Assembly (NCBI GenBank): GCA_031276195.1
Contig: JAISNN010000015.1
Span: 1 to 49,751, forward strand
Reading direction: 5' to 3'
Origin: Clostridiales bacterium
GTDB lineage: Bacteria; Bacillota; Clostridia; Christensenellales; JAISNN01
DNA: 49,751 bases
In this document: in pieces, positions 1-49,751 of the stretch
Position numbering within the stretch: the stretch's first letter is position 1
Layout of the letters: the number at the start of each line of letters is the position of its first letter
Made by a program: the position numbers and the translations under genes
Notes under the pieces: model-generated
Databases searched by the model: none
What the model saw: the letters and a program-made list of their open reading frames with translations, nothing else
Told to the model about the DNA's origin: nothing

Positions 1-360
1 AAAATAGGGCTAAAAATGCTGCAAAAACAAGCGAAAAACGTCATAAAATAAGGATAAAAATGCGGCAAAAACAAGCGAAAAACGTCGTAAAATATGCCTA
101 AAATAGGGCTAAAAACAGCCGAAAAACGGCATAAAAAAGGCTAAAACAGGGCTAAAAACAGTCAAAAAACGGCATAAAATAGGGCTAAAAATGCGGCAAA
201 AACAAGCGAAAAACGGCGTAAAATATGCCTAAAATAGGGCTAAAAACAAGCGAAAAACGGCGTAAAATATGCCTAAAAATGTGGCAAAAACAAGCGAAAA
301 ACGGCATAAAATATGCCTAAAAATGCGGCAAAAACAAGCGAAAAACGGCGTAAAGCAAGC
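1..360. repeat. Degenerate tandem array upstream of der
   Basis: The stretch is built from imperfect copies of a unit of about 43 bp containing AAAATGCGGCAAAAACAAGC followed by GAAAAACGGCGTAAAATATG, with shorter variants carrying AGGGCTAAAAACAG. Reading frames through it give only Phe/Leu-rich repetitive peptides on the minus strand, which I regard as artefacts. No promoter for der stands out inside it. The left edge of the window cuts the array. Confidence 0.8.
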
Positions 361-436
361 CGAAAATAGAGTATAAAATAAGCCGAAGAAGAGTATAAAA
401 CAAGGCTGAAAGCCGTCGGAATTCAAGGAAAAAAAT

Positions 437-1771
437 ATGAAAAAGAAACCTTTGGTCGCCGTGATCGGACGACCTAACGTCGGAAAATCGACGTTTTTTA
501 ACAGAATCGCGGGACGGAAAATCGCGATCGTCGAGAACCGTCCGGGTATTACCCGCGACAGATTGTTCGCCGACGTCGAGTGGTGCGGCTATAATTTTAC
601 CGCGATAGATACCGGCGGTTTGGAGGTCAAATCTAACGACGTTATGTGGTCGCATATACGCCGTCAAGTCGAGTTCGCCGCGGAAACAGCCGACCTCATT
701 TTGTTTTTGACGGACGGAAAAAGCGGCGTACTGCCCGAGGATTACGACGTCGCGGACTTTATCAGAAAGACCAAAAAACCTTGCGTTTTGGCGGTCAATA
801 AGGTTGATAACCGCGAAAACGAAGACGCCGTCTATGACTTTTATTCGCTGGGATTGGGTACGCCTTTCTCTATATCCGCCGAACAGGGCAAGGGAATAGG
901 AGATTTGCTGGACGAAATCACGGGGCTTTTAAAGGAAAAAGTCGGGGAAAGCGAGGCTGCGGACAGCCTCAAAATCGCCGTGATCGGTCGTCCGAACGCG
1001 GGAAAAAGTTCGATCGTAAACCGCCTTTTGGGCTTTGAGCGCGTCATCGTGAGCGATAGAGCCGGCACGACACGCGACGCGGTGGACACGGATTTTAGGT
1101 ATAAAGGCGTTGATTGTACGCTGGTCGATACGGCGGGAATACGCAAAAAAAAGAACGTCGATGAGGACGTGGAATATTACAGCGTGCTGAGAGCGTTCGA
1201 GGCGGTCAGGCGCGCGGACGTGGTTTTGATCGTTATGGACGCGGCGGAAGATATCGGCGAACAGGACGTGCGTTTGGCGGGATACGTTCACGAGCGCGGA
1301 AAGCCCTCTCTCATCGTTATGAACAAATGGGATAAGGTCGAAAAGGACGCGCATACCGTCAATAAATTTAACGCCGTTTTAAAAGAGGATTTGAAATTTA
1401 TGGACTATTTCGCGCCCGTTTACGTCTCGGCGGCAAGCGGACAGAGAGTGAAAAATATTATGCCCGAAGTATTGCGCGTCTATGAAAATTCAAAAAAGCG
1501 CGTTACCACGGGCGTTTTGAACGACGTTATCAGAGAGGCGGTTTCGGTCAACGAACCGCCCTCAAAAAACGGCAGACGGTTGAAAATATATTTTGCGACG
1601 GAGGCTCTCGTTTCGCCGCCGACTTTCGTTTTTTTTGTCAACGATGCGGATTTGGTTCATTTTTCGTACAAACGGTATTTGGAAAATTCTATACGCGCCG
1701 CCGTGGATTTTTCGGGAACGCCGATTCGTTTGGAATTTAAAGAGAAGAACGAGAAAGAGGCGTATGATTGA
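437..1771 (+). CDS. der: Ribosome biogenesis GTPase Der (EngA)
   Basis: Der is a double-domain GTPase needed for maturation of the 50S ribosomal subunit in the cytoplasm. The 444-residue protein has two Ras-like G domains in tandem. The first carries the P-loop GRPNVGKST at about residue 11, DTGG and NKVD. The second carries GRPNAGKSS at about residue 183, DTAG and NKWD. A C-terminal KH-like domain follows, with a FFVNDADLVHFSYKRYLEN segment typical of the family. Length matches the usual 430-490. The start is fixed by AAGGA at 425-429, seven bases before the ATG. In Firmicutes der often sits near plsY, gpsA and spoIVA. Here the neighbours are repeat DNA and an unrelated small membrane protein gene. 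Confidence 0.97.
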   Translation: MKKKPLVAVIGRPNVGKSTFFNRIAGRKIAIVENRPGITRDRLFADVEWCGYNFTAIDTGGLEVKSNDVMWSHIRRQVEFAAETADLILFLTDGKSGVLPEDYDVADFIRKTKKPCVLAVNKVDNRENEDAVYDFYSLGLGTPFSISAEQGKGIGDLLDEITGLLKEKVGESEAADSLKIAVIGRPNAGKSSIVNRLLGFERVIVSDRAGTTRDAVDTDFRYKGVDCTLVDTAGIRKKKNVDEDVEYYSVLRAFEAVRRADVVLIVMDAAEDIGEQDVRLAGYVHERGKPSLIVMNKWDKVEKDAHTVNKFNAVLKEDLKFMDYFAPVYVSAASGQRVKNIMPEVLRVYENSKKRVTTGVLNDVIREAVSVNEPPSKNGRRLKIYFATEALVSPPTFVFFVNDADLVHFSYKRYLENSIRAAVDFSGTPIRLEFKEKNEKEAYD

Positions 1772-1885
1772 CGGCGGTCGGCGGTTGGTGATCGGTGGTT
1801 AGCGGCGGTATTTATTAGTGATTAGCGGTCGGTAATTAGTGGTTGGCGGCGGTGATTATTAGTTGCCGGTGGTTAGACTGTTAGT
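1772..1885. repeat. GGTTAGCGG / GGTCGGCGG short-motif repeat, copy 1
   Basis: A low-complexity run of short motifs such as GGCGGTCGGCGGTT, GGTTAGCGGCGG and GATTAGCGG follows der directly. The same motif family recurs after the nitroreductase gene at 46447-46730 and, in inverted orientation, at 34136-34305. No gene or terminator is visible here. Confidence 0.75.
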
Positions 1886-1903
1886 CTATAAACGAATAAT
1901 ATT

Positions 1904-2103
1904 CAATGCGTATTTAAAGATAAAAGCCGAAAAAAAGTTGTCAATGCGTATTTAAAGATAAAAAACCGAAAAAAATAGTTGTCAATGCGTATTTAAAGAT
2001 AAAAAGCCGAAAAAAATAGTGATCAATGCGTATTTTAAGATAAAAGCCGAAAAAAATAGCTATTAATGCGTATTTTAAGATAAAAGCCGAAAATAACGGT
2101 GAG
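1904..2103. repeat. Tandem array, five copies of about 40 bp
   Basis: Five consecutive copies start with AATGCGTATTT(A/T)AAGATAAAA and continue with GCCGAAAAAAATAG plus a variable 4-6 base tail. Units are 38-41 bp, so lengths are not multiples of three. The minus-strand frame through it is an artefact of the repeat. Confidence 0.85.
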
Positions 2104-2147
2104 CGCATATTAAAAAAAATACAACCGATTAAAAAAGATAAAAAACG

Positions 2148-2198
2148 AATATTCCCGCGGCAAAGCGAATATATATTTTGCAGCGGGAGTATTTTTTT
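2148..2198 (+). promoter_or_regulatory. Hairpin with T-run overlapping the ribosome binding site
   Basis: AATATTCCCGC at 2148-2158 can pair with GCGGGAGTATT at 2183-2193 (one G-U pair), and T-rich sequence runs directly into the ATG at 2200. The 3' arm contains GGGAG, the only Shine-Dalgarno-like sequence for the next gene. The structure could be a terminator/attenuator or a translational switch that hides the ribosome site. This is an inference from base pairing only. Confidence 0.45.
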
Positions 2199-2199
2199 T

Positions 2200-2589
2200 A
2201 TGAAGCGTATTAAGATTGAAAAGGATTTTGTTATAGACGTTTTGCGCGCCTCGGCAATCGCGCTCTTGGCGTCGGTCATAGCGGTTATCGCTTTTGCCTT
2301 TATATTCAAGGCGTTGGATTTGGACACGGCGGTCATCGAAATCGGGAACGCCGTGATCAAACTGATAAGCATTTTTGCGGGCGCGTTTTTGGGAATCCGC
2401 GTGATGAAACACGGGATTTTAAAGGGCGTTTTGGTAGGCGCGCTGTTTTTATCGTTTAGCATAGCGGTTATGAAAATATTTAATTCGGACATAAAAACGC
2501 CGATTTTTACCCTTTTGAACGTCGCGTCGTCCTTGCTTTTCGGCGCGGTATCGGGCGTGTTCGCGGTCAATTTTAAGAGAAAGCGTTGA
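2200..2589 (+). CDS. Small integral membrane protein, TIGR04086-like
   Basis: The 129-residue protein is almost entirely hydrophobic, with four predicted membrane segments at about residues 15-37, 45-68, 72-92 and 100-122, and a basic tail FKRKR. Length, four-helix pattern and small-residue-rich helices fit the TIGR04086 (YrzE-like) family of Clostridia and Bacilli, whose function is unknown. The start follows GGGAG with a ten-base spacing inside a predicted hairpin. The last 50 or so bases of the gene and its downstream flank are duplicated about 533 bp away (3070-3176). Confidence 0.7.
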   Translation: MKRIKIEKDFVIDVLRASAIALLASVIAVIAFAFIFKALDLDTAVIEIGNAVIKLISIFAGAFLGIRVMKHGILKGVLVGALFLSFSIAVMKIFNSDIKTPIFTLLNVASSLLFGAVSGVFAVNFKRKR

Positions 2590-2870
2590 TTATTGCCAAA
2601 GGTCTTTGATGGTTTATAAAGGGGGGAGGGAATTTTTCACAAGGTTGCCCCACCCCTACACCCCTCCCACGGAGGGGAATAGCGGATAATAAGGGAAGGT
2701 CGCCCCACCCCTTTAATCCCCTCCCACGGAGGGGAATTGAGGAAAATAATAAGGTCGCCCCACCCCTTTAATCCCCTCCCACGGAGGGGAATTGAGGAAA
2801 ATAAGGGAAGGTCGCCCCACCCCCTTTAATCCCCTTCCACGGAGGGGATTATAAGGATAAATAAGGAAAA

Positions 2871-2975
2871 TGCCGTTAAAATGTGTTGTTTTTGTTTTCT
2901 ATCGTCATCGACGTAAATAGTTCATATCAAAACGACGTTACGCCCCACCCCCACACCCCTCCCACGGAGGGGAAT
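2871..2975 (+). repeat. Composite dispersed element, full copy
   Basis: A module TGCCGTTAAAATG(T/C)GT..TTTTCTATCGTCAT(T/C)GACG is followed by AAATAGTTCATATCAAAACG, ACGTTACGCCCCACC and the GC hairpin. The same order recurs on the minus strand at 31167-31262 and 47402-47513. A partial copy lacking the hairpin is at about 3238-3284. The conserved order over about 105 bp marks it as one dispersed unit, perhaps a MITE or structured element. Confidence 0.75.
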
Positions 2976-3069
2976 TGCGGATAATAAGGGAAGGTCGCCC
3001 CACCCCCTTTGCCCCCTCCCACGGAGGGGAATTTAGAGCGCGTCAACTGCCGTTAGGTGGGCGATTTTT

Positions 3070-3176
3070 GCTTTTCGGCGCGGTATCGGGCGTATTCGCG
3101 GTTAACTTTAAGAGAAAGCGTTGATTATTGCCAAAGGTCTTTGATGGTTTATAAAGGGGGGAGGGAATTTTTCACA
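3070..3176 (+). pseudogene. Duplicated 3' end of the TIGR04086-like gene
   Basis: About 107 bp repeat the end of the gene at 2200-2589 and its downstream flank (2537-2643) almost exactly, including the stop codon and the following GATTATTGCCAAAGGTCTTT. Three substitutions are visible in the coding part (GTG/GTA, GTC/GTT, AAT/AAC), all at third codon positions. There is no start codon or ribosome site, so this is a remnant of a segmental duplication. Confidence 0.85.
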
Positions 3177-3396
3177 AGGTCGCCCCACCCCTTTTGATCC
3201 CCTCCCACGGAGGGGGATATAAGGATAAATAAGGAAAATGCCGTTAAAATGCGTCGTTTTCGTTTTCTATCGTCATTGACGGTAACTGCCGCTTTATTAC
3301 ACATTTTTAACTATTAAATGAAAATATGTTTGATTTAACGCCGTTATATGATAGACGGCTTTTGTGTTTTTGATGAAATCACCTTTAAAGGCAAAC

Positions 3397-3424
3397 AAAA
3401 AAGAGTCGTTATAAAACAACTCTT
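3397..3424 (-). terminator. Intrinsic terminator of the minus-strand small RNA
   Basis: On the minus strand AAGAGTTGTT and AACGACTCTT form a 10-bp stem (one G-U pair) around a four-base loop, followed by TTTTG. Confidence 0.7.
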
Positions 3425-3530
3425 CTTTGCACCGGTCTACGCCATGCCGCTACGAGGCGGCAATTTCAGCCTTGCGGTTCCGGTCGCCGTTTTTCATTTT
3501 AAACGGTACTTGTGACAAAGCATCGGCAAG
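3397..3530 (-). ncRNA. Putative structured small RNA, family not recognised
   Basis: A promoter with perfect consensus boxes (TTGACA, 17 bp, TATAAT; 3535-3563) reads leftward into about 130 nt that end at a 10-bp hairpin followed by a T run (3397-3424). No start codon with a ribosome site is present. Between promoter and terminator the RNA can form nested helices: ACUUG/CAAGU at the 5' end, CCGUUU/AAACGG (3487-3506), ACCGG/CCGGU (3431-3435 with 3480-3484) enclosing GCCGC/GCGGC (3446-3461). I compared it by memory with SRP RNA, 6S RNA, tmRNA and common riboswitches and saw no match. The combination suggests an abundant, independently transcribed RNA. Confidence 0.6.
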
Positions 3531-3534
3531 TATT

Positions 3535-3563
3535 ATTATATAGGGGATTAAAATAAATGTCAA
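3535..3563 (-). promoter_or_regulatory. Consensus SigA promoter for the minus-strand small RNA
   Basis: On the minus strand TTGACA (3558-3563) is separated by exactly 17 bp from TATAAT (3535-3540). Both hexamers are perfect matches. Transcription should start near 3527-3531. Confidence 0.8.
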
Positions 3564-3740
3564 GTTAAAAAACAAGAAAAATGAGGAAATTTTTTTATTT
3601 CGGGATAAAAGGGAGGCTTTTTTATTAGACTATAAATAAACGCGTTTTCGGGTTTTTTAAATCTATGCGCGGACGCCGCATAGGGATTTTTTGCCCGGCG
3701 GACGGTTTACGGCGCGGAAATATTTTGCGGATTTTTTAAT

Positions 3741-3777
3741 TTTGCATAGTATTCTACGCCGTAGAATACTATGCAAA
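3741..3777. repeat. Palindrome family (TTTGCATAGTATTCTAC), full copy 1
   Basis: Two perfect 17-bp arms TTTGCATAGTATTCTAC and its complement are separated by GCC. It lies 135 bp upstream of the spoIVB start. Related full or half copies occur at 5568-5612, 13131-13258, 18035-18270, 27526-27790 and 29306-29375. The 3541-3911 gap also holds a weaker hairpin (CTATGCG/CGCATAG near 3664-3684) followed by a T run. Confidence 0.9.
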
Positions 3778-3911
3778 ACGTAAGTTTTAAAAAACAATAT
3801 CGATTTCCGATACGCCGGCGGCGCGCTTTTTAAAAGGGCGGGAGTTAAACGCCGTAAAAAAAACTGCCGTACACTTCGTGAAACCGGTATGGCTTCTTAG
3901 GAGAAATTTAG

Positions 3912-5483
3912 ATGAAAAAGAATTTTTTTGCCGTCTTGTTTGCCGTATTTATTACGTGCGCGTTCGCTTTTTTCGCCAATTACGGCGCGCCTATATCCGC
4001 GAATAACTTTTCGCATTCCGCTTTGAACGCGGGAGAAGGGGCGGCGTTATCGCGGAATTATTTTGCAAAATCCGCGCTAAACGCGGAAACGGATTTCGGC
4101 ATAAACGCGGGCGCAAACGCGGAATGCAATAACGTTTTTAATAAGTTCGGGCAAGCGTGCGCGGACGTAAATGCAAGAGAGTATTCGGAAAATAATAACG
4201 CTTTAAGGCGGGTAGGTAAATCGGATTTCGGAGCGAACGCAAGAACGTATGCGGAATGCAATAACGCTTTTAGTAAGTTCAGACAAACGGGCGCGGACGT
4301 AAATGCAAGAGAATATTCGGGAAATAATAACGCTTTAAGGCGGGTAGGTAAAGCGGATTTCGGAGCGAATGCAAAGACATATTCGGAATGCAATAACGTT
4401 TTTAGCAAGTTCGGACAAACGGGCGCGGACGTAAGATATGCGGCGGAATATAAAAATAGCGGAAAAATCGGTAAATTTTACGGCGGCTTAAAAAAATTCT
4501 TCGAAAAATTTAAAGAACCTAAACAAAAAGACGACGCGCAATCGGCGCGCGATATCATATATTCGGACGACGTGTATCTGGGCGGCATCCCGATCGGAAT
4601 TTCCTTGACCGCGGACGGGCTTATCATCGCCGGAAAAAATGACATAATCACAAAAACGGGCGTCGTATCGCCGTCCGCAAAATCGAATATTATGAACGGC
4701 GACGTTCTGCTCTTTATAAACGACAAAAAAATCGCAAAACCCGACGACATCGCCGCCGCCCTGAACGGCAATAAGGGCGAAGAAGTTTTGCTGAAACTCC
4801 GCCGCGGCAAAATGGACTTTTTTGAAAGAATTAAGCCCGCGGAAGATTCATTGACGGGCGCAAGACGGCTGGGACTTATCGTGAAAACCGACCTTATGGG
4901 CGTCGGAACTCTGACGTTCGTCAAAAATAACGCGAGATACGGCGCGCTGGGACACCAAATCGCAGACGCGGAAACGGGAATCAAAGATCTGAACGGCGGC
5001 GATATATACGAATGCTCGATCATAGGAATCGTCAAAGGCGAGAAAAATAAGGCCGGCGAGTTGAGAGGGTTGATTAACAAAAGCGGAGGGTCATACGGCA
5101 CGATCGATAAAAATAATCATTTCGGAATATTCGGATCGGCAAACGACGTTATGACACAAAAATTAGAGAAAATTTCCGTGGGCAGCAAGTATGCGGTCAA
5201 ACCCGGGAAAGCGTCTATCAGAACGACAATCGCGGGCGAAACTCCAAACGAATATGAAATCGAAATCGTAAAAACGAATTTTCAAAGCGGAAAAAGCGAA
5301 AAAGGAATGATCATCAGAGTTACGGACGAAAACCTTTTGAAAACGACCGGGGGAATATTGCAGGGGATGAGCGGAAGTCCGATCATTCAAGACGGAAAAC
5401 TCGTCGGAGCGGTAACGCACGTGTTTGTGAACGATCCGTCGAAAGGTTACGGAATGTATATAGATTTTATGTTGAGCGAATGA
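3912..5483 (+). CDS. spoIVB: SpoIVB-like sporulation serine protease (S55) with N-terminal repeats
   Basis: SpoIVB is secreted from the forespore into the intermembrane space and cleaves SpoIVFA, triggering pro-SigK processing. The 523-residue protein has a signal-like hydrophobic N-terminus (about 6-25), a PDZ domain around residues 225-310 and an S55 peptidase domain with the catalytic His in GALGHQI (about residue 348) and Ser in QGMSGSPI (about 487). It is about 100 residues longer than usual because residues 60-180 are an Asn-rich segment of 44-residue tandem repeats. The start follows AGGAG at 3899-3903. It stands alone between two palindromes rather than next to recN and spo0A, as is common in Clostridia. 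Its presence implies a sporulation pathway now or in ancestry. Confidence 0.93.
   Translation: MKKNFFAVLFAVFITCAFAFFANYGAPISANNFSHSALNAGEGAALSRNYFAKSALNAETDFGINAGANAECNNVFNKFGQACADVNAREYSENNNALRRVGKSDFGANARTYAECNNAFSKFRQTGADVNAREYSGNNNALRRVGKADFGANAKTYSECNNVFSKFGQTGADVRYAAEYKNSGKIGKFYGGLKKFFEKFKEPKQKDDAQSARDIIYSDDVYLGGIPIGISLTADGLIIAGKNDIITKTGVVSPSAKSNIMNGDVLLFINDKKIAKPDDIAAALNGNKGEEVLLKLRRGKMDFFERIKPAEDSLTGARRLGLIVKTDLMGVGTLTFVKNNARYGALGHQIADAETGIKDLNGGDIYECSIIGIVKGEKNKAGELRGLINKSGGSYGTIDKNNHFGIFGSANDVMTQKLEKISVGSKYAVKPGKASIRTTIAGETPNEYEIEIVKTNFQSGKSEKGMIIRVTDENLLKTTGGILQGMSGSPIIQDGKLVGAVTHVFVNDPSKGYGMYIDFMLSE
4118..4437 (+). repeat. In-frame 132-bp tandem repeat inside spoIVB
   Basis: GGAATGCAATAACG recurs at 4121, 4253 and 4385, exactly 132 bp apart, giving about 2.5 copies of a 44-residue unit with the motifs AECNN, ADVNAREYS, NNNALRRVGK and DFGANA. 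The unit is a multiple of three, so the frame is kept. It lies between the signal sequence and the PDZ domain. Confidence 0.92.
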
Positions 5484-5567
5484 AAAAAAGAGGATTTTTG
5501 GAATATTTTGTGCGGAATAGGCGAACGGCGGAAAGGGATGCGGTTTTTACTAATCGGAATAAAAAAA

Positions 5568-5612
5568 GTGTTTTGCATAGTATTCTATGACGTAGAATAC
5601 TATGCAAAACAC
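5568..5612. repeat. Palindrome family, full copy 2
   Basis: Arms GTGTTTTGCATAGTATTCTA (20 bp, perfect) flank TGACG, 85 bp after the spoIVB stop. A separate half site TAGAGTATTCTAATT follows at about 5640. It could act as a transcript end, but there is no T run after the stem. Confidence 0.9.
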
Positions 5613-5687
5613 TTGAATAAAGGTTATTTGGGGATTTTTAGAGTATTCTAATTTACTAAAAAAGGTGAATGCGTTTTTTGAATCGGC

Positions 5688-5841
5688 CGCCCCACCCCCT
5701 TGATCCCCTCCCACGGAGGGGAATGTAATGTAATGATAATGAGGAAAGGTCGCCTCGCTCCTGCACCCCTCCCACGGAGGGGAATGTAATGATAATGAGG
5801 AAAGGTCGCCCCACCCCTGCACCCCTCCCACGGAGGGGAAT
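5688..5841 (+). repeat. Three GC-rich hairpin repeats
   Basis: Copies at about 5688-5724, 5751-5785 and 5808-5841, linked by GTAATGATAATGAGGAAAGGT. The remainder of the gap to 6029 is AT-rich with TTTTTATAGGTTATACAAG-like direct repeats and no recognisable gene. Confidence 0.9.
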
Positions 5842-6029
5842 TTTATGTCATCGTTTTTTGAGGTGAACGGCGTTTTTTGAGGTGAATTTGGTCGCCGCAT
5901 TAAGAAAAGCATTATATAAAATTAGACGCCGCATTTTTATGGAAAACACAAAAAAAAGAAATAACACATTTTTATAGGTTATACAAGTAAAAAAATGCCG
6001 CATTTTTATAAGATATGCAAGAAAAAAAT

Positions 6030-6620
6030 TCACATTTTTACAAGGATATTCAACAGAAAGTCCATAGCCTGGTCGGCGATTTCGGAGGACAGTTTTAAGT
6101 GCTTATAGATTTCGCGGTATTTAAAGACCGATTTTAGGTCGTCAGACTCGAAAAGTTCAGCCAACGCTTGGTGAAACTGCGTCGCGACAAGGTTTTCTTT
6201 TTCCTTTACTTTCAGGGCTTCGTCGCGCGCGATCGCCCTATGTCTTTCGATCCTCAAAACCGCGTTATAGATATGCTCGGTCATTTGGACAAGGGTAGAG
6301 GTGATGATGAACATCTGCTCGTTCGGCTTGACCTTGAAAAGACGTACGCCCTCGATCGTGGACTTCGTGTTGTCGGTGATCTCGTCGATCAAACGCGACA
6401 AGGCAAAAAGATCCTCGCGGTCGATAGGGGTAAAATAGGTCTTGTTCAGTTCGTCGATCAAAATACGCCGCGCCATATCGCCTTTATCTTCAAGGACGAT
6501 GATTTCGTCGGCGATTTTTTCGTCGTTTACCGCGCAAAACTCGTTGAGGAGTTTCATCGCGTCCTGCATAATTTTGCATTGATCGAGAAGTATGTTAAAA
6601 AAATTGACTTTATTTCCCAT
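6030..6620 (-). CDS. DUF47 / PhoU-like phosphate transport accessory protein
   Basis: The 196-residue protein is all-helical and matches the DUF47 (TIGR00153) family in length and pattern. Recognisable parts are the N-terminal FFNILLDQCKIMQDA, the LEDKGD acidic helix (about 44-49, where the family binds metal), and DRxDLFALSRLIDEI around residue 67. DUF47 proteins are encoded with PiT permeases and are thought to modulate phosphate uptake. Here the gene lies downstream of a PiT gene on the same strand, 517 bp away, with an AT-rich repeat array between, so co-transcription is plausible but not shown. Confidence 0.9.
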   Translation of the reverse strand: MGNKVNFFNILLDQCKIMQDAMKLLNEFCAVNDEKIADEIIVLEDKGDMARRILIDELNKTYFTPIDREDLFALSRLIDEITDNTKSTIEGVRLFKVKPNEQMFIITSTLVQMTEHIYNAVLRIERHRAIARDEALKVKEKENLVATQFHQALAELFESDDLKSVFKYREIYKHLKLSSEIADQAMDFLLNILVKM

Positions 6621-6682
6621 AAATTCCTTATAATTTATATGTATTTTTTGCTTTTTATTTTTTTATTATATATAGATTTGGG

Positions 6683-6747
6683 AGTTCTAAATCTGTGTGA
6701 TAAAAAGTCGTACCGGTCAAGCAAAATCATCACACAAAATTAGAACT
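6683..6747. promoter_or_regulatory. 19-bp imperfect inverted repeat upstream of the DUF47 gene
   Basis: AGTTCTAAATCTGTGTGAT (6683-6701) and ATCACACAAAATTAGAACT (6729-6747) are inverted with two mismatches and a 27-bp spacer. It lies 63 bp before the DUF47 start on the minus strand. It could be an operator or an RNA hairpin in the PiT-DUF47 transcript; sequence gives no further clue. Confidence 0.5.
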
Positions 6748-6769
6748 ATCATAGATTTATATATTTTTT

Positions 6770-7090
6770 TTGAGTAATTGTTTATATAGTGCGTTATACC
6801 GTTATTTAGGTTGTGATTATATATTATATTATACCGTTATCCGCATAGTGATTATGTATTATATCGTACCGTTATTTGCGCAGTGATTATATAGAGTGTT
6901 ATACCGTTATTTAAGTTATGATTGTATATTATGTTATATCCTTATCCGCGGTATAGTACATATATAGATTGTTATATTACCGGCAGATTGTTATTTATAA
7001 TTATCGTTATATTACAGCCGTTCTATTGTTTATAACTCTTGTTATATTATAGCCGCGTTATTATTTATGACGGCGGTTATATTATTTATT
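6770..7090. repeat. AT-rich tandem repeat between PiT and DUF47 genes
   Basis: Repeated blocks of ATACCGTTATTT, followed by GGTTGTGATTATATATTATA and similar, recur five to six times with a period of 35-40 bp, then grade into GTTATATTACAGCCG-type units. No gene is visible. Confidence 0.75.
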
Positions 7091-7137
7091 GCGCGTTTAT
7101 GCCCGTGCGGACGCCCGCTGATAAAGCAAAGCCGGCG

Positions 7138-8208
7138 TCATAAAAATAAATTCAAAAAAAGGAAAATCGCCGCGCCGACGGCAAGCGTAATGGGGTATGT
7201 CAGCACCCAAAATATGAAAATCCTAAAAGAATTCGACCAATTCACGCCGCCGAATTTGTCGGACGCGCCCACGCCCATAACCGTCGACGAAACCGCTTGC
7301 CCCGCGCTGACGGGTATTCCGAAACCCGACGCGGCAAATATGACCATTTCGACCGCCGTTTGCGCCAAAAACGAATGAATAGGCTTGATTTTGTAGATCT
7401 TTTTGCCCACCGTATAGATAATTCTCGTTCCGCCGAAACACGCGCCGACGGTCAGCGCAAGCGCGGATACCGCTATTATGGCAAACATAACGCCGTCGCT
7501 TTTGGCTTGCCCCGTCGCCGCGAACAAGAGAAACATAACGCCCATGGGCTTTTGAATATTGTTTATCGATATCGACGTCGAGAGGACGGCGACGTTTAAC
7601 GCTTGAAGTTTTTTGATTATTCCGTCCGACGAAACAGGCACCTTGTAGGCGATTTTTTTCACCGTAGTCATAATTATATAGCCCGCGATAAAAGCGGCGA
7701 AAGGAACGGCGACGGACGTCAAAATAATTTTCACAAAAAGACTGTTCCAGTCTAATTCGTAGATCCCGAAAGCCGCGATTCCCGCGCCCGAAATCCCGCC
7801 CATAAGCGAATGCGACGTGCTGACGGGCAACTTCTTTTTCGCGGAAAAAAGACACCACAGAAAACCGCCCAAAACACCCGCGAATAAAAACGCGTAGACG
7901 ACGTTTTCGTTTTGCTCCGAAAAAAGGCGGTCGGGGCGAACCGTCCTGCCGATCGTTTCGGCGACAAAAAATTCGGAATTCAAAAAATAGCACGCGAGCG
8001 GCGCGGCGATTGTCGATAAGACGGTGATTATAACCGCCGTCTTGTGGGATATCGCCCTTGTCGCGATGCTCGTGGCAATCGCGTTCGCGCTGTCGTTGTA
8101 GCCGACGAAAACGGTATATCCGAGAGTAACCAATATTATCAATATAATGAAAAAACTCATTTTTATGTATGCCCGAAAAAAAACAAAACGCAAAGCGTTT
8201 CCGGACAA
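7138..8208 (-). CDS. PiT-family inorganic phosphate transporter
   Basis: The protein is a low-affinity proton- or sodium-coupled phosphate permease of the inner membrane. It has the duplicated family signature: GYNDSANAIATSIATRAI near the N-terminus and, in the second half, GFGIPVSAGQAVSSTVMGVG, plus VSTSHSLMGGISGAG. About ten membrane segments are visible over 356 residues. The start is uncertain. The TTG at 8208 has AAAGGA about nine bases upstream, whereas the ATG at 8160 (protein beginning MSFFIILIILVTL) fits the family better but lacks a ribosome site. It precedes the DUF47 gene on the same strand, the usual PiT pairing. Confidence 0.92.
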   Translation of the reverse strand: MSGNALRFVFFRAYIKMSFFIILIILVTLGYTVFVGYNDSANAIATSIATRAISHKTAVIITVLSTIAAPLACYFLNSEFFVAETIGRTVRPDRLFSEQNENVVYAFLFAGVLGGFLWCLFSAKKKLPVSTSHSLMGGISGAGIAAFGIYELDWNSLFVKIILTSVAVPFAAFIAGYIIMTTVKKIAYKVPVSSDGIIKKLQALNVAVLSTSISINNIQKPMGVMFLLFAATGQAKSDGVMFAIIAVSALALTVGACFGGTRIIYTVGKKIYKIKPIHSFLAQTAVEMVIFAASGFGIPVSAGQAVSSTVMGVGASDKFGGVNWSNSFRIFIFWVLTYPITLAVGAAIFLFLNLFL

Positions 8209-8244
8209 AAGCCCGTTCCTTTTTTTATAGAATAAATATGATAT

Positions 8245-8273
8245 ATTATATTATATCGCCGGACAAAAAGCAA
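8245..8273 (-). promoter_or_regulatory. Possible promoter for the PiT gene
   Basis: On the minus strand TTGCTT (8268-8273), 17 bp, TATAAT (8245-8250), about 40 bp before the TTG start. The region is AT-rich and other TATAAT-like strings are present, so this is tentative. Confidence 0.4.
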
Positions 8274-8370
8274 TTATTTTACGAAATAAAAATAAAAAAT
8301 ATAGTTATTACACTTTTATGTTCTATTAGGATACGCGTAAAAAAAAATTATTATGCGCGGGCGAAATGTC

Positions 8371-8399
8371 TTGAAAAAAAAACGGAAATGTGTTATTAT
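8371..8399 (+). promoter_or_regulatory. Promoter for acpP
   Basis: TTGAAA (8371-8376), 17 bp, TATTAT (8394-8399), with about 95 bp of leader before the acyl carrier protein start. Confidence 0.6.
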
Positions 8400-8498
8400 A
8401 TTTGAGAAGTAAAAATTACGCGTTTCTTTTTTTTGAGTTTCGGTAAAGAATTTTGAATCGGGGATATGCGTAAATAAATTTTTTGGAGGCAATTTTTT

Positions 8499-8720
8499 AT
8501 GTTTGAGGAAATTAAGGAAATCATCGCGAACCAATTTAAGCTGGATCCGGCGACGCTAAGCCGCGAAACGAATATCTTGACCGATATCGGCGCGGATTCT
8601 CTCGACCTTGTGGACTTGCTTATGAAGTTGGAAGAGAAATACGGCGTTACGATAAAGGACAGCGAGTTGGAAAAACTGAAAACCGTAGGTGATATCGAGG
8701 ATTATTTTCAAAAGAATTAG
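8499..8720 (+). CDS. acpP: Acyl carrier protein
   Basis: This small acidic protein carries growing acyl chains on phosphopantetheine in fatty acid synthesis. The 73-residue sequence has the attachment site Ser in GADSLDLVDLLMKLEEKYG (Ser at about residue 36), four helices and the standard length. GGAGG at 8483-8487 sets the ATG start. In many Clostridia acpP sits near rnc and fab genes. Here it is isolated between the PiT promoter region and a tandem array. Confidence 0.96.
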   Translation: MFEEIKEIIANQFKLDPATLSRETNILTDIGADSLDLVDLLMKLEEKYGVTIKDSELEKLKTVGDIEDYFQKN

Positions 8721-8754
8721 AGTTCGCGCGCCTAAGGAAAAACGGGGAAAGGAC

Positions 8755-9085
8755 GCTTTTTTATCAAATGCGTGAAAGACGCTTTTGGTTTTTTTGCGCG
8801 TATAAACGGAAACGCGGAAAAGTGTTTTTGGGGTTTTTGTGCGTAAAGCAATGAGTGCGGAAAAGTGTTTTTGTGGTTTGCGCGAATCGGAGATGCGGAA
8901 AAGTGTTTTTGGGGTTTTTGTGTGTAAAGCAATGAATGAGGAAAGATATTTTTTAATTTTGCGCGTATAAACGGAAACGCGGAAAAATGCTTTTGGGTTT
9001 TTGTGAGTAAAGCAATGAATGCGGAAAAGTGTTTTTGTGGTTTGCGCGTATAAACGGAAATGCGGGAAAAGGGTGTTTTTTGACC
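8755..9085. repeat. Tandem array of two alternating units of about 42 bp
   Basis: Units all start GCGGAAAAGTGTTTTTG. One type continues GGGTTTTTGTGCGTAAAGC and AATGAGT (43 bp). The other continues TGGTTTGCGCGTATAAACGG and AAAC (41 bp). About seven to eight units alternate, giving a higher-order period near 84 bp. No gene is seen. Confidence 0.8.
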
Positions 9086-9230
9086 GTGTTTTGCTTTTTT
9101 ATTTGCTATATTAATTTGAATTCCGTAAGACTTTTACAAAAAAACTTCCCGAAAACGCCTTAGTTTTCGGCGTTCGCTTAAAAAAAATGCGAAAAATGCG
9201 GAAAAATTCTTATTGCCGCCCGTTTTTTAG

Positions 9231-9259
9231 TTGACTTGCTTTGCCTTTTGTGATATCCT
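9231..9259 (+). promoter_or_regulatory. Promoter of the rplU-prp-rpmA transcript
   Basis: TTGACT (9231-9236), 17 bp, TATCCT (9254-9259) preceded by TGA, an extended -10. The leader to the rplU start is about 110 nt. Confidence 0.7.
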
Positions 9260-9265
9260 TTTAAA

Positions 9266-9364
9266 TGCCGCTTTAAAAAGGCGTCTTAAAGTGATTTGTT
9301 TTTCGGGGCGAAAACGCCGAACGATTTCAAATCCGCCTTAATAGCGAGACGGAAAAGTAGGAGG
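9266..9364 (+). promoter_or_regulatory. Probable L21 leader
   Basis: The 5' leader of rplU in Firmicutes usually carries a structured autoregulatory element. Here the transcript between the promoter and AGGAGG can form GCCGCTTTAAAAAGGCG-type and TTCGGGGCGAAAACGCCGAA hairpins. Assignment rests on position and hairpins, not on a covariance search. Confidence 0.45.
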
Positions 9365-9374
9365 AATGCTTTCA

Positions 9375-9683
9375 ATGTATGCCATAATTGTTTCGGGAGG
9401 CAAGCAGTATAAGGTCGAACAAGACGCCGTCGTAAAAGTCGAAAGATTAGACGGAAACGTCGGCGATAAGATCAAATTCGACGTGCTGATGTTGTCGGAC
9501 GAAGGCTCGGTTACGGCGGGAAACCCGGTTGTCCCGGGCGCGTATTGCGAGACCGAGATAGTCGGTCAGGGCAAGGGCGACAAACTCGTCATTTACCGCT
9601 ATAAAGCCAAAAAGAACGTCAGAAAGAAACAGGGACACAGGCAACCGTTTACGGCGGTTAAGGTTCTCGCCATCGTAAAATGA
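9375..9683 (+). CDS. rplU: 50S ribosomal protein L21
   Basis: L21 binds 23S rRNA in the large subunit. The 102-residue sequence starts MYAIIVSGGKQYKVEQD and ends with the conserved KKKQGHRQPFTAVKVLAI block. An ATG three codons upstream (9366) is only one base from AGGAGG (9359-9364), while the ATG at 9375 is ten bases away and matches the family start, so 9375 is chosen. In most Firmicutes prp follows almost directly. Here about 346 bp of repeat DNA intervene. Confidence 0.97.
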   Translation: MYAIIVSGGKQYKVEQDAVVKVERLDGNVGDKIKFDVLMLSDEGSVTAGNPVVPGAYCETEIVGQGKGDKLVIYRYKAKKNVRKKQGHRQPFTAVKVLAIVK

Positions 9684-9734
9684 TTTTTTTAAAAAAAATC
9701 GATGTTAGACGCTTTTCTTTTTGTGAAAAGAATT

Positions 9735-10010
9735 TCTAACTTGGAATTAGTTTTTATCGCGGCGGTTAGAGCGTTCGTTATTGTAAATTATTTCGGTATT
9801 GAAAGTTTATATCGGCGGCGCGTTAAGGTGTTCGTTATTGTAGATTATTTCGGCATTGAATCGATTTGAACGGCGGACGTATTAAGGGATATTCGCGTTA
9901 TGAATTTTTTCAAACGGGATTGATTTATATCGGCGGCGCGTTAAGATATCCGTTATTATAAATTGTTTCAAATTGAATTAGTTTATATCGGCGGCGCGTA
10001 AAAATTAAAA
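9735..10010. repeat. Tandem array inside the rplU-prp-rpmA block
   Basis: About four imperfect units of 55-60 bp carry TTTATATCGGCGGCGCGTTA, then GTTCGTTATTGTAGATTATT and TCGGCATTGAA. It separates rplU from prp. No promoter with good boxes is evident inside, so the downstream genes probably depend on read-through. Confidence 0.8.
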
Positions 10011-10029
10011 AAAATTTTTCGGATCAAAA

Positions 10030-10359
10030 ATGACTAATATAAAATTTTTCAAACGGGACGGCGGATTTTTTAAAATAATCTGCGACGGGCATACGGGCTT
10101 CGGCGTCGAAGGCGAGGATATCGTCTGCGCCGCTTTGTCGTCCATTGTCCAGACCGCCGTCTTGGGCGTCTTGCAAATCGCGGCGGTAAACGCCGAATTT
10201 AAAAGGGACGAAGAAAGAGGTTATTTGGAATTGACTCTGCCCGAAAATATCACCGAACGCCAAAGACATGACGCGAACGTCATTTTAAGTACGCTCTATC
10301 TCGGCGCGGCGGATTTATATTCGGGATATTCGGATTTTATTGAATTGGAGGTATTGTAG
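10030..10359 (+). CDS. prp: Ribosomal-processing cysteine protease Prp
   Basis: Prp removes the N-terminal extension of L27 in Firmicutes and related phyla, a step needed for ribosome function. The 109-residue protein has the catalytic pair His21 (CDGHTGFG) and Cys33 ([10 protein letters not shown]) at the expected spacing. It ends two bases before the rpmA start, and the rpmA ribosome site lies inside its 3' end, so the two are translationally coupled. The L27 encoded next has the matching cleavable extension. Confidence 0.93.
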
Positions 10360-10361
10360 AA

Positions 10362-10646
10362 ATGTTTATAAAAATTCAACTTTTTGCCCACAAAAAGGGC
10401 GTCGGAAGTTCCAGAAACGGACGCGAAAGCCACGCGAAAAGACTCGGACCCAAAAGGGCGGACGGGCAGTTCGTATTGGCGGGGAATATCTTGGTCAGAC
10501 AGCGCGGAACGGCGGTTCACCCCGGGAATAACGTCGGAATCGGCAGAGACGATACGCTTTTCGCGTTGATCGACGGCGTTGTCAGATTCGAGAGAAAGGG
10601 CAAAAAAGATAAACGGGTCAGCGTCTACGAAAAGGCCGCGCAATAG
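10362..10646 (+). CDS. rpmA: 50S ribosomal protein L27 with cleavable N-terminus
   Basis: L27 reaches the peptidyl transferase centre with its N-terminus. The 94-residue precursor begins MFIKIQLF followed by [15 protein letters not shown]. The short extension ending in Phe before the Ala is the Prp cleavage site known from Firmicutes. GGAGG at 10346-10350 sets the start. A strong terminator follows at 10836. Confidence 0.97.
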
Positions 10647-10835
10647 TTTTTTTGCTTTTCGGCGTTTCATAAAAAAGCGTTTTACGAAAAAGCGGCGCGG
10701 CGGATTTTTTACTTTTCGCGCCGGTAAAAAGTGTTTTCGGAACAAAAAACGGTTTTTGTTTTGCACATCGGTTGAAAAACTCTTTGCAAACGGTTTTTGT
10801 TTTTTGCATTCCGGGAACTTATCGAAAAAAAATAA

Positions 10836-10866
10836 AAAAGAGTATTTTGAAAATACTCTTTTTTTA
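10836..10866 (+). terminator. Intrinsic terminator after rpmA
   Basis: AAGAGTAT...ATACTCTT forms an 8-bp or longer stem followed by seven Ts. It is 190 bp after the rpmA stop. The intervening sequence is AT-rich with repeats of GGTTTTTGTTTTGCA and shows no gene. Confidence 0.85.
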
Positions 10867-10935
10867 TTGCTTATATAAGAATACACTTTTTGGTGTACAT
10901 AAGAAGACATTTTTTTAGTTTACATATTAAAACAT

Positions 10936-10963
10936 TTGATTTTCGTTCGGTTTTTATGATAAA
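10936..10963 (+). promoter_or_regulatory. Promoter just before the CPBP gene
   Basis: TTGATT (10936-10941), 16 bp, GATAAA (10958-10963). The expected start point near 10970 is about two bases from the ATG at 10972, so the transcript could be leaderless. Confidence 0.45.
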
Positions 10964-10971
10964 CTGTAAAT

Positions 10972-11568
10972 ATGTTGTTAGATGAAATAGTAAGAGCGAT
11001 TATACAATTGGCGATTTTTGCCGCGATACCGTTTATATGGCGGTTGATTAAAGCGCGGAAAGAGCAAAAATTTTTCGCGTATATCGGAATAAAAAAGATA
11101 AGGATAGGGAAAAAATCAGAATTTTTTACACCTTTATTTTTTGCGGCTATATTAGCCGTAGCTATGTCGCTAATTTTAGATCCGTTATTGCCGAACGACG
11201 TACAAACCGCAAACGCGCGGTTCGCGGGACAAGGCGCAAAAGCCGTTTTGCCGATAATCGTTTTTGCGTTTTTTGCGACCGCTTTGCCCGAAGAAATACT
11301 TTTCAGGGGATTTCTTGGCAAGCGGTTAAGTGAAAGGTTCGGGTTTATCGCGGGGAATACAATACAAGCGGTCATATTCGGATTCCTGCACGGCGCGGCT
11401 ATGTTCGCCGCGCTCGGATTTTGGATCCCGTCGTTAGTTATAGCTTTTACGGCGGCGTTCGGTTGGATAACGGGATATGTAGATGAAAAAGCGGGCGGTT
11501 CGATTGTGCCCGGTATTATGCTGCACGGGGCGGCAAACCTCTACGCCGCTTTAATTATAGCGTTTTAA
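10972..11568 (+). CDS. CPBP-family intramembrane metalloprotease
   Basis: CPBP (CAAX protease and bacteriocin-processing, Abi) proteins are membrane-embedded metalloproteases. The 198-residue protein has the three motifs: PEEILFRG (about residues 106-113), FGFLHG (about 141-146) and MLHGAANLYA (about 183-192), within four to five membrane segments. The substrate is unknown. There is no Shine-Dalgarno sequence before the ATG, consistent with a leaderless message. Its own promoter and terminator make it a single-gene unit. Confidence 0.9.
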   Translation: MLLDEIVRAIIQLAIFAAIPFIWRLIKARKEQKFFAYIGIKKIRIGKKSEFFTPLFFAAILAVAMSLILDPLLPNDVQTANARFAGQGAKAVLPIIVFAFFATALPEEILFRGFLGKRLSERFGFIAGNTIQAVIFGFLHGAAMFAALGFWIPSLVIAFTAAFGWITGYVDEKAGGSIVPGIMLHGAANLYAALIIAF

Positions 11569-11621
11569 TTGTTGCGGCGCATATTTTTTAATCATCTATA
11601 AATGATAATTAGCGACAATTT

Positions 11622-11653
11622 AAAAAAGAGCATCTACTTGATACTCTTTTTTT
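11622..11653 (+). terminator. Intrinsic terminator after the CPBP gene
   Basis: AAAAGAG-ATC pairs with GAT-CTCTTTT around CTACTT-type loop sequence, followed by a run of eight Ts. Confidence 0.8.
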
Positions 11654-11679
11654 TGTTAAACGGTCAATTTAATTTGCGA

Positions 11680-11844
11680 TTTATATATTTTTCGGCGGCG
11701 CGCGCATAGAATGCAATACGCTTTAATCGTTGTGTTTGTATCTTTCGGCGGCGCGCGTTAAAAACAAAAAAACGTTTTAATCGTCGTTTTTATATATTTT
11801 GTTTTTATGTATTTTCCGGCGCGCGTTAAGAATACAAAAACGTT
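11680..11844. repeat. Imperfect tandem repeat before the recombinase 3' end
   Basis: Three units of about 55-65 bp contain TTTCGGCGGCGCGCG, AATACG/AAACG and TTTTAATCGT(C/T)GT. The last unit runs into the recombinase stop region, whose final codons (Asp repeats) lie in the shared TTTAATCGTCGTC string. Confidence 0.65.
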
Positions 11845-12888
11845 TTAATCGTCGTCTTTTTTGTCGCGCAGTTTGACTTTGTTTGCCGCGCCGCGCCGGA
11901 CTTCTTCGCTCATCGCGGCGTAGTGTTTTTTCGTCGTGTTGATATCCCTGTGTCCCAAAACTTCGGCGACGACATAGATGTCGTTCGTTTCGCGGTAGAG
12001 CGCGGTTCCGTAGGTGCTTCGCAGTTTATGCGGAGTAATTTTTTTGAGCGGCGTTATAATTTTGCTGTATTTTTTCACGAGATTTTCCACGGCGCGCACG
12101 CTGATTCTTTTGTTTTGGGCGGACAAAAACAGGGCGTTTTCGGAGCCTTCGACGGGTTCGGCGTCCGTTCGTTCGTCGAGATATTCGCGGAGCGCGTCGG
12201 CGACTTCCTCCGAAAAATAGAGTACCGCGCGGTTTCCGCCCTTTCTCGTTACTTTAAACGCGTTATTGCGAAAATCCACGTCGTCTATGTCGATTCCGAC
12301 GCATTCCGAGATGCGGATTCCCGTACCCAAAAAAAGAGTCAGCATAGCCAAATCGCGTTTGCGGTATTTGTTGTGGAAATCTTTTTGTTTTCTCGTCAGG
12401 CCGCTGCCCGATTCGACGCCGTCGAGGAGGCGGGCGATTTCGTCCACGTCGAGGCGGATAATTTCCTTATCGTGAAGTTTCGGCATCGTAACTTTTGAAG
12501 CGACGTTCGCGGTCAGTTTGTCCTTATTAAAAAAATATTTGAAAAGCGAGCGGACGGAGGAAAGTTTCCGGGCTTTTCCGCGTTCGCGGTTGAAATTTTC
12601 GTTATCGCGGAATTCGTAGTCGTTGATATAGTGTATGTATTTTTCAATGTCCGTAACGGTAAGTTCGTTTAGGTCGGGCAACGAAATAGTCAAAGCGTCC
12701 TTCCCGAAAACCTCTTTTTGCAAAAAATCAAAGAATATCCTAAGGTCGTAGGCGTAGTTCAACCGCGTCAAGATAGACGTTCTCTCGGCGATTCCGATAA
12801 AAAATTCGGAGCAAAACGGCGGTAAATCCTTTACCAGCGCGTTCAACTTCTTGATTCCTTTTTTTTGTTTTTCTTGATAAAAATCCAT
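11845..12888 (-). CDS. Tyrosine recombinase, XerC/D-like
   Basis: The 347-residue protein has an N-terminal SAM-like core-binding domain (about 15-130) and a C-terminal catalytic domain with all expected residues: Arg in GTGIRISE, Lys in TRKGGN, His and Arg in HKLRST, His in LGHRD and the nucleophile Tyr in KKHYA. Standalone XerC/D-like recombinases of this length occur in Clostridia near lexA and the methionine gamma-lyase-family gene, and the latter is the divergent neighbour here. No att-like flanks, tRNA or phage genes are adjacent, so I favour a chromosomal housekeeping role over a mobile element. The terminal Asp-rich residues overlap repeat sequence. Confidence 0.9.
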   Translation of the reverse strand: MDFYQEKQKKGIKKLNALVKDLPPFCSEFFIGIAERTSILTRLNYAYDLRIFFDFLQKEVFGKDALTISLPDLNELTVTDIEKYIHYINDYEFRDNENFNRERGKARKLSSVRSLFKYFFNKDKLTANVASKVTMPKLHDKEIIRLDVDEIARLLDGVESGSGLTRKQKDFHNKYRKRDLAMLTLFLGTGIRISECVGIDIDDVDFRNNAFKVTRKGGNRAVLYFSEEVADALREYLDERTDAEPVEGSENALFLSAQNKRISVRAVENLVKKYSKIITPLKKITPHKLRSTYGTALYRETNDIYVVAEVLGHRDINTTKKHYAAMSEEVRRGAANKVKLRDKKDDD

Positions 12889-12915
12889 TTTTTAAAAATC
12901 CTTTTATATTAATCT

Positions 12916-12945
12916 ATAATATCACAATATACCCGCGTTTGTCAA
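12916..12945 (-). promoter_or_regulatory. Promoter of the tyrosine recombinase gene
   Basis: On the minus strand TTGACA (12940-12945), 18 bp, TATTAT (12916-12921), with GTGA directly before the -10. About 28 bp separate it from the start codon. Confidence 0.7.
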
Positions 12946-13055
12946 GATTTTTTTATACTCGTTAAACTTTCAAACGCCGCTTGCCGGATTTGAAACCGGT
13001 CGTCCGCGCGCGGCGGCAAATTTAGATTTCATTTTATATTTTCGCTTGTTGACGG

Positions 13056-13084
13056 TTGAAAAGTATTTTGAAGTGTGGTATAAT
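13056..13084 (+). promoter_or_regulatory. Promoter of the methionine gamma-lyase-family gene
   Basis: TTGAAA (13056-13061), 17 bp, TATAAT (13079-13084), with TGTGG before the -10. The leader of about 220 nt contains four palindrome half sites. Confidence 0.7.
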
Positions 13085-13130
13085 ATATATACGTAATTCA
13101 CGCCGCGGGCGGAAAAAGCCTTAAAAAACA

Positions 13131-13258
13131 AGCGTAGAATACTATGCAAAATGAAAAATAGAATACTATGCAAAACGGAAAATCGGGCAAAAAGCGAAAT
13201 ACTATGCGAGATAGAATACTATGCAAAATGCGGAAAAGAAAAAATAGAGTATTCTAAT
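13131..13258 (+). repeat. Tandem palindrome half-sites in the leader
   Basis: The half-site TAGAATACTATGCAAAA recurs at about 13133, 13159 and 13212, with a degenerate copy near 13190, all in the same orientation, and the opposite half-site TAGAGTATTCTAATT closes the block at 13243-13258. The last one can pair with any of the others in RNA. The block lies between the promoter and the start codon. Confidence 0.85.
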
Positions 13259-13312
13259 TCCCCCCAAAATCACTATATTTTTCAAAAAATAACTACAAAA
13301 TAAGGAAAGATT

Positions 13313-14551
13313 ATGAAAAACAAGGCGGAAATGCTGGTCGGTGAAATCGAAGAGATTTTAAAAAAGGACGTTTATAAAAAAATCGACGAAACGGCTTTGA
13401 AAAATTTTGGCAAGGTATTGTATGCCTTTCAAAAAAACAGGGTTTCGCAAAGACATCTTTTCGGAACGACGGGTTACGGTTACGGCGATATCGGCAGGGA
13501 TACCTTAAACGCCGTTTTCGCCGATATCGCGGGGGCGGAAAAAGCCGTCGTTTCGCCCTATTTGGCTTCGGGGACGCACGCGCTGACCGTCGCGCTATTC
13601 GGGCTTTTGCGTCCGGGCGGCTTGCTCCTTTCGATCAGCGGCGAGCCTTACGACACCTTAAAGGACGTGATTTCAAAGGAAAACGCGGGGTCATTGAAGG
13701 ACTTCGGAATACGCTATCGGGGGGTGAACCTCTCGGGCGGAAAATTCGATAAGGAAAAAATAAAAGAGGCTTTGGACGCGGAGCGCGGCGTGAAAAAGGT
13801 CGTGTTTTTGCAGCGTTCAAAGGGGTATAATTGGCGGAACGCCCTGCCGCTTTCCGAAATACGGGAGATATGCGCCTTCGTTAAGCACAACGACGAAAAC
13901 GCGGTCATAGCGGTCGACAACTGTTACGGCGAATTCGTCGACGCCGCCGAACCGACGGAGACTGGAGCGGACATAATCATAGGTTCGCTGATAAAAAATC
14001 CGGGCGGCGGACTTGCGCCCACGGGCGGCTATATCGCGGGGAAAGCCGAACCGATGGAAAAAATCGCGAACCGTTTCACCGCGCCCTCGATCGGAACGGA
14101 AATAACCTCGTATTTGAGCGGATATCTGCCTTTCTATCAAGGGCTGTTTTTCGCGCCGACGGTCGTCGCGGCGGCTTTGAAAGGATGCGCGCTGATGAGC
14201 GCGCTGTTTAACCGGCTGGGGTATAACACTATGCCGAAGCCTTACGAAGTGCCGAACGATATCATCACGTCGATAGAATTCGCGGACAAGGGGCGGCTGT
14301 TGGACTTTATGAAAATCATTCAAAAAATTTCACCGATCGACAGTTATGTTTCGCCCGAGCCGTGGGAGATGCCGGGATATGAGGATTTGGTCGTTATGGC
14401 CGCCGGGTGTTTTGTGGGCGGCGCGTCGATCGAACTGTCCGCGGACGCGCCGGTCAGGGAGCCGTATATCGGATATTTGCAGGGCGGCTTGACCTACGAA
14501 CACGTCAAAACCGCCGCGATAAGTTGCGCGGAAAGGTTTTTGAAGGATTGA
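13313..14551 (+). CDS. Methionine gamma-lyase-family PLP enzyme (aluminium-resistance-type)
   Basis: The 412-residue protein belongs to the PF06838 family of fold-type I PLP enzymes, annotated from aluminium resistance or as methionine gamma-lyase-like; the true substrate is not established. Visible landmarks are the substrate/PLP segment VSPYLASGTHALTVALFG, the AVDNCYGEFVD aspartate motif and the probable PLP lysine in GSLIKNPGGGLAPTGGY. Length is normal. AAGGAAAG precedes the ATG. In Clostridia the gene lies by hfq/miaA and lexA; here only the XerC/D-like gene is near, divergently. Confidence 0.9.
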   Translation: MKNKAEMLVGEIEEILKKDVYKKIDETALKNFGKVLYAFQKNRVSQRHLFGTTGYGYGDIGRDTLNAVFADIAGAEKAVVSPYLASGTHALTVALFGLLRPGGLLLSISGEPYDTLKDVISKENAGSLKDFGIRYRGVNLSGGKFDKEKIKEALDAERGVKKVVFLQRSKGYNWRNALPLSEIREICAFVKHNDENAVIAVDNCYGEFVDAAEPTETGADIIIGSLIKNPGGGLAPTGGYIAGKAEPMEKIANRFTAPSIGTEITSYLSGYLPFYQGLFFAPTVVAAALKGCALMSALFNRLGYNTMPKPYEVPNDIITSIEFADKGRLLDFMKIIQKISPIDSYVSPEPWEMPGYEDLVVMAAGCFVGGASIELSADAPVREPYIGYLQGGLTYEHVKTAAISCAERFLKD

Positions 14552-14562
14552 GGAAAAAGAAT

Positions 14563-14735
14563 AACCGCAAGTTATATCCGATATTGCGCCTAATTTAAAA
14601 GTTTAGCCGTAAATTATACCTAATATTGAGTTTGGTTTAAAAGTTTAGCCGTAAATTATACCTAATATTGCGATTAATTTAAAAGTTTAACCGCAAATTA
14701 TACCTAATATTGTGTTTGGTTTAAAAGTTTAGCCG
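14563..14735. repeat. Tandem array, four copies of 42 bp
   Basis: Units CCG(C/T)AA(A/G)TTATACCTAATATTG plus TTTAAAAGTTTAG repeat with a regular 42-bp period. Minor differences alternate between copies (GCGATTAAT versus GAGTTTGGT), suggesting an 84-bp higher order. Confidence 0.88.
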
Positions 14736-14899
14736 ATATATAATTGCTTTTTTTTGCTTTTTTTGTTATTATGTATAGGCGGAATGAGGTTGCGCTTTTA
14801 GCGTTATACGCGAATAGCGCGGTATTTTTTTGCATTCTATGTATTCCGGTCAATTCGGAAATATATTATCCTAATTAAATATAAACCGGAGAAACGTTT

Positions 14900-15027
14900 T
14901 ATAAAGCGATATGTATAAATATATGAATAATTATATAACGCGATATGTATAAATATGAAAATAATTATATAAGGCGATATACATAAATATGGAAATAATT
15001 ATATGACGCAATATACATAAATCAACA
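14900..15027. repeat. Tandem array, about four copies of 34 bp
   Basis: Units of GCGATATGTATAAATATG followed by AAAATAATTATATAA precede lplA. The sequence 14736-14899 between the two arrays is AT-rich with no recognised gene. Confidence 0.8.
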
Positions 15028-15054
15028 CAATACGGGGAGTTTAAAAAAAACGAA

Positions 15055-15981
15055 ATGAAATTGAAATTTTATCAGACGGAAATCCTAAATCCTTACAGAA
15101 ATCTTGCCTTAGAGAGATATTTTACGGAAAAAATCAAGGACGGCGAATACATAATATATTTTTGGACGAACAAGGACACTATCGTCATCGGGCGGAATCA
15201 ATACGCCTACGACCAATTCAACGAAAAGGAAACACAAAAAGACGGCATAAAAATCGCCAGACGGCTCTCGGGCGGCGGCGCGGTCTATCACGATATAAAT
15301 AATTTGAATTTCAGTTTCGTTATGAACGCGGCGCGTTTCGACAAAAATTCGGGATACGATATTATAATAAGGGCGTTAAAAAGTCTGGGAATCGACGCGG
15401 AAAAAAGCGGACGGAACGATATGACGGCGGACGGCAGAAAGTTTTCGGGAAACGCTTTTTTGAGCAGGGGCGACATTTATTGCCATCACGGCACGATTTT
15501 GATCGATACCGATAAGGAGAGAATGGAAAAATATCTCAACGTGCCGAAGGATAAATTGGCGGGAAAGGGCGTGCAATCCGTCAAGTCGCGCGTCGTCAAC
15601 CTCGCCGAACTCGATAAAGACATCGGTAAGGAGAGCATTATGCACGCCGTTTGGACGGCGGCGGCGGGGTTTTTCGGCGAACCAGCGGAGGTGTTCGGAG
15701 ATGAATATTTCGACGCGGAGGAGTTGGCGGCGGGAGAGCGTTTTTTCTCGGACAAGCGTTATATTTTCGGCGAAAAACTCGCGGGATACGTCCGAAGGAG
15801 CGCGAGAACGGAGATCGGACAGGTGGATTTATATGTGAAAATTATGGAAAATTCCGTCGCGGATATAAAAATCTTTACCGATTCGATGGCTCTGCCCGAT
15901 GTGGAAAGGGCACGGAAAGCCTTGATCGGGACGGACGCGGAGGGGGCGACGCCCGAATACGTTTCGGGACTTTTGGGGTAG
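15055..15981 (+). CDS. lplA: Lipoate-protein ligase A
   Basis: LplA adenylates free lipoate and attaches it to the lipoyl lysine of E2 or GcvH proteins. The 308-residue protein shows RRLSGGGAVYHD (about 75-86), the catalytic-lysine segment GRKFSGNA and CHHGTILID, followed by the C-terminal accessory domain, so it is the two-domain bacterial form. GGGGAG lies about 14 bases before the ATG, a loose spacing. The next gene is dihydrolipoamide dehydrogenase, pointing to a lipoyl enzyme complex, but no E1, E2 or GcvH gene is in the window. Confidence 0.93.
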   Translation: MKLKFYQTEILNPYRNLALERYFTEKIKDGEYIIYFWTNKDTIVIGRNQYAYDQFNEKETQKDGIKIARRLSGGGAVYHDINNLNFSFVMNAARFDKNSGYDIIIRALKSLGIDAEKSGRNDMTADGRKFSGNAFLSRGDIYCHHGTILIDTDKERMEKYLNVPKDKLAGKGVQSVKSRVVNLAELDKDIGKESIMHAVWTAAAGFFGEPAEVFGDEYFDAEELAAGERFFSDKRYIFGEKLAGYVRRSARTEIGQVDLYVKIMENSVADIKIFTDSMALPDVERARKALIGTDAEGATPEYVSGLLG

Positions 15982-16084
15982 AGGCGGTTAGGCGGTTTAA
16001 AGCCGGAAGATTTTTTGCGGAATGAATTTTTTGGCGCGTTGAAAGGTACGGACGTTTTTTTTGAAAGCGGATTTTTTGTTCCGT

Positions 16085-16385
16085 TGAAAAGATAATGTGT
16101 TTTTTGAATGGAAAATTTTTGCCGCGCGGAAAGTACAATAAGCGTTTTTGAATGAAACAGTTCGGTAAAATAAAAGTAAAAAATGTTTTTGAATGAAAAG
16201 TTTTTGCCGCGCCGGGAAGCGCGATAAGAGTTTTCGAATGAAACAATTCGGTAAAATAAAAGTAAAAAAATGTTTTTGAATGAAAAATTTTTTGCCGCGC
16301 CGGGAAGCGCGATAAGCGTTTTCGAATGAAACAATACGGTAAAATAAAAGTAAAAAATGTTTTTGAATGAAAAGTTTATTCCGTT
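16085..16385. repeat. Tandem array, about 3.5 copies of 85 bp (two 42-bp halves)
   Basis: Each 85-bp unit is TTTTGAATGAAAAGTTTTTG + CCGCGCCGGGAAGCGCGATA followed by TTTTCGAATGAAACAATTCG + GTAAAATAAAAGTAAAAAAT. Both halves start TTTTNGAATGAAA, so the array derives from a unit of about 42 bp. No gene is visible in 15982-16460. Confidence 0.88.
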
Positions 16386-16460
16386 TCAAACGCGGTGTCC
16401 GCGGTTTAAAATGCGGCCGCCGTGTAAGCGTTTTTTAAAGGAAATCGTTAAAGGAGAAAT

Positions 16461-18020
16461 ATGAAATTTTTTGATATCGCGGTAATCGGGGGCGGACCCG
16501 GCGGATATACCGCCGCGCTGGCGGCGGCGAAAAACGGCAAAAGCGTCGTGCTGTTCGAGGAAAATTTGATCGGCGGAACTTGCTTAAACGCGGGTTGTAT
16601 TCCAACGAAAGCCGCTTTAAATATGGCGAAAAATTACGCTCACGCAAAATCGGCGAGGGAGGATGGATATATCGTTTCCGAGTCGGATTTTAAGTTTGAC
16701 TTCGTTTCGGCGAACAAGAAGAAGGATGAAAGCGTAGAAAAAATCCGAAACAATCTGACTAAATATTTGGTTCGGTCGGGAATCGAAATCGTCAATCAAA
16801 AGGCGCGCTTAAAGGCGGCGCAAAAGGACGGGCAATTCGCCGAACAAGCCGAAAATCAAACAAGCGCGATACAAAAAAACATTCAAAGTAGCGGCGAGTG
16901 TTCGGCATACAATCAATCGAACGCGATTCAAAAAGATACCCGAAAATATATTACGGTCGAGAGTGCAAGCGGAGAATTTTTCGGCGCGGAATACGTCGTC
17001 GTCGCGTCGGGCGGGAAATGCGCGGAATATCCTATCGAGGGAATCGGCTTGGCGTACTCATCCGATAAGTGGACAAAAGAAATCCGCGGCGCGGGTGATG
17101 GAGATTGCGTCGTCATAATCGGCGGCGGCGTCGTGGGCTTGGAATCGGCGGCGTTTTACGGAATGACGGGCGCGAAAGTCGTGATGATTATGATGGAGGA
17201 AAGACCGCTCGCGGCATACGACAAGGACGTTTCTTTGTCCGCGCAGATGACGCTGAAAAAAAACGGAGCGGTTTTAAAAACTTCATCGGTTGTAAAAAGC
17301 GTCAAAAAAGAGAACGAAAATCTTTATACGGTCGAATTTGAAAGCGGCGGCGAGAGATATTGTATCTCGGGGAAATTTGTCGTCGACGCGTCCGGCAGGC
17401 GGGCGAATCTTGATCTCGGCTTAGACGAAGCGGGCGTTTTATACGACAAAAACGGAATTTTTACCGACGGGAATTTTATGACGAATATTGAAAACGTTTA
17501 CGCCGTCGGCGACGTCGTGAACGGCAATATCCGGCTCGCGCATAAGGCGGCTTTTGACGCGGAACAGGTCGCGCGGCATATTTTAAACGAGGGCGTGAAT
17601 AAAAATCCCGTCGTGCCGATATGTATCTATACCGTTCCCGAAATATCCGCCGCCGGAATGACGACGGAGGATTGCCTCGCGGCTGGCGCGGAATTTTTCA
17701 CGGGGAAGGCGATGATGGGCGCGAACGGAAAGGCGGTCGCTTGCGGTTGTGAACGGGGCTTTTTTAAGGTCATATTCGCCAAAATCGACGATGAAAAAAA
17801 GGCTCTCGCCGGCGTCGGATACACGGAGGAAAAAAGGGATAAGTTCCGTTTGGTCGGCGCGCACATAATCGCCGAAAATTCGTCTGAGATTATCGGGGGG
17901 CTGGCTCGTCTTATCGCGTCCGGCGCGGAAAAAGACGAGATTTTGAATACGCCTTTTCCGCATCCGAGTATTTCGGAGGCGTTTATCGAGGCGGTAAGCA
18001 ATGTGAAAATTCCGCTTTAA
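16461..18020 (+). CDS. lpdA: Dihydrolipoamide dehydrogenase with internal insert
   Basis: The flavoprotein E3 reoxidises dihydrolipoyl groups of 2-oxoacid dehydrogenases or the glycine cleavage system with NAD. The 519-residue protein has the FAD motif GGGPGGYTAALAAAKNG, the redox disulfide GGTCLNAGCIPTKA (CxxxxC), the NAD motif GGGVVGLES and the C-terminal active-site HPSISEAF. There is no N-terminal lipoyl domain. It is about 50 residues longer than usual. Most of the excess is a Gln/Asn/Ser-rich segment at about residues 118-157 holding two related copies of NQ(T/S)(S/N)AIQK. AAGGAG at 16450-16455 sets the start. Linked to lplA. Confidence 0.93.
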   Translation: MKFFDIAVIGGGPGGYTAALAAAKNGKSVVLFEENLIGGTCLNAGCIPTKAALNMAKNYAHAKSAREDGYIVSESDFKFDFVSANKKKDESVEKIRNNLTKYLVRSGIEIVNQKARLKAAQKDGQFAEQAENQTSAIQKNIQSSGECSAYNQSNAIQKDTRKYITVESASGEFFGAEYVVVASGGKCAEYPIEGIGLAYSSDKWTKEIRGAGDGDCVVIIGGGVVGLESAAFYGMTGAKVVMIMMEERPLAAYDKDVSLSAQMTLKKNGAVLKTSSVVKSVKKENENLYTVEFESGGERYCISGKFVVDASGRRANLDLGLDEAGVLYDKNGIFTDGNFMTNIENVYAVGDVVNGNIRLAHKAAFDAEQVARHILNEGVNKNPVVPICIYTVPEISAAGMTTEDCLAAGAEFFTGKAMMGANGKAVACGCERGFFKVIFAKIDDEKKALAGVGYTEEKRDKFRLVGAHIIAENSSEIIGGLARLIASGAEKDEILNTPFPHPSISEAFIEAVSNVKIPL

Positions 18021-18034
18021 CGGTATAGACGCAA

Positions 18035-18275
18035 GCGGAATACTATGTGAGCGCGGGTTTTAACAAAGCATAAAAAATAGAATACTATGCAAAGAAAACG
18101 AAAAGTAGAATACTATGCAAAGCAAAAAAATACACGGTGTCCGCTGTTTTGCGGCTCATTTTACGGCGGATAGGGCAAAAATAGAATACTATGCAAAAAT
18201 AAAACGCTATGAAAAACGAAAAATAGAATACTGCGAAAAACGAATTTTTAAAAAGCGAAGTATTCTAATAAATTA
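18035..18275 (+). repeat. Tandem palindrome half-sites before the DRTGG gene
   Basis: Half-sites related to TAGAATACTATGCAAA occur at about 18041, 18078, 18104, 18183 and 18223 in one orientation, and the opposite half AAGTATTCTAAT closes the block at about 18258. The layout copies that in front of the methionine gamma-lyase-family gene. Confidence 0.82.
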
Positions 18276-18314
18276 TAAAACACATAAATTTTTAGTTTCA
18301 AAGGAGTAAAAAAG

Positions 18315-18668
18315 GTGAAAATCAGTGAAATTGCCGACTTATTAAAAGCCGAGGTTCTCTGTTGTAAGGATAAACTTTCGGACGAAGTTTTTTCCGCGTG
18401 CGCTTCCGATATGATGAGCGACGTTCTTGCGTTCGTAAAAGATCAGGCGGTTTTGGTAACGGGGCTTTGCAATCCGCAGGTCATTAGAACCGCCGAAATG
18501 ATGGATATCAGATGCGTGCTTTTGGTGCGCGATAAGCAGCCCGATTCGGTGATTTTGGAACTTGCGGAGGTGAAAGGAATCGTAGTTTTGCGGTCGCCGC
18601 ATAGGATGTATATCGCTTGCGGATTGCTGTATAAGGCGGGGCTTTGCGGCGGCGAACATTGCGTGTGA
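18315..18668 (+). CDS. DRTGG-domain protein
   Basis: A 117-residue single DRTGG domain. The fold is found in phosphotransacetylase N-terminal regions and in small proteins encoded beside bifurcating [FeFe]-hydrogenase genes in Clostridia, with a suspected ligand-sensing role. Family features seen are the start KISEIADLLKAEVL, DMMSDVLAF, VLVTGLCNPQVIRTAEMMDI and IVVLRSPHRMYIACG. The start is GTG, set by AAAGGAG at 18299-18305. It opens the DRTGG-HATPase-FeS-DRTGG-PHP series. Confidence 0.82.
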   Translation: MKISEIADLLKAEVLCCKDKLSDEVFSACASDMMSDVLAFVKDQAVLVTGLCNPQVIRTAEMMDIRCVLLVRDKQPDSVILELAEVKGIVVLRSPHRMYIACGLLYKAGLCGGEHCV

Positions 18669-19012
18669 ATGAAAAAGTTATATCGTATTATAAGCGGATA
18701 TTTTAAAATCGCGCGGCGCGGTGTTTCAAATTTTGCGGCGCGTAAACGTAAAATATATCGTATTGCGCTGCGAAAAGTGTTTTTACGGCATTGCGCGCAA
18801 GCGAAAAGAACTACTATCGCGGGCGTATTTCAAATTTTGCGGCGCGTGTAAATGAAAAGTTTATCGTATTATAAGCGGATATTTTAAAATCGCGCGGCGC
18901 GGTGTTTCAAATTTTGCGGCGCGTAAACGTAAAATATATCGTATTGCGCTGCAAAAAGTGTTTTTACGGCATTGCGCGCAAGCGAAAAAAACTATCGCGG
19001 GCGTATTTCAAA
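18666..19012. repeat. Tandem duplication, two copies with 181-bp offset
   Basis: The block beginning at the DRTGG stop codon (TGAATGAAAAAGTT) is repeated almost exactly 181 bp later (TAAATGAAAAGTTT), including the ATTATAAGCGGATATTTTAA and GGCGCGTAAACGTAAAATAT strings. It fills the gap to the HATPase gene. Frames through it are open by chance but lack ribosome sites. Confidence 0.92.
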
Positions 19013-19042
19013 TTTCAAAGGCTTTTTTATAGGAGGCATCGT

Positions 19043-19471
19043 ATGAGCGAAGAATGTATCAGATTAGAATTCAACGTTGACCGCGGCAATTTTGCGTCGG
19101 CGGGGTCGGCGAGCGAGGCGGTCAAAACGCAGTTGAAACTGCTCGGAATAAATTCAAAAGACGTGCGGCGCGTCGCCGTGGCGATGTACGAGGGCGAAAT
19201 AAATATGGTAATCCACGCGGACGGCGGAACGGCGGTCGTCGAAATCTATCACGACCGCGTGGAAATCGTTTTGGCGGACAACGGTCCCGGAATCGCCGAT
19301 ATCGATCTCGCGATGAAAGAGGGCTATTCTACCGCGCCCGATGAAATCCGTTCTTTGGGTTTCGGGGCGGGAATGGGGCTTCCGAATATGAAAAAAAATA
19401 CGGACGAAATGCGCGTCGAGTCGGTCGTCGGAACGGGAACGACGATTTATATGACGGTTAAGTTGGGGTGA
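19043..19471 (+). CDS. RsbW-type HATPase / anti-sigma-factor-like ATP-binding protein
   Basis: The 142-residue protein is a standalone GHKL ATPase like the serine kinases RsbW and SpoIIAB. It has the N box YEGEINMVIHA, the G1 box LADNGPGI and the G2 box GFGAGMGLPNMKK, and ends with GTGTTIYMTVKLG. AGGAGG at 19031-19036 fixes the ATG at 19043; a longer open frame upstream is only repeat DNA. In Clostridia this gene lies with DRTGG, Fe-S and PHP genes at hydrogenase loci and may serve redox-linked regulation. The partner is unknown. Its 3' end is duplicated downstream. Confidence 0.88.
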   Translation: MSEECIRLEFNVDRGNFASAGSASEAVKTQLKLLGINSKDVRRVAVAMYEGEINMVIHADGGTAVVEIYHDRVEIVLADNGPGIADIDLAMKEGYSTAPDEIRSLGFGAGMGLPNMKKNTDEMRVESVVGTGTTIYMTVKLG

Positions 19472-19562
19472 AATATATCCGTCGAAACGGGAACATAAGG
19501 CTGCCGAAACGGAAACGACGATTTATATGACGGTTGAGTTAGGGCGAAATATATACGCCGAA
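19434..19562 (+). repeat. 76-bp tandem duplication of the HATPase gene 3' end
   Basis: ACGACGATTTATATGACGGTT at the end of the coding sequence (19440) recurs 76 bp later (19516), followed again by GAGTTAGGGCGAAATATATA. The copied part includes the last ten codons; the stop TGA has become CGA in the copy. Confidence 0.88.
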
Positions 19563-19589
19563 TCGGGTTAAAAATCTATTAATAAAAAA

Positions 19590-19797
19590 ACGGTAAAAAC
19601 GGCGGATCTATACCGCGGAATATGATATATAATATGATATATAATATGTCATAATAAACTACGGGAATAAAAAAGGGAAAGCGGCGTTCGAAACACGCAA
19701 ATAATGTCATACGAAAAAATGAAAAACGGGAAGTAAAAAACGGTAAAAAACGGCGGATCTATACCGCGGAATATGATATACTATATGTCATATGAAT
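19590..19797. repeat. Duplicated AT-rich block before the Fe-S gene
   Basis: AAACGGCGGATCTATACCGC followed by GGAATATGATATA occurs at about 19597 and again at about 19747, each ending in TATGTCATA. CGGCGGATCTATACCGC contains a short inverted repeat (GCGG/CCGC). It may carry promoter elements for the next gene, but no clear -35 is seen. Confidence 0.75.
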
Positions 19798-19830
19798 ATG
19801 CCGCAAAAAAAAGGGAAGGGAGTAAAAAAT

Positions 19831-21087
19831 ATGCGGACGGAAAGAAAATTCGTTACCCTCGACGAGGATAAATGCAAAGGGTGTATAACGTGTATGAAAC
19901 GCTGCCCGACCGAAGCGATAAGGGTTAGGGGAGGAAAGGCGCACATACTGTACGAGCGGTGCATAGCGTGCGGCGAGTGCATACGCGTATGCCCGTATCA
20001 CGCCAAAAAAGCCGTCTATGACGACATAGAAATTATCGAAAAATTCAAATATAAAGTCGCCCTGCCGCCCCCGACGCTCTACGGGCAGTTTAACAATTTG
20101 GACGATATAAATTTAGTTCTCGAAGGGCTTTTGTCTATGGGTTTCGACGATATTTTTGAAACTTCGATCGGCGCGGAACTTGTCAGCGAGGCGACGAGGA
20201 CGGTTATGGCGCGGAACAAAGACCTCAAAAAACCCATAATCAGCACGACCTGTCCGGCGGTAGTGGATCTGATTCTCCTAAAATTCCACGATTTAAAAGA
20301 TAATATTTTGAAACTCTTGCCGCCGCGCGACGTCGCGGCGAAACTTGCGCGCGAAAAAGCCGTTCGGGATACGGGGCTTAGACCGGACGAAATCGGAATT
20401 TTCTTTATTTCGTCTTGCCCCGCGAAGGTCTACGCGCTCAAAAATTCTCTCGGATTGAACGAGGCGGCGGTGGACGGCGTAATTTCTATGAGCGATGTAT
20501 ATTTCCGCCTCATCAACGAAATGCCGAAAATAAAAGAGCCGCGCGAGTTGAGCCGATCGGGTATTACGGGTTTGTCGTGGGCGGTTTCGGGAGGCGAAGC
20601 CGCCGGGATTTTCGGGAATATCTGTTTTGCCGTCGACGGAATGGAAAACGTCGTAAGTATCTTGAAAGAAATCGAGGACGATAAAATTCACGGCGTGGAC
20701 TTTATCGAATTGAACGCGTGCAGCGGAGGCTGTGTGGGCGGCGTTTTGAATATCGAAAATCCTTATATCGCGAAAGCCAAAATCAACGCCCTGAAAAAAT
20801 ATTCGCCCGTGTCGAAAAACAATATCGGCGAAAGCGGAAAAAATATAGAATTTTTTTGTCAGGAACGGGACTATGAGGTCAGCGACGCCTTTAAACTCGA
20901 CGGCGACAGGGCGCAGGCGATGACAAAATTGCGCCAAATTTCGGACGTATATAAAATTCTCGGGCATCTCGACTGCGGAATTTGCGGCGCGCCGAGTTGC
21001 AAAGCGTTCAGCGAGGACGTGGTGTTGAGGGAAAAAAAACTGTCGTCTTGCATAAAATTTCTATTGCCCGATTTGAATAACGAATAA
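19831..21087 (+). CDS. [FeFe]-hydrogenase-like Fe-S protein (Fe_hyd_lg_C domain)
   Basis: The protein has two N-terminal 4Fe-4S clusters (Cys15/18/21/25 and Cys44/47/50/54), a hydrogenase large-subunit C-terminal-like domain and a C-terminal Fe-S motif DCGICGAPSCKAF. The three H-cluster loops are altered: TTCPAVVD in place of TSCCPxW, SSCPAKVYA in place of MPCxxKxxE, and NACSGGCVGGV. It is therefore probably a sensor or electron-transfer relative and not a catalytic hydrogenase. The start is moved to the ATG at 19831 because AAGGGAG lies eight bases upstream; the ATG at 19792 has no ribosome site. The protein is 418 residues. Confidence 0.86.
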   Translation: MRTERKFVTLDEDKCKGCITCMKRCPTEAIRVRGGKAHILYERCIACGECIRVCPYHAKKAVYDDIEIIEKFKYKVALPPPTLYGQFNNLDDINLVLEGLLSMGFDDIFETSIGAELVSEATRTVMARNKDLKKPIISTTCPAVVDLILLKFHDLKDNILKLLPPRDVAAKLAREKAVRDTGLRPDEIGIFFISSCPAKVYALKNSLGLNEAAVDGVISMSDVYFRLINEMPKIKEPRELSRSGITGLSWAVSGGEAAGIFGNICFAVDGMENVVSILKEIEDDKIHGVDFIELNACSGGCVGGVLNIENPYIAKAKINALKKYSPVSKNNIGESGKNIEFFCQERDYEVSDAFKLDGDRAQAMTKLRQISDVYKILGHLDCGICGAPSCKAFSEDVVLREKKLSSCIKFLLPDLNNE

Positions 21088-21091
21088 CGTG

Positions 21092-21482
21092 TGTTATAAA
21101 AATATTTGATATATCGAATTAAAATACATATGGATAAAACGGATATAAAATAATATTTTTTCATAACGAACGCTATAAAAATATTTGATATATTAAATGA
21201 AAATGTTTATGGATAAAACCGACATAAAAAACGTATTTTTACAACAAACGCTATAAAAATATTTAATATATCGAATTAAAATACATATGGATAAAATCGA
21301 CATAAAAAACGTATTTTTATAACGAACGCTATAAAAACATTCGATATATTAAATGAAAATGTTTATGGATAAAACGGATATAAAATAATATATTTTTATA
21401 ACGAACGCTATAAAAACATTTGATATATTAAATTGAAATACATATGGATAAATTAGATAACAAACTATATATAAATAAATTT
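21092..21482. repeat. Tandem array, five copies of 78 bp alternating in two types
   Basis: Copies start AACGCTATAAAAA(T/C)ATT at about 21169, 21247, 21326 and 21403, with a diverged first copy near 21092. Odd and even units differ consistently (GAATTAAAATACATATGG versus AAATGAAAATGTTTATGG), giving a 156-bp higher order. No gene is visible. Confidence 0.88.
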
Positions 21483-21499
21483 TAATCATAGGTAAATAT

Positions 21500-21829
21500 A
21501 TGGATGTTTTGGAATTGACCGCGCTTTTGGAAGCGGAAACGATAAATCTCGGGGAAAACGGGAAAATCAAGACGGGATATTGCGGAGATTTTTTGAGTTT
21601 TGCGATGGGGCGCGCGCCTTCGGACTGCGCGTGGTTTACGGTTATGTCGAACGTCAACGTCGCGGCGGTGGCTCTGCTCGCCGAAGTTTCCGTCGTCGTA
21701 CTCTGCGAGAACGTTTCGCCCGACGAGAATTTGACGGCGCGATGCAAGACGGAGGGGTTGAATATTATAAAAACCCCGCTTTCGGAATATGCGGCGGCGG
21801 TCAAGTTAGGAAACGCTATCGGGATATAA
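21500..21829 (+). CDS. DRTGG-domain protein, second copy
   Basis: A 109-residue DRTGG-family protein with the landmarks ELTALLEAETINLG, GDFLSFAMGRAPSDCAWFTVM, NVNVAAVALLAEVSVVVLCE and IIKTPLSEYAAAVKLG. It is diverged from the protein at 18315 but has the same length and layout. The ribosome site is weak (TAGGT about eight bases upstream). At comparable loci two DRTGG genes flank the Fe-S gene as here. Confidence 0.8.
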   Translation: MDVLELTALLEAETINLGENGKIKTGYCGDFLSFAMGRAPSDCAWFTVMSNVNVAAVALLAEVSVVVLCENVSPDENLTARCKTEGLNIIKTPLSEYAAAVKLGNAIGI

Positions 21830-21935
21830 AAAAATACGATAAGCAAAAAAATGCGATAAGCAAAAAAATACGATAAACAAAAAAATGCGATAAACAAAAA
21901 AATGCGATAAGCAAAAAAGTACGGTAAATAAAGAA
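21827..21935. repeat. 17-bp tandem repeat
   Basis: Six copies of AAAAAAATGCGATAAGC (variants TACGATAAAC) with a 17-bp period lie between the DRTGG stop and the PHP gene. The minus-strand frame through them is a repetitive Phe/Leu artefact. Confidence 0.9.
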
Positions 21936-21968
21936 TATACGCCAATTCAAAAAAAGGGGGGCGGCAAA

Positions 21969-22667
21969 ATGAAATGCTATTATGATTTGCATATACACAG
22001 CGCGTTGTCGCCCTGCGCCGACAACGATATGACCCCTAATAACATTCTCGGTATGGCGGCGGTCAACGGTCTGCATATGATCGCCGTCGCCGATCACAAC
22101 GCCATAAAAAACGTCGAAACTTTTTTGAAGTTGTCCAAAGAATACGGCGTCGAGGTCGTCCCCGCCTTTGAATTACAGACCGCCGAGGATATTCATTTTT
22201 TGTGTCTTTTTCCGAATTTTTCTCTGCTCGAAGAGTTTTACCGTACGCTGGAATTCGTCGATATCAAAAACGACAAGGCGATTTTCGGAGAGCAACTCGT
22301 TATGGACGAGGGCGACAACACCGTCGGGGAGGAGGAGCGGCTTTTGCTTGCGTCGGCGGCGATATATTCTTACCGCGTCGGGGATGCCGTGAAAAAGGCG
22401 GGCGGGATTGCCGTCCCCGCGCACGTCGACAGGGAGGCGAACGGTATGATTTCCATATTGGGAGGTTTTGACGGCGATTACGGCGCGGTCGAATTTTCGC
22501 CGTATGCGGACGCGGCGTTTCGGGAGATTTACGGGGCGGACAAAAAAATTTTGATAAATTCCGATTCGCATACGCTGGGAGATATCAGCGAGGCGGTGAA
22601 TTTTTTGGAATTGAGGGAATGTACGGCGCGGCGCTTGATCGACTATTTGAGAGGGGAATTTAAATAA
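21969..22667 (+). CDS. PHP-domain phosphoesterase
   Basis: The 232-residue protein is a PHP-fold metal-dependent phosphoesterase of the YciV/TrpH type. Metal ligands are visible in DLHIHSALSPCAD (HxH at 8-10), VADHNAIKN, the glutamate of VVPAFELQTAED, PAHVDRE and the terminal NSDSHTLGD. Characterised relatives act on 3',5'-nucleotides or oligoribonucleotides; the substrate here is unknown. It closes the DRTGG-HATPase-FeS-DRTGG series. At most such loci nuoE, nuoF and hydA-type genes come next; here a 1.2-kb repeat array follows. Confidence 0.87.
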   Translation: MKCYYDLHIHSALSPCADNDMTPNNILGMAAVNGLHMIAVADHNAIKNVETFLKLSKEYGVEVVPAFELQTAEDIHFLCLFPNFSLLEEFYRTLEFVDIKNDKAIFGEQLVMDEGDNTVGEEERLLLASAAIYSYRVGDAVKKAGGIAVPAHVDREANGMISILGGFDGDYGAVEFSPYADAAFREIYGADKKILINSDSHTLGDISEAVNFLELRECTARRLIDYLRGEFK

Positions 22668-22704
22668 AAACGCGCCGAAACACTAAAAAATGTATATAAT
22701 TTCT

Positions 22705-23960
22705 TTAATTTTGAACGCTTAAAACATTGAAAAAATATGAATATTTAATCTCTAAAACACCCTAAAAAACACGGATATTTAATACCAAAAACGGCTAAAA
22801 AATAAGCATATTTAAGGCTTAAAACGGCTAAAAACGCGGATATTTAATGTCTAAAATGGCTAAAAAATGAGGATATTTAACGCTTAAAACGGCTAAAAAA
22901 GCGGTTATTTAACGCTTAAAACGGCTAAAAAATGAGGATATTTAACGCCAAAAACGGCTAAAAAAGCGGATATTTAATGTCTAAAACGTCTAAAAAACGC
23001 GGATATTTAACGCCAAAAACGTCTAAAAAAGAGGATATTTAATGCCAAAAACGGCTAAAAAATAAGCATATTTAATGCTTAAAACGGCTAAAAAATGAGG
23101 ATATTTAAGGCACAAAACGGCTAAAAAAGCGGATATTTAACGCTTAAAACGTCTAAAAAATGAGGATATTTAACGCTTAAAACGGCTAAAAAAAGCGGAT
23201 ATTTAATGTCTAAAACTTCTAAAAAATGAGGATATTTAACGCTTAAAACTTCTAAAAAAGCGGATATTTAACGCTTAAAACGCCTAAAAAAAACGGGTAT
23301 TTAACGCCAAAAACGGCTAAAAAAGCGGATATTTAACGCTTAAAACACCCTAAAAAAGCGTATATTTAACGTCTAAAACGTCTAAAAATGAGGATATTTA
23401 ACGCTTAAAACGGCTAAAAACGTGGATATTTAACGCCAAAAACGGCTAAAAAATGAGGATATTTAAGGCACAAAACGGCTAAAAAATGAGGGTATTTAAC
23501 GCCAAAAGCACCTAAAAAACACGGATATTTAATACCAAAAACGGCTAAAAAATAAGCATATTTAATGCTTAAAACGGCTAAAAAATGAGGATATTTAAGG
23601 CACAAAACGGCTAAAAACGCGGATATTTAAGGCACAAAACGGCTAAAAACGCGGATATTTAACGCCAAAAACGTCTAAAAAACACGGGTATTTAACGCTT
23701 AAAACGGCTAAAAAACACGGGTATTTAACGCTTAAAACGGCTAAAAAATGAGGATATTTAACGTTTAAAACGGCTAAAAAATGAGGATGTTTAACGCACA
23801 AAACGGCTAAAAAAAGCGGATATTTAACGCCAAAAACGGCTAAAAAAGCGGATATTTAAGGCTTAAAACGCCTAAAAAACACGGATATTTAATACCAAAA
23901 ACGGCTAAAAAAGCGGATATTTAACGCCAAAAACGGCTAAAAATATACTTTTATTGTCTT
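22705..23960. repeat. Long minisatellite, about 37 copies of 32-34 bp
   Basis: Units of the form GCGGATATTTAACGCTTAAA + ACGGCTAAAAA repeat for about 1.25 kb. Variants at the TTAACGC position (TTAAGGC, TTAATGT, TTAATAC) and the GGCT position (CGTCT, CACCT) are interspersed, and blocks of two to three units recur as groups. There is no spacer of unrelated sequence, so it is not CRISPR. No gene lies in the stretch. Confidence 0.95.
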
Positions 23961-24001
23961 AAAACTTGCCTTAAACGCTGAAAAAATCGGGGATTTTTTA
24001 T

Positions 24002-26437
24002 ATGAATTTGGAAGAAAAATTAAAAAATCTGCCCGCCCTCCCCGGAGTTTATATTATGTCGGACGCGGAGGGCGTAGTCATCTATGTCGGCAAGGCGCGG
24101 TATCTGAAAAACCGCGTCAGGCAATATTTTCACGCCTCCGCGAACAAGGACAAAAAGGTTTCCGCGATGGTCGGGCGGATTTTTGACTTTCGGTATATCG
24201 TTACGGGCAACGAGGTCGAAGCCTTGATTTTGGAGAGCAATCTCATCAAAAAATACAAGCCGCAATATAACATTCTTCTAAAAGACGACAAGGCGTACCC
24301 GTTTATCAAAATCAATTTAAATGAAAAATTCCCGAAAATCGAGATTGTCAGAAGCGTCAAAAACGACGGCGCAAAATATTTCGGTCCGTATATGGCGGGG
24401 ATCGGCGCGAAGGATATGACCGAACTCATCGAGGGCGCGTTTCCGCTCAGAAATTGTAAAATACGCTTTGACAAAAAGAAAAAGAACCGCCGTCCGTGCT
24501 TGAATTATCACATAAAAAGGTGTCTCGCGCCCTGCTGTTTCGAGGTTGAGGCGGAATATCAAAAGGTTTTGGGCGAGGTCATAAATTTTCTTTCGGGGAA
24601 CGACAAGCGTATTCAAAAAATCCTTTCGGACAAGATGAACGCCGCGGGCGAAAACGAGGAATTCGAGACCGCGATCTATTATCGCGACAAACTAAAACTC
24701 TTGGACAAAGTGATCAGAAAACAGATTGCGGTGTTGAAAAAGGATTTCAATCTGGACGTTTTCGGGATTACGGGGAACGGAATGTTCAGCGTGATTTCGA
24801 TGATTGTAGTCCGGGCCGGGAAGATTGTAGGCGAGGAAAATTTCATTTCGTCCGACGCGTCGCTGTCGCGGGCGGACGCGCTTTGTTCTTTTATCGGGCA
24901 GTATTATTCGGTTCGTTCGATCAACGCGAGGGAGATAATCGTTTCGGAATTGCCGGAGGGGAGCGAGGCTTTGGAGGAGATGCTGAACGGCATTATGAAC
25001 GGAGAAAAAAAATCCGCCGGGAATAACGAATATTACGGAATTGCGGATTATGCGGTCGGTGAAAAATTCGGAATGGCGAATATAGACGTTTTAAATGCCG
25101 AAAACGCAAACGGTGAAAACTATGATATCGCGGATACAGAGAACTTAAACGATATTGCAAACGCGGAAAGTGAGAACGGCGAAAACTATGATATCGCGGA
25201 TACGGGAGCGGTGAGCGGTAAAAAATTCGGAAGTACGGATGAAGAAAGCGTAAACGATATTATAAATAAAGAGAAGGTAAGAGACGTTTTAAATGCCGAG
25301 AAGGTAAGCGGTGAAAACTATGATATCGCGAATACAGAGAACGTAAACGATATTGCAAACGCGGAAAAGGTAAGAGATGTTTTAAATGCCGAAAAAATAA
25401 GCGGCGAAAACTATGATATCGCGGATACCGAAAATATAAACGATATTATAAACGCGGAAAAGGTAAGAGACGTTTTAAATGCCGGAATTGTAAACGGCGA
25501 AAACTATGATATCGCAAACGCGGAAAATGAGAATGATATTATAAACGCGGAAAACGCAAGCGGTGAAAACTACGATATCGCAAACGCGGGAAAACGCTCT
25601 CGCGGACGCGTGAAAATAACCTGCCCGAAACAGGGAGTACGAAAAGAATTGATCGCCGCCGCCCTCAAAAACGCCGCGGAATATATGCGCGTAAACGAAT
25701 TGAAAGCCGAACGGAAAAACGATATGACCTACGGCGCGGTCGAAATGCTAAAAAATTTGATAGGACTAAAAAAAGTTCCGCATAGAATCGAGGCTTACGA
25801 CATCTCAAATATCGGAGGACAATATAAGGTTTCGAGTATGGTCGTTTTTACGGACGGCGCGGCGGACAATTCTCAATACCGCCGCTTCAAAATCAAAACC
25901 GTCGAGGGAGCGGACGACTTTAAATCTATGAACGAAACACTGACGCGCCGACTCGAACGCCTCAAAGAAAATTCCGAAAATAAGGACGCGAGTTTCGCGA
26001 AAAAACCCGACTTGATCGTAATCGACGGCGGTAAGGGGCAACTTTCGTCCGCATATTGCGCGCTGAGAAATAGCGGCGCGGAGGGAATCGAGATGATCTC
26101 GCTGGCGAAAAGAGAGGAGGAAATTTATACGCTTTTTTCCGATTCGCCGATCGCTCTCGAAAAAACGAATTTGGCTCTGAATATGCTTATGCGCTTACGC
26201 GACGAGGCGCATAGATTCGCGATCACGTATTTTAGAAAGTTAAAAGCCGCGCGCGAATTCGAGTCGCGATTGACGGAGATCGACGGAATCGGCGCGGCGA
26301 AAGCGCGAAATCTCTTTAAACATTTCAAAACTCTCGAAAAAATAAAGAAAGCATCCGAAGACGCGCTCTCGGAATGCCCCGGGATAGGGAAAAAGGACGC
26401 GGAAAATATTATAAAATTTTTTACTAAAAGCACGTGA
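24002..26437 (+). CDS. uvrC: UvrC excinuclease subunit with a 190-residue repeat insert
   Basis: UvrC makes both incisions in nucleotide excision repair with UvrAB. All domains are present in order: GIY-YIG nuclease (LPGVYIMSDAEG..IYVGKA, about 12-90), Cys-rich region (PCLNYHIKRCLAPC), UVR motif (YYRDKLKLLDKV, about 225), RNase H-like nuclease (EAYDISNIGG, VIDGGKGQLSSA) and two C-terminal helix-hairpin-helix motifs (EIDGIGAAKARNLFKHF, CPGIGKKDAENI). The protein is 811 residues, while the family is usually near 600-620. The excess is an Asn/Glu/Asp-rich tandem repeat at about residues 337-530, just before the ITCPKQGVRKEL strand. The frame is intact. The ribosome site is weak (GGGGA). Confidence 0.95.
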   Translation: MNLEEKLKNLPALPGVYIMSDAEGVVIYVGKARYLKNRVRQYFHASANKDKKVSAMVGRIFDFRYIVTGNEVEALILESNLIKKYKPQYNILLKDDKAYPFIKINLNEKFPKIEIVRSVKNDGAKYFGPYMAGIGAKDMTELIEGAFPLRNCKIRFDKKKKNRRPCLNYHIKRCLAPCCFEVEAEYQKVLGEVINFLSGNDKRIQKILSDKMNAAGENEEFETAIYYRDKLKLLDKVIRKQIAVLKKDFNLDVFGITGNGMFSVISMIVVRAGKIVGEENFISSDASLSRADALCSFIGQYYSVRSINAREIIVSELPEGSEALEEMLNGIMNGEKKSAGNNEYYGIADYAVGEKFGMANIDVLNAENANGENYDIADTENLNDIANAESENGENYDIADTGAVSGKKFGSTDEESVNDIINKEKVRDVLNAEKVSGENYDIANTENVNDIANAEKVRDVLNAEKISGENYDIADTENINDIINAEKVRDVLNAGIVNGENYDIANAENENDIINAENASGENYDIANAGKRSRGRVKITCPKQGVRKELIAAALKNAAEYMRVNELKAERKNDMTYGAVEMLKNLIGLKKVPHRIEAYDISNIGGQYKVSSMVVFTDGAADNSQYRRFKIKTVEGADDFKSMNETLTRRLERLKENSENKDASFAKKPDLIVIDGGKGQLSSAYCALRNSGAEGIEMISLAKREEEIYTLFSDSPIALEKTNLALNMLMRLRDEAHRFAITYFRKLKAAREFESRLTEIDGIGAAKARNLFKHFKTLEKIKKASEDALSECPGIGKKDAENIIKFFTKST
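25009..25590 (+). repeat. In-frame repeat block inside uvrC
   Basis: The string GAAAACTA(T/C)GATATCGC (ENYDIA) occurs at about 25114, 25181, 25314, 25405, 25498 and 25574. Between copies are NAEKVRDVLNAEKVSG and TENVNDIANAE modules. Spacings are multiples of three. The composition (Asn, Glu, Asp, Ala) differs sharply from the flanking UvrC domains. Confidence 0.93.
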
Positions 26438-26477
26438 TAAATTAGACGCTAAGGATAAAACTGTGGTATAATAATGT

Positions 26478-26512
26478 CGCCCCACCCCTGCACCCCTCCC
26501 ACGGAGGGGAAT
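26478..26512 (+). repeat. GC-rich hairpin repeat, single copy
   Basis: A full copy ending CCCCTCCCACGGAGGGGAAT, 40 bp after the uvrC stop. Its 3' end GGAGGGGAATTTAAGAG is the beginning of the tandem unit that follows, so the array seems to have been seeded from the element's flank. Confidence 0.9.
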
Positions 26513-27012
26513 TTAAGAGAAAGCGCGCCGATACGGGATATCTTGCTGAGGGGAATTTAAGAGAAGCGCACTATTACGGGACATCTTGCGGAGGGGGAAT
26601 TTAAGAGAAACGCGCTGATACGGGATATCTTGCGGAGGGAAATTTAAGAGAAACGCGCCGATACGGGATATCTTGCGGAGCGGGAATTTAAGAGAAAGCG
26701 CGCCGATCCGGGATATCTAACGCGGAGGGGAATTTAAGAGAAAGCGCGCCGATACGGGATATCTTGCCGAGGGGAATTTAAGTGAAACGCACCGATACGG
26801 GATATCTAACGCGGAGCGTGATTTAAGAGAAGCGCGCCGATACGGGATATCTAACGAACGCGGAGTAGGATTTAAGAGAAGCGTACCGATACGGGATATC
26901 TTGCGGAGGGGAATTTAAGAGAAAGCGCGCCGATACGGGATATCTTGCGGAGCGGGAATTTAAGAGAAGCGCGCCGATACGGGATATCTAACGCGGAGGG
27001 GAATTTAAGGAT
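26502..27012. repeat. Tandem array, 11-12 copies of 42-46 bp
   Basis: Units GGAGGGGAATTTAAGAGAAA + GCGCGCCGATACGGGATATC + TTGC (or TAACGC). Variation is mostly in the GGAGGGG block and in TTGC versus TAACG. No gene is visible in 26438-27147. Confidence 0.92.
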
Positions 27013-27147
27013 AATCGTGTACGGGTTAAAAGTTTAATTATTATAAGAGAAACGCGGTATGAGGAAAATAGAAGAAATTAAATAAATTCCTTATTGAGTA
27101 AAGTTTCGGCTTTTAAAAAATCCATTTAATACGGAGGTATAAAAACG

Positions 27148-27483
27148 GTGGACGATTGCATATTTTGTAAAATTATAAAAGGGGAAATCCCGTCCGAAAG
27201 GCTGTATGAGGACGAAAAAATGATTGTCATAAGGGACATCTCGCCAAAGGCGAAGGTGCATATCCTTATGATTCCGAAAGAACATTACGCCGATATAACC
27301 TGTCTTGACGAAAAAAGAGCCGCCGATCTTGCTGAATGCCTTTTGAAGTTAAACGGACTTCAAGAGCGTTTGGGGATATCGAAGGGATTCCGTCTGGTCG
27401 TGAACCGCGGCGCGTCCGCCGGGCAGACGGTGTTTCACTTGCACATCCATATTTTGAGCGGAAGCAAAATGCCCGGGTTTTGA
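27148..27483 (+). CDS. HIT-family protein (HINT-like nucleotide hydrolase)
   Basis: HIT proteins hydrolyse nucleoside phosphoramidates and adenylates. The 111-residue sequence has the N-terminal CIFCKIIKGEIPSERLYED and the catalytic histidine triad HLHIHIL near residue 100. The start is GTG, with GGAGG at 27134-27138. It stands between a minisatellite and a palindrome block. Confidence 0.93.
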   Translation: MDDCIFCKIIKGEIPSERLYEDEKMIVIRDISPKAKVHILMIPKEHYADITCLDEKRAADLAECLLKLNGLQERLGISKGFRLVVNRGASAGQTVFHLHIHILSGSKMPGF

Positions 27484-27525
27484 GAGAGAATATAAAGCGT
27501 AATATGCGGAAGCGGTTGGTTTTAT

Positions 27526-27800
27526 GTTTTTTATAGTATTCTACGGCATAGAATACTATAAAAAACGGCTTTTTTGCGGCAACATTCCGTTTTTTGAGCA
27601 AAAAAAGCGCGCATAAAAGGTTTTCGTTTGTATTTTGCAGAGTATTCTACGGTCGGAATGTCCTAAAAAAACGGCTTTTTTGCGGCAACATTCCGTTTTT
27701 TGAGCAAAAAAAGCGCGTATTAAAAGGTTTTCGTTTGTATTTTGCAGAGTATTCTACGCCGTAGAATACTCTAAAAAACGGCTTTTGCATAGTATTCTAT
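27526..27800. repeat. Palindrome block, two copies of a 120-bp unit
   Basis: A unit of about 120 bp containing TAGTATTCTACGGCATAGAA, then AAAACGGCTTTTTTGCGGCA, ACATTCCGTTTTTTGAGC and GGTTTTCGTTTGTATTTTGC appears twice (from about 27534 and 27642). Each carries palindrome-family sequence; the one at 27745-27776 (AGAGTATTCTACGCCGTAGAATACTCT) is a complete palindrome, and a further half site ends at 27799. Confidence 0.85.
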
Positions 27801-27899
27801 TTTTTAACGCCGAAAAAATACACCGCGCCGGAGACGGTATTCCGGAGTTTGTAAGACGGAATCCGCGTTCCGGAAATAAATTTTTAAAGGAGGGATTTT

Positions 27900-29270
27900 A
27901 TGGAAGAAAAGGAAGTTTTTGAAAACATCGATTCGCTGGTTTCCGAAAAGAAATTTCAAACGCTGAGAATGGTTTTGGCGGCGATAAATCCCGCGGATAT
28001 CGCGGAATACGTTATGAAATGCGCCGCCGCTCACCGTCTTTTGGTATATAGAATCCTTCCGAAAGAACTTGCCGCCGAGGTTTTCGCCTATCTCGACACG
28101 GACACGCGCCAAGTTTTGGTCAAGTCCTTTACGGACGAGGAATTGACGAGCATTTTGAACGAACTTTTTTTGGACGATACGGTCGATTTTCTCGAAGAAA
28201 TGCCCGCCTACGTCGTGGAAAAGGTTTTGGCAAACACCGATCCCGACAACCGAAAAATTCTGAATCAATTTTTACAATATCCCGAAAACAGCGCGGGCAG
28301 CCTTATGACGATCGAATACGTTACTCTCAACAAGAGTTATTCCGTCGAGGAGTCGATATGGCGCATACGCCGGATCGGAATCGACAAGGAGACCGTATAC
28401 ACAGCATACGTAACGGACGGGAAGCGCGTTTTGGAAGGGATCGTAACGGTCAAGGACTTGCTGCTTGCCGGAAACGAAGAGATCATCGCGGACATAATGG
28501 ACGACAACGTCATATACGCGAACACGAACGACGACAAGGAAAAGGTTTCGGAAATGTTCAAAAAGTATGACCTTATGTCCTTGCCCGTCATCGACGCGGA
28601 GAGGCGTATCGTGGGGATCATCACGATCGACGACGTGGTAGATGTCATTCAAGACGCGGACACGGAGGACTTTGAAAAAATGGCGGCTCTGCACCCGTCC
28701 GAAAAACCCTATCTGAAATCCTCCGTCTTTACTCTCGCGAAAAACCGCATCGTTTGGCTGATGGTTTTGATGTTTTCGGGTATTTTTTCGGGTATACTTC
28801 TCGGCGCGTTCGAGGACGCTCTGCTGCCCGTTTTGGTTTCGTTTATGCCGATGCTGACGGACACGGGCGGAAACGCGGGATCGCAAGCCTCGACGCTCAT
28901 TATACGCGGACTCGCGCTCGGCGAACTCGGCACAAAGGACAGGTTCAAAATCCTCTTTAAGGAGTTTAGAATTTCTCTGTTTTTGGGATCTATACTCGCG
29001 GTTTTTATGTTTTTGCGGTTTATGATTCAATACGCCGTGATCGAAAACCGCGATATCGGCGCGCCCGTATTTTTGACGGCGATAGTCGTGTCTATAAGCG
29101 TCTTTTTTGTCATCATTATGGCGAAAGTCGTGGGGAGTATGCTTCCGCTTATCGCGAAAAGGTTAAAACTCGATCCCGCGATTATGGCGGCTCCGCTGAT
29201 TACGACGATGATCGACGCGCTTTCTTTGACGTTCTATTTCGGAATGGCAAAGGCGATTTTGGGAATATAA
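27900..29270 (+). CDS. mgtE: Magnesium transporter MgtE, paralogue 1
   Basis: MgtE is a dimeric Mg2+ channel gated by its cytoplasmic domains. The 456-residue protein has the MgtE_N superhelical domain (about 5-130), two CBS domains (about 135-260) and a five-helix membrane domain with the family motif GGNAGSQASTLIIRGLALGE. AAAGGAGG precedes the ATG. A second mgtE follows in the same direction 360 bp downstream. No Mg2+-sensing leader (M-box) could be recognised upstream. Confidence 0.94.
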   Translation: MEEKEVFENIDSLVSEKKFQTLRMVLAAINPADIAEYVMKCAAAHRLLVYRILPKELAAEVFAYLDTDTRQVLVKSFTDEELTSILNELFLDDTVDFLEEMPAYVVEKVLANTDPDNRKILNQFLQYPENSAGSLMTIEYVTLNKSYSVEESIWRIRRIGIDKETVYTAYVTDGKRVLEGIVTVKDLLLAGNEEIIADIMDDNVIYANTNDDKEKVSEMFKKYDLMSLPVIDAERRIVGIITIDDVVDVIQDADTEDFEKMAALHPSEKPYLKSSVFTLAKNRIVWLMVLMFSGIFSGILLGAFEDALLPVLVSFMPMLTDTGGNAGSQASTLIIRGLALGELGTKDRFKILFKEFRISLFLGSILAVFMFLRFMIQYAVIENRDIGAPVFLTAIVVSISVFFVIIMAKVVGSMLPLIAKRLKLDPAIMAAPLITTMIDALSLTFYFGMAKAILGI

Positions 29271-29305
29271 TATTCAAAACCCGCATTGAATTTTTCGTTG
29301 TGAAA

Positions 29306-29400
29306 TTGCGTTTTGCATAGTATTCTATTTTTATTTTGCATAGTATTCTACGGCGTAGAATACTCTAAAAAACAACTTTCGTATAGTATTCGGTATGAAA
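29306..29400. repeat. Palindrome family, copies between the mgtE genes
   Basis: TTTTGCATAGTATTCTA at about 29310 is followed by TTTGCATAGTATTCTACGGC and GTAGAATACTCTAAAAAAC (29336-29374), a full palindrome with a slightly degenerate right arm, then a weak third half site at 29385. Confidence 0.85.
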
Positions 29401-29424
29401 AATGCCGTGAAAGAAATTAAATTT

Positions 29425-29572
29425 AAGCGATACGCCGAATGCGAAATACAAAATGCGAAATACGAAACGCGAAATACAAAATGTGAAATATGAAATACGA
29501 AATATGAAATACGAAACGCAGAATGCGAAATACAAAATGCGAAATGCGAAATATGAAATACGAAACGCAATA
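29425..29572. repeat. GAAATACAAAATGC simple repeat
   Basis: Short units of 7-9 bp (GAAATAC, GAAACGC, AAAATGC, GAAATATG) repeat for about 140 bp before the second mgtE. The minus-strand reading as repeated ISHFAF/ISYFVF is an artefact. Confidence 0.85.
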
Positions 29573-29630
29573 TAATACGGCAACGCGATAATAGATTCGT
29601 CATAAAAAATCATAAAAAGGAGGCTGAAAA

Positions 29631-30989
29631 ATGGAGGAAAAACATACGCTTTTGAATACGCTTCTCGAAAAAAAAGACTATCGTAATCTGCGCGGAGAGT
29701 TGAGCGAAATGTTCCCCTACGACATAGCCTTTTTTATGGCGGAACGCACAAAAAAAGAGCGGCTGCTCATATATAGGATTCTGAAAAAGGAACTCGCCGC
29801 CGAAGTTTTCGCCCACCTTGACAGCGAAATTCAAGAGGATTTGATCACCTCTTTTTCGGAAAGCGAGATCCGCGAAGTTTTGGACGAATTGTTTATGGAC
29901 GATACCGTAGACTTTTTGGAGGAAATGCCCGCGAACGTCGTCGAAAAAGTCTTGAAAGTTCTCCAAAAAACCGACCCGGAAGCGAGAAAGACGATCAATA
30001 ACTTCCTGCAATATCCCGAAGACAGCGCGGGGAGCATTATGACGATCGAGTATATCAACGTCAATCAAAACTACACCGTCGAGGACGCGATAAGCAAAAT
30101 CCGCCGCGTCGGACTGAACAAAGAAACCGTGTATACGGTATACGTAACCAACGAAAACAGAGTCTTGGAGGGCGTCGTGTCCCTCAGAAAATTGCTATTC
30201 GCCGACAACGGCGACATCATCGGGCGGCTTATGGACAGAAACCTCATCTCCGCCTACACACACGACGACAGAGAAAAAATCAGCGCGATTTTCCAAAAAT
30301 ACGGCTTGCTGTCCCTGCCGATTATCGACAAGGAAAACCGCCTCGTCGGAATCGTTACGGTCGACGACGTGGTGGACGTAATCGAAGAAGAAAATACGGA
30401 GGACTTTGAAAAAATGGCGGCTCTGCGTCCGTCGGAAAAGACCTATTTAAAGTCGTCCGTCTTTGAACTTTCAAAAAACCGTCTGGCTTGGCTGTTGGTT
30501 TTGATGGTCGCGGGAATGTTTATCGGAATGATTTTGAACGCTTTCGAGGACGCGCTGATCGGAATTTTGGTCGTCTTTATGCCGATGCTGATCGGAACGG
30601 GCGGAAACGCGGGCTCGCAGGCGGCGACGCTCATAATCCGCGGACTCGCGCTCGGCGAGATTACGGTCAAGGACTATTATAAAGTTCTCTGGAAAGAACT
30701 GAGGGTGTCGCTGATGATCGGTTTATTCTTGGGGGTTTTCAATTTTTGCCGCGTTTTGATTCAGTATCCGAACGCGGACGAGGGAAGCGTCAAGGTCGCG
30801 TTTATTCTCGGAATAAGCGTTTTGTTCGTCATCGTCGCGGCGAAATTGACGGGCAGTATGCTGCCGATTTTGGCGAAAAAATTGAAACTCGATCCCGCGC
30901 TTATGGCGGCTCCGCTGCTGTCTACGATCGTGGACGCGGTGGGATTGCTGTTCTATTTCGGAATGGCAAAATTGGTTTTGGGGTTGTGA
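29631..30989 (+). CDS. mgtE: Magnesium transporter MgtE, paralogue 2
   Basis: The 452-residue protein has the same layout as its upstream neighbour: MgtE_N, paired CBS domains and a membrane domain with GTGGNAGSQAATLIIRGLALGE. The pair share long identical stretches (ELAAEVFA, DDTVDFLEEMPA, TEDFEKMAAL.PSEK, KSSVF), so they arose by tandem duplication and then diverged. AAGGAGG sets the start. Two copies could differ in gating sensitivity to Mg2+; this is speculation. Confidence 0.94.
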   Translation: MEEKHTLLNTLLEKKDYRNLRGELSEMFPYDIAFFMAERTKKERLLIYRILKKELAAEVFAHLDSEIQEDLITSFSESEIREVLDELFMDDTVDFLEEMPANVVEKVLKVLQKTDPEARKTINNFLQYPEDSAGSIMTIEYINVNQNYTVEDAISKIRRVGLNKETVYTVYVTNENRVLEGVVSLRKLLFADNGDIIGRLMDRNLISAYTHDDREKISAIFQKYGLLSLPIIDKENRLVGIVTVDDVVDVIEEENTEDFEKMAALRPSEKTYLKSSVFELSKNRLAWLLVLMVAGMFIGMILNAFEDALIGILVVFMPMLIGTGGNAGSQAATLIIRGLALGEITVKDYYKVLWKELRVSLMIGLFLGVFNFCRVLIQYPNADEGSVKVAFILGISVLFVIVAAKLTGSMLPILAKKLKLDPALMAAPLLSTIVDAVGLLFYFGMAKLVLGL

Positions 30990-31166
30990 TTAAGCGGAGT
31001 TGCGGTGAAACACAATTGCGGTGAAAAGATTTTTGAATTGAGGTAAAGCGGTTTTTGAATCGTGATAAAGATTTAATTTTTAGGCATTTTGAATATCTTT
31101 TTTTAAAAACTGTAATGGGGCATTTTGAATATCTTTTTTTGAATTGTAATGCGGATAAACGGAAAA

Positions 31167-31262
31167 ATTCTCCTCCGCGGGCGGGGCGAAGCGTCGGTTT
31201 GAAACGGACTATTTGCTTGCGTCAATGACGATACGGAACGGAAACGGCGCATTTTAACGGTG
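31167..31262 (-). repeat. Composite dispersed element, minus-strand copy
   Basis: Read on the minus strand: CCGTTAAAATGCGCCG.., TATCGTCATTGACG, CAAATAGTCCGTTTCAAACC, GACGCTTCGCCCCGCCC and a shortened hairpin GCGGAGGAGAAT. The order matches 2871-2975. The rest of 30990-31369 is AT-rich with two copies of GGCATTTTGAATATCTTTTTT and no gene. Confidence 0.75.
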
Positions 31263-31369
31263 TTTTATATTAGCGCAAAAAACGCCTTTTATCAATATGC
31301 TTTTTGGAATTTTTTTTAAAAAGTGTAAAACGGTCAATTCATTTTTGAAATTTTTTAAAAAAACGGGGG

Positions 31370-31398
31370 TTGACAAGGGGCGGTTTTTGTGATATAAT
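31370..31398 (+). promoter_or_regulatory. Consensus SigA promoter for the DUF4097 gene
   Basis: TTGACA (31370-31375), 17 bp, TATAAT (31393-31398) with TGTGA before the -10. Both hexamers are perfect. The leader to the next gene is about 305 nt and holds a GC-rich hairpin element and a tandem array. Confidence 0.85.
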
Positions 31399-31423
31399 GT
31401 AATCGGTATTAGAGGCAACGTTT

Positions 31424-31695
31424 CGCCCCACCCCTTGATCCCCTCCCACGGAGGGGAATATAAGGATAAATAAGAAAAATGCCGTTAAACGGAATACAAA
31501 AAAATAAAAGGAAAGTTAAAATTCCGCAAAAGAATAAATAAAATACTAAATACAAAAAAACAAACGAAATAAGCCGTAAGGAAAATTAATAAATGCGGAA
31601 TATAAAAAACAAGCGAAATAAGCCGTAAGGAAAATTAATAAATGCGGAATACAAAAAAACAAACGAAATAAGCCGAACGAAAATTAATAAAAAAG
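31424..31695 (+). repeat. GC-rich hairpin and tandem array in the DUF4097 leader
   Basis: A full GC hairpin copy at 31424-31460 is followed by ATAAGGATAAATAAG.AAAATGCCGTTAAA, as at 2851-2880. Then about three units of 50-54 bp with AACAA(A/G)CGAAATAAGCCGTA + AGGAAAATTAATAAATGCGG run up to the ribosome site. Confidence 0.85.
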
Positions 31696-31710
31696 GAGTG
31701 TATCATTATT

Positions 31711-33078
31711 ATGAGTAAAGCGGGAATTATTGCCGGAAAGGTTTTTAAGGTTATCGCCGTAATCGCCGTGATATTGATTTTTGTTTCTCCCGTCGTCCTC
31801 GGCGTTACGATCGTTTATCTCGCCTCAAAACCGCGGGATTTGAATTTCACCGAGAAAAGTTTTACGGAATTCGACGGCGAAATAACGTCCGTCGATGTGC
31901 GCGCTTATTCGAGAAAGGTCGTTTTGACGGGCGTAGACGGGGATTTTTCGGTCGATTATTACGAATTTGGCGGCGGCAGTTTGACCGTTTCGTTTTCGGA
32001 CGGCAAACTGACCGTAGACGAGCGGCGTTTGCCCCCGTCTTGCGGCGGCTATCCCGGCGCGGCGGAAAGTTATGAAAACGAAAAAAGATTTACCGTGAGC
32101 ATATCCGTGCCGAAAAGCTTGACGGGCGAAAGCGCGCTGAGCGTATTCGGCGGCGCGGAGATAAGCGGAATCGCTTTCGACGGCTATGTTTCGGTCGGAG
32201 CGCGCGGCGAAAATTTGAGCATAAAAGATACTGAATTTAACGCGTCCGCAAAAATCGACGCGTCGGGCGAAGATTTGAATATCGAAAATGTGAAAGCGGC
32301 GCGCTTAGGGATCTTTTCACACGGTGATTTGAACATAAAAAACGCCGAAGTTGAAAACGCAGAAATCGAAACGTCGCTTGGCGGCGTAACGGTCGAAAAT
32401 CTCACGGCGGAGGAATTGTTCAAAGCGGATACGCATAGCGGAGATATCCTCCTCGACGGCGTTTTTGCGGAGGAAATTTGGGTCGAAACGGTCGACGGAG
32501 CGCAAAGCCTGAAAAATATCGAAGCGGATAATATCGACCTCTTTTCGGAGAGCGGAAATATAAGCGTCGAAAATTTGAGCGCGGCGGACGGTTCGCGCGC
32601 GAAAGAATTGAAGGCGCAGACGAGAATCGGAAATATCGGGTTGAAGGACGTTTCGGCAAATGAAATTTCAATAGGAACGACGGGCGGCGGTCAGAATCTG
32701 GAAAATATCGACGCGGAAAGTATCGGTTTGGAATCGTATACGGGCGGGCAAAGTTTAAAGAATATCGAAGCGCAAAACGTAGAGTTGCAAACGCGGAGCG
32801 GCGATATAGAATGCGAAACGGTTTCGGCGGCGAATTTTTCGGCGAAAACTAAGCAAGGGAACATCAAAGCGGAGGGTTTGGCGGTCGGCGATACGGAGTT
32901 TTTCACGGTGAGCGGAAATATAACCGCGGAATTCACGGAGGTTTTAGGCGAATATTCGATCGCCGTTTCATACTCGACGGGTTCAAGCAACGCGGCAAAT
33001 CAGACGGGAAGTACGCCGAAAACGATTTCCGCAAGCACGGACGCGGGGCATATAAAGTTGTATTTTAAACTTGCGTAA
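31711..33078 (+). CDS. Membrane-anchored DUF4097-type beta-repeat protein
   Basis: The 455-residue protein has an N-terminal membrane anchor (about residues 12-38) and then an extracytoplasmic beta-rich region. The repeated pattern S(L/V)(K/E)N(I/L).A...(I/V)....(G/S)GDI resembles the DUF4097 (adhesin-like) beta-helix family. At least eight such strands-and-turns are visible from residue 150 on, with SLKNIEA and LENIDAESI as near copies. Membrane anchoring and the right-handed-helix pattern suggest a cell-surface scaffold. It has its own strong promoter. AAAGGAG sets the start. Confidence 0.75.
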   Translation: MSKAGIIAGKVFKVIAVIAVILIFVSPVVLGVTIVYLASKPRDLNFTEKSFTEFDGEITSVDVRAYSRKVVLTGVDGDFSVDYYEFGGGSLTVSFSDGKLTVDERRLPPSCGGYPGAAESYENEKRFTVSISVPKSLTGESALSVFGGAEISGIAFDGYVSVGARGENLSIKDTEFNASAKIDASGEDLNIENVKAARLGIFSHGDLNIKNAEVENAEIETSLGGVTVENLTAEELFKADTHSGDILLDGVFAEEIWVETVDGAQSLKNIEADNIDLFSESGNISVENLSAADGSRAKELKAQTRIGNIGLKDVSANEISIGTTGGGQNLENIDAESIGLESYTGGQSLKNIEAQNVELQTRSGDIECETVSAANFSAKTKQGNIKAEGLAVGDTEFFTVSGNITAEFTEVLGEYSIAVSYSTGSSNAANQTGSTPKTISASTDAGHIKLYFKLA

Positions 33079-33275
33079 AATCAAATCAAATTTTTATTTT
33101 GTATCTTGCAAACCGCGCGAAAAACGGAAAGCGCGTTTGTGTATTGCGTTTTAAAATATGACGAAAAGCGGTATTGCGGCTTGTATGCCGCGTTTTAAAG
33201 ACGGCGTAATAAAAGAAAATTGAGTTTGTATTTTGATTAAAATTCGCAAAAAAAACGCTTTTAAAAATTTGGATT

Positions 33276-34055
33276 ATGAATGAAATATATATAAAGAAAA
33301 TGTCCGGGGAGTTTAAAAAAATTCCCCGGATTGTCATATCGGACTATAAATGGTCAAAAAACGGATATATGCCGAAAGTGTATGTCTTTTTGGCGTACGA
33401 AAAAGAGGTATTGCGCGTCGGATTTAAGGTGCGCGAATGCGGCGCGGCGCAATCGGAAATAAAGTACGAAAAAGACGGCGAACCCGTTCATAAAGACGGC
33501 GCGGCGGAGATGTTTTTGAAGCCGTTCGGGGAAATAAAATATAGAAAAGACGGCGAACCCGTTTATAAGGATAGCGCGGTTGAGATGTTTTTCAAACCGT
33601 TCGACGGCGACGCGAGATATCTAAATTTTGAATTCAACGCGGAGGGTTTCGGAATTTTGGGATTCGGAGAGGGCAAGACGGACAGAAAAGAATTGATCCA
33701 TAAATATAAAAAGGATTTGTCGGTTAGGGTCGTTTCGCCGCGAAAAGAGCCGGTTGAAAACGGGGAATGTAAGGCGAGCGGAAAAGAGCCGGTTGAAAAC
33801 GGGGAACGCAAGGCGGGCGGGGAAATTGAAAGGTCGGCGTTTGTGTGGGAACTTTATTTTGATATTCCTTTTAAAATGATTTCGGAGATCTACGGCGCGG
33901 ATTTTCGCGTATATAAAGGGCGGCGCGTGAGAGCGAATTTTTATAAATGCGGCGACGAAACGCCGCTTCCTCACTACGGCGCGGCTTTTCAAGTGGAAAG
34001 CCCTTTTCCCGAATTTCATTTGCCCGAGTTTTTCGGAACGCTTATTTTTGATTGA
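33276..34055 (+). CDS. CBM9-like carbohydrate-binding-domain protein with internal repeats
   Basis: The 259-residue protein resembles carbohydrate-binding family 9-like proteins: the C-terminal GRRVRANFYKCGDETPLPHYG and FPEFHLPEFFGTLIF follow the family pattern. It has no signal peptide, so it may be cytoplasmic. Residues 61-110 are two copies of a 25-residue unit (EIKYEKDGEPVHKD...KPFG), and KEPVENGE(C/R)KA(S/G)G is repeated at about 157-183. No clear Shine-Dalgarno sequence precedes the ATG, so the start is uncertain. Confidence 0.65.
   Translation: MNEIYIKKMSGEFKKIPRIVISDYKWSKNGYMPKVYVFLAYEKEVLRVGFKVRECGAAQSEIKYEKDGEPVHKDGAAEMFLKPFGEIKYRKDGEPVYKDSAVEMFFKPFDGDARYLNFEFNAEGFGILGFGEGKTDRKELIHKYKKDLSVRVVSPRKEPVENGECKASGKEPVENGERKAGGEIERSAFVWELYFDIPFKMISEIYGADFRVYKGRRVRANFYKCGDETPLPHYGAAFQVESPFPEFHLPEFFGTLIFD
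33456..33608 (+). repeat. In-frame 75-bp duplication in the CBM9-like gene
   Basis: GAAATAAA(G/A)TA(C/T)..AAAGACGGCGAACCCGTT occurs at 33456 and 33531, 75 bp apart (25 codons). A separate 39-bp in-frame duplication (AAAGAGCCGGTTGAAAACGG) is at about 33746 and 33785. Confidence 0.9.
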
Positions 34056-34086
34056 GAGCGTTTTGCGCGTTGTTTTTTTAAGCGGA

Positions 34087-34123
34087 CGCCCCACCCCTTT
34101 GATCCCCTCCCACGGAGGGGAAT
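34087..34123 (+). repeat. GC-rich hairpin repeat, single copy
   Basis: A complete copy, cGCCCCACCCC..GATCCCCTCCCACGGAGGGGAAT, 32 bp after the CBM9-like stop. Confidence 0.9.
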
Positions 34124-34135
34124 GTGAGGATAGAG

Positions 34136-34305
34136 AACCGCTAAGCGTTAATAACCGCCGCCGCCGACCGCTAAGCACTGACCGCCGACTGCCGACCGCT
34201 AACCGCTAATCGCCGCCGCCGCCGACTGCCGACCGCTAAGCGTTAATAACCGCCGCCGCCGACCGCTAAGCACTGACCGCCGACCGCTAACCGCTATTTT
34301 TAGTT
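34136..34305. repeat. CCGCTAAGC / CCGCCGCCG short-motif repeat
   Basis: Short units ACCGCTAAGCGTTAATAACC and GCCGCCGCCGACCGCTAAGC alternate with GACTGCCGACCGCTAACCG. A block of about 62 bp occurs twice. It is the inverted form of the GGTTAGCGG family at 1772 and 46447. Confidence 0.85.
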
Positions 34306-34454
34306 TGCGCCGGAATTTTTTTAAGAAATTTTTAAGGTTGTCAAACGGAAAGTTTTAAAGTCGGATTTTTACGGATTTTTTCTAAAAAAGGTTTTTTAAA
34401 GATTTTTACCGCTAAAAAAATAGACGGAAGTAGAAATTTTTTTTAAAAAAGGTA

Positions 34455-34483
34455 TTGACAAAGGGGAGTGATTGATATATAAT
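34455..34483 (+). promoter_or_regulatory. Consensus SigA promoter before the G-tract ORF
   Basis: TTGACA (34455-34460), 17 bp, TATAAT (34478-34483). It resembles the promoter at 31370 beyond the boxes (TTTTTTAAAAAA upstream, GGGG after the -35). The next start codon is about 63 bp on. Confidence 0.85.
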
Positions 34484-34546
34484 AAAAGCAAGTAATAATA
34501 TAACATATGGCGTATTAATCACGCGCCTGAAACGAGGGTAAATATA

Positions 34547-34905
34547 ATGGAAAATATCTATAAAATTGACGGTAATTATATAGCAAATGTTACACGGGGG
34601 GGGGGGGCGTTTTTTTAGGGCTTCAAAGAAGCCTCCCCGTGCGAAAAAAATTTTATATAAAAATTCAAAACGATCGCTTTTGTCCGAAATTGATTGAATT
34701 TCGCGTCTTAAAGCGGTCTTTTTTTCATTTTCTTGAAAAGTTAAAAAACGGGCAACGTAAGGCTATAATTATTGATATATTTTATGTATTTTACGCCATA
34801 CGCGCAAACGGTTTTTTATGGACAAAACGGATATTGCGCGGAGCAAAATTTTATTGCCGCGAATATATTCTTGCATTTCATAATTTAATATTAATGTCAT
34901 ACTAA
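34547..34905 (+). other. Split ORF across a 12-base G tract; possible phase-variable gene
   Basis: An ATG at 34547 opens a 23-codon frame (MENIYKIDGNYIANVTR) that runs into twelve Gs (34596-34607) and stops at 34616. A different frame is open from the tract to 34905 and encodes a basic, aromatic-rich sequence (KKFYIKIQNDRFCPKLIEF...). Its own first GTG (34639) has no ribosome site. Ten or thirteen Gs would join the two parts into a protein of about 118-119 residues. CACGGGG and CCCCGTG also flank an inner GGCTTC/GAAGCC hairpin, so the tract lies in a stem. No family is recognised. Confidence 0.45.
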
Positions 34906-34991
34906 TTTAACTCTGACTCAATTTTGGTTTAATATTAATTACATTTTATTGTGGTAACATTGTAGATAATAAAACTTTATTTATACTAAAT

Positions 34992-35508
34992 AGGAGGTGA
35001 ATCGAAAACGGGAGAGAAAAAATAAGACAAAAGGATACAAAATAAGGCAAGCCGTATGAATTTACGGAAAAAACTAATGAACGAATAATGCAAGCCGTAT
35101 GAACTTACGGCGAAAAACTAATGAACTAACAAGGCAAGCCGTATGAATTTACGGCGAAAAACTAATGAACGAATAAGGCAAGCCGTATAAACTTACGGAA
35201 AAAAACTAATGAACTAACAATGCAAGCCGTATTCAAAAGATGCCCGCGCAAAAGAAAAAGTACGGAAAGAATTAGGGCGCGTTCACATACGCCATAGCGA
35301 AAACCCGAAATATAAAAAGGTAAAAGGGAAAAACGGGAAAATTTCGGGAAGGAAAAATTTCTATAAAAAAGCAAACGGTGAAATTCTAAATAAGAAAAGA
35401 CTTTTAAAGGGAAACGAAACGCGGGATTCCGTAAAAGAAAAAAGTCTTGTGAAAAAAGTCCGGAAAAAGAAACTTAAAAAGGGAAGATTTTGTAAAAAAA
35501 AGCGTTAA
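34992..35508 (+). other. Orphan strong ribosome site and Lys-rich open frame, possibly a decayed gene
   Basis: AGGAGGTGA at 34992-35000 is a near-perfect anti-16S match but has no start codon at the right distance. Downstream of the 44-bp array a frame is open for 96 codons (35218-35508) encoding KEKVRKELGRVHIRHSENPK and similar Lys/Arg-rich sequence, without an ATG, GTG or TTG near its beginning. It may be a gene disrupted by the array. From 35440 to 35600 the DNA becomes a repeat of AAACTTAGAAAGGGAAAATC + TTGTAAAAAAA units. Confidence 0.3.
35045..35232. repeat. Tandem array, about 4.5 copies of 44 bp with internal hairpins
   Basis: Units GCAAGCCGTATGAATTTACG + GCGAAAAACTAATGAACGAA + TAAG. 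Each copy contains the short palindrome CCGTA-N6-TACGG, so the RNA would form a row of hairpins. Confidence 0.9.
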
Positions 35509-35641
35509 AAAAGAAACTTAGAAAGGGAAAATCTTGTAAAAAAAAACACGAAAAAGGAAATTTTGAAAGGGAAGTTTTTTTAGAAAAGAGAAAAATTAAA
35601 GTTTAAAGTATGGGAAAAAATAAAATTTCAGGAGGAAGACA

Positions 35642-37177
35642 ATGAACAGTATCGACATTGTTAAGGCGAAAGCGACGCTTTTCCGCGTTTTGAAAGTCTT
35701 GACATATTTGACGGGATTTCCGCTGCTTCTCTATTTTGCGAAAAGCGACGCCGCCGTCTTGAAAACTATCGGAATCACCGCCGCCTCCGCCGATACGGCA
35801 TATAACGTCTTGTTTATGTGCTTTATCGCGGTCGCCGCGGCTCAGATCGCCGTCGGTTTCGCGATGAGAAAAACGGGCTTCGTAACGAGGTCGCTCGTCG
35901 CCGCCGCCGTCGCGGTCGCAGCGGTTTTGACGCCCGTTTTGTACGTCGAAAACGGCGTAAAAGCGGAATTCGACAAAATGCAAGAAAAGTACGCGGGTTC
36001 GGGCTACGACTTCGCGCGCTACGAAAAACAGGTTTCGGATTTTGCCGGCCGCGCAAACGGTTACGAAAGCGCGCTCGGCGGATTTATGTCCGCTTATAAC
36101 CTCTCGGGAGAAGACGGCTATTCGGACGGCAACCTCGACAAAACCCCGACCGCGGGCAAGGACGGAAACATATTCTTAAAGGGCTTCGGCGGTTTTGAGC
36201 ATTACACGTTCGGCGTGAACGCGGGAAACGCCGTTTACAGTATGAACGGCTTGTATTCCGACGGATACGTATTCGGCTTCAATCAGGCGAAATATATCTT
36301 GACGACATACCACAAAACCGCCGATCTGTATAAAGCGGAGGGCTTAGACGTCGAAACCGAATTGCAAAAAGCCCTCTCAGATCTCGATCTCGACGGTTCG
36401 GTCTGGAAAGACTATCAAAAAACGGAGGAATATCTCCGCGCATACGGCGATTCCGCGGTCGATAAGGACGCGAAAATCGAAATCGACGGCAAGGAATACG
36501 ACCTTTATAAACTCCGCGCCGACAATTATTACCTCACGAAGGACGAGGTTAAGACGATGGTCGACAAACTCTTTGCCGAACTGTCCGAAAACGAGGCTAT
36601 GGGCGAATTGGTTGCGCTGATAAAGGGCGCGGCGGGGCTTTTGGGTTTGGAAATTCCGAAAGAACTGACGGACGTTTTGGACGACTATAAGAATCTCGGC
36701 TACGACGGATTGATCGCCGCTATCGAGGCATTAAACGTCGAAATCGGAGGCAAGACGCTGAACGAGGAAACTCTGTTGGGACTTATAAGCGATTTTTCGT
36801 TCTATCAGGCTCCGTCGTCCTATCCGAAAATGTTCTTTATCGCGGACGAAACGCTGAGAGAATACGCTTACGCGAAATATCTCGCGACGAAACACGGCGC
36901 GGTCGTGGGATCGGTTTTGATAGGGGATAGCGTGGGCAAGGTTACTCTCGACGCCGCGGGAAATTTCCCGATGGCGAAAAACGAATTGGCTTCGCTGTTT
37001 CAACGCTTGGAAATCGAATCGGAATTTATGCCTAAATACTATCCGTGGCTTGCCGTGCGCGCAAATCTGATAAAATACGGCGGCATGGCTCCCGTAGCGT
37101 TGATCTTCGCATACTTCTTTGCCTACGCCGAGAAAAAACAGACGGATAAAATTACGGTTAAGGAGGGCGTGTTATGA
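35642..37177 (+). CDS. Uncharacterised membrane protein, first gene of a three-gene operon
   Basis: No family recognised. The 511-residue protein has three N-terminal membrane segments (about 15-33, 56-75, 84-103), a large polar domain (about 105-478) predicted outside the cytoplasm, and one C-terminal segment (about 481-497) with a basic tail. The polar domain is acidic, rich in Tyr, Gly and Lys. It ends with the AAVLTPVLYVENG..DKMQEKY pattern after helix 3. AGGAGG at 35631-35636 sets the start. The stop overlaps the next start in ATGA. The second gene has the same topology, suggesting a heteromeric pair. Confidence 0.75.
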   Translation: MNSIDIVKAKATLFRVLKVLTYLTGFPLLLYFAKSDAAVLKTIGITAASADTAYNVLFMCFIAVAAAQIAVGFAMRKTGFVTRSLVAAAVAVAAVLTPVLYVENGVKAEFDKMQEKYAGSGYDFARYEKQVSDFAGRANGYESALGGFMSAYNLSGEDGYSDGNLDKTPTAGKDGNIFLKGFGGFEHYTFGVNAGNAVYSMNGLYSDGYVFGFNQAKYILTTYHKTADLYKAEGLDVETELQKALSDLDLDGSVWKDYQKTEEYLRAYGDSAVDKDAKIEIDGKEYDLYKLRADNYYLTKDEVKTMVDKLFAELSENEAMGELVALIKGAAGLLGLEIPKELTDVLDDYKNLGYDGLIAAIEALNVEIGGKTLNEETLLGLISDFSFYQAPSSYPKMFFIADETLREYAYAKYLATKHGAVVGSVLIGDSVGKVTLDAAGNFPMAKNELASLFQRLEIESEFMPKYYPWLAVRANLIKYGGMAPVALIFAYFFAYAEKKQTDKITVKEGVL

Positions 37178-38313
37178 GCGCGAAAGGATTTAATTTGATA
37201 AAAATAGGCGTTTTGCTTTTGGGCTTTCCCGTCATCGCGGTATACGCGCTGATAAAAAGTTGGACGGTCTATGAATATAACTACTCGTATTTCCCCTACG
37301 TTTTGGCGGGAATGGGACTCTTGCTTTTGCTTGCGCTTTTGTACGCGGCGGCGGTCGCGCTGACGGGACAAATGGCGAAAAAATCCAAAAATATCAACGG
37401 CATATTCGCCTCCACGATGATCTTAGTCGCGGTCGGCGCGCTGCTTTCGACGGGCGTTTGGTCGCTTATAGACAAATACGTTCCTCCCGTCATCTCGAAC
37501 GCGACGCAGGACACGATTACCTACGAGGACATAAAAGAGGACTACGAAAACAGAGCGATAGCGCATGCCGAACTTCTCTCGGGCTTCGTCGAAATGAACG
37601 TTCAAAACGGCAGATTATCCCCCGAAAAGGCGGACATATACAGAGAAGAGGGCTACGGAAACAAAGAGGTCAGAGAACTTATAGCGAATTCGTTCAACAG
37701 TATAACGTGGGACGGCTACGACACCTTCAACGGAATGCTTGTGAATTTTGCGAACGGCGGCAGATTGACCGTTCCCGTTCTTATGCACCTTCTTTTCGAC
37801 GAACGCCAAGACCCGTGGTACGGCTATAACGGCTATACGGGCGAGGGCAGAGGCGAGGAAAACAAAAATCAACCTCTCCGCTGGTCGGTTCTCGACTTGC
37901 AGGGCGGCGCGATGACCTTTTCTATCGACGCGGGCGGTTTGATTCCGACCGACTATAACGAACTTCTCGACTGGATTTTGCCCACGCTTTTCGACGACGG
38001 CGGAATGCTGGAAACTCTTTTGAAATCGGTCGATTCGGCGATTGCGAGCGAGGAACTCGTCGGTTCTCCGATATACGTAGCCGTCGACTACGCGGAAAAT
38101 ACGATTACTATTTCCGTGCAATCCTCAAACGGGAGCCGCGGCGTACACGACTATATGAGTATGGCGTGGCTGAACAGCAATCATCTTTTAATGGCGGTGT
38201 TTTCTATATTCCCCGTCAGAAATGCCTTTTATATATTCGGCGGATTGCTGGCTTTGACGGGCTTTGCTTTGGGCGCGGTAAGACAAAAACAATACGCGCG
38301 GAGTTGGAGGTGA
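37174..38313 (+). CDS. Uncharacterised membrane protein, second gene of the operon
   Basis: No family recognised. The 379-residue protein copies the topology of the preceding gene product: three N-terminal membrane segments (about 9-28, 40-65, 80-98), an external domain (about 100-335) and a C-terminal segment (about 343-362). The domain contains YEDIKEDYENRAIAHAE and an aromatic Gly-rich stretch WYGYNGYTGEGRGEE. It starts inside the previous stop (ATGA), so translation is coupled. The final codons are part of a tandem duplication that also carries the ribosome site of the third gene. Confidence 0.75.
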   Translation: MSAKGFNLIKIGVLLLGFPVIAVYALIKSWTVYEYNYSYFPYVLAGMGLLLLLALLYAAAVALTGQMAKKSKNINGIFASTMILVAVGALLSTGVWSLIDKYVPPVISNATQDTITYEDIKEDYENRAIAHAELLSGFVEMNVQNGRLSPEKADIYREEGYGNKEVRELIANSFNSITWDGYDTFNGMLVNFANGGRLTVPVLMHLLFDERQDPWYGYNGYTGEGRGEENKNQPLRWSVLDLQGGAMTFSIDAGGLIPTDYNELLDWILPTLFDDGGMLETLLKSVDSAIASEELVGSPIYVAVDYAENTITISVQSSNGSRGVHDYMSMAWLNSNHLLMAVFSIFPVRNAFYIFGGLLALTGFALGAVRQKQYARSWR

Positions 38314-38427
38314 AATAATGAATAAAATAAATACCGATACGGGCTTTGCTTTGGATGCGGTAATAATAATGCAAAAAAAATATGCGGGTGAGCCGGAGGT
38401 GAAATAATGAATAAAATAAATGCCGTA
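38256..38427 (+). repeat. Tandem duplication at the second/third gene junction
   Basis: The segment ACGGGCTTTGCTTTGG...GGAGGTGAAATAATGAATAA is present twice with an offset of about 89 bp (GGAGGTGAAATAATG at 38306 and 38395). Both copies contain a ribosome site and an ATG. The intact third gene uses the second. Confidence 0.9.
38318..38407 (+). CDS. 29-residue ORF created by the junction duplication
   Basis: The first copy of the duplicated start region opens a 29-codon frame (MNKINTDTGFALDAVIIMQK...) after GGAGG, and its TAA overlaps the ATG of the lipoprotein gene (TAATG). It is likely translated because its ribosome site is as good as the real one. It may serve only to couple translation, or have no role. 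Confidence 0.4.
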   Translation: MNKINTDTGFALDAVIIMQKKYAGEPEVK

Positions 38428-41400
38428 AAGGCGGGAAAAAGGCTGGGTTTGCTTTTGGTTTTGGTCGTTTTGGTTATGACGGCGGCGTTGACGCTTTCGT
38501 CTTGCTTCCATAAACGCATTCCGGAAGCGCCCGATAACGCGGGGCAATCCGTGGCGGATAAGGCGGCGGCGATAAAGCCCTCGCAAGTGATCGATATGAT
38601 ACTTAGCGGCGCGAGAACCGCTCTCGGCTCCGCGCAAGAAAACACGTTCAGCGCGGAGGGCGAAGCGTTTTTCGCGGTTTCGGACGACGGCGGCGAAATT
38701 TCCAAATTCAAGTTGGAGATAAAGGCGGCGTTCGACCTTGCCGCGGACACGAATACGGCGGACAACGTCTGGCTGTTGGAGTTGAAAAAGGACGAAAACG
38801 GTACTTTTAAGGAGGTTTTCAGCCTCTATTATAAGGATTCTCTGTCCGAAACGCCCTATCTTTACGCGGGTGTAGGCGGCGAAAAACACGCGATAAAATT
38901 CTTTTCGCTCAAAAATTTGGCGAAGAAAAACGGCGGCAATCCCCTGGGAGAGTTCGGCGAATGGACGGCGGAGAGTTTGATAGGTTCGCTTCCTCTCGGC
39001 GAATACACCGAATTTATAAGCCTTGTCGTGAGGAATTTTTTGCTGGACGGCGCGAAATCTATCTTTAAAAATTCATATATAAAAGAGGATAAAAGCGCGG
39101 CGGGCTTCGAGGTCGATACGGAAAACCTCAAAAGCCTGATAAAAATCGGCGCGGAAACCTTATCGGGAATGGACGGAATATCGGGGACTTTCGACGAAAT
39201 TATGTCGGCGGCGGGCGTGAATTTGACTTTCGGCGGACTTATGAACGCCGTGAACAACCTCCCCGAAACGGAAATCAAGATCGATGCGAAATTCGCGGCG
39301 GACGGCGCGCTTGAAAACCTCGGCGCGTCCGTGAAATTCTTAGAAGACTTGAATATCGGCGTGGACGCGAACGACGGAAGCGAAATAATCGATATCGAAA
39401 TCGAAAAGGGAAAGAAATTTTCTTTCGCGCTGACGAAATTGAACGTTACGGCGGGCGGGGCGGTCATAAAGAATTTGCCGGCATACGTGGACGCGGACGA
39501 GTACGTCAAGCATAATTTAATAAACTTCGAGATCACGGGGACGGTGAGGCTGGAAAATATCGTCGAAATCACCGAAGACGGCGAAAAGATTTACGGCGCG
39601 GCGGTAAATAACGAATACGCCATAGAAATCAGAGCCGACTTAGACCCGTTCGCCCTCATAAACGGAATCGGAAAGGATCAAATCGGGGACAGTATCGCCA
39701 AGATGGGCAAGTTCAATCTGTTCGTTTACAGTATCGGCGGTACGGGTTCGGTAACTCCGTTTATCGAGATAACTTTCGATCCCGAAAACAGCGGAGACGA
39801 CTGCATTTACGCGTCGGTTTTGCTGCAAGGAAACGCCAAAATGGCAACGGAGCAGACAATGAAATTCGACGTTTCCGATCTGCTTGAATGGATCGGTTTA
39901 TACGGAAAGGCTTCCGCGTCCGGGGCTGCGGCTAAAAACGCCGTTGCATCAGCCGCCGCGGCAAGCGCGGACGGCGGAGAAAGCGCGGGCGGGCTTGACC
40001 TAAGTTTTATCACGAACGCGATAGAATTTATCAAGGACAGCGAGTTCGGACCGGTCGCTTTCGCTCTTTATCCTTATAAGATCGATATGCTGGCGGGTCT
40101 GGGCGACTTTTTGGTCGGGAACGGCGGCGAGAGAATGTTCTTCGGCTTTGACGGTTTTTCATACGGCACGGTGTCTCCCGGCATAGATATGTATAAAAGG
40201 ATAAAAGACAGATGTATATTCCCTCTGTCCGTAACCTTTGAGGGCGTACCCGAGTCTAATAAACTCTTGACGGAATACGAATACGGTCAGGCATTCCAAA
40301 ACGGCTGGAATACGGTCGATATGATGGTTACGTATAACAACAAAACGGCGGTTAGTTTTGTCGAACAGCGCGGTTTAAAGGTCATAGAAATGCGCGGTTT
40401 CGATCCTTATACCCCGGGAACTCAGCGCGTAACGTTGTTTTTGATCACGCCGCCTCACAGCAAAATACAATCGGCGGCGGTGTATGACACCTTTGCGGAC
40501 GGAGGCTTGCCTTACGGCTTGATTAAGATAGAATATGATATAACGGTCGCCGAACCCGTAGAGACGGTCGAATACGCTTTTGCGAGCGACGAGATCACCG
40601 CCGGCAGCAGTATATTTAATAAACAAATAAAGATGACAAAGACGGTCGGAGATCAAAAAACCACGTTGTCTACGCTTTTCACGGCGGACTATTTCACTCT
40701 GTATAAATTCAGCGCGTCCGCGATCGATAACAAAGGCGCGGTAAGCCGCGCGATCACCGCGGACGGAATAGCGGCGGACGCCGGAAAATATATCGTCGAA
40801 GTAAGCGTAAACGGTCAAATATTCACGCAAGTTCTGTATATCGACGAGGTGATATTCCCCGACGTGGCGAAAAAACTCGTCGCGGGCAGACCCGTAAGCG
40901 ACTTGGATGCGGCGGTAATATACTACGACGAGGAAAAGGGTTCACTTGTCAAGGAAACGGTAAAGGCTACGAACGGCGGCGGCGCGAAAGAGTATATCGA
41001 CATAAGCGGCGACGTAATAAAGGGCAACGGAAAAGTCTACGGTCAAGGCATGAGCGATCCTACGGAAATCAAGTATACCTATTACGTAACCGAGGGCGGA
41101 AAAAAGGTCGAAAGGACGAGATCATACGGCTATCCGAAAGTCATAGTAGAAGACGCGGCTGAAAAGTTTCTGCAATCGGAAGTTAAGGGCAGATCGTTTT
41201 ATGCCGGGAGCAGAATAACGTATTTGGGCAGTCTCCTGAGATCGGACGGAGAGGGCAATACTTTTATCGCGGACACGCAAAACGCGGGAACGGCGATAGT
41301 ATGGAACGGCAAAGACAAAAAATATATGATACTCGACGAGCGGGGCAACGTCATAGCCGACGAGATTAAATTGACGATTCATAGCGGAGCGGCGAAGGGT

Positions 41401-42330
41401 TCGTCCGACGTAACGGATCTCTACTACGACGCGGACACGGGAAGACTGAAATTCCCGGCGGAAAAACTTAACGGTCAAAACGCGCCGTACGGAAACGCAT
41501 CGGTTAAGGATCTGAAAGTAGAATACAGCGCGTGGTATAACGGCAGGAAGTTTGAATACAACGCCGGCAAGAAAAACGACAACGCAAACGACGCCTATGT
41601 AATTTTCACGCTCTATCAAAACGTCAGAACTTATTCAAATCCGATTGCTCCGAGCGCAATATCGGTGAAGCAAGGACAAATGTTTCCGAGCGGTTTGTTC
41701 AGATTGTATATAACCGATACGACGAGTAATGTAACGGCAAGATTCGACTATAAAACCGGAAAGTATTATACGTCGGTTGTGAACAACAAAAAGATTTATC
41801 TCGATATCAAAGTATACGAAAAAGGAACGCAAAACGAAATCACGGACGTGATTGACGGAAACGGACTTGTCATTCTGCCTGCCGGGTCGTATGATATGAC
41901 GGTTTCCGCGGAGATCAACGGGATTTTAGTTACCTATGATTATACGGGCAAACTCACCGTAAACGCTCCCGCCGCGCTAAAAGCGGCGAAAGGCGCGAGG
42001 ATAAACGTAAGCGGCAGTTACGATTTTTATTCGTATTCGTTTATTACAAATATGGACGGAACGAACGGCTGCGGCGGAATTATCAACGGCGGCGGCAAAC
42101 TCGACTGGACGGAAGCGAGAGGCTACCATATCACAAATTCGTCCGCGCCCGCGGGCTACTACGCCGTAACGTCGATCGAGGTGTTCGATGCGAACGGCGA
42201 AAAGATCGAAAATCCGTTTACCGACGGGTATAAGGTCAATCTCGACGCGGGAAACTACAACCTCTCTATCACTTATTATAACGGAGTAAAATACGTCAAG
42301 ACAACCGCGACGCTCGCCGTGAGCGAATAA
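38407..42330 (+). CDS. Large putative lipoprotein, third gene of the operon
   Basis: No family recognised. The 1307-residue protein starts with a lipoprotein signal: basic KAGKR, a hydrophobic stretch and the lipobox LSSC with Cys at about residue 33. The mature part is beta-rich. Residues 60-340 hold alternating amphipathic strands reminiscent of extracytoplasmic lipoprotein folds. The middle and C-terminal parts (about 690-1300) contain Ig-like or bacterial surface-domain-type patterns (YDITVAEPVETVEYAF, PAGSYDMTVSAEINGILVTYD, DAGNYNLSITYYNGVKY). GGAGGTG precedes the ATG. With two membrane proteins of matching topology upstream, an envelope-surface complex is likely. Confidence 0.72.
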   Translation: MNKINAVKAGKRLGLLLVLVVLVMTAALTLSSCFHKRIPEAPDNAGQSVADKAAAIKPSQVIDMILSGARTALGSAQENTFSAEGEAFFAVSDDGGEISKFKLEIKAAFDLAADTNTADNVWLLELKKDENGTFKEVFSLYYKDSLSETPYLYAGVGGEKHAIKFFSLKNLAKKNGGNPLGEFGEWTAESLIGSLPLGEYTEFISLVVRNFLLDGAKSIFKNSYIKEDKSAAGFEVDTENLKSLIKIGAETLSGMDGISGTFDEIMSAAGVNLTFGGLMNAVNNLPETEIKIDAKFAADGALENLGASVKFLEDLNIGVDANDGSEIIDIEIEKGKKFSFALTKLNVTAGGAVIKNLPAYVDADEYVKHNLINFEITGTVRLENIVEITEDGEKIYGAAVNNEYAIEIRADLDPFALINGIGKDQIGDSIAKMGKFNLFVYSIGGTGSVTPFIEITFDPENSGDDCIYASVLLQGNAKMATEQTMKFDVSDLLEWIGLYGKASASGAAAKNAVASAAAASADGGESAGGLDLSFITNAIEFIKDSEFGPVAFALYPYKIDMLAGLGDFLVGNGGERMFFGFDGFSYGTVSPGIDMYKRIKDRCIFPLSVTFEGVPESNKLLTEYEYGQAFQNGWNTVDMMVTYNNKTAVSFVEQRGLKVIEMRGFDPYTPGTQRVTLFLITPPHSKIQSAAVYDTFADGGLPYGLIKIEYDITVAEPVETVEYAFASDEITAGSSIFNKQIKMTKTVGDQKTTLSTLFTADYFTLYKFSASAIDNKGAVSRAITADGIAADAGKYIVEVSVNGQIFTQVLYIDEVIFPDVAKKLVAGRPVSDLDAAVIYYDEEKGSLVKETVKATNGGGAKEYIDISGDVIKGNGKVYGQGMSDPTEIKYTYYVTEGGKKVERTRSYGYPKVIVEDAAEKFLQSEVKGRSFYAGSRITYLGSLLRSDGEGNTFIADTQNAGTAIVWNGKDKKYMILDERGNVIADEIKLTIHSGAAKGSSDVTDLYYDADTGRLKFPAEKLNGQNAPYGNASVKDLKVEYSAWYNGRKFEYNAGKKNDNANDAYVIFTLYQNVRTYSNPIAPSAISVKQGQMFPSGLFRLYITDTTSNVTARFDYKTGKYYTSVVNNKKIYLDIKVYEKGTQNEITDVIDGNGLVILPAGSYDMTVSAEINGILVTYDYTGKLTVNAPAALKAAKGARINVSGSYDFYSYSFITNMDGTNGCGGIINGGGKLDWTEARGYHITNSSAPAGYYAVTSIEVFDANGEKIENPFTDGYKVNLDAGNYNLSITYYNGVKYVKTTATLAVSE

Positions 42331-42352
42331 TTTTCACGGCGATACTTCCGGG

Positions 42353-42508
42353 ATTCCCCTCCGTGTGAGGGGTAGGGGCGGGGCGGCCGATTTGGAAAAG
42401 TTATAAGATTGAAAAGTAAATATTTGGATACACAAAAAATTACTTTTTGGTTTATATTAAGAATTCCATAATGCCGCCCCACCCCTACACCCCTCCCACG
42501 GAGGGGAA
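42353..42508. repeat. GC-rich hairpin repeats, one inverted and one direct
   Basis: An inverted, slightly degenerate copy (ATTCCCCTCCGTGTGAGGGG...) is at 42353-42388 and a complete direct copy is at 42475-42508. They lie directly downstream of the large lipoprotein gene. Confidence 0.88.
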
Positions 42509-42529
42509 TTTTCGTTATAGCCGCTTTTT

Positions 42530-42880
42530 GTCGGAACGGAAATTTTTATTTTTTGCAAACGCTTTTTTAATTATTGAAATTTTTATTTTTTGCAAACGTT
42601 TTTTTAATTATTGAAATTTTTATTTTTTGCAAATGTTTTTTTAATTACTGAAATTTTTATTTTTTACAAATGTTTTTTAATTACCGAAATTTTTATTTTT
42701 TGCAAATGTTTTTTAATTACCGAAATTTTTATTTTTTGCAAACGTTTTTTTAATTACCGAAATTTTTATTTTTTGCAAATGTTTTTTTAATTATTGAAAT
42801 TTTTATTTTTTTGCAAATGTTTTTTTAATTACTGAAATTTTTATTTTTTGCAAACGCTTTTTAAATTTACCGAAAGTTTT
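42530..42880. repeat. Tandem array, nine copies of 37-38 bp
   Basis: Units GAAATTTTTATTTTTTGCAA + A(C/T)GTTTTTTTAATTA(C/T)(C/T) repeat nine times with small length changes in the T runs. Confidence 0.92.
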
Positions 42881-42890
42881 TGTAAAAGGG

Positions 42891-42935
42891 TGAGGGGGAA
42901 ATTTTTTATCAAAAAGTTTTCCCCCTCATTTTTTT
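42891..42935 (+). terminator. Intrinsic terminator after the lipoprotein operon
   Basis: TGAGGGGGAA (42891-42900) pairs with TTCCCCCTCA (42919-42928), extended by A/T pairs around ATC, and is followed by seven Ts. Confidence 0.88.
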
Positions 42936-42999
42936 ATCGGATCTCAAACAAAGAAGCAAAAAAAAAGCAAAAAAAAATTATTTTTTTAGTTAAAAATGT

Positions 43000-43028
43000 T
43001 TGACAATAGTTTTTTGATGTGATATTCT
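43000..43028 (+). promoter_or_regulatory. Promoter of the amt leader
   Basis: TTGACA (43000-43005), 17 bp, TATTCT (43023-43028) with TGTGA before the -10. It is about 490 bp upstream of the amt start. Confidence 0.75.
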
Positions 43029-43041
43029 ATACGTGCAAAGG

Positions 43042-43086
43042 CGCAAAGATATTCCGAAAGGAGATATTTTTGCGTCTTATTTTTTT
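43042..43086 (+). terminator. First terminator-like hairpin in the amt leader
   Basis: CGCAAAGATATTCC and GGAGATATTTTTGCG pair over about 13-14 bp around a GAAA tetraloop, followed after TCTTA by seven Ts. It starts only about 10 nt after the expected transcription start, so most transcripts could end here. Confidence 0.65.
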
Positions 43087-43119
43087 GTATAACGTCATAA
43101 AAAACGCCGCGAAGCGATA

Positions 43120-43410
43120 TATTAAGGCATACAAAAAAACGAAAAAAGATAAAGACAAAAACGCAAATTATAATATGCGTGCAAAACAAAAAGATAAAAC
43201 GGCATTCGCCAAAAAAAATGACGCGAACGCAAAAAACACCGAAACGCCACAAAAAAACAATTCAAAAAAAGATAAAGACAAAAACGCAAATTATAATACG
43301 CGTACAAAACAAAGGAAAACAAAAGCGGCGCGACAAAAAGACGCAAAAAAACAAAAAGACAAAAAACACCGAAACACACCCCAAAAAAACAATTCAAAAA
43401 AAACTAAAAA
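43120..43410. repeat. A-rich tandem repeat in the amt leader
   Basis: Two long units of about 122 bp (GATAAAGACAAAAACGCAAA + TTATAATATGCGTGCAAAAC... + CCACAAAAAAACAATTCAAA) plus a third partial one. A Lys/Asn-rich frame is open through the repeat but overlaps the amt start in another frame and has no ribosome site. Confidence 0.8.
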
Positions 43411-43426
43411 AATCGGGATAAAACAC

Positions 43427-43468
43427 AACGGCGTGTATCCTTCCATTAGGGATACTTGCCGTTTTTTT
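43427..43468 (+). terminator. Second terminator-like hairpin in the amt leader
   Basis: AACGGC (43427-43432) and GCCGTT (43458-43463) enclose GTATCC...GGATAC, and seven Ts follow. It ends 52 bp before the amt start with no promoter in between, which points to attenuation or antitermination control. Confidence 0.7.
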
Positions 43469-43520
43469 ATACACAAAAACCTTATAACTAAATTAAAAAA
43501 CATTTTGGAGGGAAATTTTA

Positions 43521-45257
43521 ATGGAAGAAAACATCTTTTCATCAATCGACACCCTATGGGTGTTATTCGCGGCGGCTCTCGTCTTTTTTATGCAGGCGGG
43601 CTTCGCGATGGTCGAGACGGGCTTTACGCGCGCCAAGAATGCCGGCAACATCATAATGAAAAATATGATTGACTTGTCGATCGGAACGGTTGCGTTTTGG
43701 ATTGTCGGTTTCGGCTTTATGTTCGGAGGGGCGAACGCTTTTATCGGCGGCTTTGACTTTTTCGCGCTCGACTATATCGGCGGCGCGGAGGGCGGCTATC
43801 ATCCTTTGGCGTTCATAATTTTCCAAACGGTTTTCTGCGCGACGGCCGCGACGATCGTTTCGGGGGCTATGGCGGAGAGGACGAAATTCTCGGCGTACCT
43901 AATCTACAGTTTCTTTATCAGCCTTATCGTCTATCCCGTTTCGGGACACTGGATCTGGGGCGGCGGCTGGCTCAGCACACTCGGCGTCGGTTTCCACGAC
44001 TTCGCGGGTTCGACGGTCGTTCATATGGTCGGCGGTATCTCGGCTCTCATCGGCGCGAAATTCTTAGGTCCGCGTATCGGAAAGTATGAAAAGACAAAAG
44101 ACGGCAAACCCGGCAAACCCCGCGCCATACCCGGTCACAGCATAACCTTGGGCGCGCTCGGCGTATTTATTCTTTGGTTCGGCTGGTTCGGTTTCAACGG
44201 CGGGTCGACGACCGCTCTCTCGGAGGACGGCGTGATGTTCCTTGCGAGCAACGCTTTCGTAACGACGAATATGGCGGCGGCGACGGGTTCGCTGGCGACT
44301 CTCTTCCTCACATGGATAAAATATAAAAAGCCCGACGTTTCGATGACCTTGAACGGCGCGCTTGCCGGTCTTGTCGCAATTACGGCGGGAGCGGACGTTC
44401 TCGATCCTTGGGCGGCCGCGCTGGTCGGCTTGATGGCGGGTATACTTATCGTCTACGGCGTCGAATTCGTCGACAAAAAACTCAAAATCGACGATCCCGT
44501 CGGAGCGATCGGAGTTCACGGAATCTGCGGCGCGTTCGGAACGCTCTGCGTCGGATTGTTTTCGAGAGACACGGGACTTTTCTACGGCTTCGGTCTTGAA
44601 TCGTTCGGAATTCAATTACTCGGCGTTATAGCCGTCGCGGCGTGGGTTACGGTTACTATCGGTCTTCTCTTCTTCGTTATGAAAAAGACGATTGGAATCC
44701 GCGTTTCGCCCGAACACGAACTCATCGGTCTCGATATCTCCGAACACGGTCTTGCCACCGGCTACGCGGGCTTTATGATGGTTCCCGACGTCGGAACGGC
44801 GGTTTCAAGTGAAATCAGCCTCGACGAAGCCGAAAAGAAATACGCGGAATCTCTCGAACCCAAGCCGGAAGGCGTAACGGTCATCGACAGTTCCACCAAA
44901 AAGGCAAAAATGACAAAAGTCGTGATCTTGGCGGCGCACAACAAATTTGAACCGCTCAAAATCGCTATGGACAAACTCGGCATCACGGGTATGACGGTTA
45001 CGAACGTTATGGGCTGCGGAATTCAACGCGGCGGCAGAGAGTTTTATAGAGGCGTAGCGATGGAAAGCACGCTGCTGCCGAAAATCAAAGTCGAAATCGT
45101 CGTTTCCAAAATTCCGCCGAAAAAGGTTATCGAAGCCGCGAAAGCCGCTCTCTATACGGGCGGAATAGGCGACGGAAAAATCTTTGTCTACGACGTCGAA
45201 AACGTCGTGAGAATCAGAACGGGCGAGGAAGGCTATGACGCTTTGCAAGACGAATAA
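43521..45257 (+). CDS. amt: Ammonium transporter fused to a C-terminal PII signalling domain
   Basis: Residues 1-410 are an Amt channel with eleven membrane helices and the family signature, including DFAGSTVVHMVGGISALIGA and the pore histidine segments (VIDP-type GVHGICGAFGT). Residues 464-578 form a PII (GlnB/GlnK) domain: the T-loop Tyr in GGREFYRG (about 509), LPKIKVEIVV and the C-terminal GDGKIFVYDVENVVRIRTGE. In bacteria PII normally comes as a separate protein that plugs Amt when nitrogen is plentiful. The fusion puts sensor and channel in one chain. GGAGG at 43506-43510 sets the start. The leader has two terminator-like hairpins. Confidence 0.95.
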   Translation: MEENIFSSIDTLWVLFAAALVFFMQAGFAMVETGFTRAKNAGNIIMKNMIDLSIGTVAFWIVGFGFMFGGANAFIGGFDFFALDYIGGAEGGYHPLAFIIFQTVFCATAATIVSGAMAERTKFSAYLIYSFFISLIVYPVSGHWIWGGGWLSTLGVGFHDFAGSTVVHMVGGISALIGAKFLGPRIGKYEKTKDGKPGKPRAIPGHSITLGALGVFILWFGWFGFNGGSTTALSEDGVMFLASNAFVTTNMAAATGSLATLFLTWIKYKKPDVSMTLNGALAGLVAITAGADVLDPWAAALVGLMAGILIVYGVEFVDKKLKIDDPVGAIGVHGICGAFGTLCVGLFSRDTGLFYGFGLESFGIQLLGVIAVAAWVTVTIGLLFFVMKKTIGIRVSPEHELIGLDISEHGLATGYAGFMMVPDVGTAVSSEISLDEAEKKYAESLEPKPEGVTVIDSSTKKAKMTKVVILAAHNKFEPLKIAMDKLGITGMTVTNVMGCGIQRGGREFYRGVAMESTLLPKIKVEIVVSKIPPKKVIEAAKAALYTGGIGDGKIFVYDVENVVRIRTGEEGYDALQDE

Positions 45258-45290
45258 AAAACACGGCAATTAATTAAATAAAAAATTTTT

Positions 45291-45325
45291 AAAAAACCTT
45301 ATTCAATTTTGAATAGGGTTTTTTA
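45291..45325 (+). terminator. Intrinsic terminator after amt
   Basis: AAAAAACCTTATTC pairs with GAATAGGGTTTTTT around AATTTT, with the T run forming the 3' arm and tail. Confidence 0.88.
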
Positions 45326-45348
45326 ACGTATTTCGTTAATTGCCGAAA

Positions 45349-45583
45349 ATTCTCCTCCGCGGGAGGGGTGTAGGGGTGGGGCGGCGTTTGCGAAAATTCC
45401 CCTAAGTTATGAAAGAATGCAAACATCTAAAAATTTTGAAAATAAAAGATTATTTTGCATAAAAACCGCGGTATAGTACCGCGAAAAACTTTGTTTCAAA
45501 ATTCCCCTCCGCGGGAGGGGTGTAGGGGTGGGGCGGCTTTATGAATAAATCCCCTCCGTATGAGTAGTATGGCTTGGGGCGGC
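45349..45583 (-). repeat. Three inverted GC-rich hairpin repeats
   Basis: Copies on the minus strand at 45349-45383, 45501-45537 and a degraded one at 45548-45583. The core here is CCCCTCCGCGGGAGGGG. To the right of 42 kb the family lies mostly inverted relative to the left part of the window. Confidence 0.88.
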
Positions 45584-45681
45584 ATTTTAATTTCTTTAAA
45601 ATACGTTGCAAAATCTCAAAAAAACCTTTATAATATATACGGATCACAAAAAGATTTTTAGTAAATCCAGGGAGGCGCGAA

Positions 45682-46446
45682 ATGAAAGATACCACAAAAC
45701 GCGATATTTTAAAAACGAACGAAACTCAAAAATGCAATACCTCAAACACGAACGATATTCAAAAATGCGATACCTCAAACACGAACGAAACTCAAAAATG
45801 CGATACCTCAAACACAAACGAAACTCAAAAATGCGAAAATTCAAAAATAAGCGGCATTTTTAAATGCGGCGCGCCGAAAACGAACGAAACACTCGAAACT
45901 ATCGCGAAAAGATATTCCTGCCGCGCTTTCTATCCCGATAGGTCGGTAGCGGATTGCGATTTGGCGGCGATCGCCGCGGCGGGTTTGCGCGCTCCGAGCG
46001 GAATGAACCGCCAAAATTGGCAGATTATTACCGTCAAAAATAAGGAATTGATAGCGGAAATGGAAGCGGAAGGAATGCGCGTTTTGTCCGGATTTGAGGA
46101 CAAATCCGTCTATAACCGCATTGCGGCGCGCGGAGGACGGCTCTTTTACGGCGCGCCTTGCTTGATTATGCTGTCCGTCAAAGAGGCGTTCCCGAATGGC
46201 GCGGAAATGATCGACCTCGGTATAGCCGCCCAAAATATCGCTTTGGCGGCGGCGTCTTTGGGGATCGCAAACTGCCATTGCGGACTCGCGGCGTTCTGTT
46301 TTGCGGGGAGCAAGAGGGAAGAATTTAAAAGAAAATTAAAATTTCAAGAGGGCTATGAATGCGGACTCGCGGTCTTGCTGGGCTACGCGAAAGAACAATC
46401 CGCACCACACGCGATAGACTGCAATAAGGCCGTCGTGATAGAGTAA
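45682..46446 (+). CDS. Nitroreductase-family protein with N-terminal 11-residue repeats
   Basis: Residues about 70-254 form a flavin (FMN) nitroreductase fold: the start LETIAKRYSCRAFYPDR, the conserved APSGMNRQNWQIITV, and the C-terminal DLGIAAQNIALAAASLGIANCHCG. Substrate is unknown; such proteins reduce nitro or quinone compounds with NAD(P)H. Residues about 14-52 are four copies of an 11-residue unit, TNETQKCDTSN, each with a Cys. GGAGG at 45671-45675 places the start before the repeats, so they are translated. The family has no such region. Confidence 0.88.
   Translation: MKDTTKRDILKTNETQKCNTSNTNDIQKCDTSNTNETQKCDTSNTNETQKCENSKISGIFKCGAPKTNETLETIAKRYSCRAFYPDRSVADCDLAAIAAAGLRAPSGMNRQNWQIITVKNKELIAEMEAEGMRVLSGFEDKSVYNRIAARGGRLFYGAPCLIMLSVKEAFPNGAEMIDLGIAAQNIALAAASLGIANCHCGLAAFCFAGSKREEFKRKLKFQEGYECGLAVLLGYAKEQSAPHAIDCNKAVVIE
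45721..45845 (+). repeat. In-frame 33-bp tandem repeat at the nitroreductase N-terminus
   Basis: TCAAAAATGC recurs at 45726, 45759, 45792 and 45825, exactly 33 bp apart (11 codons). Units are nearly identical at DNA level, indicating recent expansion. Confidence 0.95.
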
Positions 46447-46735
46447 GCGGTTAGCGGTTAGTAGTATTAGCGATCGGCGGTAGCGATCGGTGGTCGGTAG
46501 TATGATCGGTCGGCGGAGTATGATCGGTTAGCGGTTAGTAGTATGATCGGTCGGCGGTTAGTAGTATTATCGATCGGCGGTCGGTAGTATTATCGGTTAG
46601 CGGTTAGTAGTATGATCGGTCGGCGGTGGTAGTATGATCGGTCGGCGGTAGCAGTATTAGCGATCGGCGGTCGGTAGTCAGTGAATGTGATAATTATTGA
46701 TTAGCGGTTAGTGCGGTATAAATCGTTTATTAGCG
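46447..46735. repeat. GGTTAGCGG / GATCGGTCGGCGG short-motif repeat
   Basis: Units of GATCGG(T/C)CGGCGGTTAGTA and GTAGTATTAGCGATCGGCGG, 25-40 bp long, repeat from the nitroreductase stop codon onward. The family also follows der (1772) and lies inverted at 34136. Confidence 0.85.
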
Positions 46736-46747
46736 GCGGACGCTAAA

Positions 46748-46784
46748 CAAAAAGCCGGATAACGTTTCGTTACGCGGCTTTTTT
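46748..46784. terminator. Bidirectional terminator between nitroreductase and tRNA-Arg
   Basis: AAAAAGCCG..TAACG-TTT-CGTTA..CGGCTTTTTT is a stem flanked by A and T runs, so it can stop the plus-strand nitroreductase message and the minus-strand tRNA-Arg transcript. Confidence 0.8.
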
Positions 46785-46860
46785 GGCGTTCGTGATTGGA
46801 GTCGAACCAACGGCAGACCGCTTAGGAGGCGGTTCCTCTATCCAACTGAGGTACACGAAC
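46784..46860 (-). tRNA. tRNA-Arg (anticodon CCT)
   Basis: On the minus strand the acceptor stem GTTCGTG/CACGAAC, D arm CCTC-AGTTGGATA-GAGG, anticodon stem ACCGC/GCGGT with loop CTCCTAA, and T arm GTTGG-TTCGACT-CCAAT form a complete cloverleaf. The anticodon is CCT, reading AGG. The 3' CCA is encoded (discriminator G). Confidence 0.95.
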
Positions 46861-46945
46861 AAAAATAAGCAAATAAAAATAAAAAGTTTTTATATTTCTA
46901 AAAATGTGTGATAAAGCGGTAGTTACCGTAAATTCTATTCCTTAA

Positions 46946-46983
46946 ATTCCCCTCCGGGTGAGGGGATCAAAGGTGTGTGGCGA
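46946..46983 (-). repeat. GC-rich hairpin repeat, inverted degenerate copy
   Basis: ATTCCCCTCCGGGTGAGGGG and GATCAAAGGTGTGTGGCG between the two tRNA genes. The spacing between the tRNAs (about 207 bp) holds nothing else recognisable. Confidence 0.75.
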
Positions 46984-47067
46984 CCGTAAATAAAAATAGG
47001 ACGCATAAAGCGGCGCATTACAAAATTTTTCACTTATTGTTTTCGGAAAAACCGAAAAAAAAAATTA

Positions 47068-47142
47068 TGGAGCGGGAGACGGGATTCGAACCCGCAACTT
47101 TTGCCTTGGGAAGGCAACGCTCTACCGTTGAACTACTCCCGC
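47068..47142 (-). tRNA. tRNA-Gly (anticodon CCC)
   Basis: On the minus strand the acceptor stem GCGGGAG/CTCCCGC, D arm with TTCAACGGTAGAGC, anticodon stem TTGCC/GGCAA with loop TTCCCAA, and T arm GCGGG-TTCGAAT-CCCGT are complete. The anticodon is CCC, reading GGG. The discriminator U and 3' CCA are encoded. Confidence 0.95.
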
Positions 47143-47165
47143 GAATCTTTTTTCGCGACGCGATT

Positions 47166-47194
47166 ATGATACAACAAAAAAGGCTTTAAGTCAA
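47166..47194 (-). promoter_or_regulatory. Promoter of tRNA-Gly
   Basis: On the minus strand TTGACT (47189-47194), 17 bp, TATCAT (47166-47171), about 24 bp before the mature tRNA 5' end. Confidence 0.75.
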
Positions 47195-47263
47195 GCGAGT
47201 GAAAGGGAAAAATGAAAATTTATGCAAATATTCTAAATGTTTTAAAGGCTTCTCTAAAATCGG

Positions 47264-47513
47264 TTGCTCCACCCCCGAACCCCTCCAGCGAAGGAGAATG
47301 CTTATAAAATGCGCTTTACGTATAAAAAATACGCTTTATGTCAATAAGAATATGGCTTATAAAGCGTCGCGTTTTAACGATATTTTACTTATTATCCTTT
47401 AATTTCCATCCGTAGGAGAGGACAGAGGGGTGGGGCGAAACGTTTCCTTTGATATCCGCCCTTTTATGTCAATGACGATAGGAAGCGAAAGCGACGCATT
47501 CTAAAAAAGACAT
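47264..47513. repeat. Degenerate GC hairpin and minus-strand composite element
   Basis: A degraded direct copy (GCTCCACCCCCGAACCCCTCC) is at 47264-47299. On the minus strand 47513-47402 gives AGAATGCGTCG..., CTATCGTCATTGAC, AAACGTTTCGCCCCACCCC and a degraded hairpin, the same order as 2871-2975. No gene lies in 47195-47576. Confidence 0.7.
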
Positions 47514-47576
47514 ACAAGCAACGCATTTTAACTGTATGCTATTTTTGCTTAATCTTCAATGTAATTTTTTAATTTT

Positions 47577-48614
47577 CTATCTTGTTATCGTAACTTTTTT
47601 TAAGTTTCTCGGGCTGTCGGGATTGATTCCCAAGCGGACGGACATATGTTCGGCGAACATTTGAAGCGCCATAGCGTACACGAGATTCGCGTCCCAGCGC
47701 GTCGTCGGCGGCATCAAAATTTTCGTATCCGAGATATTCAGGACGTCTTTAATATCGGAAAAAGCGATAATTTTCGCGCCCAAAAGGTTCAATCTCGTCG
47801 CGATATTGATAAAATCGTTTCTGCATTCGCCGTTCGGCGCGATCAAAATCACGCTTGTATTTTCGTCGACCAAGGCGAGCGGTCCGTGTACGAATTCGAC
47901 CGCGCTGTATGAGATCGTGAATTTATAGCAGCATTCTTTGAGTTTCAGGGCGGCTTCGTCCGCGAGTCCCATAGTCAGTCCGCGGCTCAAAACTATAAAA
48001 TGCGGATAATCTTTCGCGGACTTTGCCGCGTCGTCGATTTTCGGGGAGAGGGTTTTTACGGCGGCGAGTTTTTCGCCGGCATGCTCCAAATCCTTTAAGA
48101 TCGAGTCGTTTCCGGAGACTTCGCCCACTATCATATCGAGGACGCACACTTGCGCCGCGAAAGTTTTCGTTGCGGCGACGCTTTTTTCTTCGCCGGCGGC
48201 GAGGTAGAGGAGGAAGTCGCTTTGTTTTGCGAGGAGGGAGTCTTTATTATTCGTAATTCCGACGATTTTGCAGCCTTTCGACTTTGCGTCTTTCACGACT
48301 TCGAGCGTATCGGTACTCGCGCCGCTCTGTGAAATCGCAAAAAGGATGCCGTTAGTGTAGTTCAGTCCGCCCTTATAGACGGTGGTGAGAGAGGGGGTAT
48401 AGGTCAAGACGGGGATACCCGTGGAGAGTTCCATCGCGTATTTAAAGCATATTGTGGCGTTGTAACTTGTTCCGCGCGCCATCGTAACGATTTGCGAAAT
48501 TTTTCCGCTTTTTAAAATCGCGGCGATTTCTTTGACGGTTCTGCGGTTTTGCGCTATGCAAGCGGTTAGAACCTCGGGTTGACTGAGCAGTTCTTTGAGC
48601 ATAATTGACGACAT
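47577..48614 (-). CDS. SIS-domain aminosugar-phosphate enzyme (GlmS isomerase/NagB-II/AgaS type)
   Basis: The 345-residue protein has two SIS domains (about 35-170 and 200-330) like the isomerase half of GlmS. Landmarks are ARGTSYNA, ISQSGASTDTL, EEKSVAATKTF, EFVHGPLALVDE and the C-terminal PDSPRNLKKVTITR. It lacks the glutaminase domain, so it is probably a glucosamine-6-phosphate deaminase or a related sugar-phosphate isomerase, but SIS family members are hard to separate by eye. AGAGG about eight bases upstream sets the ATG. It appears to be a single-gene unit between repeat arrays. Confidence 0.85.
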   Translation of the reverse strand: MSSIMLKELLSQPEVLTACIAQNRRTVKEIAAILKSGKISQIVTMARGTSYNATICFKYAMELSTGIPVLTYTPSLTTVYKGGLNYTNGILFAISQSGASTDTLEVVKDAKSKGCKIVGITNNKDSLLAKQSDFLLYLAAGEEKSVAATKTFAAQVCVLDMIVGEVSGNDSILKDLEHAGEKLAAVKTLSPKIDDAAKSAKDYPHFIVLSRGLTMGLADEAALKLKECCYKFTISYSAVEFVHGPLALVDENTSVILIAPNGECRNDFINIATRLNLLGAKIIAFSDIKDVLNISDTKILMPPTTRWDANLVYAMALQMFAEHMSVRLGINPDSPRNLKKVTITR

Positions 48615-48639
48615 AAAGATAACCTCTTTTAATTCGTTC

Positions 48640-49105
48640 TATATTACGTGATTTAAAATTATTTGCGTCGCGTGATGAACGGCTGACGTTTGTATTTTGA
48701 ATGATTTGTATTGCGTGATAGACGATCGGCGTTTGATATCTGAATGATTTGCATTGCGTGATATGCGATCGGCGTTTGTATTTTGAATGATTTTGAATTA
48801 AGTATTGCACGGTTTAAACGTTCCGCGTTTTCTAATCGCTATGTCAATATTACGAGATTTGAACAATTTATATTGTGTGATAAATAAAAGATATTATGTT
48901 ATTAAAATTGATTTGTATTGCGTGATAAACGATATACGTTATGCGTTTGAATGATTCGCGCTTTGTGATAAAGGATCGATATTGTATACTTGAATGATTC
49001 GCGCTGCGTGATAAAGGATTGATATTGTATACTTGAATGATTCGCGCTGCGTGATAAAGGGTCGATGTTATGCGCTTGAATGATTCGCGTTGCGTGACAG
49101 CGGTT
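48640..49105. repeat. Tandem array, about ten copies of 43-44 bp
   Basis: Units TGAATGATT(T/C)G(T/C)(A/G)(T/C)TGCGTGATA + AACGATCGGCGTTTGTATTT, with a diverged subgroup carrying GGATCGATATTGTATACT. The region 49106-49290 is AT-rich with no gene. Confidence 0.9.
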
Positions 49106-49290
49106 TTAAATCAAACGTACGTTTATTTAAAAGTTTAACCGCTATATATATGACGCGCAAAAGCCTTAAAAGTACCATAACGTTTTGAACGCCTTTTACT
49201 TTACTTAAATATTATAATAGAAAAACTTCCAAAAAGCAAATAATTTGGCATTTGTGAAAAAAATTTTTTTAGAACCCGCACATAAGACTT

Positions 49291-49751
49291 ATGCGCTATA
49301 ACCGTTATACAAACGAACGCAAATATAAACGGCATAACGAACGAATGATAAGGCAACGGAAGCGTCGAATCCGGGAGTTTGACGCCGATCGAACGCGAAA
49401 AAACGTCAAGGCGCAACGAATACAAATACAAACGGTACAACGAACGAATGATAAGGCAACGGAAGCGCATTGAAGCCGGGAGTTTGACGCCGATCGAACG
49501 CGAGAATGCGTCAAGGCGCAACGAATACAAATACAAACGGCATAACGAACGAATGATAAGGCAATGGAAGCGCGTTGAAGCCGGGAGGCGAAAGAACGCG
49601 AGGCGTATACGAAATGGCAGGAGCAGAACCGGCGGCGTAACGACGAGGCGAAGGAGTACAGAGATTTAAAAGCGAAACTCGGGGCGGATATGCCGTATAA
49701 GGGCGTGGGGAGTTTCAGACGCGCCGCAAGAGCAAAAACGCCGCAGTATCA
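49291..49751 (+). pseudogene. Decayed phage-like gene with 103/105-bp repeats, cut by the window edge
   Basis: Three copies of a unit containing ACGAATGATAAGGCAACGGA start at about 49341, 49444 and 49549. The spacings are 103 and 105 bp, so the reading frame changes between copies 1 and 2. One frame reads NEYKYKRHNERMIRQRKRIEAG twice. From about 49579 another frame is open to the edge and encodes a Lys/Arg/Glu-rich helix ending KLGADMPYKGVGSFRRAAR, preceded by a stop. The charged pattern ERMIRQ.KR...A resembles phage minor head or capsid proteins, but this is weak. No ribosome site is seen. Confidence 0.35.

Follow-up and report, generated by a model that had tools for sequence, protein, structure and literature searches.

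What does the minus-strand interval at positions 3395–3563 of this Clostridiales bacterium contig encode, and does its product serve a neighboring gene in cis or a partner elsewhere in the cell? The original prediction described an unrecognized structured small RNA. We examined this proposal across the whole stretch of DNA analyzed (49,751 nucleotides, hereafter the window) and a genus set of six genomes, G000 to G005, of which G000 is the window's own assembly. The locus is very probably a real structured RNA gene, and the sequence comparisons below indicate an uncatalogued multicopy small-RNA family, to date encountered in a single genus of gut Clostridia.

Promoter, predicted transcript, and terminator

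The gene is preceded by a sigma-A type promoter at 3535–3563 on the minus strand, with TTGACA at 3563–3558, a 17-nt spacer, and TATAAT at 3540–3535, which reproduces the perfect promoter originally predicted with 12 of 12 hexamer matches. It had also been ranked among the strongest in the window, and rightly so: a hexamer scan returned three perfect TTGACA-17-TATAAT promoters against a chance expectation of 0.02. The promoter is kept with its 17-nt spacer in all five full copies of the RNA (see below); the −10 box reads TAAAAT in the G003 copy and TATAAT in the others. The other two perfect promoters in the window lie on the plus strand at 31370–31398 and 34455–34483; after the second comes a short stretch that contains a G run and a possible short reading frame.

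In every full copy, 5–6 nt separate the −10 box from UGCCGAUG (3521–3528, minus strand), an unpaired segment that is unchanged in all five, and the RNA would start at, or adjoining, this segment. The predicted transcript occupies 3395–3528 on the minus strand, its start placed 6–8 nt past the −10 box and its end at the T run of the terminator, on the basis of sequence and homologs. No reading frame is open in all copies, each of the three forward frames being interrupted or shifted between them, in keeping with the expected noncoding RNA of about 130 nt, with a predicted start near 3528. A short reading frame starting AUGAAAAACGG was rejected because it is missing from two copies, which read CUGAAAAA. 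The intrinsic terminator, a hairpin with a T run at 3395–3430 (minus strand), was correctly foreseen, but not its length: the stem, put at 10 bp, is scored at 16 pairs from 3430 to 3395 when A-U and G-U pairs are counted. This hairpin is present in every full copy, and its sequence varies between species.

Copies within and beyond the genus

The collection of homologs by blastn from related genomes, which the original prediction had proposed, yielded, with the window copy, five full copies in three species and one remnant. The second full copy in G000 lies on contig C33 (11430–11599) and is 84% identical to the window copy; the homology between the two begins at the −35 box and stops at the terminator. 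The remnant, also on C33 (11621–11656), is of the terminator. G001 carries two tandem full copies and G003 carries one. All five have the promoter, its spacing, the 5′ start, and the terminator in common.

A covariance model recovered all five copies in the genus and found no copy in G002, G004, and G005, where part of the first-look candidates were scored; two of these three copy-less congeners are only 69% and 84% complete. Because three of the six congeners have no detectable copy, the RNA would not be essential across the genus. Under stricter filters than those used in the genus, the model gave no credible match among 396 order genomes or 391 class genomes. Pattern scans, which required exact motifs, gave the G003 and G001 copies as the only true members among 84,980 species genomes for the 5′ motif, and the same five copies and no others among the 396 order genomes for the 3′ motif. 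The family is absent from the phages, plasmids, and viral contigs examined, and more distant members may exist. Four matches from outside the family were discarded: those in G013 and G185 (23–24 bits, outside the genus) are in coding-like sequence and have no promoter upstream, that in L060 (24.7 bits) is missing the 3′ half and extends over the end of a protein gene, and L123, the sole viral match of the 3′ motif, is coding-like and scores 10 bits.

Covariation supports a compact fold

The covarying fold consists of two hairpins in series, P1 and P2, followed by a helix, P3, that encloses a further hairpin, P4, and then the terminator, which corrects the several nested stems of the original prediction. 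P1 (3509–3520, minus strand as for all helices here) pairs 3520–3518 with 3511–3509, with two-sided changes in all three pairs. In P2 (3487–3506; 3506–3501 with 3492–3487), 100% of cells are paired and three of six pairs show two-sided changes, and its loop and upper stem, UUAAAHUGAAAA, are invariant at every position except H. P3 (3431–3484; 3484–3480 with 3435–3431) is paired in 92% of cells, with two-sided changes in three of five pairs, and is weak in the G003 copy. Within it lie a conserved strand, GGCURAAAUYGY, then P4 (3446–3461; 3461–3457 with 3450–3446; 100% of cells paired, two-sided changes in four of five pairs), then CAUNGCRUAGAC.

Taken together across the five sequences that make up the covariation evidence, the 19-pair core is paired in 95.7% of cells, with two-sided compensatory changes in 13 of the 19 pairs, a result matched in none of 500 shuffles; the covariation check among relatives that had been suggested thus comes out in favor of the RNA. 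Sliding the partners by 1–3 columns lowers core pairing to 31–40%. When whole columns were permuted with relatedness preserved, an equally strong best helix arose in 0 of 2000 permutations and an equally high total in 1 of 2000. RNAalifold, run on the five sequences with the terminator included, gives two-sided changes in 18 of 38 pairs. Column identity is 75% at unpaired positions versus 58% at paired ones, and this excess is what functional unpaired segments in a structured RNA would give.

The 136-nt RNA, terminator included, folds better than its shuffles (z = −3.6). The core without the terminator is no more stable than shuffled sequence (z = 0.05 in the window copy and between −1.8 and 0.2 in the other copies), and the value for the full RNA is probably owed to the terminator. 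Because the core alone is not unusually stable, the case for structure comes from covariation and not from folding energy. Three further pairings were rejected: a closing helix of CUUUG(U)CAC with GUGCAAAG, which forms in the window copy and is not kept by the others; a pseudoknot between GCC (5–7) and GGC (62–64), invariant in all five copies and without covariation support; and a pseudoknot between CGAUG and CAUCG, which is broken in the window copy and likewise lacks covariation support.

A probable role in trans

As a whole, these observations are probably best explained by a constitutive, stand-alone, trans-acting structured small RNA that binds a partner through its conserved unpaired segments. 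It would be transcribed constitutively from its near-consensus housekeeping promoter and ended by the intrinsic terminator, and its folded helices would present the invariant segments (the 5′ UGCCGAUG, the P2 loop, GGCURAAAU, and GCRUAGAC) to one partner in trans. The RNA would then probably act by binding or sequestering that partner. It may also be abundant and regulatory, as originally supposed. The conserved residues are dispersed over several loops and joints and do not form one seed, which makes a single antisense target less likely as the partner than either a protein or some compact tertiary site. Our best estimate slightly favors a protein over base pairing, and we put forward protein binding itself as a tentative proposal that falls somewhat short of an even chance.

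A trans-acting, Hfq-free base-pairing RNA is a plausible but less probable reading, in which one unpaired segment, with the 5′ UGCCGAUG as the likeliest candidate, would pair with the ribosome-binding regions of target mRNAs. Its position at the inferred 5′ end is where many base-pairing small RNAs carry a conserved unpaired segment, and tandem sibling copies, as seen in G001, are common among such RNAs. However, the complement of UGCCGAUG after GGAG is not enriched over a reversed-pattern control in the three carrier genomes (4 versus 12, 9 versus 27, and 5 versus 7, a crude comparison confined to one segment), conservation is distributed over several segments, and an Hfq gene was not found in the six genus genomes, in which controls were found. 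The best reading is that the small RNA works without Hfq or Ro and is not 6S RNA.

Genomic context and evolution of the copies

A DUF3792 gene and spoIVB flank the window copy, and no minus-strand gene follows it, both neighbors being on the plus strand (DUF3792 convergent, spoIVB divergent). The same two genes are adjacent without the RNA in G001, G002, G004, and G005. The insertion site differs for each copy: the others neighbor a PadR-family gene and a tRNA, have methionine gamma-lyase on one side and a melibiase-like gene on the other, or adjoin an SRP54-type GTPase gene.

The copies also differ in how they have diverged. In the G001 tandem, roughly 40 nt of upstream sequence and roughly 45 nt of terminator region are identical in the two units; their cores have differences in 23 of 107 columns, and most of these fall in P1, P3, and the P4 loop. 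The second G000 copy is flanked by 60-nt direct repeats that are 98% identical. The window copy matches the first G001 copy at 46 of 47 positions in the 5′ half and 38 of 59 in the 3′ half, and its own-genome sister at 33 of 47 and 51 of 58, respectively, for a breakpoint picked after seeing the data; a maximum chi-square permutation test that searches over breakpoints places the switch at the P2/P3 boundary (p = 5e-5). The window copy is a mosaic, for which recombination between copies offers the simplest reading. Uneven constraint is a possible cause, but would poorly explain the reversal.

These patterns raise the prospect of a modular recombining family, in which copies and species exchange a 5′ module (P1 with P2) and a 3′ module (P3 with P4), tandem flanks stay identical, and helices diverge by compensatory change, giving either a mobile RNA cassette or a group of RNAs that share one scaffold and differ by design. 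We regard this as unlikely. Less likely still is a selfish or mobile RNA unit, a promoter-to-terminator cassette that has spread with no benefit to the host. The changing insertion sites, the DUF3792-spoIVB interval that is free of the RNA in the four other genomes where the pair occurs, the tandem copies, the direct repeats and homogenized flanks, and the mosaic window copy would all suit such a unit; against it, we recognized neither a transposase nor a terminal inverted repeat or target duplication, and the folded RNA itself is under selection, as its compensatory changes and conserved loops show.

It is very improbable that the RNA is a cis-acting leader or riboswitch, using its terminator to control a gene downstream. 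A compact fold with conserved unpaired residues ahead of an intrinsic terminator would be expected of one, but the terminator and the conserved core do not overlap, no constant same-strand gene lies downstream across copies, and what comes next in the other copies is a tRNA, another copy, the melibiase-like gene, or the end of a contig. With no relation between the genomic contexts, a cis role is unlikely.

Repeats of other kinds occur nearby and elsewhere in the window. Inside the spoIVB-like gene (3912–5483, plus strand), a 132-bp tandem repeat at 4119–4434 (2.4 copies, 90%) reads in frame as a 44-amino acid repeat in the N-terminal part of the SpoIVB peptidase S55 protein; a P-type ATPase-like gene in L032 (2313–5840) has repetitive in-frame stretches too. 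Tandem units of about 55 bp with CTCCCACGGAGGG are found at 2641–2866, 5688–5841, and elsewhere in the window, where 13 exact matches to CTCCCACGGAGGG all share one orientation. A near-perfect palindrome, TTTTGCATAGTATTCTACG..CGTAGAATACTATGCAAAA, is present at 3740–3778 and 5567–5613, and the core of the palindrome, TAGTATTCTACG, is found again elsewhere in the window, near 13133, 27534, and 29341. This core may be a dispersed terminator-like element.

Comparison with known RNA families

At gathering thresholds, Rfam 15 finds two tRNAs in the whole window and nothing at the small RNA; at E ≤ 10, the window copy gives chance-level matches only. The other copies give only weak, unrelated matches. 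The failure to place the RNA with SRP, 6S, tmRNA, or common riboswitches is thereby confirmed, and neither a Rfam family match nor a lack of conservation, both named beforehand as counting against the proposal, was found. A diverged member of a known family missed by the Rfam models (6S, Y RNA, a SAM-I type riboswitch, or raiA RNA) is the least probable reading of all. In its favor are only short resemblances, to Y RNAs in CCGAUG and to S-box RNAs in AUGAAA..GGC.ACC..AAGG; against it stand the Rfam results, a search of the genus that found no Ro/TROVE protein, and a 6S RNA located elsewhere in the genome. The stretch CCGCAAGGCUGAAA, which we take to resemble 16S rRNA, is not conserved among the other copies, and that likeness was set aside.

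Three known systems offer points of comparison. LhrC and the csRNAs are multicopy sibling small RNAs of Gram-positive bacteria and, like the new RNA, are short, have their own sigma-A promoter and terminator, and have several copies in each genome, whether tandem or dispersed; unlike them, the new RNA has no CU-rich seed, special promoter box, or Rfam match, and its conserved residues are spread across several loops. 6S RNA (RF00013) is likewise a structured, stand-alone RNA of the same genomes, but it has a long hairpin with a central bubble that the new RNA lacks, and it is a separate gene, found as such in five of six congeners and on another contig in the window's own genome; there is no RF00013 match at the small RNA locus. 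The raiA motif RNA (ModT) is also a structured, stand-alone RNA of Clostridia, one whose biochemical function is not settled (PMC11706538). Conservation of that motif spans more than 2,500 species, whereas the new family is present in three genomes and has no Rfam match.

Significance

With this work, a gut Clostridia lineage that yielded no Hfq and no Ro protein gains an RNA family that has covariation support and is missing from Rfam. The family is limited in range, sits at shifting genomic sites, and has mosaic copies, which makes it a small, testable case for the origin, duplication, and spread of new bacterial structured RNAs.
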